The notes under the pieces: generated by a model | What the model was told of the DNA's origin: nothing | Databases searched by the model: none | The model's input: only the letters and a program-made list of their open reading frames with translations | Part shown: in pieces, positions 1 through 64,000 of the stretch | Numbering within the stretch: position 1 is the first letter of the stretch | Layout: each line of letters starts with the position of its first letter | Program-made: the position numbers and the translations under genes | DNA from: Phascolomyces articulosus | Taxonomy: Eukaryota; Mucoromycota; Mucoromycetes; Mucorales; Lichtheimiaceae | NCBI GenBank assembly: GCA_025677815.1 | Contig: JAIXMP010000008.1 | Span: forward strand, 744,001 to 808,000 | Length of the DNA stretch: 64,000 nt | Reading direction: 5' to 3'

Positions 1-3000
1 AATGCTGTACCATAACGACCAGCGATTTGATCACGCTTGACCTTGACCAAAGTAGATACAAGATCACTCTCATCTTGATTACTCCATTGTTTCCATGACT
101 TTAAGTTTGTTTCAAATTCTTGCGTTTCTTCCTTGGTGAGAATACATGCGTAAGCCAATGTCTTGTTCTTGAATGCAGAGGCTACATGCTGAACTTTCTT
201 GTCAATCTCCTTTCGCTGTTCTTTGATATCTTCGGGTTCGTCCGATTGCTGCTTGCTTTGATGACGGCCAAAGAATTCAAGTAATGGTGCTTGGTCAATT
301 TGTTGAAGAATCTTGTCAGCAAGACCAGTAATTTCTGTCGCCTTTTCTTTGGCAAGCTTCTTATCCGATGAAGATGAGGAAGAAGCCAAAAGGCATTCAA
401 CAGCACCACCAGCTGTTTTCCAAATGGAATCAATCTTGTAATTCAAGAGGGCAATATCATTAGCATAATCCTGTTCCAATTTGGCGAGTAAGGCTTGTTG
501 CACTTGAGAGTTTTCACCAAATTTATCAAGATAAGAGATTTGAAGATCACGGACAGCATCAGCTAATTGACTCTTGACCTTATCATCTTCAGAAGTTTTA
601 TTATTCTTGCCATTTAAATCCTTTGCATCTTTCGATTTGGGCTCTGGAGGAATCGAGTAAATTGCTTTATATTGTCCACCATCCACCTTGTGGCTAGTAA
701 ATGTCAGTTTACCAACAAGAGCATCACCGGGCTTAGCTTCCTTAGGGACCCATTGTTGATCTTTAAGAGGTGGGGCAATATAACACACCTTAGGATCATG
801 CTTTTCTAATTGAATCTTAGAAATTGTACCACCTGAATAAACATCCTTAATGGTTGCATAAGTGCTAAAGCTGACATTCTTGATATTCATATCCAATTCA
901 CAAATGGTGCTCTTGAGTTTTTCTAAAGCGCTTTCGTCTTCTGTAGTCAGTTGTAACATAATGGTGTATTCTCCTTTGGTATCCAATTTGAATGTATGAT
1001 CAAAAACATCAAGATAGCCAACTACCTTTCGATTGGCATCATATACTATAATTATAAACTAATATGAGTAAAGTTTTAAGCAAAAAAGGTAAAGTATGCG
1101 TGTAACAAAAAGAAGCAAATATTTACCAATGCCAAAGACACCAGCAAGGAAGTGTTCATACAATTGATTCATCAAAGTGGGGAATCGTGGTGTAATTGAA
1201 GTACTATTTTCAACCTTGAAAGAGTATGATAGAACCAAAGCATAAAGAACACGCGTATCTGGCAATGTGTTACGATCTGCATGGAGCGGTGTAATCGATG
1301 ACTCGGTTGGTCTAAGATATTTGCGAACCTTATCTACATTGCATCATGCATAAAGTTAGTAAAAAAAAATACCAGATAATACGAGAAAATTATAAGTATG
1401 TCTTACTGAAGCTTGTGCTAATCTCGATTTTGTTTTCCTTGCGAACACCAGCAACAATGTCCAAACGAGTCACTTGAGGTTCCAAATGAACCACACCTTG
1501 TCCATCAGCAAGGTTACCAGCAAGACGAACACCATGAAACTCAATTTCTAAATCGATAAAATGTCTACCAAGACCAGACCAAAATTGGGCAAGACAGAAT
1601 TCCATATTCAAACCACCACGAACAGCAAATCGGACAGTAATCACTTGATCTTCGGAATTCGAGTCACCAAAAGATCCAGAGCCAAGAAGGAATCCATAAG
1701 TTTGTTTATCCTTTTGATTCTTCTTTGGGACAAGTTGAAGCAAATGTAACATGAATCTTGCAGGGCATGTATCCACATTGGTCTTGGCTCGAAGTGTCAA
1801 CTTGGCATAAGTAGCACCTTCAGGAACTTGAACAAAACGACGCATAATATCACCAGGTCCAAATTCAATACCTCGGTATTCCAAGGAGCCATTGGTTGGA
1901 ACAGTAGGTTTAACAACAGATACAGGGACCTTGAAAAGAGGACCACGTTCTGGTGCAGATGTATCATAACCGAGAATTTCACCATAATGGAATTCACTTT
2001 CGCTCAACGATGTTGGATCAACCTTGATTTGGAATGCATTACCTAATTATTCCCTCACTTTATTAGTCCATACTTTTTCTCGTTGTAGCAATCGCACATA
2101 ATATTTTTTAAAAAAATACTATTAATTCAAAATATATAGCACTATACCTCCTGAGCTAAGATATAAATAATCGGGTACACTAATCCATGATTCGCTTGCT
2201 ACCAAGGCAACACGAGCGTCGTATTCAAACTTGGCCAAATTATATTTTGGATTTTCTGGATCTGTCTCACCCATAAAGGTTGGACGAACTCGGACTGTGA
2301 GGTATTGAACTTGATTGGTTTCATCATATTCACGGAGATAGACACCACGTTGATTGCCTCTCTTGAGGACACCAATCTAGAATGTATTATCATCATGTTA
2401 ACATATAAAAACTAATCACACCACGATTTATATAATTGAATTATAAATATTACCTGATACATAATATCTAGATCCTTGCAGTTTTCATAAGTTTCAAGGT
2501 ATTCCCATGCCTTTTCTACCTGAATAAATCCAACATTGAGAGGGTCATTGACGGATTTTCCTGTTTGTACAACAGCAGTCTTCAAACGATAAGGTGTGTA
2601 TGCTTGGTTTTTGGCCTTCAATGCGGATACAAGCAATGCTACACAACCACAAGCATTAGGACTAATAAACAGAAAAATTGGGTTGTTATTAGAAAAAGAC
2701 TAAACATTGTATAATTTAATTTAGTGAACGCCAACACTTTTTATTTTCTTACCTTGACATGCTGGTACCGTTCTTGAGATCAAGACGATTCAAACCATAT
2801 ACAGGAACACTAGTAATTGCACTTCCGGGAGCATAAATATCTACGCCTTGATACCCATCTGTACATGGACCACGGGATGACCATGTATAAGGCTTTTCAC
2901 CCACAGATTCCAATAAAGCATATTCTGCTTGCATTTGGGCATGCTTGACATAAGCACCAACAGTAATAAAGCTTGCAGACATACCAGCAGGTGCACCAAT

Positions 3001-4749
3001 GGAACTGAAGCATGGGCCATCATTACCAGCACTTGTAACAAAGATACATCCTGATTTGGAAATGGCTTCATCAGCAAGCAAACGAATAAAATGACCATCG
3101 TTAGGAAGACTACTCGATTCACCATAAGACATGTTTGCAAGGTCAACCTTGTTCATTGCCATATGAGCAGCAGCACGGGTTAAACCAGGACCTGTTTCCA
3201 TCGATCCAAGTCTTGCATCACCAATACGCAATGAGACAATTTGTGCACCTGGAGCAACCTATTTTTTTTTTTCAAATTTTATTATTACCTTTTATTCTTC
3301 TCGTATGTTTTCCCACTCTGTGCATGTTTTTCAATTATATCCAGTATAAAAAACTTACACCATTCAATGCTGGATCTTCAGGGAAATTAGCAGCAGTGAT
3401 GCCTGCAACGTGTGTACCGTGACTACCAGCAAGGGTGACAATACTAATGACCAAATAAGTCAAGTTTAGTTCAAACAATACATCACAGTTACCATTCAGG
3501 GGAGGATGCTGTGAATTTTTCATTCCTTACCTAAGCAAATCACCATTTTCATAAATATTCACTGAAAAGTTAAGTAAATCTGCCTTTCCAAAGGTATGAT
3601 ATTTGAGTTCTTTTCGATAATCTGTCAAACAAGGTTGACCTCTAAGATCACCCGATTCGTCTACATCAATCACTGCACGCCAATCCTGGCCATCAAAGAA
3701 AACGACACAATCCAAAATAACACCCGGATCATCATACGATTTGATCAATTCCTTCAAACTTTCAACGCGCGCTTCAAGGTCGGCTTGTTGTGCTTGTAAT
3801 GCTTCATCTCCAGTGACAGAAGGATGCTCTTTTTGGAATTCTGATAACTTTTGCTGAGCTTCATTGAGTAGTTGAGCGTGCTTTAATTCAAATTGTTCTT
3901 TACGTTCCTAAAAAAAAGAATTACCAGTTTCTTTGTATTTTAATAAAGTAAAATAATCGACAACACCTGCCAAATTGGATCATTATTGCCTTTCTCGTTC
4001 TCTTTTTTCTTTTTTCTGTTCCGTCATAAGCTCAGCAATTTTTACCGATTTCAATCGTCGAACAAGTTCAGTGGGGAACAACTCGTAGGCTCTCTTGAGA
4101 CCAACACGGTATTCGTTAGATGGATTTTTCCAGGAAGGATCCACAATCAACTTTCTACCACCTAAACCATCAATCACTTGAACACCATTTTCTTCTGTAG
4201 GCTTTACAATTTTGGTGGTGGCAACATCACCTGAGTAATAACAAAAACAATATATAAGCGATTATCTAATGGATGGTGGAAGTGCAATAGCTCTAATAAT
4301 ATTATCACTTCATACCTCCTCCTGTACAATCAACCATATCAATAACTTTTGGTTTTCCGTCTGTTGTTACCTATTATAATAGCACCCGAAGTTTATATTT
4401 TGATCAGTATAGGTTACTCAACATGGTAACTGATCCATTATTCAACTTACATGCATGCCAGCAGCTCCAGGGTCGACACCTTTTGTTTTTTAATAAAGTT
4501 CAAGCTGGCATTAGTAACAGATAACCAAATACACCATAATACAGGCTGGTACCTAACCCTTCGTTTTTTTATAGCTGTCTCAAACAAGCTGCTTTTTTTT
4601 CTATACTTACCAGTATCAAGAATTGCAATAACAGTGCCTCTACCATCATATTCTGGAAACTTCTTTAAAAATGCAGCAGCTTGAGTATCTTGTTTTGGCA
4701 TTAAACCATGGACAGGGTATTCCCCAATTGGCTTGTCGAAACTTGCCAT
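1..4749 (-). CDS. TPP2: Tripeptidyl peptidase II (subtilisin-family), C-terminus cut by window edge
   Basis: Giant cytosolic serine exopeptidase that removes tripeptides from N-termini downstream of the proteasome. The start ATG is at 4749 and the first exon (4611-4749) ends in AILDTG, which holds the catalytic Asp. The catalytic His is in [10 protein letters not shown] near 3415, the oxyanion Asn region is SAGNDGPC near 3030, and the catalytic Ser is in NGTSMS near 2760. The TPP2-specific insertion between Asp and His is present (3.5-4.2 kb), with a Lys/Glu/Arg-rich stretch near 4000. The middle domain follows ([13 protein letters not shown], 1.4-2.0 kb), then the helical C-terminal region. 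At least ten short introns split the gene. By comparison with the family, only the last few dozen residues lie beyond position 1. Identification is firm; individual exon borders are approximate. Confidence 0.95.
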
Positions 4750-5076
4750 GGCGTATTTTTTTATTACGAAGTGGAGAAGAAAGGGTAATATTCAAGCAAA
4801 CCAAGCGAACGCGTAATTATATCATTCGATTCCCGATATACATTACCAATGTTGCAAGTGTGTGTTACCCAGGCAATTCCTTACTACCGAGCCGACGATA
4901 CATTCCATACTAAAACTGTTAAACCTTATGTAATAATCAAGTAATAATTGAATTCCATATTTTTTATTATTGTTTGTCTCATTTCACGCTTGCGAGAGCG
5001 AAAGATTGACTAGAAAGAAAGAAAAAAGTAGATAGGGAAAAAGAAGGGAGGGAAAGGTAATGAGAAAGAAAGATAT

Positions 5077-7471
5077 TTATGGGTGAGGTGGGTGTTGAGG
5101 TGGGGGAGAGCTTAAACCAAACAATCCACCCGAAATACGCCTTGCAGCAGCTTCTCTTCTGGATAAACTTCCTGGTTGTGAACTTGTCGATTCTAATATA
5201 TTTATCATATACTGTTTAGCACAATGTTCCTTGATCATTCACCATCCAATCCTTTTCGTTGATAGCCTTTTTTTTTACCTGAACGTGATCGTGACACATT
5301 ATTTCCTTGATCTGGGATAGCTTGTGGAGGGACAGTACTGTGTGTACTTCCTTCATGATTTGTTGAAGCGATGGTTGAAGTGGATGAGCTATTATCAAGT
5401 TGTAACGGAGGAATTGCATTTAAATTCACATTCGTCTTGTCTGATGTCACAGATCTTTGTGAAGAAGTGGATGTAGATCGTCTTGCCTAATTTATAGATA
5501 AATATATAATTCAATGAACACTTAAATCATCCCATCATCCCTCTGTATAACAATTATTCTTACCCTGACTTGTCTTCCTGGTGAAGGTGGAACTGATCTA
5601 AAGACGAGAGGAATTCTATATATATATACAATGAACATATCAATTAAAGAAAATGATATATGAATAAATGAACAAGTATATTATATGTTTACCCTTCATC
5701 CAAAGGTATATCATCTGTTGACATATCGTTTTGCTTGCGGAACTGAATTAGTTCACTTTTGTACTTGTTGCACTGCTGAGTCTTATTAAGGTCTATAAAG
5801 TGTGGGAGTGAGTATGTGAGAGAGGTGTGAATTCAATGTCAGAATACACAAGGTTTATGCATGAAAATAAAAAAAGTTTTCTTTTCTTACATTCTTTTTC
5901 CATTTCCATCGTCTTGTTCTTTAAAGCCGTAATTTCTGCACGTAATACTTCAATCAATCCTGTAGGTGGCATATCAGGATTTGAACTCGTTGAATGAGAA
6001 GAAATCCATTTTTTGGCACTAAGTTCATAAAGGTTGTGAGTTGAAAAATATAGACTACAAATCCTTTTATTCTATATCTATATATATAGAGAGATTTTTA
6101 CTCACTTTAAAGACGGGGAAGAACCTGCACCAGTAACAGCTGGACTTACAGGTAATGATCCAGGGGTAACATCTTGTATACTTCTTGTGGAAGGTGATTT
6201 CATTGGTTGTTGTGCACGAAGAGAATCCAATTGTTTTTGTAATTTGTTGACAATATACTCTTGTTCTTGTTCCAAGGCATTTTCCATATCAATCTTCTCT
6301 TTTTGAAGCTGTACATTATTTTTGGTTATTAAGATTTCCATGCATCACAATATAAACATAAGCTACATACAATATAAATAAATGTTTTTTTTTACCTGAT
6401 TTAATCGCTTTTGTAACATATTGGTAAGATATTCTTCTTCTTGCTCCACTTGAACCAATAATTCACCCTTTTCTTTTTTAAGACCTGAGATCCGTTTCAG
6501 TAACTTGTTTGAAATATATTCTTCTTCTTGTTCAGCAAGTGCTGTCTATTCGTTCCCCATATAATGAAAAATATGCATGAAATTTCGTTATTCATTTTGA
6601 TCGGATGTTGAATCTTGCCGAGAGCGAAGAAAGCTTGTTACTTACCATATCAACTGTCATTTGCCTCAACATCTGATTATCATGGCGTAAAATATTGACG
6701 TGACCTTGTTCCATTTCCAAATCAAATTCGAGTTTCTTTATACGAGCTTCTTGATGAACGCATGTTTCATGTATTTTTTTTACTTCTTGTTTAAGTTCAT
6801 CCCTATTTTCCAAACAGAGTATATTCTCCAATCGTGATATCTTGTCACTGCGAAGGTGATATTTATTAAAGAAAACCACATGAGAAAGCCTTCTTTGTTA
6901 TTCTACCTATTTCTTTTAACCTGACCCTTCCATTGGTCTCCTGCGTAAAAAAAAAGTAAATAAAAAAAACATGTACCTGGATCCTGTTTGTAGCTGATTT
7001 AGTTTTGCTTGAAATGCTTTCGCACGCGATTCCAAATCGGCTTCCAAGTTTGCTTTATCTTTACGTGCCTAATAAAAAAATAAACAAAAGATTATTAAAG
7101 ACTTGTCATTTTTTTTATTTTCATGAACGATAATAGTAAGAATAAATATTTACTCTATCTAGTTGTTCACGGAGAGACTCTGTGAGTTTTTGTTCACTTC
7201 GGTGAAGTTCACTCCAAGTCTCGTCATTCTATTTAAAATTCTTTCCATCAGTTTCCATTCTTTCTTGAATATATCCCTTTTCATATCAAAAAAAGGGGGG
7301 GAGAGGACAACAAAATGATAAAATAAAGAAGAAAAGAAGGTAATAATAATAAAATTCATGAATTACTTGATTGCTACTGTTGTTTGTTGATTGTCCTGTT
7401 GACATTTCATTCGCGAGATTCGATTGATTTCTGCTTGTTTCAGGCGTCGATTCTGTAGTTGGATCACTCAT
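5077..7471 (-). CDS. CCDC6-like coiled-coil protein
   Basis: Start ATG at 7471 opens a Ser/Thr/Asn-rich N-terminus (MSDPTTESTPETS). A long coiled coil follows over about eight exons. The diagnostic part is a repeated unit: AEQEEEYISNKLLKRI (about 6.5 kb), VEQEEEYLTNMLQKRL (about 6.4 kb) and LEQEQEYIVNKLQKQL (about 6.25 kb). This matches the EQEEE(F/Y)xxNxLxKK repeats of human CCDC6. The C-terminal tail is Ser/Pro-rich and ends in a basic Ala/Arg block followed by GGLFGLSSPPP and a His/Pro tail, with the stop at 5077-5079. In animals CCDC6 is a phosphoprotein tied to checkpoint and cytoskeletal roles; the fungal function is not known to me. It could instead be a generic coiled-coil protein, but the triple repeat favours CCDC6. 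Confidence 0.75.
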
Positions 7472-7761
7472 ATTTTAGTGTGCTTTTTTTCTTCTTCTTA
7501 ACTGTAAGTTTTCTTTGAATAAAACAATTGTAAAAAAATAATGTGTAGAATTTACAATAACTTTTTTTAAAAAACAAAACAAAAGAAACAAAATTACACA
7601 GTAAAAAAAAAAAAGAAAAAGTCGAAAGAGAAAAAAAAAAAAAAAGAAATAGAAGAGTGTGTGTTGGAACCTGCCCTTCTTTTTTTTGCATTGTTCTGAA
7701 AACTGAGTATATAAAATATGCACGTGGCCAAAAGTGACATTTTTCTTTAAGCAAATCGCTT

Positions 7762-10533
7762 TCAGAGTATTATTGCAAACAGTATTACAAATATTATCAC
7801 CACATAGGCTAGATTCACACCATCTGCTAAGGGTCGTATAGTAAGTCTATCTGGTAAAAGATTATCAAGTTTACTAGGTTTCCAACGATGATACTATATA
7901 TAATAAATGATATAATATATAAGAACATGCAATGATAAATCCATTTTACACATATATAATAGTAATAATAATAATAATATCTGTAATACATACATATCCA
8001 TTCACCCACTTGTCAAATCGAATAATCCAACGCACCATAAACATGAGTTCACCAGGTCGTACAACTTCGTAGGCTCGTGGTCCTAATATAGGTATATTTT
8101 TATGACTACATTGCATTCGACCTTGTCTCACCAAACGCTTCTCTTCTTCAGTAAGAAATCCTCCATTTTTCAGACCAGCCATAGGAGTTTCATGCCCATT
8201 ACTAGATGAAGAAATGGATCGAGTGGTTGTCTTTTGAAGTGAGGAAAATATTGACCTTGGTGTACTAGCGATTGTCTTTTTTTGAATCGGTTTTGGAAGC
8301 TATAGAAAAATATAATCGATGGAAGAAACAATCATGTAAATTACATTGCACCGTGATTAATATTTTAGATATATCTATTTTAGTTGATGTTTTTACCGAG
8401 AATATTGATGCAAATAATTTGGAAGCTTGCTGTAAATCTTTAATATGTTGAGCTGATTTTGTACCCGCTGATGTGGAAACGCCCCAGGTTCGAGTTGTTG
8501 TCTCTTGTTGAGGAATACATGCTTGCTCCAAAGCACTTAATGATTCGACCAATGGTTTTGATCTGGGTGTAGCATCTTTAATAAATAAGTTGGGACAGTT
8601 CCATGTACCACCATCCAATTGAACCAAATCATCGTATGTCTTTTTTAAAATTGCTTGAACATGACTTTTTTGGCCACCGAAATATTTGGAGGCTAATATA
8701 TCAATGGCATCAGGATTGATATGAGGTGATGAAGGAATAGCGGATGCCATTGTACCTGCTTGTATTCGTATTAAACCTTGTTCAACATTGGATAGAAATT
8801 CAATAAGGCCGTCAACCTTGAAAACTGTCATAAATCTGTAGGTGACGTGTAATTGATCCGAAGGTTTGGGTGCTATGGCATTAGTTGCCATGGGAACTGG
8901 GGTTGGATGATGAAAATGGTTGAAAGGTGTTGAAGTGGGTTGAGGTGGTGGTGGTGGTTTGTCTGGATAGGTAAATGTCTGCATCCGTTGGAGAAAGATC
9001 CCAGTGAGTGGAATATAAAATAAGGCATTATCCATAATATATTGACCCCAACCATCCGCTATAGGACGATAAGTTTCTGTTTCTATGTTTTTAGGTTGAA
9101 TTCCCAAAGTCCACGCCATTGCCCATACTGACCAAAGTGTGATGACCTTGAAAAAAGTTCAAATCAGTGACCAATTATCAATAATCCATCAAAGATTAGA
9201 ATGCCATAGCTTCTTTTCATTATATATATTTCAGTTACCTGAAGATAACCATCATCCTTATTCCAATTCAGTGCAAGTCGTGATATTAATGCGTATAATT
9301 CTGATTTTACTGAGGTGTATACTAGTCGATAATTGACTACACTTTGTTTATCGGAATAACAACAGCGTAAATCACCCCCCACAATGTGTTTTACAAACAA
9401 TGTAATATAATGCATCCGCTCAGTGCCAAGTTTTTGTCCCATCGATACCCAACTATTTCGGATCCAAGTCTCAATACACTCATCCAGTAAAAAGGTACCA
9501 ATAATTGGGTTGAATTCAGTAATTGTGCCACAAGGTATAAATTGTCGCATATAGTCAGTCATGATTTGCTCATATAAACCTCCAATAATGGATCGTGATT
9601 GTGGTTGTTGTTGTTGTTGTTGATATGATCGACTAGATAATGGCATTGAACTCTTGTTGATACCACTACCAGTACTAAGTATTTGTGATCCTCCTAATGA
9701 AGAAGAATTCAACGAAGGTGGGATACCTAAATTATTTGCTGTGCTCATGGTAGAAGATACCCTTGATGAGAAGACTGAGGATGAAGTGGTGGGTTGAGAG
9801 GGAGGTGCTGGAGGAACATGTGTTGCTGTATTTACTATATGATGGAGGAAGAATTGAATCGCGTTAAAGGTAACTCTATATTCACCAGATAAAGATCGTG
9901 GAAATATTGTCGATTGTCTTGTCGCTGATTCGCGAATATCGGAAGTACCACTATTGCCAGATCGCTTTTCAAAATGAACGCAGTTTTTATATAGTCGCGG
10001 TAAATATTGCGTTGCACCAGCAGCAAGTGCTTTTCGAACATCATCCTAAGTTTTTCATACCAATTAAATTATGAATATAGACTTCAAGAACAATAAAATT
10101 TATAGTCATAATATGGTTTTCATGATTACCGAAAGGGCTTCAGGCATCATAACATATGAATACTTCGGATTTTTTGTTAGTTGTATCAATGCTCTTAAAA
10201 AGGGGCCATCTGATCGAAACGCGCGGGAAATTGCTGCATTATGTTCCGGTGATATTTCTATATGAACCCATCCTCTTGTTATGATATTAATATAAAAAAT
10301 ACACATTATTTTTGTTTGTTTCTTATCATAAAGTGATAAAAAAAATAGTAATAATACCTGATATTTGGTGCTCCAAATACAGCTGTAAGAATGCCGGGTA
10401 TAGCAGAATGAAGGGAGCGAGCATGCTCCCTCGAAATTACACTCGTATTGATATATACATCACAATAATCTGAAAGGTAATCACACGCTGTTGGTATAGA
10501 TTTTGTTTGAAATTCCCTCAAAAGATCCACCAT
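7762..10533 (-). CDS. SMPD4-like protein (neutral sphingomyelinase-3 family), tail-anchored
   Basis: Start ATG at 10533 (MVDLLREFQTKSIPTACDYL). Segments resembling SMPD4 are FNAIQFFLHHIVN near 9.85 kb (family NPFEYYIFFF region), FLLDECIETWIRNSWVSM near 9.45 kb, and near 8.1 kb LTEEEKRLVRQGRMQC followed by VRPGELMFMVRWIIRFDKW (family LTPLGRYQIINGLRRFE ... SYEIASLVRTLFRLS). A last exon after an intron at about 7.87-7.99 kb adds a single C-terminal hydrophobic segment, LAYVVIIFVILFAIIL, ending at the stop 7762-7764. That is the expected ER/nuclear-envelope tail anchor. Poly-Gln and Ser-rich linkers lie near 9.6 kb. SMPD4 was described as a sphingomyelinase but is also linked to nuclear-pore and nuclear-envelope biology, so enzymatic activity should not be assumed. 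Confidence 0.8.
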
Positions 10534-10728
10534 AATCTTATTCTTTTCCTTTGGACGTTCTATTCTTTTGGGGGGAGGAGAAAGGCAAAATGAAAAATGC
10601 GAAAGAGAAGTAAGTCAGCCACACACTGCTTTCTATCTCCCCCAAAAATTAGGTGCGTTTATTAGAAATTTATATTTTTTTTTTCATCCTAATAAATTCT
10701 CGTTTTACTTGAATCGCCCCAGTTTGAC
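10534..10728. promoter_or_regulatory. Shared divergent promoter region, SMPD4-like / URB1
   Basis: Only 195 bp separate the two divergent start codons. The segment holds a G-rich run (about 10568-10580) and a T-rich tract just before the plus-strand gene. No clear TATA box was found. The promoter function is inferred from spacing alone. Confidence 0.45.
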
Positions 10729-13700
10729 ATGGCACAGCCATTTTATGCAACTCAAAATGAAGTTTCTACAGTTTTGAAACAACGAGATCCTAATGCTTTA
10801 CGGCGAGGTATATTTATTTTCTTGTTTTTAATAGTATATAATTCAAAACTGTTTATTGAGAATTATCTTTTTTTTTTGCAATCCCAACATATCAATGTTT
10901 AGATCTCACTATTTTGAAGAATCAACTCGTGGAGGCAACCAAAGATCGAGTTGATCCAATGGCAAAAAGAACAAGACCTCTTGTTGAATATGTACAATCG
11001 TGCAGCGATTGTAGCGATCTGACTGATTTATGGGACTTTCAAGCGCGCGTATGTTTTATATACATAAATTTTTTGTTGTCATTTTTTTTTTTTTTTTGCT
11101 TATTCTTTCTTTCCTCTCCTACATATATTTTATGTAGGACAATATCTCAAGCTTAGAATGCCTTGTTCCTGAAGTTATCAGTTTGTTTTTATCGCTTTGT
11201 ACAACACCTATTATTCGTCCTTTTGGTCTTCAACTAGTTCAAGCTATTCTCGGACGACAATTAAAAATTATCAATCGTGGTGTTGCTTCTATGCGGATTC
11301 CTCATTGTATTGCAACGTTTAAGGTGTTAGAATCCATGTGTGGCATTGGTTCAGCTGCTACCAAAGAAGTTTTCCATACATTTAATTTTCAGACAGAGGT
11401 ATACATTTAATTTATGCATTGATTTTACGCCCACCACTTCAATTGGCTTATCTATTATAAATCCATAGGGATTTTCAAGAGCCTCTCGCTATCGAAAGAA
11501 AACCAAAAGCAAGAATCCAAACAGTTATTTATATGGTATACATTTTTTCTATAATCAGTTTTAAGTATTGAATCTCGATAAACTAAAAATACCATTTATC
11601 CTCGAATAGATTTAAGAACTGCGTACGTTCGTCTTGTTCTTGCATTATTTAAATATGGCGATGCTGACGTGAAAAAAGAAGCACTTGGTGTACGGAATTT
11701 GGTGAATGCAATTTTTACAGGGATTGATGAAGATGCTTATTTAGTAAGTAAATAGTGACCTTATATTTTATATATTATTGAAGACTTGATCTAACAATTT
11801 ATTGCAGTTAGCAGAAGAAATTTTGACAACCACGAAAGCACATATTATTGAAGACTATTCTATTCCACGACCTGTCAAGGCATTCTTTTTTTCATCATAT
11901 ATTCTTGAGAAGGTAGTATACTGGTACAATCATTTTTTAAATTATAAAGTGCTGATCCACCCACTGACTCGTTATAAAGATTGGCAAATTATATACACGA
12001 ACCGAACCCGAATTGGTGGGTGCCGAGGAAACCAAGGTTCCAGCTGATTTAGCTCATCAATTTTTAATATCAGTATGCACGAATCCTGGTTTTGGATTAT
12101 GCTATAAAGATGATGGCTGGTATCCAATCCAAAATGCAGAACAAGGAAAGACAGCAGAAAAAGCACAGAATCGGGCTATTGCAAAATTCCTGACTTCATT
12201 GAAACCCTCAGATGATATGCGACAACAAGAACTCGTTCGCAAGATCTTAGCAGCCTGTCCAGGAATGGTACAAGGGTAATTATTCATTTTCATTATAAAA
12301 AGGCAAGGGAGGAGATAGCATGAATATTGATGGGTGTAGATGTTAATAAACTGTATAGATATTGGCAAGGGATTTCCTTTTCTGTTGAACCACGACTTAG
12401 CAGCAAATGGTTAGCCAACCTCGCCTTGTTACAAAGGATTGTTCGATTACCAGTACCCTCTCTTTATTATGGCGACACCAATTTATATCCAGCATCACCA
12501 CCAGCTACAAACGTCATTCTTGATAGTATTCTTCCAAACGTATTTGGACGTGCTGTTTCAACCCGTGGTCTAAAAAATGCAAGTCCACTTGTTAGCTATG
12601 CAACTACTCTCTTTTTGTCAGCAGTCTTTCTTAAGTATGCCGATGTTTTGAAAGCATTAGAAAAGGCCATTTCTACTATGAATGATGGCGAAAGTAGCAA
12701 AAAATGGAACGATTGCATTGTTTATATTCGTGAAGGATTTACACGACGACTTCCAGACTTATTGACGATTGTCACTGTATATCAGCCTGCGGGATCTTCT
12801 GAAAATGATATGCAAGAAGATGATTCAAATGATAATATTGCTATTCAACACCAAATGTTACATGATGCATCGCTTCGATTGCTCAGCTATTATCAAAAGT
12901 ATCTTCCTGAAACATTCATGGAATCGACTGTGGACCCTGGAAAGTTCATTCCAACGGACATTTTATCTATGCGACCAGAATCACTTGTTCATCTCCTGCA
13001 ACTTTTACTAAGCGTATCTGATTTTAAATGGACCGCAAAAGCTGGTATGTGTTGCGAAATAGAAACAAATATAATTGATAAAAAATACTGATAAAATTAT
13101 CTTCCTAGGTAAAGGATCATTCTCGCACATTACAACACTTTTAACACTTTATCTTCAAACACCATATAAGCATATTCGTGATTTAACCACCAAATTGATC
13201 AACGAGACGTTATCTGACTCATTCATGTTCCGGCACGATCCAGATGAAGTACGACCTTGGTTAGAGGCGTTACCACGTAATTTTGTCACAGCAGGAATCA
13301 AAGGAAATGTCCCTCTCACAGACGAACAAAATACAGTACTTCAATTTGTGGATGAATGCGTTGAACGATTCAGTCGATCCCAATACCGATATTTAGATCA
13401 AGCGGTTGATATGCTCAACAGTGTAAATATGGAATATTTGGAGCGAGAGGATAACTCAAGACTTTTAGGACAACTTTTACGTTCGAGTGATTCGAACGAT
13501 TTCCCATTCAGTCCGTTACTTTTGACGGTCATCCAGCACATGCAATCATTCAAAGGCGAAAAACGACCTGTGGTCCGATTTGTTACGAAATTAGTGGTAT
13601 TGCTGATCTCTAAACAAAAAGTACCTTTTTACTTGGAGCATATCTCTAAAAGTTTGCGGGATTATGTAATGGAACTCCAAAAGACAACTTCAACTCCAGG

Positions 13701-16700
13701 AAATGAAGAACAATGGAGTATTTATGATATGATACAACAAATGCAGGGATGTCTATCTGGATTGCATGGAAATGATGGAGACATCGTACTTGCTAAGGCC
13801 TCATATGACAAAAATAAAAAGATGAATGATTTATTATCCGGTATGTTATATACTATATGAAATATAAACTGTTGAGTAGGGTGTAACTGACTGTTGTTAT
13901 CAACTTTCTTATTAGACGAATTGGATATTGATATCAACGCTAGACAACAATCTATGATTGATATTTTATGCGAATTATCCGTTGCTGAAATGAATCAATA
14001 TCTTGGACCAATCGCTGATCTATGTGTTAATAAATTGGAATGGCTTTCTTTTGAACCACTTGTCGAATATTTATCAGAACGCCACCCAAGAGCTGGAAAC
14101 TTGTTTGATTACAATGATATTCGTACTATCAAATCTCTTGATTCAGAAGGGTAAAGAATGTTTTATATACCTATTCTATGGGTTTACATATCAGAGTTAT
14201 TAATACGATATTTATAGAAATCCTGCTGCTACGCTACTCACTGCGATCCCCTTTGCCACATTATTCCATAACACATGGATGGGCTGCCCCAAGAATACCA
14301 CAGCTATGGAAGCAATGCAATACACCATTGAACGAATGGAATCACAACAGTTGGTTACTGTCCAGACACTCGTTTTCGAAAAACTTTCAGTTCTGGTGTC
14401 ATCGAATAATATGAATACAAATGATCAATTGAACTTGGCATTGGATCTGTTACAACATACATTCACGACTTTGAGCAAAGAGGATGATACGGAAATTAAT
14501 TTAGTGCAACTAAAGGAATCAGCTATCGATCATCCAGTGCTTATCGAACTGAGCATTCAATTTGTGGATCAAGTAAAGCATCTAGCATCAGGAACCTATA
14601 CAGATATCGATGCAGAGGTAAATGGAAAGAAAGATAGGGGAGATTTATATGTGATATTATAAATATGGGATGTATCGTTTCTCATTCGTAATATGGAATA
14701 TACATATATTAGTTTATTCATATTGCTGTCAAGAATTTGGACCTTCTCGGCCAAAAACGTATATCCAACGAACTCATGGATCATCTTGTCAAAATGAAAT
14801 ATGACTCATTTAGTCAATATTGCAAAAAGAACAAGAATCCTCAATTACAAGCCGATATAAGTCGGCTCTTGATTATTCTTGTTGAGGATCTTTCACGACG
14901 TCAAATCGAATTACCTCATGAAGCATTTATCCAGGTTACCAAGGTTTGGGAAGCCCGTAGCTTCCAAGATAAGGATATCCTTTCACTATTGGACGCATGT
15001 GTATCAAATGAACCAGCTATTTCGACCCTTTTAACAACGTGTAGCCAACTTGTCACTCAACATATTATTGCCGGATACCAATGTAGCATCGATATGGCAC
15101 TCATCTCTGATGCTTGTGAAAAATCATCTATAGATATACCGAAGCTTGTCTCGCAATCACTCGACCAAAACATTCCCATGACATCTAGACTTGTAGATAT
15201 CGTTGAAATGGGATGCAAGAGTAACACTGACGAATATTTAAAATTGTTTTTGGAAAAAATTCTACCTCGTTTGGCAGCAAGTGCCAATCCAAACAAGAAA
15301 ACAGTGGTTGATATTTCAATTGATTTTTATGATCGTCTTGCTGATTTTGTACACACTAGCACATTTGATTGGACGACTCTTGATGGAGAAGTTGTACGGG
15401 ATTATATATTGAATACAGTATTGGATAACATTACAAATGCACCTGCTATTCGATTTACAAGTAATTTGATTGAGGAGGCATATGAAAATGTACGTTTTGA
15501 AAGATATATATTTGGCACACCGGGTTTTATATGGTTATGGAAGGTTATTTTTTAACACAAAAAAAATTTTCCTTCTGTAGTATGACAAAAAGGAACCAAT
15601 TGAGACATATATTCGCCGCGTGCTGGATCATGAAAAATACCAACAATTGACGAACCCATCGACCAACGAAACTGTGGATGAACGTGCAGCTATCATTAAA
15701 TTGGTGAATCGTTTGAATGTTATTCAACCAGAAATTCTAGCCAATCACCATGGTCTACTAGATCAGCTGCTAACAAGTTATGGTGCCACAACCTCGGAAC
15801 CCGATCGGCTGATACTGGAAATTTTACGGTCATGCGAGGCTCGGGGTGGCAGTACAATTCTTCCCAAAATGCTGATGTGGGGTCCAGGATCTGACCGAAA
15901 TCGTCAAGCACATGCACAAGCAGGTACATTGCTTCATGCTGACACAATTTCCATGGAAACTCTTGGATCTATTGACGCAGTTCTGATGCAACGTACTTAT
16001 ATGCATTTCCCGGTGGATATTTCATTGAATACGATGGAGACAGTAACAGATGAATCTATATACGATCCATCTTTCTTTTTACCCTTGTTTGCTAATTTAA
16101 TATCAAGTGGTGCAGTTGAATGTCGAAAGTTCATCGATTGTAACGCACTTGGTTTAGTCACAGTGTCGCTCTCTTCTGTGGATGACCAAGTACGTATGCT
16201 GGGTTACCAAATGATGGATCAATATTATGACATGATACAAGTATGTATATTATTTCGGTTGTACGGTGTAATCAGCTGGGATGTGCTATTTATTGAATAT
16301 AAAGGAAACTCACGATGAATTGTTTATATAGCATGTCAGATTTCACGAGGACAGAGAAGTAAGGTTACTCTTGAATGGACTAAAAAATTCAATCGTGGAC
16401 CGTTCAGATTTGGATGTTCCACCACGTATACCTCCAACTGTGACTGTATGTGTTGCACATGCGCTTACAATTCTAATGCAACCGGGTCATTATATGTATC
16501 CTCATATTTCAAGATGGATATTACGAACACCAAGCTTTGATATGAACGTGAGTAAATAGAAACTATTGCTATTATAGTGTAGTATGTTAAAAATGATTGC
16601 GAGGATGGAAGTGGTTCCCAAAAAAGGTTTAATCTAACAAAGGTTTTTTGTTTACATTATTTTGTTTAATGTCGATCTTCCTCGATCAAGTTTGTGCCAA

Positions 16701-17297
16701 TGTTTACTTTCTTATTTACATCAGCAACGACAACACACAAAAAAGAACGTTTGTGGCTCTTACAAATGTTATCATCTTCCATATGGACACGTGAGGTAAA
16801 AATCTTTATACCACAAGAACCAAAAAAAAATATGAATATATAATATTGCTTGGGTTTGAAAGGCTAAATTTCTTTTTCTTTTTTTTTCACAAGGATTATA
16901 AAATATTCTCTCGTAATCGGGTCTGGGACATGATAACATCCTTCTACAATTCGGCTTTAGCTGATCACGCTAGCAAAAAGGCTGTTATTGAGGTACGTAG
17001 GACAAATATTAAGGGTACTCATGTGATATGGTCGTCATAATCTCTTTTTTTTTACTTATACAAAAATGGGTTGAACAATAGATTGTGTCTCGAGCCATGC
17101 GGATACCGGACATTGCTGTCAGTCTTATCCGAAACCATGGCCTTATAACATGGATTGAACAAATTTTGGTCCTATCTGAAGACATGGAAGAAGTTAAGAC
17201 ATGGTCCAACTTGCGAGATAACGCGTTGAATATTACAAAGACACATTATAAGGATCAATTACCCATCCTCCTTCAACCCCTTATTGAAAACATATGA
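10729..17297 (+). CDS. URB1: Nucleolar pre-ribosomal-associated protein 1 (URB1/NPA1)
   Basis: Large helical-repeat protein of early 60S pre-ribosomes in the nucleolus. The start ATG at 10729 ([20 protein letters not shown]) follows a T-rich leader. Family hallmarks are [20 protein letters not shown] (about 11.2 kb), the adjoining [20 protein letters not shown], and the C-terminal block with [20 protein letters not shown] (16.75-16.9 kb), [20 protein letters not shown] and [20 protein letters not shown]. The last exon ends in LLQPLIENI with the stop at 17295-17297. About 16 exons are visible, the largest at 12.3-13.0, 13.1-13.85, 14.7-15.5 and 15.6-16.25 kb, separated by 50-120 nt introns. 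Splices were followed by frame (for example LEK to [12 protein letters not shown] across the intron ending near 11980). No frame break was seen. The downstream neighbour is convergent. Confidence 0.85.
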
Positions 17298-17429
17298 AAA
17301 TAGTCCTTCGTTTTTGATTCCATAATTTCTTTATATATATGTATGTATGTACACAAAAAAAATATAATATAATAAACCGTTCTCCAATCGAGGAACAAAA
17401 AAAAAATAATTATAATAATTATAATAGTT

Positions 17430-19487
17430 TTACATGGATGTTCCATATGCTGGAAATGAGCGACGGTCCCTTGCAGTAGGTAAACGCCTTTCATGCGGAT
17501 ATCGTTTTTGTGACGACGCTGGAAGTGGCGGAGGATAATCTTCAAAATCATCTGATGGTTCATCATAATAACGCGATGACCGATGGGATGGTGGTGGAGG
17601 TTCTTCCCATCCATAATCCCCTGCTACCCCTTCATACCCTCCTGGTCCAGATTCTCGCCAATGGTGATGTCGAGGTGGTAATGTATGATAATGAGGTGGA
17701 ACTGGTGGTCGTGGTAAAAATGGTGCCAAGGAACCTGATCTTCTCCTTCGAAGTGATCCACTGCGTCCTTCCCCCCATTTTCTGTTGATAGGTGGTAATT
17801 GAGGAGGTGGTAAAGATGGGTTTGGTCCAGCAAGAGGAACCACAGGTGGTGGGGGTGGACCTGGATATCGGAATTGATGTTGCTGATGTTGTCGTATAAA
17901 TGATGGGGGTGGTAATCGTCTACTACTGTATTCTTCCCATCCAACCTCCTCTTCTTCCTCATCATCCGTTGTTTCTGGTTGCGGTGGATAGTCATCATAA
18001 TCGTAATCGTATTCCTCTTCATAATGACGTCTTGGTATTGGTTGTGGTATCGGCTGTGGTGGTGGAACATAGCGTGGAAGATGCTCCCCATCTTCATCAA
18101 AACGTGGAACACTTCGACTCCTGTGACGTTTGGATGCGGGTGACCTACCCCCACCACTCGGGGGTTTGTTGAGTTTATTACGAGGCGATGTAGTAGTAGG
18201 ATCCGATCTTGAGTGCGTTGGGTGTACAACAGCTTTGCCCTTTTCCTCAATACGTGCACCACTTGGACCTGCTTGAGATCCTGTTGCAATGAGACAATAA
18301 TGACGCAATTGTTCTTCCAATTGCTCTAGTCGATTGGTGACGACATGCTGATCGCGTTCAATTTCCTTTTTGACCTTTTCCATTTCCAACGTTGATTTAT
18401 GCCATAGTTGCTGTTGACGTCGCAGTAATTCTATTTCTCGTCTCAAATAATTGTTCTGCTCTAATATGGTATTGAGTTGAGCTGAATAGTCTGACCTTGC
18501 TTGGTTATATTCTCCCTTTGTTTGGTTATATTCTCCCTTTGTTTGCATATCTTCAAAAGTAACCTTGTTGTAGGATGGAACTGCCGCGGTGGCTGTTGAT
18601 GTTCCTGCAGCTGAAACTACTGTAGCATGAATAGAATTATGAGTGGCGTCAGCATGTGCTATTTGTTGCTGCTGCTGTGATTGTCTTATAGTGTTTGATG
18701 TAGATGTTGCCATACGGGATTGTTGTGGAGTATCTTGCTGTAGTGATGGATAAGGTGGATTGCTACTACTACTTCTCATTGCTTCTGTTGCAGAGAGAGA
18801 TTTACGTAGAGAGGAAGGAGAAGAAGGCGTTGTTGTATTACTTCTACTATTTTTTCTCATCAAAATACCTTGATGTCGTACAGCCGGATTTTTGTGGCTA
18901 TTATCAGATGGGGCAGTGGTAGTTGTAGATGAAGGAATCACTTTAGAGTTAAATGTTGTGATACCGGTAACCATGGATTTGTTTGGCAATTTCTTTTTGT
19001 CAGCTTCCGATTCTGCCGATAGCGATGCTTGTGGTGTTGCATACGTTGGACTTATATTGGATGAAGAGCCAGCGGACTGCTGTGATGTGCTTTGTATGTC
19101 ACCTCTTGGCTGAATAATATTATTATTCATTATGTTATTAATATTATTATTATTATTAATAGTGTTAGTATTAGTATAGTTACTACTATTACTACTAATG
19201 TTTCCGTTACTATTGCTGTTGTTGTAACTCTGGATGGTACTATTTGTTGTTGTTAAAGGGGCGGAAATCGCAGGGGGTGGTTGTTGAACTAATCTTTGTG
19301 TTGGTGCTATTGCGTGTTTTGGTTTGGGCATTAATACAGGTGGAGGTGATTTTGTTGGAGCTGACACTCTATGAGGCTCTCGCTGCTGTTCTTCAATGGA
19401 TTTTGCTAATCTGGTTTGAGGATATCCAATTTCATCCAAGCTATCGTCATCTAGTGTGTGTAAACGTTCGTTCGTCTTCGTAGACAT
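17430..19487 (-). CDS. Large disordered protein with central coiled coil (unknown function)
   Basis: Single-exon 685-residue frame with its start at 19487, unusual among the intron-rich neighbours. The N-terminal 300 residues are Ser/Thr/Asn/Gln-rich, with an Asn-Ser tract (about residues 85-125) and poly-Gln. A perfect tandem repeat of TKGEYNQ lies near residue 315. A charged coiled coil follows (LRREIELLRRQQQLW through EKVKKEIERDQHVV, about residues 345-395). The rest is Pro/Arg/Tyr/Asp/His-rich with acidic patches (TTDDEEEEEVGWEEY), proline runs and RRRRSGS elements, ending in FPAYGTSM. I do not recognise a named family. Composition suggests a scaffold or condensate-type protein. Strong antisense frames over this gene are shadows of its repetitive codons. 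Confidence 0.75.
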   Translation of the reverse strand: MSTKTNERLHTLDDDSLDEIGYPQTRLAKSIEEQQREPHRVSAPTKSPPPVLMPKPKHAIAPTQRLVQQPPPAISAPLTTTNSTIQSYNNSNSNGNISSNSSNYTNTNTINNNNNINNIMNNNIIQPRGDIQSTSQQSAGSSSNISPTYATPQASLSAESEADKKKLPNKSMVTGITTFNSKVIPSSTTTTAPSDNSHKNPAVRHQGILMRKNSRSNTTTPSSPSSLRKSLSATEAMRSSSSNPPYPSLQQDTPQQSRMATSTSNTIRQSQQQQQIAHADATHNSIHATVVSAAGTSTATAAVPSYNKVTFEDMQTKGEYNQTKGEYNQARSDYSAQLNTILEQNNYLRREIELLRRQQQLWHKSTLEMEKVKKEIERDQHVVTNRLEQLEEQLRHYCLIATGSQAGPSGARIEEKGKAVVHPTHSRSDPTTTSPRNKLNKPPSGGGRSPASKRHRSRSVPRFDEDGEHLPRYVPPPQPIPQPIPRRHYEEEYDYDYDDYPPQPETTDDEEEEEVGWEEYSSRRLPPPSFIRQHQQHQFRYPGPPPPPVVPLAGPNPSLPPPQLPPINRKWGEGRSGSLRRRRSGSLAPFLPRPPVPPHYHTLPPRHHHWRESGPGGYEGVAGDYGWEEPPPPSHRSSRYYDEPSDDFEDYPPPLPASSQKRYPHERRLPTARDRRSFPAYGTSM

Positions 19488-21402
19488 GAGAAAGAAAGGA
19501 GCTCAATTTCTCGCTGATACCTAATTCAAGCATTTTTTTACAATTGATCTGATCATGTGGGTATAGTGGGATATTGAAAAACCCAGCCGGTCTTTTGGAC
19601 GCATGATCATGATATGGTGTCGGTTTGTCCGGAATTAAATGAGATTTTTGCCCCACAAACATCTTCCTTTTTTCTTTTTTAAAACACATAAATACAATAC
19701 GATGTGTAAGCTATAAATATTTATGAAACCATATTATAATATAATGATACTACACTATTTGCACTTGTTTTATAATATTTATCATTTTATATACGTACGT
19801 ATTATATAATACTTCTCCTTATTTTTTGATGTTTACAGACACTGCAGGTATTACAACCATAATGTCCCCTTGTAATTTTTATTTTATTTCGTGACACATT
19901 TATTACTATTGGTGACATGAAGTTATTCTGATCAACATCACCAATCGGGAGCATTGTAAGACCGATAATGAATGATCTAGGTCACCGCACAATAATTAGT
20001 ACATACACGACTCTTTGATGCGTAGTAGTTATGGAATAAATAGAGCGTCCTCTTGTAAAATTTAGTAACGCATGGTTCTCAAATGACCAGATAATACGTT
20101 TCTTTAGTATATGAAATAGTTTAGTTTATAAGCGTGTTGGTTAATATCGCGTCGTTGTCTTTTCTGTTTAAATGTTCTTCATTTGCTACCAACCCTTGTC
20201 AAGAGGGATTCATATGGAACCACCAATCTCGGAATTTATTCTAAGTTTGGATATCCCGAAAGTACAATTCTATGCCAATGGTTGTACATGGTACCTTTTT
20301 AAATAAAAAGAATCGGCAAGGGTTCCGTTATTTAAACCACACCCCCTACATTATATAATAAAATACAGTATAATATAGTAGGATGTCTTATGAATCGACA
20401 AAAAAAAGAATTGATATTAGATAATAATTATCTTATACGATTCTGAATTATATTATACAATGAAAGTGAAGACAAAATGCATAGAATTTTTCAGACCAAA
20501 AGTGTTAATTGTATATTAGAAAGAAAAGAAAGGATTAACATTTGAAAAATCTGTAAATGATGACACTATAAAAAGAGCCAATAACTGTTCATGAGATTGC
20601 CTCACTTTTGAGCGGCACGGTCAACATCAGCAGTGTGAATGAACTTTTGGATGGCCACATCTGTCGTCAGCAAACAGATCATGTGTTGAATGTCTGTGGT
20701 TTACGTGCCACTGGACACAAAAACTCATGACTTTTTGGTAAGCTTCTATACTAGAACCTTTTTTTTGTCGAATAAATATCGAATATATATGTATTTTTTG
20801 AAGATTTGGCAATGATAAATAAGTAATGATGTAAGAGACGGAGGGAAAATATTTCTCTAGTAAGAGTACATTCTAATATAAAGTAACTATTCGTTTTTGG
20901 GTACAAGTTTATTTATAACTATCCCTCCACATACACATTATATATGGGTTCATATGGACAAAACTTAATGAAAAGATGTTTACTGAATAATGGGATTAAT
21001 TGCTTGTTTATACTTTCTATTGTACTCGTACTTGTGAAATACATTATTACATACTATACCATACGTCCTTCAAACATACTATTACTATCCTCCCTATCAC
21101 TTAATAATCTAAAAATGACAATAAATCATTAAAGTTTTATACAAGGACCATACTATTACATGATTGTTTTTAACTATGAATAATTTACATCAAGTCAACT
21201 CATATATTAACTTAAAATAACCATAAATAATAAAAATAACTTATTGAACATGATGAAAAATGGGAAGGAGAAAAGTCTCTGGTGGTATGATCCAACAAGA
21301 AAAAAAACCTTATTAGACGTAAGCCAACGAAACACACCTGACTTGAGTATTTTCAATTTCAGACACAAAGACGTTCCCTTTTTTTCATGGTAAAAGACCA
21401 TA
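19488..21402. other. Intergenic region, AT-rich, with a possible orphan exon
   Basis: 1.9 kb without a convincing complete gene. It contains the 5' flanks of the disordered protein (minus) and of VFA1 (plus), several TATA-like runs and one coding-like tail on the minus strand at about 20602-20690 (listed separately). No tRNA cloverleaf or transposon ends were recognised. Confidence 0.5.
20602..20690 (-). pseudogene. Orphan coding-like C-terminal exon
   Basis: Downstream of a CACAG acceptor-like site, one frame reads IQHMICLLTTDVAIQKF, then IHTADVDRAAQK and TGA (stop 20602-20604). Codon choice (GCC, TTC, GAC, CGT, CTG) resembles the highly expressed RPL24 gene rather than random AT-rich DNA. 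No joinable upstream exon was found, so this may be the remnant of a moved or degraded gene. The family is not recognised. Confidence 0.25.
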
Positions 21403-22023
21403 ATGAGCCAACGGATTCAGAACCTTTACATTGCAAGATTAACAACAAACGAACGGCCATGTTATGTATGTAATAAATTCACAGCAGTTGTATTGACATT
21501 GGCCGATAATAGCAATCTCGATTGGTTTTATATTTGTCGGTCTCATCTAGGCGATACCAACTTATGTACTCGTATAGGAGGTCCAGCAGGAGAAGCAAAC
21601 AAATCAGCTTCATCTAGTCCAAAGGCAAAGAAAAAATTAGAGGATCGCCCTCCAGAAAGCGATAGCGTATCTGATTTGGTGGCAAGCATAGGATCAGCAT
21701 GGAATTCATGGCGTAAGAAACCTTCGCAGGACGAAGATGATAAAAAGGATGACGACAAGAAAAAGAAAGACAATGATGATGATAAAAAAGATGCGAAGAA
21801 AACAAAGGATGATGACAAAGAGGAGCAAGAAGAAAAAACGGACAAGGTAGAGAGTGCCTCAGTTTCACCAAAGTCGCCACAGCAACCCATACGATTCATA
21901 TTAAACAGAGATTATTTCTACATGCGACAACGTGAATATACGAAAAAGATCCAGAAGAAAGTAGCAAATAACAAGTTAACGACATTGGATTTCCCAGAAG
22001 TCCCAAAAACTCATCCAAAATAA
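21403..22023 (+). CDS. VFA1: VPS4-associated protein 1 (Vfa1 family)
   Basis: Single-exon, 206 residues. The N-terminal domain has the Vfa1 zinc-binding pattern: NLYIARLTTNERPCYVCNKF, then FYICRSHLGDTNLC, giving paired Cys-x2-Cys and a Cys/His set. The C-terminal half is a Lys/Asp/Glu-rich linker (residues 110-155) followed by a basic helix (YTKKIQKKVANNKL). In yeast Vfa1 binds the AAA-ATPase Vps4 and stimulates its activity in ESCRT-III disassembly at endosomes, through a C-terminal MIT-interacting segment. Here RDYFYMRQREYTKKIQKK could play that part (inference). The start chosen is the first ATG; the conserved domain begins within ten residues of it. Confidence 0.85.
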   Translation: MSQRIQNLYIARLTTNERPCYVCNKFTAVVLTLADNSNLDWFYICRSHLGDTNLCTRIGGPAGEANKSASSSPKAKKKLEDRPPESDSVSDLVASIGSAWNSWRKKPSQDEDDKKDDDKKKKDNDDDKKDAKKTKDDDKEEQEEKTDKVESASVSPKSPQQPIRFILNRDYFYMRQREYTKKIQKKVANNKLTTLDFPEVPKTHPK

Positions 22024-22342
22024 TAATCAAAGCACATGCTATATTACGTTTTTGCTCATGTTAATCTTTTATATCAACAGATTGACCAAAATATAATCTT
22101 AATAGTTTATTTTCTTGTCGTATCATAATTTTATTGATAAAAACAAGCCCTTTTATATTTTATATAATAAATATTTCTTTTAGATAATGTTTTGAGAAAG
22201 GATCAACTCTGATTGTTGTGTGAAGAATATTTATATATTTGTATCTGACCGAAGTTGATTGAAATTCAGACACCGTTGCGGGTCCGGAGCATATCTCTTT
22301 GGCAATCTACGGTAGTGAGAAACCTCCTCTTTGAACATCACC
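22024..22342. promoter_or_regulatory. VFA1 3' flank and RPL24 promoter / 5' leader
   Basis: AT-rich 319 bp with TATATTTTATATAATAAAT-like runs near 22155-22180 and a less AT-rich leader just before the RPL24 ATG. No precise initiation site can be read from sequence. Confidence 0.4.
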
Positions 22343-23002
22343 ATGAAGTAATGTATCAAATCCATCCATCCATCCGATAGTAAACGCATCCATCAATCAT
22401 CCATATTGACATTAATCTATGTAGGCTCGAGATTTGCTCGTTCTCCGGTTACAAGATCTACCCCTCCAAGGGCAAAGTTTACGTCCGTAGTGACAGCAGG
22501 TAATAAATGAGAATAAGAATGCAATCGATGCATCAGCGTTTTTAGAGTTGACCTGGTCCCTTCTTGATAATTAACAAACTTTTTTATTTTTTATTTTTCA
22601 CCAATGATAGAGTAAGCAAACGATCGCATTGACGAAAATGTTAATATATTCAATTTACGTTTTATTACAACATAATTAATAATTTATTATCATCAATAGA
22701 CTTTCCGCTTCATTAACGGCAAGGCTGAATCCTACTTCTTGCAACGTTTGAGTCCTCGCAAGATTCGCTGGACCCAAATCTACCGTCGTCTCAACAAGAA
22801 GGGTGTCACCGAACAAATTGTCAAGAAGCGCACCCGCCGTACTGTCAAGGCTGAACGTGCCGTTGGTGGTGCTTCCTGGGACGAAATCCGTGCCAAGCGT
22901 AACGAAAAGCCCGAAGTCCGTGCTGCTGCTCGTCAAGCTGCTATTGAAAAGAGCAAGGAAAAGGCTAAGGCTAAGGGTGCCCAAAAGGCTGCCAAGAAAT
23001 AA
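22343..23002 (+). CDS. RPL24: 60S ribosomal protein L24 (eL24), with a predicted 1-nt exon
   Basis: Structural protein of the large ribosomal subunit. Derived exons are 22343-22347 (ATG AA), 22425-22499, 22611 (single base A) and 22700-23002. They give 384 nt, or 127 residues. The product begins MKLEICSFSGYKIYPSKGK, the zinc-ribbon-type N-terminal domain. It continues through VYVRSDSRTFRFINGKAE and the RKIRWT segment to a Lys/Ala-rich tail ending AKGAQKAAKK. The conserved Ser-Arg-Thr-Phe-Arg-Phe join needs codon AG|A|, and the A can be supplied by base 22611. That base is flanked by a T-rich tract plus CCAATGATAG acceptor and a GTAAGC donor. Joining 22499 straight to 22700 breaks the frame. 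Codon usage is strongly biased to C-ending codons, as expected for a ribosomal protein. The protein is shorter than human eL24 (157 residues). Confidence 0.95.
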
Positions 23003-24033
23003 GCAATTAAATGGGTGTAGCATTGTAATAAATGACCATTTTGCATATTGAAAAAGAACTATGTGTTATATTTATTAATATGTTGGATGAAAATATCTTG
23101 GACATGTTGGAAGTTATCTTATCTCTCGAGCAATGTGCATCGGACACAACAAATGTTGGTATGATTGATATATGTATATGTTGGAAGAGGAACGGAATTA
23201 TTGGGAGGAGGACTGACAGGTTTAACAATAACGGAGTAAATGACCTGGATATTATAAGTATGTACTTTATTTTTCCGTTTGATAGCTGTAAGAATGGTAA
23301 AATAATGGATAGTGGCGATGATGATATTCAAAGAAAAATTATTATTTACACAATAAATGATGAATAAAAATGTACAGCATGTGTAGCAATGTTTACACAA
23401 CATTGTTCATTCTTATTAAAACTGGGAAGCACATATTCACACCACAATCGATCGTATTTTGATAAAAAGTGATGTACATATTTTACTTAGTATAAATAGT
23501 TGGTTGGCACCAATTCAACATTCGATCCACTACTCACTACCCCTCAGGACTTATGTTTGTTGATTATGTGGCATTAAAACGAATTTTAAACTTATGGCTG
23601 ATGAACATAATCCCTAAGCTTACGTCTTCCTAATAAGTACACAAGTCTTTAAGTTTCAAAGGTATAAATTCGATCTTAGTCTAATAGTTTGTTATTAGAG
23701 ATGCTCAACTAAGTTCACTCGATCCGAGTTTTTAATATTCTGCATTTGTAAATTACTTGAAGAACCTACTCTTTATGATACATTTGACCAGGATCTGGGT
23801 ACATTATTGTAAAATGTACCAGAAAATTCCCGCATTTTCTGTGGCAAGTATTGATCGTGATCAAAGTATCCAGTAGTATTCTAAATGCAAGAAATTTGAA
23901 CATGTATAACAATTATTCACGTGGATTAGATATAGCAGCTTCAAGTACAATGAAAATGTGCGTACTTTTTTTCCCTAGAAACATATATAAATTCCACTCT
24001 AAATCAAAAATGATTTGCTGATCATCAGTAACC
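23003..24033. other. Intergenic region between RPL24 and the secreted-protein gene
   Basis: RPL24 3' region and the promoter of the next gene. A 111-residue open frame at 23032-23367 has no recognisable motif and an antisense frame of similar length, so I treat it as non-coding. Nothing else is supported. Confidence 0.5.
23984..23990 (+). promoter_or_regulatory. TATA box of the secreted choice-of-anchor gene
   Basis: TATATAA about 45-50 bp upstream of the ATG at 24034, followed by an A/C-rich leader. Confidence 0.5.
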
Positions 24034-26116
24034 ATGAGGATACAACTTGCAACTTGCATTTTGGCAACTGCAGCTCTGCCATTTATTTATGCACTTCCAG
24101 CCTCTCTTAGAGATACCTTAACCCACCTTTACGATGCTGGTTTGATGGAACGTCGTAGTTTAACCAAACGTGACCTTACATCTGTTCCTGATTCGTTTGG
24201 AAATCAATGCCCTGTCAACACAGATACACTTGCTGGTGAAATGGTATGAATATATAGTTTAGTAACTCATTTAACAATAACATCCTCTCACATATTATTA
24301 ATATGTATTATTATATATCTCTTTCTCATAAATATAGCTTTTATACTTTAATGGTATATTTTTTGATGACTTTATTACTGTAAGTTAATAGTAGAAATAG
24401 TATTTTATTTAAACGTATCAATTGCATAGTAACACGTATGCCTGAATTATAATTAGGGTGGTGGTCAAGATATTTTAGGTCCTCTCGCCGTTGGAGGCAC
24501 CTTCACTGCGCCTTATTACGTTGTCAATGCCAACGAAAGACCTGATTGCAGTGCAAATATCCATGATTCGTTCCTTAGCTACGGCTTGGTTGTTGGTGGC
24601 TTAACTGATACTATAGATACTGACGTCCATGGCTCTGCCTTACTTGGCGGTGGTGGGGATGAAACTCAAATACATGAAGCAGATCCGCCATGTGAAGTCT
24701 ATACAGATGAAAATACTGGCCGATTTGATTTTGAAGTAGCACGAGAGGCTTCTGAAGATATTAGTGAGCTCCTAGCTTTATCCACACCTAATTATATTTT
24801 CAGAAATTCAGGCGAAATGGTTAACTTGGGAGGTAAGTTAGTTTTCATTTTTTTAATTGGTGTCTAAAATCTAAATATAATTTTTTATCCTTAACTACGA
24901 TTGTTAGGTGATTCGCAAGTTAAGATTATGACATTCAATACCTGCAATAATCGCAATTGTCCTGTGGATGAGGCTTTATCTGATCCAACGGGTATCTTTT
25001 TCGATGATGATAACTTTAATGGACCTTACGGTGATGTTCCTTCAGAAGATTCAACTCTCGTGTTTAACGTATGTTGTTATTTGGCAAGCCTTTCTTTTCT
25101 CTCTACATTTTGGTTTAAAATACAATTATTAATCGACAATCCTCTTGTTCAAATTGAATTATATATCATAGATCCCAGTTCTGGATGGCGAAACTATTCG
25201 CTTAACTGGCAATCAACCCAGTAAAGGATTTAACTCATGTCGTACGATTTATAATTTTTATCCTGTCAATGAGGCTGGGCAATTCAAACGTGATGGTACA
25301 TTTACACTTATCCGTGAAACAAAGAGTCAATTGGAAGGTTTCTCTCTGGCACCTCGAGGTAAACTTACTGCATTATTTTTTTAATTTACTATACTATTAT
25401 TTTATTGAAGAAAAAACTCACAATATGTTTTAATTACTGGTAGGCCATATCCGTGATGGGCTTGTTGGAAACTTTGCTGGCACTATTGTCGGTCTTGATT
25501 ATACTTGGGAATACTATCCAAACGTAATATATAGAATAATCAACAATTTCTGCTTTCTCTTACTGCATAGATATTCCTTTAATTTGCTTTCTGTGACTTA
25601 TACATTAGTTTTTTACGTAACATTTCAACTAACTATCAACTTTGTTACTTACGCTTTTTTTAATAGGGAGTGGAGATCCATAACTATGAAGCTGCCGGTT
25701 GTGACAACTTTGATGGATGCTTGCCAGTCAATCCTGGTGGCTCTACAACCACTACCACTACCACTACCACAACTACTCAACATGATGTAACAACAGAGAC
25801 AACGACAGTTGCTTCAACTACAGTCACGACAACTACGATCGAAACTCAAGAAGTACCTACTACCGTTACCGAAAGTTCCACAGCCACGGAAACAACAACA
25901 GAAACTGCTTACATCAAATTTCCACACCATAATAAGGACCATAAAAAGGGAAAGAAGAAATGGGACGACAAGAAGAAAGGGTATGACAAGAAAGGATGGA
26001 ATGACAAGAAAGGAGGATCGGGCGACAAGAAAAGTTGGGATGATAAAAATGGAAAAGAATCCTGGGGTAAAAAGGATGGTGGCAAAAAATGGGGAAAAGA
26101 TGAACACCATTGGTAG
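24034..26116 (+). CDS. Secreted choice-of-anchor-A-like protein with Thr- and Lys-rich tail
   Basis: The signal peptide MRIQLATCILATAALPFIYA is followed by a possible dibasic processing site (SLTKR). After the first intron (from about 24245 to 24457) comes DILGPLAVGGTFTAPYYVV, then DSFLSYGLVVGGLTDTIDTD and VHGSALLGGGGDETQ. This layout resembles the choice-of-anchor A domain (feature name, then TDTEGRVAAGG-type loop). Cysteine pairs occur in TCNNRNC and CDNFDGC. The tail is a poly-Thr stretch (11 Thr), a Thr/Glu-rich stalk and then a cationic repeat region of KKGxxDKKG-type units (about the last 60 residues), ending in DEHHW. Five introns interrupt the gene. A surface or extracellular role is likely; ligand and function are unknown. 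A broken relative lies downstream at 27.8-28.7 kb. Confidence 0.8.
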
Positions 26117-26765
26117 AGATCTATACCTCCCATATGTTACTCATATTTGAATACCCTATCCAATTCATTAATTACTGTGATTGCCTTTATCAACAAATCA
26201 ATACATACATACCATCCCCTACTAAAAAATATTTTATAACTACGTACATACCATAAAATATATAATAATAATAATAATAAATCAGATCAAGTTAGATATA
26301 TGGCACCATAGTATTGTGATCTTTAATATTGACGGCTATTTTACTTATAACATTTCACGTTTGTGGTTATTGAACGCATTATCTTGTTTGGTGGACATAG
26401 TCATTTAAATTAGATTCTTAAGTAAAGCAAAGATTTCATAAGTTTGTTCACCAGATCTTTAACTCATTGATGTTATATATAAATCGGTGTCGCTTCACCA
26501 TACAGGTTGCTGTGTGAAACATATGACCCTTAATTCCCCGCATTAGGCTCAGTCTTAATTCACCACTTTAACTTTTTTTCCACGACATCTCAACTACTTT
26601 TATTACTACCACTTGCTTTACCCTATAACACATAACACACACAGCGAAGAATTCCTGTACCACAAGTGTTTCAATTGAAAAGTTATAAATAAGGTGCTGT
26701 TCGAGCCAAATCGGATTTTTTTTCTCTCATTTCTCTTTTGATTAGTGGGATGAAAAAAAAAAAAC

Positions 26766-26864
26766 ATTATAAAGTTGGAACGATACGGAGAAGATTAACA
26801 TGGCCCCTGCAAACGGTGACACTAATCACCAGAGTTGGATGGTAATTTTGTACAACCTTTTTTT
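26766..26864 (+). pseudogene. Degenerate U6 spliceosomal snRNA-like copy
   Basis: The core GTTGGAACGATACGGAGAAG and the following ATTAACATGGCCCCTGC closely match the U6 core, and a T7 run (26858-26864) mimics a Pol III terminator. Key bases differ: the ACAGAGA box reads ACGGAGA, and the catalytic AGC triad reads AAC. The internal stem-loop half (CAAACGGTGACAC) pairs poorly compared with the canonical CGCAAGGATGACAC, and no clear 5' stem-loop precedes it. A TATAAATA lies about 80 bp upstream, too far for a normal U6 gene. I read this as a pseudogene; a divergent intact gene is less likely. Confidence 0.6.
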
Positions 26865-27324
26865 AACAAATAATGAAAATGATAAAAAAAAAACAAGTAA
26901 AACCTCTCTTGCCTGTGGCAATGAAGAAGAAAAGACATAATCTTTTTTTTTTCTTCTTCTTGCATCTTCAAGTAATTTAGTTTAGTCTTTTTAATGTCAA
27001 ATTGTTTATTAAATAAAAGCTCATCTGATCGTTTTATAAATTAAAAGCATTGTGTCATTTCTTATTTGAAAAGATTCAAAGGTTTATCGAATAATTTTAT
27101 AGCAACAATAACTATTGTATAATATATACATATATATAAAAATTGATTATAACATCGTTTCATTACAAAAATGGATGGATCAAATATTTATGTGTTCATT
27201 TTTAAAATAGCGATGGAATGAAAATATCCATCCAGCTTTTTCAATGCATGTTTTTTTTGCAGTTGGAAAATCAGTTGGCTTTTTCATTTCATTCCAACTT
27301 TTTCATTTTATAAATAAATACCTC

Positions 27325-27326
<2 letters not shown>

Positions 27327-27361
<35 letters not shown>
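27327..27361. repeat. (AT)n microsatellite
   Basis: About 35 bp of alternating A and T in intergenic DNA. Confidence 0.9.
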
Positions 27362-27365
<4 letters not shown>

Positions 27366-27825
27366 CAATAATGAAAAAAAGCGTCCTATGCGGAAGAACA
27401 GGAGCCATATGTATCCTAGATCTGTAAAATAACACTGTTGCAGATTAGCATTGCCCTAATATATAAATAACTACACTGAATTCTATCTCGTGGTGACACA
27501 GCATGAATAATTAATCTTGATTTGGACGTGTTCAGTTTACACACTCATCTCCAATAACCATGTGAAAAACATAAAAGATTATGATAAAAAATGAGACAAT
27601 AAACAAGTATGTTGAGACTGGTAAACGTTAATTGAACAATAATAAGAATAATAAAAGATGAGGATAATTCTATATAATAAAATAGGTATCCTTTTATACT
27701 TTTCGATGATGCGTTTGTGACTACTATCATCATCATTATAATTATTACATCGACATTGTCATGCGCATCAATGAACATTTTGATATAGTGTTAAAAGATC
27801 TTTAATATTTTTCATAACCAATGTG

Positions 27826-28703
27826 ATGATAAATAGCAATGCCACCATCTGCATAGCTGTCATTTTTCTAAAATTGAGTACAGTTTCTTTTGTATCGGCC
27901 AAACAAGAAGATGATATGAAAAAATCGTTCAGAGATAATAATGTCAGTTTTTGTTTATTTGACAGCATAACGGATGCAGGAAAAACTGTGAGTAATTACT
28001 GTTTTGTTATTCCCGTGAAAACTTATATATTCATGTAATTTCAAATAGATCTTTGACGATTGTAGTCAAACGTTATATTTGAACATTAGCTGTATCATCT
28101 TACTGGTTTTTTCTAAGCATATTTTAATACAGTAAATAGCTTTACTATGGTAATATTTTCTGTACGATAATATATGATATACAGCCTCATTCTTATGCAA
28201 TATATAACGCCAATCAAAAATCAAGATGATTTATAATTTAATCTTGCTCCAATACACATTTCTATGGTACCTATAGATCCTAGTACTTGTTGGTTCTACC
28301 TTAAATATTATACGACCTTGTCAAGTAATGAATTTAATAGCTGCAATGGAGAATTTGATCCAACCGGTAACTTTACATTTATCCCCAATAGTCCAGAGCA
28401 ATTGGAGGGTCTTTTCTTGGCACAGCAAAGTACATACATTACGGATAAAAAAAAAAAATTTGGAGAAGGCATTCTATCATTTGTGCATTGATAATATGCA
28501 TTCTAAAAAAATACTCTCACCCATAGTAAGATGAGATTCTCGATGGATCTACTGGCACTTTTGCAGGTACGGTTGTTGGCCCTAACCATAGCTGGCTCGA
28601 TATGACAACAGGTGCAAGTATACGGGATTTCTCTTCAACAAAAAGAGGTGGAAGTAATTCAAAGTGCAAAAACTTCCAAGGTCGTTTCCCCAGAAAAGAT
28701 TAA
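27826..28703 (+). pseudogene. Broken paralogue of the secreted choice-of-anchor gene
   Basis: A signal-peptide-like start (MINSNATICIAVIFLKLSTV, ATG at 27826) is followed, after a gap, by pieces that align with the C-terminal half of the gene at 24034-26116. These are NEFNSCNGEF (partner GFNSCRTIYNF), GNFTFIPNSPEQLEGLFLA (partner GTFTLIRETKSQLEGFSLA) and GTFAGTVVGPNHSW (partner GNFAGTIVGLDYTW). The acceptor TATAG followed by ATCC matches the partner's intron position. However, the frame just after it (ILVLVGSTLNIIRP) and the NEFNSC frame are different, so there is a frameshift. The choice-of-anchor core and the Thr-rich stalk are missing. The last frame ends in FQGRFPRKD with TAA at 28701-28703. 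Tandem duplication followed by decay is the simplest reading. Confidence 0.65.
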
Positions 28704-29371
28704 GGTAGCAGTTCGCAACAAAACAAATATATTTATATACGACTTCAATTTGGCCACCTTGTTGAGAACAACTATAAATATTATCTCAAACTACGATAGT
28801 GTCTAACGAAACAGCTATCTCAACCTGATAGAAACACCTATTCCAGAACATACGCACATGACAAGAGACGCAATGCTACGAAAAACACGCACGGTGACCA
28901 GCTATGTTTATCCCGTTACTACTACAGTTTACTTATAAGTTGTTTGATATCATATACGCACATCTTTATATTTAATAAGAGGGCAATGGTGGGTTGAATA
29001 AAAAATACATTCTAATGAGCGAAAAAAATAAAAATACCACGAAAACTACTATATATATACAAATCATTACATGAAAAAAGAAAAAAGAAAAACGTAGTAC
29101 ATTGGGCGGGAGTTTTTTTTTTTGAGAAAATGAATGGTAGGGACAAGTGCTGTTGTAAGTGTAAGAATGTGATTTAACTAGTAAAGAATATGATGGATGA
29201 AATAAGAAATAAGACGAACAAGAATAATAAAAATACAATAATGTGTTCAAGAACGCAGTACAAAGTAAATTAAAAGAGAAAAAAAGAAAATTATTAAAAA
29301 AGTAGAGAGAAGGGGGGGAAGAAAGGTATATAAAATAATAATAAAATAATAGTAACAGTAATAGTAATAGA

Positions 29372-29414
<43 letters not shown>

Positions 29415-29416
29415 GA
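28704..29416. other. Intergenic low-complexity DNA
   Basis: Purine-rich and A-rich DNA 3' of the flippase gene. The long minus-strand frame with poly-Leu and poly-Phe is a by-product of the (AAT)n and A-rich runs. No gene is supported. Confidence 0.6.
29371..29413. repeat. (AAT)n microsatellite just after the flippase stop codon
   Basis: About 14 AAT units in the 3' untranslated region of the P4-ATPase gene, ending 4 bp before its stop codon on the minus strand. Confidence 0.9.
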
Positions 29417-32400
29417 TTACTCGTGAGTACTCTTGACACTTTCGCCAGTTTCTCTTCCATTCAATGATTCACGTCGTCCTTTACTACGGGGTACTAATTC
29501 AATTTCACGCACGATATCATTATCATAAGGATAATAAATGCGTAAAAAGTAATGGACAGTGACACGAGGTAAGAAACTTGCAACGACAGTCAAGATCAAG
29601 ATCAACCAGTAATAGCCGACAGCAAAAAGACGATCATGACCAGCAAAGATAAATGTATTGAATTGTGCATAGATGCCTACAAATGCATAGTACACGAGGA
29701 TGGAAAGTGCAATGATGCCCACTTGAATCCAAGTATAACTGTAAATAGCAAAACCAACAAACAAATTGGCCACAATGACAGCAATACTTGACATGACGGT
29801 GCCAATTTCATATACACCATTCGAGACACTATAGCCTGCCTTATCCATATTACCATCTATCAAAAGCATGTAAGGGAAGAAAAAGCACACCGTTGATTGA
29901 AAGATAGAATCGAAAATAGTTGCCCAGAAACGCCATACTTTGAACTTGTCATTACGGAGACCCATTCGGTAAAGTTCTGGATAGCGAAGTGATGTTGAAG
30001 CTGACAAGTCTTGATCCCAAATACCCATAAAGATAATTGGTAATGAAGTGAAGATCAAATTGTACAATGTAACGAGAGAGTAGTCGAAAATCATGGAGCC
30101 AGTCCATCTAAAAAAATAAATGTGATTAATCATCTCTCTCATGTCACAATTGATAATCACAAAAATAGTTACTACTTACTGGCAGAAAATTTGGTACCAG
30201 AACAAGACAAATGTCCAAACAATATTCTTGTAAAAAAAACCCATAACCATTTCAGCTGTTCTCAAATAAGACCACCGACCATGAACAAGAAGCAACTTGC
30301 GTAAGAATCGGAATTGGGCAATAGCATAATCAGATGCCATCACAGCCTGCCGACCTTCTACGCCAGAGATACCAATACCAACATTGGCTTCTTGAATCAT
30401 CGAGACGTCGTTGGCACCATCACCAATAGCCAATGTCATGACCTTCAATCCCTTCTTGACCAGTGTAACAACCTGAGCCTTTTGCTTTGGACTGACACGA
30501 CAACAGACAACGCTTGCACACTTCATACCAATTCTAAGTATAGTTTCCCGTGTTGCTGGTTCCAAAGCATATTTTAGTGTTGTTCCATCAATCACCAAGG
30601 CAATCTTTTGTCCATCCGAATTGTTCACTTGTTGAAGAGCATCCCCCAGTTGTTTTTTGGTCGTTTCACGATCCTCTGCCTTGAGAATAATCATTCGCAT
30701 ATCATTTGTAATCAAATTACATGCAAAACCAATATTGATGGCCGTTTCCGTCTTGTCGCCGGTCAATACCCATAATCGAATACCCGATTGAGCCAATTCA
30801 GCAATTGTTTCTGGGACACCATCCTGTAACTTGTCTTCAATAGCAGTGCCACCCATCAATAACATGTCAACTTCAATTTCTTCGCATACTTCATCGACCT
30901 TTTCTTCACGGTTGTAAATGCTAGAGCATGCTTCTTGATATGATTTGTTCCAGACCTTGTATTCTTCGGGAGAAATAAATCGCCAAGCCAAACACAAAGT
31001 ACGTAAACCTTCATTGGCAAATCGCTCGAGATCTTGCATAGTCGATTCTTGCAATTGCTTTTGACTCTTTTCAAGTTCAGTTTGGTCACCAAAGTCATCA
31101 CAGAGACGTTCAAAAATGACGGAATCAGCACCTTTACATAATAACATGATACGATCACTGTCCTTGGGCTTGAGAACCACACTCATACGTTTACGAGTCG
31201 AATTAAATTCCAAGGTATTGAGTAGTTCAAATTGTTTCAATTCACCCATGACTTCTACATTCAATGTATTAGCGTCACGACCAAGATAGACAAACCCAAG
31301 ATCACGTGCAGTAGCAACCAACGCAGCTTCATCAGGCGAGGTGGCTCGATATTCAATGTATTCTGGGTTTTCTTCATCAGGACGTTCAGCAATTACGGTA
31401 TGGCACAGAGCCAAAGCTGACATGAAATGAATCATGGCCATGGCATGTTGTCCACTGCGGTCTCGTAAATCATCAAAGAATTGTAAATCACCAAATGTTG
31501 GATTGGGCCCGACATGTGTATTTTCAAAAATCGTTTGTTGCTTTTCATACATTTCTTTTTTGATCTTTTCCATTTCATCCAAATCTGATTGAGGTAAGCT
31601 TAAACCTGATTCCGTATCATCTGTACTACTATGACCAGTACCCACAAAATTCTTTTCACCATTGCCTTGAAGACGTTTTTGAGCACCTAATGCAGCTTCC
31701 GTGACCCCTTGGCCATAGGAAACACCATCAATGGTACATTTACGGAATTCCATGACATTTTGAGTTAATGTCCCTGTCTTGTCAGAAAAGATATATTCGA
31801 TTTGACCAAGATCATCAGAAATATTCCAAGTTTTAGGTATGCAGGGTGTATCTGTTTTCTCATAATACATGTCAATATCAGCATAAATGAAATATGCCTA
31901 AAAATAGAAGAAATACCAGTTCATATGAATATTTTTTTTAGTAAAAACAAAAGCCCGCTCCCCAAATTTTTCTTTATAAAATAAACAAAAACGCAACATG
32001 AGTTCATTTATAAACTTACTGCTAATGTTTTGACAATTTCAACGGAAATATACAAAGAGATCGGCACAATATTTTGATACAAAATTAAAGTGACCCTGTT
32101 GTTATTATTATAATTATATAAAAGATGAAATTAAATACATTAATTAAAGATATTGGAGCAAGACAACATCTTCCCCCCTTTTTTTTTCTCTCCCCTCATT
32201 GTCCAATTATCCTCAGAAAACGACTTACCAAAATGTCAAAAAACCGTCAAAAGTTGCATTGTCACCACGTATATTAAAATCAAAAAACGGTGCGGACCCA
32301 GTATCATTGAATTGAACACTATCCAGAATAGAGCTGACAATACAAATAATAGCTAATACAACAAAATTGGCAATAACCTATAGATGCAAAAATGATTCGA

Positions 32401-34050
32401 GACCCCCCCCCGAAATCAATTAGAATATAATAAAGAGTTAGAGACGGTGTAGGATGATCTTACATGAGGATTAGTTTCTTTTTGGATCTTGCTTCGTTTG
32501 GAAGGCGTTTTTCCTTGATTTAGCATAATTTTAGTATCGTCACCAGTAAATACAACAACGCCAATTAACCATTCCGTGTTCCTAAGAACACAACCACGTA
32601 ACAAGATATTATTATAAGTAATGGCTTCCGTCTTTTGATGCGATACAGTGGATTCGTTTTCTTCTGGTTGTTCAATATCCCAACGCAAGGCCCCACTGTA
32701 TTGATACAAGTTGGCATGGGGTGGTTCACTTTCAATATAAAACCGGGCACGTTCACAATCATGAACTGTTTTGAGATCACCTGTGGCAGCCAACCCCTGT
32801 CGCGCCTTTAAATTTGTTTCGCCATCCAGATTCTGGGTCTCGATGTAACATAAATTATCCGTCTCAGAGGTAGACAAGATGACCATATCTGCGGGAACAT
32901 CATCATTGTTGCGCAGCATGACATAATCGCCTACCATAATATCCTGCCATCGGACTTCTTGCCAAAATACTTTACATTTAGGCGCGGGCGAGTCGCCGGG
33001 TGCACGGTCAGCACATGGAAGTCCGGCGGGATTGACAGAGGAAGCGCGACGAGTACTGGCGGTTTCACCTGTAGCGGTTCGATAAAGTACGGAATGAGGA
33101 ATGGAACCTGGTCGATAAGGTCGTCGAGGTTGGACTTTAAACATATTACTCAATTCTGAACGGAACGTATCTGATCGCTGTCGTACTGTATTTAATAATT
33201 TTTTTGACCCATTCTTTTGTTTTGTATGATGATGTGGCATTGCATTCGGTTGTAATGATGAACTATCCGAATCTATTTGTTGAAGGGGTTGTCGATGATC
33301 ATGATGATGACTCGTATGAATAGAAGATTCATTGGTCAATGAACGACGAGAGGAGGATGTTTTGCGCCCCTTGACTTTTCGTTTTGCCGGCTTTTTCCTC
33401 GTGATCGCCATGCGATAGGTGTGCGCATATTGATTTTCCACACCGGAAAGCATGCAAAAGAATCCAATACACACATAAAGCCAGTGCCATCGAGTATTGG
33501 TATTATCCTCGATATTCGTATTATTCCAATTGGCTAACTTTTGAACTTTGGCGTTATTGACACGAGCATCACTTTGATTTCGTTTCCAGTCTTCAATGCC
33601 ATCCTTGATAGCTGTAATAAGTAAAATCGCCATAAGTGGTAATGCAGAGACGGCAGGCTCTACCACGCCAAAAATGGGTATACATTGCAATACTACCAAC
33701 AACAAGAAATATAAATTGGCAACATTGCGAAATTGTTCAAATAAGTTTTTGGGAACAAACGTTAATGGTGTATATTTGGCAGTCCGAATACGATTGCTGA
33801 CATAGTGGGCATTGATTCGTTTTCCCTTTTCATTATATTCAGAGGATGGTAATTTCATATTCACGTATATATTCCGTCTTTGTTGCATATATGACGACGT
33901 GGAGGCGGTTCGTCGAAGTTCATTATCGTCATCGTCTTCCACTATTACATCTTTCTTTTTACGGAATGCTCGTTTAAGTCGTAATTTTTTACTGACCATT
34001 GACGTAGGGAGGTGTTTTGTGCTGTTATATAATATATTGTTGGTAGTCAA
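29417..34050 (-). CDS. P4-type ATPase, phospholipid flippase (Dnf1/Dnf2-like)
   Basis: Moves phospholipids from the outer to the cytosolic leaflet of plasma and endosomal membranes. Five main exons give roughly 1,400 residues. The N-terminal part has FVPKNLFEQFRNVANLYFLL and LLITAIKDGIEDWKRNQSD, typical of flippases. The actuator loop follows with LDGETNLKARQGLA near 32.8 kb. The phosphorylation motif DKTGTLTQN is at about 31.77-31.78 kb, the nucleotide-binding domain has KGADSVIFERL near 31.1 kb, and the hinge LAIGDGANDVSMIQEANVG is near 30.4 kb. Membrane segments M5-M10 occupy the last two exons, and the stop is at 29417-29419. Between M2 and the actuator there is a long low-complexity insert (about residues 190-340; Arg/Ser/His-rich) with an internal hydrophobic stretch, WHWLYVCIGFFCMLS. 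An alternative start is Met18. A Cdc50-type partner is expected but not encoded here. Confidence 0.93.
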
Positions 34051-34780
34051 TGAGAAATAAGAAATATTACACCACTAAAAGAATAAAAAAAGAACCCCTG
34101 GTGAAAACAAGAAGTAAATTGTATGGGGTTGAGCTTTCTTTTTTGCTTCGACAGCTTCCTACGACATTTAGTTAGAATTTTTTTTTTTGCTTTAAGCATA
34201 TAACTCCTCTCTCTTACCTTTCCTCGAAAAAAAAAAACCCTTTCAAAAAAGTTTTTCTTATATTTTACCCTTTTTTTGTGATACTTGTATAATTAATTAG
34301 TTTGGAGCAAAGCTCTTCGTGTTGTTAGGGAAACAATTAGACTTATATTATCAGCAGATAATCAAAAGAACAGTAAAATATGTATAATTTGTTATATAGC
34401 AACAAACAAAAAAAAATAGTGTAAAAAAAGAGAAAAAGAGGAAAAAGAAGCTTTCGAATTGGGAAAAGAAAAACCCCTCCAAAAAGAATCATCATCCGTA
34501 CAACACAAAGCATATAATTTCTAACCGGGCCGATGCTCCCGTAGATCCTTTTTTTCGCGGCACAAGCGGTCGTTAATTGAGCCGGTTCGGATATTCATTT
34601 AAATAGTGTAGTCTATTTTCTTTTTCTCTTCTTGTTACTGGAGAGGATTCATACCCAGAAGGAAAACCCGATTTTTTTTATTTATTATAAAAAGATATAA
34701 ATTGATATGATACAAATGACGATTGGATGGATGATAATGACGAAGAAGAAGAGAAAACAATGAGGCTAAACAATTTCTAA
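34051..34780. other. Intergenic region, flippase 5' flank / PRMT5 3' flank
   Basis: 730 bp rich in A and T homopolymers. Nothing beyond promoter and terminator context can be read. Confidence 0.5.
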
Positions 34781-37597
34781 TTATAATCCAACCCAATAAG
34801 AACGACCTGATGGATTATGAATAGGTGAAATAGAAGTGTCACTACCATTGGATGATTCCACTGCTGCACTCCATTCAAACCAGACTTTCTTTGTGTCTGT
34901 TGCACGCCAGAAATCCAATGTCACTGTGGAACCTCGGGGAACTTGAACAGGTGTACGCAATGGGAAAAAGATTGGGAACCAACTAAACATGCCTGGTGAG
35001 TGTGTATCAGGATGAATGGATATCATGACATCTTTATAAAGCACCGACTCAAAATAGCCCGCAATACCATGCATGATCATATCTTGATCAGCAATTTGGA
35101 ATTGGGTTTGACTATAACGAGTATTATGTGAATTATTCTCTGGTTCTTCTTCTTCTTTAAAGGCTTTGTTTGGATGGACAAACGTCCAGACTGGTTTGGA
35201 TTTTGCCAATTCAAATACTTGTTGAAACATGACTACATAAGGCGTTTCAAAATGAACTAAATCCTTATACGCAGCCACTTCATTATATAATTTCGATGAT
35301 GCTAGTGGCGCTACATAAGCCGTATAAGAAGCTGGAATGGAGATACCATCCTCTAAATAAATAAACAATTAATAAAGTTAAGTTTAACTATGTAATGGAT
35401 TTTTAAACTTATTATTAAGAAAAGCGTTTACCCTTCAGAAACTTCTGTGCACCGTCCAGACACTCGGGAGACAATTCATTATCACCAAAAGAACCTAATA
35501 ATTCACTAACAAGAATATCGCACTATATATTTTGCACATTAATTATTTTTTTCCATTGTATTACTAATACTAACAACATTTATTATTACCTTGGTTTCAG
35601 GTTTCCATTTTCGCATATCAGCAAATACCAAGGTCACCTTATCATGCCATATTTCTGCCTTGGCGTTTTGTAATCTATATTTAAAATGATATAAATATTT
35701 TTTTTTGTTGTAAAAAAAACATCATTAAAAAAATAAGAATACGAACGTGACAAATGCATTAGGATTCTTTTCCAAAGCATAAAGATGAACTTTACGTTCT
35801 GCTTTTTCAGCTGCACGTAAACAACAGTTGACCAAAGGACCACGCCCAGCGCCCACAACCATGATCGTACTATAATGAACCCCATTTTTGTTATTAGTAA
35901 CAAATAAAGGCTTTTTTTTCAATTGTTATGTAAAATAATAGATACGTGTAACAATGACGTACGAAATATAATCTGAACCGTGCTCAACCCTGTCTAATAA
36001 GGCGTGATAGACTGCCTGTTTTTGGTATGAGAAATTAATAATTCGTTTGTTCCAAAAACTTCACTCTATATCCATCTGCCTATAAAACAATAGGTTTTAC
36101 CTTTTCATATTGTTGATATTTGATTGGATCTCGTTCAAATGTTTCATACATTGAATTATCCAAATTATCCATCAAAGGTTGCAAAGGTGCTTGTAAATAA
36201 TCATGATATCCAGCTGCAAAATGATCCACATCATCCATTTCAGGTAAGTTTCGATTAAGGTAACGAATATATTCTTGATAAGAAGAAGGTGTGGCAGAAT
36301 TATGCAGTTGTGTCTCTGGTAATGTGACGATAATCTGCGGTTGCATCTATAATATATATACCCTGGTTAATTCTTCTTTCAACCCTTCTCAACTTACTCT
36401 CTTTCTCTATTTGTTACAAATGGTGTTCTAAATGATACTTTACACGATGCATGAGTTTCTTTACGAAAGCTTGATGTTCTTTTGGAAGGACTGGATACCC
36501 CTTATTATTACTAATAAAGATATCAGCTGGAACAATCACCGCCTTGATGGGCTCAGCTATCCAAGCATCCAAAAGCAAGTTACCCTCAGGAAGTTGTTTG
36601 GGTAATTCAAGTGCTAAAGTATAAAAAAAACAGGAGTTGAGATTTTGTTTCTATTATTAACTCCACGATCCCTATTTTGGGATTCATCTTGGCTTCTCTC
36701 GGCGCCCAGACAAAAGCCTTACCAACATGAATCTTTGAATTATGTTCAGTCAGGGATCGAAATTGATTCCACTTTTTCCATGCTTGATTATTATCATCTA
36801 ACAAGACCCGAACCCACATCTAAAAATAAGAATAATACATTATTTATATCTATTTTATTTATTTATTTCTTTTGACATGACCTCATTATTCAACTGAAAT
36901 ACACAAGAAGTGAAACAAAAAAATTACCTGAGTAACAACCATTGATCCCACGTTATGATTGATCACACGAGCAAGATTGAACAAAGTGGTGGTGGCGTCA
37001 GACAAGGTAGGTGTCATGACCGCGAATAATCCAAGATGACAAGCCCAAGCCAATTCTTGCCTTAATGCCTAATATATTATCCCCGTAGAAACTTGGTAAG
37101 TTTCCATTTTTTATTCTCTCTGTTGCTTCTATTTCATAGGTTCTATCTGACCATCTATCCACATTTACCAATTCAGAATTAATACGCGTATTTTGGTCCG
37201 ATGAATCCAAATCTAACCAGTTTGACAAGGCACCGACAATAGCATCCGACCAGGCTGGTTTATTTTATAACATATTCATAGAAACGATCAGTTCGAGATC
37301 TCGTCTTCTCTCTCTCTATAAATTTTTTAATTCATAAAACCCATAGAAAAAGAGGAATATTTATTATTTACTTGGTTTACGAACGACTAAATCGCCACGA
37401 TCGTATACAGGACTATTTCTCCAGTTATCATTTTCTCCCTTTTTCAAAACACGACTATAACGAGGATGAACAATAGGCGTTACAACGAAATCGTGACCAT
37501 TATCAATGGCTCCTTCCACAAACGATTCCACATTATCGAAATAATCGGCTGTCAATAAACCAATGGCACATGAACGCGAGGACTCTGGATCTGTCAT
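34781..37597 (-). CDS. PRMT5: Protein arginine N-methyltransferase 5 (Skb1/Hsl7)
   Basis: Makes symmetric dimethylarginine on histones, Sm proteins and other substrates. The start ATG at 37597 opens the TIM-barrel domain ([20 protein letters not shown]). The intron at about 37.06-37.17 kb joins RINSEL to [20 protein letters not shown], as in the family. The Rossmann SAM-binding loop is [20 protein letters not shown] near 35.84 kb. The double-E loop begins [20 protein letters not shown] (about 35.45-35.52 kb). The C-terminal beta-barrel ends at 34781 (GRSYWVGL). All PRMT5-specific signatures are present and no frame break was seen. About nine exons. Confidence 0.93.
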
Positions 37598-38933
37598 TAG
37601 GAATTACTATTGGATCAACAGAAAACAACAACTTTAAAAAAAAAAGCTGTCGCTTTCCAAATTTGGATTACCTGGTGGGCTTATCCACTTTAAACGCAGC
37701 TTTCATATGCATGAGGGCTCTTATTACAACAACGCGCTTTGTCTATAGCAGAGATCTATACTCTTACGTATTTTCATGTCAATCTATCCGGGAAAAAAAA
37801 TCCTTCCAAGATCAGTAACTGCAGATTGATCTTGAATGTGAATTCATTAATAAGGAATAGCTTTCCCCCTTTTTTTTATGGATCACTTAAAACAGGAGAG
37901 CGTATACACTACAGAGCATGAATTAGGAATGTAAATATATTCCTTTATGCTTATGTAATTAAACTATGAAAGAAATTTTACGTTATAATGGTAACAATGT
38001 TTACCGTCACTAAATAATTAAATTAATATTAAAAGCAACGTAGAAAAGACTTGCCGTCACTTGCTACCTCTATGTACTTTTTTTAGTTGTATAATAATAC
38101 ATTATGCCATGAATTGATGTTCCAAATATTATGATTTCAGACAAATAATATATATTATAAGTAGCAGGAGATTTCATCGAATACATCTATTATATCACCA
38201 ATAACGAGATGAATAATTGACCATCTCCTTGTAAGTGTTTATTTGTTATAATATTGACGTACATCATTGTAACTTTAACTGATCCCTTAGTACTTCGTCC
38301 GTATAGAATACCGAAATAAAATGAAGCTACTTAATTTCATAATCTGACATCATACAAGTTTTTTTTTTTTTTAGATTTCAATCAAACACATATTATTGTT
38401 TGTTTATGGAAACAGAATTGCCCATATAAAGTACCAATCTCTTGATAATTACTGCGATAAGTGGTATTAAATAATTAGATTTCGCAATAATATAAATAAT
38501 GATACTTCAACTATATTATAACAATAATAATTATTCTTATTATACAACGTCATATCCTTATTTCCTGAAAAGTTTAAATAGTACGGCATAAAATAAGCTA
38601 TTATCTTGTCATAAACAAAGGTAAAGTTTATTATCAATAAATTTATACCTAAACTATAAAAATGATTGATATTATCAAACTTGCTTGGATCAGAATTTAT
38701 TGATGATTGGTTGTTATAAAAAGAAACATTTTCCTCGAATACGAAGATTTCTAACAACATGATAATGTATGTAAAGATGGCATTTCTTTTGAGACAACCC
38801 TAATACTATGTTACTCTTACAGTCTTTTTTTAATATAAAAAACAACACAAAATTGAATTTTATTTCAAATAAGGTATGATTATTAGACAGATCCATTACA
38901 ATACAAAAGCGTAGCACTACAATCTGATTATTG
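37598..38933. other. Intergenic region, AT-rich
   Basis: 1.3 kb between the PRMT5 start and the sulfotransferase stop. Open frames here (for example 38467-38760 minus) are AT-composition artefacts with no motif. No repeat or RNA gene was recognised. Confidence 0.5.
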
Positions 38934-39864
38934 TTATGTAGCTGCTGCTTCTGCTGCTGCTTTTTGTTCATTTACAAGATCATTAATCGATTTGAGGATT
39001 TCTTGTGTTGAATTTGTATGAGGATAAGGCTCTTCAGGGACCGGTTTGCCCAAGAATTGACACATTCGATCCCATCCTTCACCAAGTTCCATCACCAACA
39101 AGTTATCTTTGGGTACCGTTTTTTTGACCCATTCAATATGTTCTACAAACTTGCGCTTTATGGCTTCTTCATCTTCAAACATGGCTGGATTACCAAAAGC
39201 CCCATCCAAGACGATTGTCTGTATCATTTCCAAAAGGTTCTTCATTGATCCATTGCTGCTTTCTGCCACTTTACGATGGTGTTTGTAGACCGTGTTTTTG
39301 ATCGATTGATACCAACTATCAGGATCACGTACAATCAAGAGAATTTTGGCATCAGGATACTTTTTCATGAGTGGTGTCATAAAAGATACCGTTGGCCAAT
39401 CACATGCTGCAGTATAACCTTCATAGATATGATCCCAGTCTGCTTCTTCCTCAGGGTGCCTGTATGCTTGAGTAAAGAGGGTTGCACTGCTTTGATCGGC
39501 AATCATGGTTCGCATATGATGAGTATTGTATCTTTATATACAAAATAAAGTAGATTTAGTAAATTAAATGGAATTTGATCCATTTCTTTTTTTTTTTCCA
39601 AGTTTTTGATCTGGTATATACATCATCAACCAATTATGTCTATAATACTTTATTCACAAAAAAAAGGTCCATATATCTACCCTAATTTATTCAAAGCAAC
39701 ACGTAAACTATCAGTTCTAAAAAAAAAAAAAACCAAGAAAAAGACCCATAGATGTGAGAGATAGAAAAAATTCAGATTTTTACATGACCTTGTCACCACT
39801 ATATTCACAATAATAATTACCCTGATCTTCCAAAGCTGGCGCAAATAACTTCGAGAGGTGCCAT
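38934..39864 (-). CDS. P-loop sulfotransferase-like protein (Sulfotransfer_4 type)
   Basis: Exon 1 starts at 39864 (MAPLEVICASFGRSG), exon 2 adds TDSLRVALNKLG (ending near 39676), and the last exon starts at GYNTHHMRTM. Joined, FGRSGTDSLRVALNKLGY forms the 5'-phosphosulfate-binding P-loop and helix. The second PAPS-binding region is ILLIVRDPDSWYQSI near 39.3 kb. The C-terminus has a Trp-rich helix (GEGWDRMCQFLGKPVPEEPY) and an Ala-rich end, with the stop at 38934-38936. About 230 residues. The family is common in fungi and often mislabelled as epimerase; the acceptor substrate is unknown. Splice sites were checked by frame. Confidence 0.78.
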
Positions 39865-40696
39865 TTTCTTTATTCTGTTTTGTATATATGTGTGTACGGG
39901 TTAAATGATAAAAAGAAATGAAGATCATGAACGCTCTTTTTATATATGTATTAATTTGTTCTGAACCTCGGATAATAACACGGAGGTTATTTATCCGTAT
40001 GGTTTATAGAGCTTTATGATACAATGTGCGCTTCCTCGGGTGCGGACTATCGTCATATGACTTTTTAAACCTGTGGAGTATAATAGAACGAATACAGTGT
40101 GTTGCTTTTTACTTCATAATATATTGAAGTAAAACATGGGTAATTTCATATGAAGTATAAAGTCCAATGGAAAACAAGCAACAACTACTTATTAATTATC
40201 GCGTTATTGAGAGTTGTCTAAAGACACCTATATATCCTGCAGCAGCGAGATAAAAAAAAAAGAAAGATTCTTTGATCTGATAGTCAATTGTTGTCTTTTT
40301 CTATGTGTTACACATCTTTATTGCGCAACAAGTCGCAATACGCGTATACCTTCTCCATAAAGTAAGCTCATCTCTCTTTTATTTCACACGGTTATTTTTT
40401 TTTTTGACTTTTTATATATACTGTTTGTCCATAGTGATTATATCTTCAGTTATATCACCTTGTTTGATACTCTATTATTATCTCACGTTCGGAGTTTTCT
40501 CTTAAGTAAAAAGTGCCAAAAAGCATACCTATAAATCACTTATTTACTCCCTCGTTTCCTTTTATACTCTTATCACTCCCGCGTTTCCTTTTATATTCTT
40601 ATCACTCCCACTTTTTATAACAAATGTAGTTTACTTATTACACTTTCTGTATATCATATTAGATGTCCAAAATGTTTATGTTTATCATTTATATAT
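39865..40696. other. Intergenic region
   Basis: 830 bp holding the sulfotransferase promoter and the recombinase 3' flank. It includes a short imperfect direct repeat of TCGTTTCCTTTTATACTCTTATCACTCCC type units around 40551-40612. No gene is supported. Confidence 0.5.
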
Positions 40697-41984
40697 TTAA
40701 ATATTTAAATTGATATCAAAAGAAGAAATATTCTCTTTTGATGTAGCAGAGAGCACACCAGAAAGTACTTCACCAATGCGTTCACCGGATGCATTTGAAG
40801 CATTGATGTTAATGGATGGACCAGTAGCAACCCTTCCAGTTTCAGCAGATTGCCTAACAGCAACCTTCTTAGTTGGACGCGTATTCGAATTCTGATAAAC
40901 TAATTGGCTTTCTTCTGTTCGAACACGCTTCAAACTTTGAGTTTGTTGGATTAAACTTGTGCTTGAGCTGGAGGAGGCTTTGGCCGGACTAGTCAAAAGT
41001 ACTGCTGTCTGCATTCTTTGCTCAGTCGTCGATAACTTATATCTACGCACTGCATCAGTGCTACGATGGCCTATAAAAATAAACATGAATAAGAATAAGA
41101 ATAACCATAAGAATATGTTTAAAACAATAAAAATAAGATAATTTACCAGTTGATTCCATAATGAGTTGCTCTTCAACTCCAGCAGCAAACAATCTTGTGG
41201 CATTGGTTTTCCTCAAGGAATGGTTGGTAATTCTCTTGTAATCAATTTCAATGTTTTTGCACCCATCTTGTAAGAATTTACCAAGAGAATTTTTACCAAT
41301 GCATTGACTGGAGAATGCAAACCTTCCTTTTCTATCCGGTTGAAGATAGAGCTTTGGAGAGCATCCGTTAGGCCTCATGGACAAATACTTCTCCAAATCA
41401 ACAACTGCTGTCACATTTGGTCCACTGTAGGCATCCGGAGGGATCAAAGCTCTACGTGCTTCACGGTTTTCACCCTTTTTTATCCTTCCACCATTATTGT
41501 TTTTTTCGGTTGTAAAAACAATTTTGTACGCAGGATGGCCAGTTCCTCCTTCTTTATCGCGTGATTCGGTTTTTTCGAGCATATCAGCTGTCATAGTGCT
41601 GTGCTGAACACCACGCAAAGCACCAAATAAGCCAATCCAATAGTGGACACGTCGAACAAGACCCACAGCAGTATTTGGTGAGTACCCTTCAGAGGACAAC
41701 AATCGCCTTTCTTCCTCCAAACTCAACGCATCAGCATCATTTGAACGTTGACCTCCTTCCTTCGACAACGTCTTCATCTTCCCGTCAACCAATTTCCGCA
41801 ACTTTCCAAAACGAACATCCGACATTATATTCAAAGATTCTTCTTGAGTATAATAATCCCTCAAATACCGACCAATGGCAGAGAAACAGTTGTCAATATT
41901 ATTGGTCTTATATTGACTACCATCCAATTTACGCAAACCGGTGAAAAAGAACGAAAGATGAGTCTTTAATTCATCAATTGACAT
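40697..41984 (-). CDS. Crypton-type tyrosine recombinase / DUF3504-like protein
   Basis: Two visible exons, split by an intron at about 41.07-41.15 kb. The N-terminal helical core-binding part (ELKTHLSFFFTGLRKLDGSQ, CFSAIGRYLRDYY) resembles Crypton and DUF3504 proteins. The catalytic part has all expected pieces: Arg in GLFGALRGVQ, a Lys-containing beta hairpin, HSLRKTNATRLFAAGVEEQL (H-x-x-R), then MESTGHRSTDAVRRYK, with the second His and the Tyr nucleophile joined across the intron. The C-terminus is Ser/Asn-rich. The frame is open upstream of Met 41984 for about 16 codons and ends after an ATAG acceptor, so one N-terminal exon may be missing or lost. Either an intact mobile recombinase or a domesticated copy; no terminal repeats were found, as expected for Cryptons. 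Confidence 0.75.
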
Positions 41985-43052
41985 CTCAAGAATGTCTTTT
42001 GAAACTAAGCCATAATTACGTTCTATTGGTGGTGATTATATTATACCCACGGGATTAAGTTTTTTTTTTTTTTTGAAAACAATAGACAGAATATTGACAA
42101 ACTTTCCATGTAATAGGATTGTTAGTTACTCTGCATATATAAACCATGTACTGTGCATATTCAACAAACAAAAGTATACTGCAGGTTTACCTTCAAGGCA
42201 TCATTGTGAATATTACTTTATTTTAATGTTCCTTTTTGTTATCTGCGGGTAGTTATATTAACCATTTTTTGTAAAATGAGAGAATCCAATACTTTTATCA
42301 CCTGGTGTAATAGTTACATAGAAGAAATAATACTTTTTTTCATACTTTACGTACATATGTATAGTGGTATTTAGCACAAAAAAATACCCTTATGTTTCGA
42401 ATAAATAAAATAGTATATATTTGATCGGTATTCTGGTTTTTTCATTTATTATAGTATGCAATATTATGATTATTATGGTACTGTTCACCACTAGTTAGAT
42501 ACCAAAATAGATTATATATACTGTATATATTACATAACAAGTATAATTTTATTTATTATTCTCATTCACTTCAGCGACCCAGTTTAATTATAGATATCCA
42601 TTATTAGTTGCGTGGGTTGATGGAGAGGGAATGAAAAAGAATCAGGCAAGATATCTCTATAGTAGTAACTAATAGAAAATTTTTACTCCACCACGGCGTT
42701 GCTGACATTTTAAGAAAAAAAAATAGATTGCTCAGATACTTATAAAATATGTTTCATTATCAATGATAAGTAAGATAATAGGAAAGTGCATGCATAGACT
42801 AGTTGGTGATGCATAAGGAGCCCAGTCCCCACCTTGCATATACTCTAAAAAACTATTATTATTATTATCATTATTATTATCATCATTATTATTATAACGC
42901 TTATCAAGAGGGGTATAAATACAAACACCATCCATTCCGGACTCTTTTTTTCTTAATCCACTCTTCTCTCTCTTCTTTCCGTTAGGTGGCATCAAACTTT
43001 AGTTGTTTATTGATATCTTTTTAGATCTTATTGAATTAATAAATAACTAAAA
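41985..43052. other. Intergenic region upstream of recombinase and permease
   Basis: 1.07 kb. A minus-strand frame at 42732-42995 contains an Asn/Asp run from a (TTA/TCA)n tract and is not convincing. The segment next to 41984 may hold a first exon of the recombinase. Confidence 0.45.
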
Positions 43053-45678
43053 ATGGATGGCATACAAGAAAAACATTCAATTCATGTAATAGTCAATTCA
43101 TTTTACAATTATCACAATATATTACATTTATATACTAACATTATTGCTATATAAACTAATGATATTTACCTTTTTTTACATTGGTCTTCTATCCATTCTT
43201 ATTTTTTTCCCTACATCTTTACACATATCTTTTCTTGGACCCATTACCCGTTACCTATAATAGTTTAGTCTAGAGGATCCTTCCACTACAGGATTGAATA
43301 CGATTGTAGACCATGATGCAAAAAAACTTCATGAACTAGGTTATAAACAAGAATTTAAACGAGAGGTCAGTTTATTTGTTCAAGCTGGTTTTTCTTTCGC
43401 AAGTATGGCGGTTTTACCCAACAGGTACATTTAAATTGGGCGTTCCATTAACAATTCAAAAAAGGGGGAAGAGGGGGACTAGTTGAAATATATTGTATAT
43501 ACTATTTCATTGATATAATGCACTCACATGGACAGGTTTATCTATTAAAACTCGACATGAAGTCTAGTAGGATTATCACAGACAATGCGATCTGATGGAC
43601 CCATGTCACAATTCTGGGGATATGTAAGCTTGATATTTATTTTGCTTCTATTCAGAAGGAAATTAATGCAAAAAAAAGACTAATAATATGAGGGGAATGG
43701 TAGATTGTAATCGCCCCTTTTGTAATTTCCATTGCGTTAGGGATGGCTGAAACATTTTCATGTAAATATACCTTTTTTTTTGTCGAAACACGGCAGATCA
43801 AAAACGAAAAAAATACTGTTTACTAATTATTAGATGGTTATGGCTATTTTAAAAAGCTTATCCTGTGAATGGTGGCGTTTATTCTTGGTGTTATCTATTG
43901 AGCAGTAAAGAGTGGGGACCATGTAATGCAATTGATAACAATTATGATAATAAGCATATGTATTATCAAACATTTACTGACACTTATTATTATTAAATAA
44001 CTATTAGTTATGGCATGGACATGTGGTTATATATTTCTTGCTGGTGTTTTAGCTACCGTTATGACAGCTGCATATACTTTAGCCCAATATGTCGTCGCCA
44101 TAGTCAATGTCTTGGTCATTGATCCAAATCAACAAATTACAGCACATGGTGCTACTATTGGTATATATATTGGAACTTTGCTTCTTTCAGTTGCATGTTG
44201 TTATCAAGGTATTCGGTTCAGTGGCTATCTTAATATGTTTACAGGTACTACATATTTTCATAAAAAGAAAGTGGATTTTAGTTTATTCTCAACAAGAATA
44301 TTTATATTTATTTTACCTAAATCATTCAATATATTATAGTCATTTGGGTATTTTTAGGTACGATTGCGGTGATAGTAGTACTTCCTGTAATGGCCCCAAC
44401 TCATGCATCTGCTTCTTGGGTATTTACTTCATGGCAAGATCTTACCGGATATAATAGTCCTGGATTGGCATTTTTACTAGGGCTTTTACAATGTGGATGG
44501 GTTTTGGTAAATTTATACTCTTTATATTATATTTCGAATATGATAGTTTTTTAATAATGGTATATTAAATATAAGCTATCTTGTAATTATTTCTTGTAGA
44601 TTGGATATGAGAATGGGTAAGATATTATAGCAGTATAATTTTGAAGTATTGCTGAAACGATTGACAAATGTGTAACTAATTTTTTTCTAGTGCACAAATT
44701 GCGGAAGGTACCAAAAGGGCCGATGTGACAGGTCCTCGAGGAATTATTATTGGTGTCGTTGGAGCAATTATACAAGGCCTTATATTGAGTGCCGTTATAC
44801 TTTTTTGTATCCAGGATATGGACGCATTATTACAATCCTCGTTTCCAGTTGCCACGTTATTTGTCCAAGCAACGAATGGACCGATCGCTGCTATTCTTAT
44901 GATTATCCTTGCTGTCAGTCAGTTTACAGCAGTAACAAATACTTTGGTGGCTGCTTCACAAATGCTTTGGGCCATGTCAAGAGATCACGCAGTGGTAAAA
45001 AAATGTTATGCTTGATTATGGATATAGAGAGAGATGGTCTCCATACTAATCTTCATATATTACCATTTTTGATGCTCTATAGCCTAACCATGAATTTTGG
45101 AATAAACTCCATGGAAAAAATGAAATTCCATTGCGTATTCTTCTTTTAGAAACTACCATTTGTGTTATTGCAATTTTACCAGTAAATATAACAAATTCCT
45201 TATATAATAATGCTTACAATGTAAATAACAATACTAATACTACATATTTAAATGGTAGTCCTTTGGAAGTCCTGATTACTGGTCGGCTATCATGAGTCTT
45301 GCAGTCATTTGTATCAATTTTGCTTATGGTATATATATAAATATATCTGGTTTTTTTTTTGTTATGAAAGATTGCTTAATTAAAAATATGTTTAAATTAG
45401 GACTCCCATTCGCATGTCGCCTAATTTGGAAACGCAATGACCCATTACCACGTGGCCCCTTTTCCCTTGGTAAATATAGTGTTCTCGTCAATTGTGTAGC
45501 AGTCTCTTGGGTTTTGTTTTTTGGTGTAGTTTTATGTATTCCATCTGTACATCCTGTTACAGTCCAAACAATGAATTGGGCAAGTATCATGATTATTGGA
45601 ACGTTAGCATTTTCACTCATATTTTGGTTTGCCACTGGACGAAAAAATTACAAAGGGCCTATGCAAAATATTCAATAA
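43053..45678 (+). CDS. Amino-acid/choline-type permease (APC superfamily), many exons
   Basis: A 12-TM-type transporter. Hand-traced order: MDGIQEKHSIH (43053), then LHELGYKQEFKREVSLFVQ with FASMAVLPN, then GPMSQFWGY, APFVISIALGMAETFS, YPVNGGVYSWCYLLSSKEWG, FMAWTCGYIFLAG, then ENGAQIAEGTKRADVTGPRG, ILAVSQFTAVTNTLV, PNHEFWNKLHGKNEIPLRIL, FGSPDYWSAIMSLAVICINF, and GLPFACRLIWKRNDPLPRGP ending in RKNYKGPMQNIQ (stop 45676-45678). Most junctions keep frame with GT-AG introns. The join between LPN (near 43432) and the GLSQTMRSDGPMSQF exon (near 43579) could not be closed in frame, so a short exon is missing or there is a frameshift. Related to fungal GABA/choline permeases (Uga4/Hnm1 group); the substrate is not determinable. 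Confidence 0.78.
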
Positions 45679-46145
45679 TAGACGAAATTCATTCAGCAAT
45701 CACAACATTACCATATTTAATATACCAAACACTACATATTTTATACATCATTATACACCTGATATCTATTTTAAATAATGAATAATATAATAAAGCAATT
45801 AGACTTATTAATAATTGTAGACAGATCATAACCAAACTGATATAGGGTCTATTTATTTTCATAGTTTTAAAAATGAGATATATTGATATAACATGATGAA
45901 TTTGTTATAGTATATGCATAGCTGAACTTAAAATCACAAAGAAAATAAAAAGAGAACAATAACAAAATAAAGAATCTGTTTGTGTAGTAGTATTGGTCGA
46001 CGTAATAATCTGGTATGTATGTACAAAAGAATATAAATGTATAATATTAAGAACCCAACATAAAAAAAGCTTGTGCCATAAGATTACAAAAGTGGATCAG
46101 CTAAGAAAAAAAAACCCAGAAAATAAGGTGAGAGAGAACAAGTCA
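45679..46145. other. Convergent intergenic region
   Basis: 467 bp of AT-rich 3' flanks of the permease and the phosphatase. Nothing else seen. Confidence 0.5.
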
Positions 46146-47467
<1,322 letters not shown>

Positions 47468-47720
47468 ACGGAGAGTGTTCGTGTATAAATTTTAAGCACT
47501 GTCAAAAAAAAAAAAAAAAGAGAGAGGAGTACAGAGCTGTAGGCAACAAAAAGCTTACCAACAATTCTTTTGCGGCCTTTCAAAAAACTCTAAGAGGGTT
47601 GTTGTGTGTCACCTATATATTGTTTGCAGTTTTTGTAAAAACTGACGAGTTTGACCAATTTACAAAAAGTTCCAGCTCTTCCTTTTGCCAAGCTTTAAAC
47701 CTCCCTTCCCATAATATATA
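47468..47720. promoter_or_regulatory. Shared divergent promoter region, phosphatase / Bsd2-like
   Basis: 253 bp between divergent start codons, with a poly-A tract at 47501-47519. No strong TATA element. Confidence 0.4.
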
Positions 47721-49170
47721 ATGACCAGTCGATATCAAAGAGTAAATATCCATATTTCTCGGAACTATCCCTTTGTTGAATAAACATAATAAACTCATTG
47801 TATATTCTACTTTTTCAATTAGGTGCCGACTGCCGACGACCCACTTAATTCACATCTCGTCGACACCCGATCATCCGAAGCACTTTCATTACCACAGCAA
47901 CATGACCAACAGCAGTTACCAAGCTATGCAACTGATCAACATTTACACCCTCTTTCTCGACCTCCACCCATCAATCGTCAGCGTACTGATTTAGAAGAAA
48001 CATTTGGTGAGAGTTTAGACGAGGAAGAAGAGGACAACGACGACGATAATCATAACGAATCTCGACGATTATTAAACACACCACAAGCACCAGTTGCAAG
48101 CTACCCATCGAGTAGTAGTGTAAATACTTCTGCAGATAGTAGCTCAAGGCCTGCTATATTACCTGTCACAAATGATGGTGTATTTTCAAATATGTCAGCA
48201 AAACCAGATAGAGATGGAAATAAATTAGACGAAACACCACCGGTATATATCAATCCTTTTTTTTTTTCATTACCAAAAGATTCAATATGGAAAATGGGTT
48301 GAACTAATATTCTAATATTCTCCCTAAATTGGGATTTTTTTTTACTGTTTATCGATGAATACTCTCTTTTTATACATACACGTTTTATTACTTGAAATAG
48401 GCATATGAAGAAGCCGCAGCAGATGCTACTCCTCCATACTGGCAGACAACTATTATTGCCCCACCTGGTATGGGTGATATTATTTTAGTGGAGAGTATGC
48501 CAGTCGGTAATTTGTTTAATTTCGCATGGAACCTTCTAGGTAAGTACTTTTGAGATAATCAATAAGCTGTAAACTGTGTGTGTGGATGATTTTAATTATC
48601 TCACTCTTTTTATATATGTGTGTGAACTTCCCATACAAATAAATACTAACTCTAATTAATTAAATTATAATATTTAGTATCTGCAAGTTTTCAATTTGTT
48701 GGTTTCATGTTAACTTATTTACTTCACACATCTCATGCTGCAAAGGTAAATAATTGATTTTATGATCTTTAGGACTAATATGTATATATACATACTGAAC
48801 TGTACCATTATTATTATAGCAAGGATCAAGGGCAGGTCTTGGAATAACTTTTGTTCAATATGGATTTTATATCCGTAGTCGTAAGCCTTGTTTTATTATT
48901 AAATCCATGTTAATCGATATAATATAGACTTATCAATGTGCTTTTTAACATCTTTTAGGTGGATCATTGGATGATTTCGAGTTAGCGGATGATAGTACTG
49001 ATAGTGATAGTGATACAAGCGATCAAGATAGTACGAATGCTGATATCATTGCATATATTCTAATGTTACTGGGATGGTTTATCATTATTCGAGCTATTGG
49101 TGATTATATAAGAGCAAGAAAGATGGAAAATATCATTGCTCAAGAACCATCACCTGAAAACATTGTTTAG
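47721..49170 (+). CDS. Bsd2/NDFIP-like membrane adaptor for Nedd4-type ubiquitin ligases
   Basis: Exon 1 is only 21 nt (47721-47741, MTSRYQR) and joins VPTADDP at 47823. The resulting MTSRYQRVP start is typical of the family. The long acidic Ser/Gln-rich N-terminus contains Pro-Tyr style motifs (LPSYATD, PPAYEEAAADATPPYW) for WW-domain binding. Three membrane segments follow: NLFNFAWNLLVSASFQFVGF (48.5-48.7 kb), an Ala/Gly-rich segment ending in ITFVQYGFYIRSRG, and IIAYILMLLGWFIIIRAIGD near the C-terminus. The stop is at 49168-49170. Yeast Bsd2 recruits Rsp5 for vacuolar sorting of metal transporters and other cargo in Golgi and endosomes. Confidence 0.86.
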
Positions 49171-49673
49171 ATTATTCTCCTCCTCGTCCTTCTCTATTTT
49201 TCTGATTCCTCTACTGTTCATTCCATACCATTCGTTCCTTACTTGATTACTTCTTTATCCTACTTTACATATTTACATACATACATTTTTATAACTCATT
49301 CTCTCTATTTCCGTTGACATTACCACTTTTTGTTATAACCCTCTTTTCCCTTCAATAATCCTTTATATTCTCTCATCTCAAAACAAAAACATGACAATCC
49401 CCTCTTCTTGTTCTATTTTTTTTTTGTTCAACTTGTTTTTATTGATATAATAATATCCATACTTTTTTTTTGACTATGAAAAAAAGAAAAAAAAATAATA
49501 ATAACAGATTAAATGATTTATATATGTGTGTACGTATAGACTTTTTTGTTTTGTTTTTGACAAAGAGGAGAGGGGTTTTCATATATGTATAAGAGAAGAA
49601 AATGATCAACAAAAAGAAAAATGGCAATGAAAAGGGAATAATACAAATGGTTACAATATACACAAAACGAAAA
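49171..49673. other. Convergent intergenic region
   Basis: 503 bp of pyrimidine-rich 3' flank with long T and A runs. No gene. Confidence 0.5.
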
Positions 49674-49979
49674 TTATTTTCGCATGTTTCTAGCTTCTTT
49701 TTCCATGTTTTCTTTAAATGACTTTACGAATTCATTACTGACTTGTGAACCTATTACAAATAAACAATTAGCATTTGAATTTTGAAAAAATCACACATTC
49801 ATTTTTTCAGGGAAAAAAACATATTTATAAATAAAAAAAAAAGTATATTTACCCTTGTTAGTAACATTAGAAACATGCTTATGAGTAGTTGCTGCCATAC
49901 GATGGAATGTAGGGCTTGAAAGAAGTTTTTCAGTAATAAAGGTGGAAACCCAGTAATTGACAATTCGTTGAAATACCAT
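49674..49979 (-). CDS. Small conserved-looking protein of about 67 residues
   Basis: Two exons. The first begins at 49979 (MVFQRIVNYWVSTFITEKLL, then SSPTFHRMAATTHKHVSN) and ends after AACAAGG before GTAAAT. The second starts at GGTTCACAAG after an AATAG acceptor and encodes SQVSNEFVKSFKENMEKEAR, ending NMRK with the stop at 49674-49676. Joining keeps frame. The N-terminus is amphipathic with aromatic and basic residues, and the C-terminus is a charged helix. This would suit a small mitochondrial or membrane-associated protein, but I do not recognise the family. Confidence 0.62.
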
Positions 49980-50173
49980 ATTTTATATTTTTTTTGTTAT
50001 TGTTATTTGTGTGAGAGAAAAAAAGAAGGATAATTGATTTTTTTAATATATTCGTATACCCACACAAATTATAATCTCAGGCGAGCGGCTAAAAGATATA
50101 AAAACCTGGAGTACAATGTACAAAAGCATAAAAAAAAAAATCCAGGTCATTCCTTTAGCCTTATTCATCTAAC
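49980..50173. promoter_or_regulatory. Shared divergent promoter region, small protein / ataxin-3
   Basis: 194 bp between divergent start codons. Contains T-rich and A-rich tracts; no defined element. Confidence 0.4.
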
Positions 50174-51369
50174 ATGGATTTGGTTCCAAATATATTTTTT
50201 GAAAAAGTAAAAAAAAAAAAAATACAGAGCATAGAAAATATAAATATATATATATATATATATAAATATGAAAACCTTTTTTTAACTTTATATCTTATGA
50301 ATCGACATCTATTATTGAAAGCAAGAAGGTCAATTATGCGCACAACACGCTCTCAAGTAAATGAAACAAACTTTTTTTTTCTTATTAAATATTGACCAAT
50401 GTAGTAACATTCTTATGATAGTGCGTTGCTTCAAGGAAATTACTTTACGGCTGTCGAGCTCGCTGAAATTGGTAGAAGATTAGACTCTCAAGAAAACGCA
50501 ATGTTGATGCATCAGGGACAATCAGCACAACAACAGGGTAGTAACTTTGATGATTCAGGTTACTTTTCAGTTCAGGTAAGGTATCATTTATATACTTAGA
50601 GATACAAAGGTAGAACATGATTTTTACAGGTAGAGTCAATTGTACATTGATATATACAGGTTATTCAAGAAGCGTTATCTGTCTGGAATTTAGAATTAGT
50701 GCCATGGAAATCAGAAGAAGCTAAAAAAGCACGAGAGCAGCCACAGTAAGAATCTTGAAGAGTTTACGCGCGAATAATTGTATCCGTTTTAATATATATA
50801 TTTTAAATCAGGAACGAAGTGGCGTATATTTGCAACCTTGCTGAACATTGGTTTACACTTCGAAAGTTTACAGTTCCATGGCGTTGGTATAATTTAAACA
50901 GTACTCAAGCTCAACCATCTTACTTGAGCGAAACATATCTTGCCATGCTTCTTCAACAAATTCAAAGTGAAAGTAAGTTTTTTACCTATTATTTTTTCAA
51001 ACGTCATAGTGTATTATAGATATATATAATATCTTTTATGTAATAATAACTGATAACGTATTTATATCTTATTATATAGACTACTCCGTATTTGTTGTAA
51101 GAGGTACATTAGATGAATCTCCAGCAGATCGTCTTGCAGCTACTTTACCCGATCCAGCAACCTTCATCAATAAGTCATCATCTGAAGAAAAGAAAGATGA
51201 ACCATTCTCAGGTCGTGGCTATTCATTAACAGAACAACAAGAAATCAAGGTGGATGAAGAAGAGGACGAAGAAATTCAGTTAGCCAAAGCAATTGAAGCA
51301 AGTCTTCAAAAACCTGTAGATGAAAAAGAAGAAATGCGTCGGAAAAGACTTGCAAGATTTGGAGGATAA
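50174..51369 (+). CDS. ATXN3: Ataxin-3-like deubiquitinase (Josephin domain)
   Basis: Cysteine protease that trims ubiquitin chains. The N-terminus is built from tiny exons: 50174-50206 (MDLVPNIFFEK), 50322-50356 (QEGQLCAQHAL, with the catalytic Cys) and an exon from 50422 (NALLQGNYFTAVELAEIGRR). Later exons give SVQVIQEALSVWNLELVPW and VAYICNLAEHWFTLRKF, with the catalytic His, and RWYNLNS, with the Asn of the triad. The domain closes with YSVFVVRGTLDESPADRLA. The C-terminal region has one ubiquitin-interacting motif (EEDEEIQLAKAIEASLQK) and ends RKRLARFGG (stop 51367-51369). No polyglutamine tract is present. All catalytic residues are intact. Confidence 0.93.
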
Positions 51370-51616
51370 TATCATGATGTCTAATTAGGTGGAAATCAAC
51401 AATGTAGCATATTTCATACGAAAAAGAAAGATAAAGTGGCAGAACCAAGATTAATTATTTTTATTAATAAATTACTACGGGTCTTGTATAAATTAAAAAA
51501 TAAACCCAAACAAGGCGGATGACAACAGTAGGGAATCATGTTGATAATAAAAGATAGACAAATTTATATATATCCATCCGCGAAAATAAGGTGGACTTGA
51601 GATTAATTTTTGTTGT

Positions 51617-51958
51617 TTAATGCATGTCTTGTTTTTGACCAACTCCAGCGGATACCTTCTTGGTGCTCAAAACATTGGCACCTTCTTCGGCGAGACCATT
51701 AGCACTCTAATAGATAAAAACAACAATAAGAATGAGTTTATCCGATGTTAATTAAGTCATTACTGAAGAAAATTTAAATATTAATAAAAACAAAATCCTT
51801 AAACTTACAACAACAGTGTTACTATTGTCGGTAATTTTACCACCTGTACCACTAGCCTTTTGAACTTGAACCTTGGAGTCATCAGTGTAAGAACCAGATT
51901 CCCAGGCGTTGGCAACAGCGACGGCAGCGAAGAGAGCAATGATGTAAGAGGCCTTCAT
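51617..51958 (-). CDS. Small secreted protein, 79 residues
   Basis: Two exons (51958-51809 and 51706-51617) join in frame. The signal peptide MKASYIIALFAAVAVANA is followed by WESGSYTDDSKVQVQKASGT, GGKITDNSNTVV, then SANGLAEEGANVLSTKKVSA and GVGQKQDMH. There are no cysteines. An in-frame ATG exists upstream at 52024, but Met 51958 starts a textbook signal peptide. A TATA-like element lies about 75 bp upstream. The family is unknown; it could be a small extracellular or cell-wall protein. Confidence 0.72.
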
Positions 51959-54465
51959 TTTTGATTGTTTTTGAGTAGCTTTTGTTTTGTTGATTTGGAT
52001 AATGATTGAAAAGACCTGCTCCATCGATTCTTTTTTATATCTTTTTTTTTAAGATTGAGGTCGCGGTTATTACTACATGATTACTATTTCAGAAGGAGAA
52101 GATAGTGGAAGGATGGAAAAAAAGGGAGGGGGGGCTGGGGTTTCTTGTTGCGTTAAAGAAGAAGTAGGAGTGAATATATATAACGTACAACATTTTGGCA
52201 TAATAATGTACAATTGTTAAATGACGTTCTTTTACTCTATAATCAAAAAGCATTTCTCCTCATCTTCTTATCTTACTCCTTGTTTCCCCGTCTTTTTTTA
52301 TTATTCTTTTATTTTAGTTCTTTTCGGATAAACTTCTCATTTTGGGAGAGTGAACTTTATCCTCTTCTTTTTTTTTTTTACGATGATATATCTCATTTTT
52401 AGATATAATATTTTTAACGCTTTGATCCTTCACCACCACCATCAATTGTCTCCTTAACCAACCTTCTCCCCTATTTTTAATCATGTATGTCTCTCAGGCT
52501 CTAAATATAATAATACTTTGTAAGCCAATGTTTACATGATGACGGGTAGCAGCATGTACCACAACGCCATCAGCTTCCAATGTAATAATGATAAATAACA
52601 TTTAATAAGCATTCAAGTACGACTATATGGTGTTATTATGTATGATATAGTATTATAATCTATTTATTCAATGAAAAAAAATAGTTTGTTGCTATGATAT
52701 ATATAGATATCATCACCTTGAAGTTGAGAGATATTATTCTCCCTAAAAAGAGTGTCCTGAGACCATTAAGACTTGAATGATGTAAATTGATAACTATATA
52801 CTCTTTCTTTCTTCCCCTTTTCGATTACAAACTGAAAATAGGACCATGCGTAGCACATGTTGTTCTAAGGGGGTTGGGTTAGTTCGGGAGGCAAGTTACG
52901 TAGTAATAATGTTTATACTCATATATAAATATATTACTTACTATAACTTGTTTTCCTATGTTATATACATGAACAACAAGCAGCTTTGAGCATAATAACT
53001 TATTTGCATTCAATGTTTTTTTTTCTCTTCCCACTACTATCATCACCTTGCATAATCCGTCAGATATTTTAGTATTGGATCAAGATTCAGAGATGTTTTT
53101 CAAATAACATTACTATTGACGCGATAGACAAGGAAAAAATTAGTATGAATGATGGTTGTTTTGAGGAGGCAAAAAAAACTCTTTATATAGTATACCGGTT
53201 ATTTTTTTTTAAAAAAAAAAAAAGTATTCAAAATAGGAATATGATCTCTTGACGAGAACAGGTTTTAAAAAAAAACTATCATAATTAAAAGTGGTGCCAT
53301 TTTTGAAATATATTAACTTAGAAATGTTGCTATACGCGTTTCTGTAAAAATAAATATATATGTGTTTTATAACTACTGTTTATTAGTAGTAAATGCATGT
53401 ATATATGAATGATGCTAAAGAATTATATGTAGAATAAAATGTTTTGGCAGATGATGCATGTTATAATACCGCCATCCATCATTATGTACATGAAGATATT
53501 GATCAAGAAGGTCGACCCTTACCTTTAATCCTTCTTCCCCCACCTCCTTTATTCCTTTCCCGCCTAGATCTGGAACAAATAAAATAAAGGGATCATTATT
53601 TACAGAGATGGAAGGGGCGGGATGTGTTGGAATAATAAGAAATATAGAGTATAATATTTCTTTACGTACTAAAAGTTCTTACATTCTTAATTTATGGTCT
53701 TCATAAGCTTGTTTTCACTAACTCAAATGTCCTCATTAGAAGATTGAACTGTATATACTGTTTTTTACTACCCTGTATGATTAGATATCTTACAAATGTA
53801 CACTGTCCATGTCATGTTAATAGTCCATAAATATGCATATACAATATGTGCTGTTGTATAATACTCAGGTTATTAATAAACGTTTTTAAACCCGGCATGT
53901 TGTTTACGCATGCTACAAAAAAAAACACTTTTGCATCATTCACACTTTTTCATACCCCCCTGAACTTTGATGAAGTTGACATGCAAATAATACACATGTT
54001 GGAGTTGATCTTATTCGCTATAGTTATAGGTTGTAATAATAAACAAATAATACAATCAAAAGCTTTAACAAGTTCTTGTAGTGTTGCTAGATTATGTATT
54101 AAATTATGCGAAAGAAGAAAATGGAAAACTAGGAGAAATCAAAGGGATCAGGAAATATATAGACTTTACTTGAATTGATTGTTTGATAATGTAAAATATG
54201 GAGAACAGTACGATAAGATAAAAAAAAATAAAACTTCTTGAGTTTTCATTATGAAAACATGGGTAATTGTATCGTGTTTGTTTATTACAAAAATTACAAA
54301 AAAAGAATGGATAAATTTTCCTCCGCTTCAAATGCAAACTCTCTCTCCTCCCCCAAAATTTGCGTGGTCGGAAACATGTTGTAAAAGTTGTCAGTCCAAT
54401 TTTTCTTTGTGATAATCAACAAGAGAGGAAGCAAGTACTATTGCGAAGAAATAAAATAAAACCTC
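51959..54465. other. 2.5 kb gene-poor region
   Basis: Mostly AT-rich DNA between the small secreted gene and tafazzin, with poly-A/T runs. The 110-residue plus frame at 53846-54178 lacks codon bias or motifs. A weak minus-strand exon-like pair at about 53493-53700 ending in a basic Gly/Arg/Lys-rich tail is noted as a finding. Confidence 0.5.
52031..52039 (-). promoter_or_regulatory. TATA-like element of the small secreted gene
   Basis: TATAAAAAA on the minus strand about 75 bp upstream of the ATG at 51958. Confidence 0.4.
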
Positions 54466-55892
54466 ATGAGCGTAGGCGTTCGAACATTTTGTCGCAAATA
54501 TCAATTTAGACTCATTACAGCAGGACTTATTGGTACTACTGGTTATTATTATTATTTCACCTTAAAGCCTCGAAACAACGAACCATTCAATGGCAATGGA
54601 GACTCGGAAGAATTTGTAGGCCAAGTGAGTCAAACACATGCCAAGAAACCTTTATTATTTCAATGGTCCAGTATTCCTAAATTTATTGAGAAACGATACG
54701 ATCCAAAATGGGAAGGACATAATGGTTGGTTGTGGAATGCAGCAAATACCCTGGTAGTAGGGGGCGTTGGGACAGTAGCCAAAGTTTTTTTAAAGTACCT
54801 TGAAAATACCCGTGTTTATAACTTGAATAAGTTTATGGAGATTGTGGAGCAAGAAAACCGACAACGAGCACTTATTACAGGTATATAACTTTTCTTTTTT
54901 TTTTTCTAATGAAAAAAATACACATCGGTTTTACTGATGTGTTGTTTCTTAGTATCCAACCATGAATCGGTATGGGATGATCCAATATTATGGGGGGTCT
55001 TACCATTAGAAACGCTATATTCACCATCGAAAATGCGGTGGGTTCTTGGAGCAGCAGATATTTGTTTTACAACACTGTAAGTTCATTATCCAATTGTATG
55101 CAAGAACCTTGCTTCATCCATGTAATCCTTACATTTTACTCTTCATCCTACATTCATGGTGTTTTCCTTATTACTATCTCCTTCTGTATAATCTAATACT
55201 AAAAATGAAAAAAAAAATAGGTTTCGATCCATGTTTTTTGCTTTTGGTCAAACTATCCCGACCATCCGTGGATCAGGCATTTATCAACCAGGAGTTGATT
55301 TTGCTATCCATAAATCAAATCAGAATGGCTGGATCCATATTTTCCCTGAAGCACGCGTAAATCAGTCTACATCCATGATTAGGTTTAAATGGGGCGTAGG
55401 ACGCATTGTTATGGAATCCGATCGCTGTCCAATTGTAATACCTGTTTGGCATAATGGTAATGTATCCATCTAAGCATAAAAGGGCACAAGAAGAAAGGAG
55501 TTTTTTGTTCTTGTTGTTGTTTAAGGGGGGATAAGGAAAGAGAGTAAAGGGGAGAGGGGGGCATGTTAATATGTTGTATACCAAGGTGACTAAAAATATT
55601 GAATGGATGGATTAAAATAGGTATGGCCCAAGTTCGTCCATTAAATGGACCACCCGTCCGTTTCTTCAAACCAATCACAATTGCATTCGGTGATCCAATC
55701 GATTTCCAAGATACGCTAGATGCATGGCGAAGAGGAGAGATTACCGAGACAGAGGCAAGGATAAAAATTACATCAACTATTTTTGAAGCATTGGCAGAAC
55801 TTCGAGATAAAACTTTACGTATGAAGCATGATCTTGAATCGGGAACGGTTTCTGATGATGAAGGTGACCTTAAAGATACCATTAAACCATAA
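54466..55892 (+). CDS. TAZ1: Tafazzin-like mitochondrial phospholipid-lysophospholipid transacylase
   Basis: Remodels cardiolipin in mitochondria. Start at 54466 (MSVGVRTFCRKYQF) with an N-terminal hydrophobic segment LITAGLIGTTGYYYYF. The acyltransferase HX4D motif is SNHESVWDDPILWGVLP, formed across the intron ending near 54953. It continues through KMRWVLGAADICF, then SMFFAFGQTIPTIRGSGIYQ and FPEARVNQST (family FPEG-type motif). The C-terminal domain has VGRIVMESDRCPIVIPVWHN followed by GMAQVRPLNGPPVRFFKPIT. The stop is at 55890-55892. Four introns. All catalytic motifs are intact. Confidence 0.92.
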
Positions 55893-56230
55893 TTTTATTT
55901 TATTTTTATTTTTTTTATCTTATTTAGCAAACATGTAAATATTTATACAATTACACAATCTCCCTTCATGACATGCATAAATCCAATTGCATACATATAT
56001 TTTTTTCCTAATTAGATATCATAATATCATCCATCGTTTAACCATCTCTCCTTCTTTCCCATAATATACAAAGATCAACGATGAACCTCGTTTAATGCTT
56101 TTTGTTTTTTTTTTTGTTTTTTTTGATCGAAAAAAGGAAATTTAACGATTTGTAATAATACTATTTATATATGTAAAATAATAATCTTGTAAAAATACAC
56201 AAGTTTTTTTTAAAAAATTATATATCATTC

Positions 56231-56273
<43 letters not shown>

Positions 56274-56641
56274 TATATATAACATTAGGATGGCGAGAAT
56301 GAAAAAAAAAAAAAAAAAAAACGGAGATTGTTCCCCCTGACCATATGGATCGTTTTCTATCCCTTCATCCCGCCGCGTCTGATGATGATAACACCACTGC
56401 TGTCGTTTTAACGATGGTAATTGTATTATTTCGTTTTTTTTTTTTATCTCCTTTCTTCCTATCACTCTTTTTAATTGTTGAATTCACTCAATAATAGGAT
56501 CAGTAACCTCAATAAATGAATTCTTAGGAACAGAGATAATGGTAAAATATGTATACAAATTTTGTATACATGCAATGAATTGTCGTTGACAGTCTGTAAT
56601 TATGTTGTCAAACGCATTAATATAAACCATGTTCAAAAGTA
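55893..56641. other. Intergenic region with TTA repeat and homopolymers
   Basis: Tafazzin 3' flank, a (TTA)n tract, a poly-A tract at about 56301-56320 and T-rich runs. No gene is supported. Confidence 0.55.
56231..56273. repeat. (TTA)n microsatellite
   Basis: About 14 TTA units in intergenic DNA. Confidence 0.9.
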
Positions 56642-58490
56642 CTAATAAAAGTCCGTATAAATATTAACAAGAGATACCACAAACTGTGTGATTTTGCTCG
56701 CATAAAATGTACATGCTAAATCGAAAATCAATAGACCACATTCCATGATAAGCATGATGGTAGCTTGAGCAGCACCACTCATTTCAAATAATCCAACATA
56801 CCATCTGCCAACACCATATAGATAATAAGAACATTAGAAGAAAACACTTTTTCGTGTGATGTACTATAAAAACATCCGTAACGAAGCAACAGACGAAGGT
56901 CAATAAAGTTGGTGGCGTTCTGTTGTAGTTAATCTGATGTGACAGTGTTTTACATTGGGGTCTCTATTCTTTGCTTTGATTATCTGAAATGAAACGTAGC
57001 TGTAAAACCCAAAAATAACAAAGACTAATAGTCAAGATGCCAATGGCGTCAAATATCATGATCCTAGGAGCATGAGTTGATAAATTGACAATGCTCTCAA
57101 TGACAAGTAAAATACTCAGATAAAAATCGTACATGGAATCCTATTGTATAAAAGATTAGATCACTATTTTGATTTATATATCGTCTATGATATTCTGTTT
57201 CTACCTTCTCACCATTATTATTATACTATCACTACTTACTAATACTTTTTAGATCTTTGCCCTGCAAATTCATATGGATCCAAAAGGGCTAAGAATTCCT
57301 ATAGTAACCAGAAAATAAAAGATGCAAAAGCAAGTGCAGTAATACAAATGCTGAAAAACAGCAAACTTGCTAAAAATAATCCACAAATATCAACACATAA
57401 GATCATTGACAACTCAACGATATTTGTAGATATGGGTATATCATTTTTTTTCCTGGAGAAGGTGACGAAGCAGTTTGAGGATTTGCTGGTATTGTAGTTG
57501 GCGGGGTATTGTTAAGTCAATTTCCTTCTCCATTGGTAGGTGACGTTACTGAATTGTGTGCTATAGATTGATGATATCTGATGGTTTTCAAATACACATT
57601 CCAATAATCTGGTCATCGATAACGGTGACGAGGTGAACAAAAGCCAACTCCAAGTAAAATCAAAAGTGAAACAAGCATAAAATTTAAGATAACGTAAATT
57701 GAGTACACTGGTTGCAAAGGCATATTGTGCATAAAATATAACATCTACTATTGTAGACGCTCTTAGCCTTAATGTGCTCCAATTCAGGGCAAAATTGGAT
57801 AGCACTAGAAATAAGTCATCTAGGAGAGTGGTTTGTAAATATTACATAAAAGGGAAATGAGAGCAATCATTAGTACAATAGCAATAAGAACATATTGGAA
57901 TACTTTACGCCATTTAATATTACTCTGATATATAATTTTGGAGCCACATTAACGCATATAACAGATATAGCGTCCATTGTAATTTGATAACGACAAGCTA
58001 TATCGACTAATGGGAACAATATCTTGGGATATTAAAAAAAAATATTAGCATTTTATTAACAATAGCACCTTAAATACTTCAATGATATATAAATTCTCTT
58101 ACTCTCTCGATCAAAATTGGGCCATGCTTTAAAAAATTCTCACAACCAAATTGACCTTCATGGGTTATTGGCTAAAACTCAATTCCAAGTACTACCGATT
58201 CATTGGCAACTAACTCCTTGTAAAAGAAAAAAATATATTTCCGATAATCAGTCTAAATCATATGCCCTTCCTAACTTTAATTTTCAAAAAAAATATTACA
58301 AACTTTCAATAGAAGGATAAGTAATTCCTGGAACATCTCCATATACTTTTAGTTCGTATATGTTTGCTGTCATATAAAAGACCTGATCTACTTAAGTAGG
58401 GTTAACAAGACAAGTTTCTTCCACCAGGACATATGGTATAATCGTTAGGTCCATAATTTGCGCCCAGTAGAGAATAGAATTTTGACATTA
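56642..58490 (-). pseudogene. Decayed polytopic membrane protein, TRP-like/flavin-carrier-like
   Basis: Minus-strand pieces in plausible order: LLGANYGPNDYTICPGGRNL (about 58.45 kb), YELKVYGDVPGITYPSIES, FPLVDIACRYQITMDAISVI (about 57.98 kb), WRKVFQYVLIAIVLMIALIS, then DVIFYAQYAFATSVLNLRYL and FYACFTFDFTWSWLLF (57.6-57.75 kb). Next come a Pro/Thr linker, YDFYLSILLVIESIVNLSTH, and finally GVGRWYVGLFEMSGAAQATI with LIMECGLLIFDLACTFYAS, ending at TAG 56642-56644. The LNLRYLKFYACFTFDFTWSW block resembles the LNYPxxYRAFTxNFAW region of fungal TRP-like/Flc proteins. The frame shifts between VAPKLYIR and SNIKWRKVFQY, and a TGA lies in PRHRYR-PDYW. I therefore call it a pseudogene, although missed exons could explain part of this. 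Confidence 0.42.
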
Positions 58491-58803
58491 GAAAAAAAAT
58501 GACACTATGATTTTAAAAGACTGTGTTAGGTGAGAGGAAGTTGAAGAGAAAAGGTAAGATAAGGAGAGGAAGAAAAGAGAAATATGTATTCTTTTTCCAT
58601 TCTTCCATCAAATCGACAGAGACATGGTTAAAAAAAAATGGAGGAAGAAAGAACCAGTTTATACTTTGTGTTATTCATGGATAATGATGATACAATACAA
58701 AAATCAAAACTTTGCTGACAGAGCATAAAGTATATTGGTTTTTATTGAGACTTTTACATGCTAAAGAATTATAAAAAACCTAATGGAAAGGAGCTCGTAG
58801 TAC

Positions 58804-59119
58804 TTATTCCAGTTTATCATGGTGTAAGGCTGGACATTGATCTGCTTCAGGACCAGAGGTTATAAGATTATCATCCTTGTCAAATTGCATGGGATGTCCA
58901 GTGATAGTTTGATGAAGACCACTTGCTTTTTGGGCGAGTGCATGTTTTTCTTTGGAAGCAGGAGTCTATTTATGTCGCATATATAGTCTAGTTTAGTATT
59001 AAAAATATGACTCTTCCTACCACCCCCCCATTATTATTCCCATATTCCCTTCAATTTACATGTTCTAATTTATCAACTGCTTGTTCAAGTACAGCTTTAG
59101 GATCGACAGAAGAGTTCAT
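58804..59119 (-). CDS. Small hydrophilic protein, 73 residues, two exons
   Basis: Exon 1 is 59060-59119 (ATG at 59119; MNSSVDPKAVLEQAVDKLEH, 20 codons) followed by GTAAAT. Exon 2 is 58804-58965 after an AAATAG acceptor (TPASKEKHALAQKASGLHQT, ITGHPMQFDKDDNLITSGPE, ADQCPALHHDKLE) with stop 58804-58806. The two exons total 222 nt and stay in frame. The product has no signal peptide or membrane segment and is Lys/Asp/His-rich. The family is not recognised. It lies tail-to-head behind the dehydratase gene on the same strand. Confidence 0.62.
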
Positions 59120-59389
59120 ACTGTGTGATGAAAGGAATATTTGTAGAAAGGACGAGTGTATACTTCACGTAGGAAAAAAAAAGAAAAAGAAAAGAGAAAG
59201 AGAATGTGTGAATTTTTTTTTGCATGAAAAAAGGATTGTGTTTTAAATAATGCAGAATATTAGCCCACAACTTTTGTTTGTTTCAAATACAAATCTTTTG
59301 CGTTATCAACATAACTAAACCATATATATATATATAACTAATAATATTTTTTACTTTTGTTTTTGTTTTTTTATTTATTTAAGTATTAT

Positions 59390-60925
59390 TTATGTATTTA
59401 AAGCCATTTGTACATCTTTTGACGAAGGATCATCCATATTTACATCACGGACATTCGTTAAAGAATTATCCATTTTCAAAAACACTTCACTGCCACTTTT
59501 TACCACAACAGGAGGGGAGGTATACTTTTTCCGATATTCATCCAATGCATCTAGTGTGATATCTGAACCTCCAGTAACCAATACAACCACATCACTGGAT
59601 GGTGTAAGTGATGGCATAATATCACGGATGATTTGTGTGTAACATAATGACAAACCAGTACCAGCAGCAGGTTCAACAATCATCTTGTTATCCTCTATAT
59701 TGTTGCACGTATTTAGAACCCATTGGCTAAAGATACTTGATATTTTTTTTTTAAAAAAAAAATAGCAAAGCTATTTTCATTTACCTGCAAATAATCGAAC
59801 AGCATCTGCTGCCATTGCATCACTTACAGCAAACGGAACCACAGGATGTGCAAGACTGAGTTCAAGAGATTTGGAACTGATTGATTTCACAGCAAGACTT
59901 GTTGCAATAGTGGATGTTTTTGGTAATGATACGACTTTTCCTGCTACAACAGAGGATTGAAAAGAATTACTTCCATGAGTTTCCACTGCAATAACGGGTA
60001 CTTCCTTCCATTCCACTTCTTGTAATCCCATAATGACTCCATTTAATAATCCTCCACCACCCACAGGACAAATGATAGCTGCAGGAGGTGTATCATGTAA
60101 TTGAGTTTTGATTTCGTGAATTATTGTTGAATAACCCTGCCATAAATGAGAATGATCGGATGCCGGTACATAGATACTATATCGATACAGGTTTTATTTT
60201 ATATTAGCATCAATTATTGCTTTCAGTCTGTCTCTTTTCTACCACGTAAATTTTCAAATTACCCATTTCTCCGTACTAGTTTTCGTGCATGTGCTTCAGA
60301 TGCATTCCAATCCTATAAAACCATATGATTAATCATCCATTGGTAACTATCTTTTTTCTTTCGGACAAGTTGATACGATACAATACATCTCCATATAAAA
60401 TCAATTGTGAACCATCATTTCGTATCAGATCACATATCCGTTCTTCAGTCGCCTTGGGTACAACAATAAGTGCATCCGTTCCCAATTGTCGCGAACAATA
60501 AGAGACTGCTAAGACAGTATTCATACCAGATCCACAAACAAATTGAACTTCTGTTCCACGTGTTTGAACAGTACGATAGCAAAAGTTACCAATGCCCCTA
60601 AAATCAATCTTTTCATTTAAATCAAACAAGTTCATGATTTCATTCTCATCCATAAAGCAATATCTTTTGTTTACCTCATTTTAACTGATCCAGAGGGCTG
60701 AATATTTTCCATTTTAAAAAAAACATTACTTGATCCCAAAAAAATTCTATGAGTTTTTTTTTTTTTTTTTGGATCGATGCACGTAAATAAAAAAAAATAT
60801 TGTTATGAATATACTTACCAATTGAGTTTTACACTCAAGTTGGGAGAGTGAAGCAAAGGTGTTCCAACATGAAGTGATTGAAACTCATCAATCGAACGAT
60901 TCTCGTCGTCTGAAGAATCATCCAT
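59390..60925 (-). CDS. L-serine/threonine dehydratase, PLP fold-type II
   Basis: Deaminates serine or threonine to the 2-oxo acid using pyridoxal phosphate. Start at 60925 (MDDSSDDENRSIDEFQSLHV), then TPLLHSPNLSVKLN. After an intron, FKMENIQPSGSVKMRGIGNF carries the PLP-binding Lys (family SxK). It continues with substrate-loop residues CGSGMNTVLAVSYC and the Gly-rich phosphate loop CPVGGGGLLNGVIMGL near 60.05 kb. DNKMIVEPAAGTGLSLCY corresponds to the family VEPxxGxxL region, and VVLVTGGSDITLDAL near the C-terminus to the cofactor-ring contact segment. The stop is at 59390-59392. It best matches eukaryotic SDS/Cha1-type enzymes. GSGMNT replaces the more usual SxGNxxxA pattern (Met for Gly/Asn neighbourhood), which may affect activity. 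Confidence 0.88.
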
Positions 60926-61143
60926 GTGTTTTCAATATGATTTTCTGAGAAAGTTTGTGGAATATATATATATATAAAGCGGATTGTCCTGCTGCGAGTT
61001 TTACAAATGAGGCAACTGGATTTAAAGGTTGAAATAGAAAAATGTGTGTGAAAGAAACGCGAACTTTCCTGGTTTTAGCAAAAACTTCAGGAAAAAAAGA
61101 GTCGCGTTTTGTACAACACGCGTTTTTCTTTTTTCAGGACACC
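60926..61143. promoter_or_regulatory. Divergent promoter with MCB/E2F-like CGCG sites upstream of FANCD2
   Basis: The 218 bp between divergent start codons hold ACGCGT at 61118-61123, TCGCGT at 61102-61107 and ACGCGA at 61057-61062, all on the FANCD2 side. A TATATATATATAAAG run lies near 60963-60978. ACGCGT is the MluI cell-cycle box bound by MBF in fungi, and GAAACGCGAA also fits E2F-type sites. Confidence 0.5.
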
Positions 61144-61565
61144 ATGACAAAAAATACATTTTATGATTTATTAAAAGAAGCAGGATGTCTTGTTGACACA
61201 AACGATAGTAGATCCATATTGTTTAGTATGTATTGTATTTGAATTTAGCCTTGAAATACCTTTATATAGTCATTGATTGACAATTCTTTTTAATGATTCT
61301 CTCCCTTCAAGTTTCCGAGCCTGTGTTGTTTCGAAGAGACCTTTCACTCAAAATTAGAAGCGATCCTCAATATCCACAGAATCTCGACGAGTTTTTTGAG
61401 GGAATGAATTCTTATTTACAAGACGTGGATATATTTCGAAAATTTCTGTTACCAGCAACGCTTTCGTCTCATTTAATGGATAATAGAAGGTAGTGGACAA
61501 TCAGTTATTGTATATCCTTTCTTACTCAGCATCATATAAACGGATACTCTCTATAACTTATTAAT

Positions 61566-61606
<41 letters not shown>

Positions 61607-64000
61607 TAATTAGGACGAGTGTTTTGGAGAGTGCAGTAAAGACACTACTCAATATTGATATTATTCAGCCTACATTGATAACTTACTTGCTGGAACGATT
61701 ACCAGAATTCTATGATGAATTGGAAAATGAGTATGGACATCAATTTCATTTTACTATAATAAGTTATATCATTCTTTCAACCTCAGAAATTTGAAAGGAC
61801 ACACAACTGACATCCAAGTTCTTGATTATTCCACAGTAATTCAAGTTCATGTACTGCTCGTTTAATTCTTCATCAACTTCGCTGGTCCGAATACATTGTT
61901 GAACCACAGGCACTCACTGGAAAATTGATTGAGGTATTGCATTCGTATAGATCAAAAAAAGAAGGATCTAAAGAGCTATTATCTTTTATGTGATTATCAA
62001 GTAGCTTATTATTTCACATATTTACTGCTATTGATAAAGGTTATCCAAATTACACCTACTGTTATCCAACATGAAATTATTACATCTCTACCTGACATAG
62101 TTAATGACTCTGAACATAAGGTAAAGGAAGAATATGAAAGAATTGAACGAAATTCAATTGTATTTTCTTTGGAAAAAAAGAAAAAGAAAGGAAACGTTTA
62201 TTAAAACGGTCCAGTGGATATGACAACATCTATTAATTATTATTATTTATGGTTTGATCCAGCCAATTGTAGTATATTTAAAAGAATTAATGCATGAAAA
62301 TATCGAACTTACAGTACCTATATTGGATGCTCTTTCTAACCTAACACTTCATTCTGAAAGTTTGGTATGTAACTATAAAATATGCATGCTTTGATATTGT
62401 TATATTTATCTAATGGATAAGAGCTATATTATTGTTGCTTATAAATAGGAAGATGTACGGGAAGCAGTGTTGGATCGTTTAGAATCTGCAGAACTGGATG
62501 ATTTAGCTGTGATTATCAAATTTTTATTGCAAACTGTCAAGCCTCATAATATCGATGTGGTAATTATTTTTTATACCTATTTTACTTATCATTTTCAAGC
62601 TGAACTGTGTCCTTATTCAAGAGAAATGTTAATTTTATGGGGATCATTAGGTAATCCTTGGCATACGAGACAAATTAGATTTTGGTTCTCTTGGAAAATC
62701 AGCAATACCTAATATTACACGAAAAGTTAAACATTCGCCAGAAGCCCTTATTCTCGGTACTATTTTGCTTTTTTATTATATTTATGAACCAAGGCCGTAT
62801 AAGACTCATTTTATATTCATTTATAGAATCGATAAAATTGGGATTACAATTTCATAAATTTGTATGTGATGCATGGATTAAATCGATTGCTGCATTACAA
62901 ACAAAGGTAAAGTAACGGATTAAATGCATAACCATCATCAGTAATTTTGTTTTATTAATTTTTTTTATCTTTTTATAGCCTGCGCATAAGATCATCGATG
63001 TTTTGGTGCTTTTTATTTTACATTCAATGACATCGACGAAAAAGAAGGCTGAAAAAACCCTTCGCACGAAAATCTCTAATGGACTCATTACATCTTCATT
63101 ACTGCAAGAATCGGTGCTTCATCACTCACACGGTTTAGCAAGGTATAGTCTATTGTTATTTACAGAGATCATATATTGAAATGATGACAATATTGGACTC
63201 ACATCAATGAGAATTACTACGTAGCTACTGGAACACTATCCTTTCTATAGCAGAAAGCTTGTTACGATCATCTCAGCAACATAGCGTGGTTATTCCGTGT
63301 TCAAGTGCTTTATATATTAGTGCATTTAAAACCAGTGATGCGTATTATCGACAGGTAACAATTGTTATAATCTTCATCAAGTCGATATGTGTTTTTATTA
63401 AATTATTGTTTTTATATTACTAGGAAATCATTGGATCTTTGGTAACGCATATCGGAAGTGGCTCAATATCCTTTTTTTATATTAAAATTAAACAACTATG
63501 GATTATTTATCATATGAACGAAATAAATATACATATAGTATATCTCCTTAACAATGTTTCTTTTTTGCTATATCCACACTGTAGAAATGGATGTTGCTTT
63601 AGATATTCTCCTCCATTTAGCACAAAACGACGTCGACAACTTGGCAGTATATGATGTCTTTATTAAAGGAATTCTGGACTATTTAGATAATCTCACATTA
63701 CCTCAAATACGATCTTTATTCAACATCTTTAGTCTTTTGTCACTCACGGTAAATTATAAGTTATTTATACTCTTTTTAATTATTATTGCTACATATTCAT
63801 TTACCCGCTTTTTTAAAATATCATTAGGCGAGCAATCGGAATGAAATCAATTCCAGTCTTTGGTCTGAAATACATATTGTTATTCGAAAACAGCTTTCCA
63901 ATCCTCGAGAAAAATACAAAAAGATTGGTGTCATTGCAAGTTTAGCTGCTGTCAATGTGATGGCATCTACTGAACTATGTGCTGAAGACCAAAATGGAGC
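61144..64000 (+). CDS. FANCD2: Fanconi anaemia group D2 protein, N-terminal part, cut by window edge
   Basis: DNA clamp subunit of the FANCI-FANCD2 complex for interstrand crosslink repair. The start used is 61144 (MTKNTFYDLLKEAGCLVDTN); an in-frame ATG at 61042 is possible, and TTTTTTCAG just upstream could be an acceptor. Matching blocks in order: DPQYPQNLDEFFEGMNSYLQ, VKTLLNIDIIQPTLITYLLE, VIQITPTVIQHEIITSLPDI, LTVPILDALSNLTLHSESL, ELDDLAVIIKFLLQTVKPHN, then HKFVCDAWIKSIAALQTK. That Lys (codon 62880-62882) aligns with the monoubiquitinated Lys561 of human FANCD2. It continues HKIIDVLVLFILHSM, KGILDYLDNLTLPQIRSLFN and IHIVIRKQLSNPREKYKKIG to the edge. Exons are short with GT-AG introns. Confidence 0.93.
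61571..61603. repeat. (AT)n microsatellite in a FANCD2 intron
   Basis: About 33 bp alternating AT within the intron ending just before 61615. Confidence 0.85.

Follow-up and report, generated by a model that had tools for sequence, protein, structure and literature searches.

The gene for ribosomal protein eL24 in Phascolomyces articulosus, a member of the Mucorales, raises the question of how its second and third coding exons are joined, when their direct joint is one base out of frame. The window, a stretch of 64,000 nt (G000:C89:744001-808000), lies on a 1,588,579-bp contig and carries the gene at 22343-23002. The gene product is eL24, which matches Pfam Ribosomal_L24e (PF01246) with 103.4 bits against a curated cut-off of 27. 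Its upstream neighbour on the same strand (21403-22023) has a Pfam match to Vfa1 (Vps4-associated protein 1) of 104 bits. An Rfam search of 21900-23400 gave no match at E up to 1. The predicted layout of the eL24 gene comprises the following features:

22343-22347, plus strand: coding exon 1, 5 nt, ATGAA, read as ATG AA/G CTC GAG (MKLE), the same in a second gene copy.
22348-22424, plus strand: intron 1, 77 nt, GTAATG...TAG.
22425-22499, plus strand: coding exon 2, with the phase 2 end GAC AGC AG (GACAGCAG), followed by GTAATA.
22500-22610, plus strand: intron 2a, 111 nt, GTAATA...GATAG, with YTRAY motifs (weak) 37, 44, and 60 nt from its 3' end.
22611, plus strand: predicted one-nucleotide exon A, in TAG-A-GTAAGC, the third base of the Arg codon AGA.
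22612-22699, plus strand: intron 2b, 88 nt, GTAAGC...AATAG, phase 0; in the paralogue RLP24 the homologous phase-0 position also carries an intron.
22700-23002, plus strand: coding exon 3, which opens ACT TTC CGC (ACTTTCCGC) and runs to the stop TAA.

With the A at 22611, the coding sequence is 384 nt including the stop, is in frame, and encodes 127 amino acids with the stretch ...SDSRTFRF.... The protein aligns without gaps to solved eL24 across 124-125 residues in the three alignments shown. Without the A, the direct join of exon 2 to exon 3 leads to a stop after 16 further residues, and no single GT-AG intron between the two exons joins them in frame; the base is needed for the frame of a conserved protein. 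The sequence-only reading gave the exon coordinates and the one-base deficit at 22499/22700 correctly. It had proposed that a single A at 22611 with canonical borders restores DSRTF, and this proves to be the best canonical solution, is repeated in the second copy, and falls where public models often fail. Judged from these comparisons of sequence, A 22611 is very probably a one-nucleotide coding exon of eL24, which would be kept in the mRNA by the successive removal of two ordinary GT-AG introns.

The public model of the window gene, P0003, lacks VRSDSR, and its Pfam L24e score drops from 103.4 to 77.3 bits. These residues might be truly absent if one intron ran from a donor GTCCGT at 22483 to 22699. 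P0003 (a cluster of 7 members) was deposited in this form, and several other Mucoromycotina models have the same deletion. However, positions that are filled in the three solved eL24 alignments would be removed, the donor at 22483 scores only -0.08 bits (-3.28 at the same place in the second copy), and P0001, the public model of that copy, retains the residues. True absence can be given almost no weight, and the VRSDSR-less form could be a minor isoform.

The second copy comes from a search for the L24e family, which found matches at at least two further places in the genome besides the window. One of them is a second eL24 gene on contig C57 (233,179 bp). Its exon 2 also ends GACAGCAG, before GTAAAA, and its exon 3 opens ACC TTC after GATAG. 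The single A lies between them at L007:809 (G000:C57:216308), in the context TTCTTATAG-A-GTGAGT (TATAG-A-GTGAGT). One base between AG and GT with canonical flanking introns is thus found in both eL24 copies and is conserved in the DNA of the second, and the spliced reading frames of both are full-length only with this base. If the A is kept and another intron, near the C-terminus, is removed, the C57 copy yields the public protein P0001, letter for letter. This additional 144-nt intron (L007:1238-1381) does not occur in the window copy, and the C-terminal ends of the copies differ (KKAGKQ vs QKAAKK). The first 120 codons have 21 synonymous and no nonsynonymous differences, the last 7 codons, where the two ends differ, being left out of the comparison; both eL24 proteins therefore look constrained.

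A one-base gap in the frame is the classic sign of a base lost in sequencing or assembly, and equally of a pseudogene. Here the identical gap occurs at the same junction in two copies on different contigs, and together with the synonymous-only differences this argues against a sequencing slip or a pseudogene. Models of other species also fail at the same place. Either kind of damage is hardly credible as the cause. A sequencing indel and a non-canonical splice site had been the alternatives allowed by the sequence-only reading, and neither explains the TAG-A-GTGAGT of the second copy.

The AG-A-GT is kept in both copies although their introns are otherwise little alike in local alignment. For the two introns 2a, 25/31 and 30/31 unrelated introns score as high, and for the two introns 2b, 3/31 and 8/31. 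Global alignment of the copies' introns compared with simple shuffles gives z values of 3.2 (intron 1), 0.5 (2a), and 2.1 (2b), which is some likeness. Window intron 2a and copy intron 2b have in common TGATAATTAAC and a T-rich stretch, at 22565-22598 (3' part of window 2a) and L007:897-933. Their alignment has 37 columns, its score is reached by none of the 31 unrelated introns against window 2a, and the global score has z 5.1 against simple shuffles (one of seven comparisons). The TGATAATTAAC likeness may represent a common branch-point context or shared descent. The 37-column alignment raised the question whether introns 2a and 2b, or the introns of the two copies, share an origin. This is not claimed; against copy 2b, 3/31 unrelated introns do as well.

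The frequency of such sites by chance was taken from 264 kb of the window's contig on both strands (528,000 nt), in which AG-A-GT and AG-G-GT sites were counted by score. Scores at least as high as that of the window copy are found at 78 sites, and at least as high as that of the second copy at 93. For the middles of apparent introns, leaving at least 50 nt on each side, the expected numbers by chance are 0.015 (window), 0.025 (copy), and 3.7e-4 for both together. This bears on the possibility of a single long intron bounded by TA-AG or GT-TA, one end being non-canonical, in which the G of GTAATA or of AATAG would give AGG ACT, again Arg-Thr. A G is present at these places in both copies, and the protein sequence is the same for AGA or AGG. 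Nevertheless, such an intron leaves unexplained both the TAG-A-GTRAG of the two copies (chance about 3.7e-4) and the Val-Arg, Val-Ser, and Val-Cys read-throughs of other species described below. To our knowledge, no spliceosomal intron class has TA-AG or GT-TA ends of this sort, and we regard this solution as very unlikely. The same Ser-Arg-Thr would also result if a single intron were removed and the ribosome slipped back by one base at AGA, so that the A was read a second time. This deserves next to no credence, as there is no slippery heptamer at GACAGCAGACTTTCC (by eye) and the conserved AG-A-GT would again have no explanation.

With the outer splice sites fixed, frame-restoring internal exons of up to 89 nt were tried, and the single A scores highest in both genes, among 4 such exons in the window and among 2 in the copy. 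A longer micro-exon such as 22546-22555 (10 nt, R-VDL) restores the frame in the window copy, but it reaches 2.0 bits compared to 6.8 for the single A, adds three residues within the conserved stretch, and is not matched by any such exon in the second copy; this choice is exceedingly improbable. The sequence-only reading presented A 22611 as the single candidate. It is the best-scoring one, but a second, weak AG-A-GT at 22546 (TTTTTAG-A-GTTGAC) had not been mentioned. A 22546, one of those 4 exons, is likewise a lone A between AG and GT, gives the same mRNA and the same protein, and has an acceptor of 4.6 bits, slightly above the 4.0 of 22611. On the other hand, its donor GTTGAC scores -4.7 bits compared to 2.8, so that the sum is -0.1 vs 6.8 bits, and the upstream intron would have 46 nt, shorter than all 31 comparison introns (67-197 nt). 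In the C57 copy, the span contains a single AG-N-GT, whose donor is GTGAGT. A 22546 is a most improbable place for the one-nucleotide exon of the window copy, and A 22611 is the preferred base.

The splice sites around A 22611 and its counterpart are not strong. Relative to the 31 comparison introns, which were chosen by a score similar to that used for ranking, the window donors rank at the 10th (2a) and 6th (2b) percentile, those of the copy at the 32nd (2a) and 3rd (2b), and the acceptors at the 6th-23rd. The donors of intron 1, which are required by the start codon, are equally low (10th and 6th percentile). A YTRAY branch-point motif occurs in all four introns 2a and 2b but in only 16/31 comparison introns, and lends weak support.

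Public gene models contain traces of the junction in other species. The eL24 set of 159 proteins combines the best 120 of 235 matches from one search with the best 120 of 448 from another, the RLP24 set is the best 120 of 5615, and taxa were assigned by hand from the given names. Among the matches listed, the region between KIYP and the NP motif is aberrant in 47/66 eL24 models from Mucoromycotina (Mucorales and Umbelopsidales), in 0/78 from other named organisms, and in 1/15 without an organism name (P0105, which starts after the junction). In part of the 47, the difference comes from an exchanged start extending as far as exon 3 and not from the junction alone, and the 19/66 regular models are silent on how they were spliced. 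Of the 46 species among the matches listed, 28 are represented by aberrant models alone, 11 by regular models alone, and 7 by both kinds. Aberrant models occur in 19/27 Mucoromycotina genera, and all six Umbelopsis models (6/6), from a separate order and class of Mucoromycotina, are aberrant, again among the matches listed. Several Mucoromycotina eL24 models are also wrong at the N-terminus (MNRLEIC, FRLEIC), where coding exon 1 has only 5 nt.

RLP24 serves as the control. In this genome the RLP24 gene is interrupted at the homologous place by an ordinary intron (AAG/GTATGT...AACAG/ACC), and the public protein P0160 equals the predicted splicing over all 159 residues. Among the best 120 of 5615 matches, this place is aberrant in 1/50 Mucoromycotina RLP24 models (P0241, which starts at exon 3) and in 0/70 others. 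The Fisher values are 7.8e-23 for the eL24 models and 8.4e-16 for the comparison with the RLP24 control, both of which overstate independence, the species being related.

The aberrant eL24 models that still read through DSR or DSS number 19. Eight of them, from six species, continue from DSR with Val and then Arg, Ser, or Cys, as from reading A/GTNNGT: Absidia glauca, Rhizomucor pusillus, Lichtheimia ornata, Mucor fragilis, Mucor circinelloides (two), and Rhizopus stolonifer (two). Reading through exon 2's own donor gives AGG TNN, never Val. Counted by model, binomial values uncorrected for kinship are 9e-6 to 3e-4; counted by species, they are 4e-4 to 5e-3. Two further models, Rhizopus arrhizus P0130 and Mucor hiemalis P0134, have the continuation LSVS, which is the frameshift of the direct AG/ACT joint. 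The other nine of the 19 fit neither trace. P0022, P0025, P0051, and P0061 read DSS and have no A after AG; P0051 also has Val next, but after DSS and before Leu, and is outside the eight. By back-translation by hand, Lichtheimia corymbifera P0051 (...LYCR/TFRF), one of the nine, and Choanephora P0111 (...FSAYR/TFRF), outside the nineteen, look as though an exon starts too far upstream but has its correct end at AG-R. A pattern search for eL24 DNA of other fungi in viral and genome contig collections matched 24, 22, and 80 stretches, none of which was confirmed. The public protein models point to a single-nucleotide exon in other species. Many related moulds likely share it, a breadth read from protein models that, in some species, could be faulty on other grounds.

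If A 22611 is an exon, the acceptor of intron 2a and the donor of intron 2b would overlap with no exon body between them and could not be occupied together. This overlap suggests that introns 2a and 2b would be removed sequentially by intron definition, in two canonical excisions. The second donor, AGA/GTAAGC (AGA/GTGAGT in the copy), is unchanged from -3 to +6 before and after the removal of 2a, because exon 2 and intron 2a both end in AG. Pairing with U1 would thus not force an order, and either order is possible. Removal of 2a first would give the intermediate AGCAGAGTAAGC, removal of 2b first would give GATAGAACTTTC, and a micro-exon at A 22546 rather than 22611 would give AGCAGAGTTGAC. 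Skipping of the A would lead to a frameshift and an early stop.

The RLP24 intron at the homologous place suggests that 2b is the older of the two, and 2a would have arisen one base upstream, probably before the split of Mucorales and Umbelopsidales. An alternative origin is the loss of a base rescued by a cryptic exon, as suggested for Fusarium (PMC12940212). We lean slightly towards a one-nucleotide exon that became fixed in eL24 on the stem lineage of Mucoromycotina, prior to this split, and has been kept since, and which would be ancient and subphylum-wide; the frameshifting skip could then act as a built-in valve on eL24 output.

The unusual aspects of this exon are the gene concerned, its likely breadth over Mucorales and Umbelopsidales, and the scale of mis-annotation. 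If the exon is real, the spliceosome copes with an exon of one base even in a ribosomal protein gene, and an exon of this kind can be maintained throughout a fungal subphylum. It would also account for the 47/66 Mucoromycotina eL24 models (among the matches listed) that are aberrant at one place, and it offers annotators a concrete test case. The eL24 transcript is predicted to be abundant, and ordinary RNA-seq could reveal the order in which the two overlapping introns are removed.

Among the matches listed in open-licence PubMed Central full texts, no one-nucleotide exon was found in a ribosomal protein gene or in Mucoromycota. The main text of PMC1764039, on ribosomal protein introns with Rhizopus included, contains no word that starts with L24. 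The sequence-only reading knew of no such exon in a fungal ribosomal protein gene; this holds for ribosomal protein genes, but a fungal one-nucleotide exon does exist, in Fusarium CYP621A (PMC12940212). In organelles, a one-nucleotide exon is reported for placozoan mitochondrial cox1 (PMC5436844), and a fungal mitochondrial paper uses the term one-nucleotide exon (PMC12308204).

Arabidopsis APC11 has a single-nucleotide exon (Guo and Liu 2015, PMC4674806). It resembles eL24 in having a lone A between AG and GT that is needed for the frame and is mis-annotated in databases, and the authors propose that two introns are removed one after another. In contrast, APC11 is a plant gene, and constructs in Arabidopsis and rice protoplasts served to test its A, whereas the eL24 exon is fungal, lies in a ribosomal protein gene, and is predicted from sequence. 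The [D1,2] stwintrons of ascomycetes, as described in PMC12403724, are similar to the eL24 proposal in that two introns are removed consecutively by canonical splicing with intron definition. In a stwintron, however, the internal intron sits between G1 and U2 of the external donor, with no exon base in between. eL24 falls outside the [D1,2] definition: one exon base lies between its introns, the junction is one exon base before the second donor, and the split is at donor positions -2/-1. In Fusarium CYP621A (Nelson and Syed 2026, PMC12940212), a P450 gene that is rarely expressed, the exon base is G, there are reads from two species, and public transcripts are, per the authors, wrong at the junction in all but one case. 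The CYP621A exon is like that of eL24 in being fungal and predicted from frame and orthologue alignment. Unlike CYP621A, eL24 has the base A, is a ribosomal protein gene, and has aberrant models in 19/27 Mucoromycotina genera among the matches listed.
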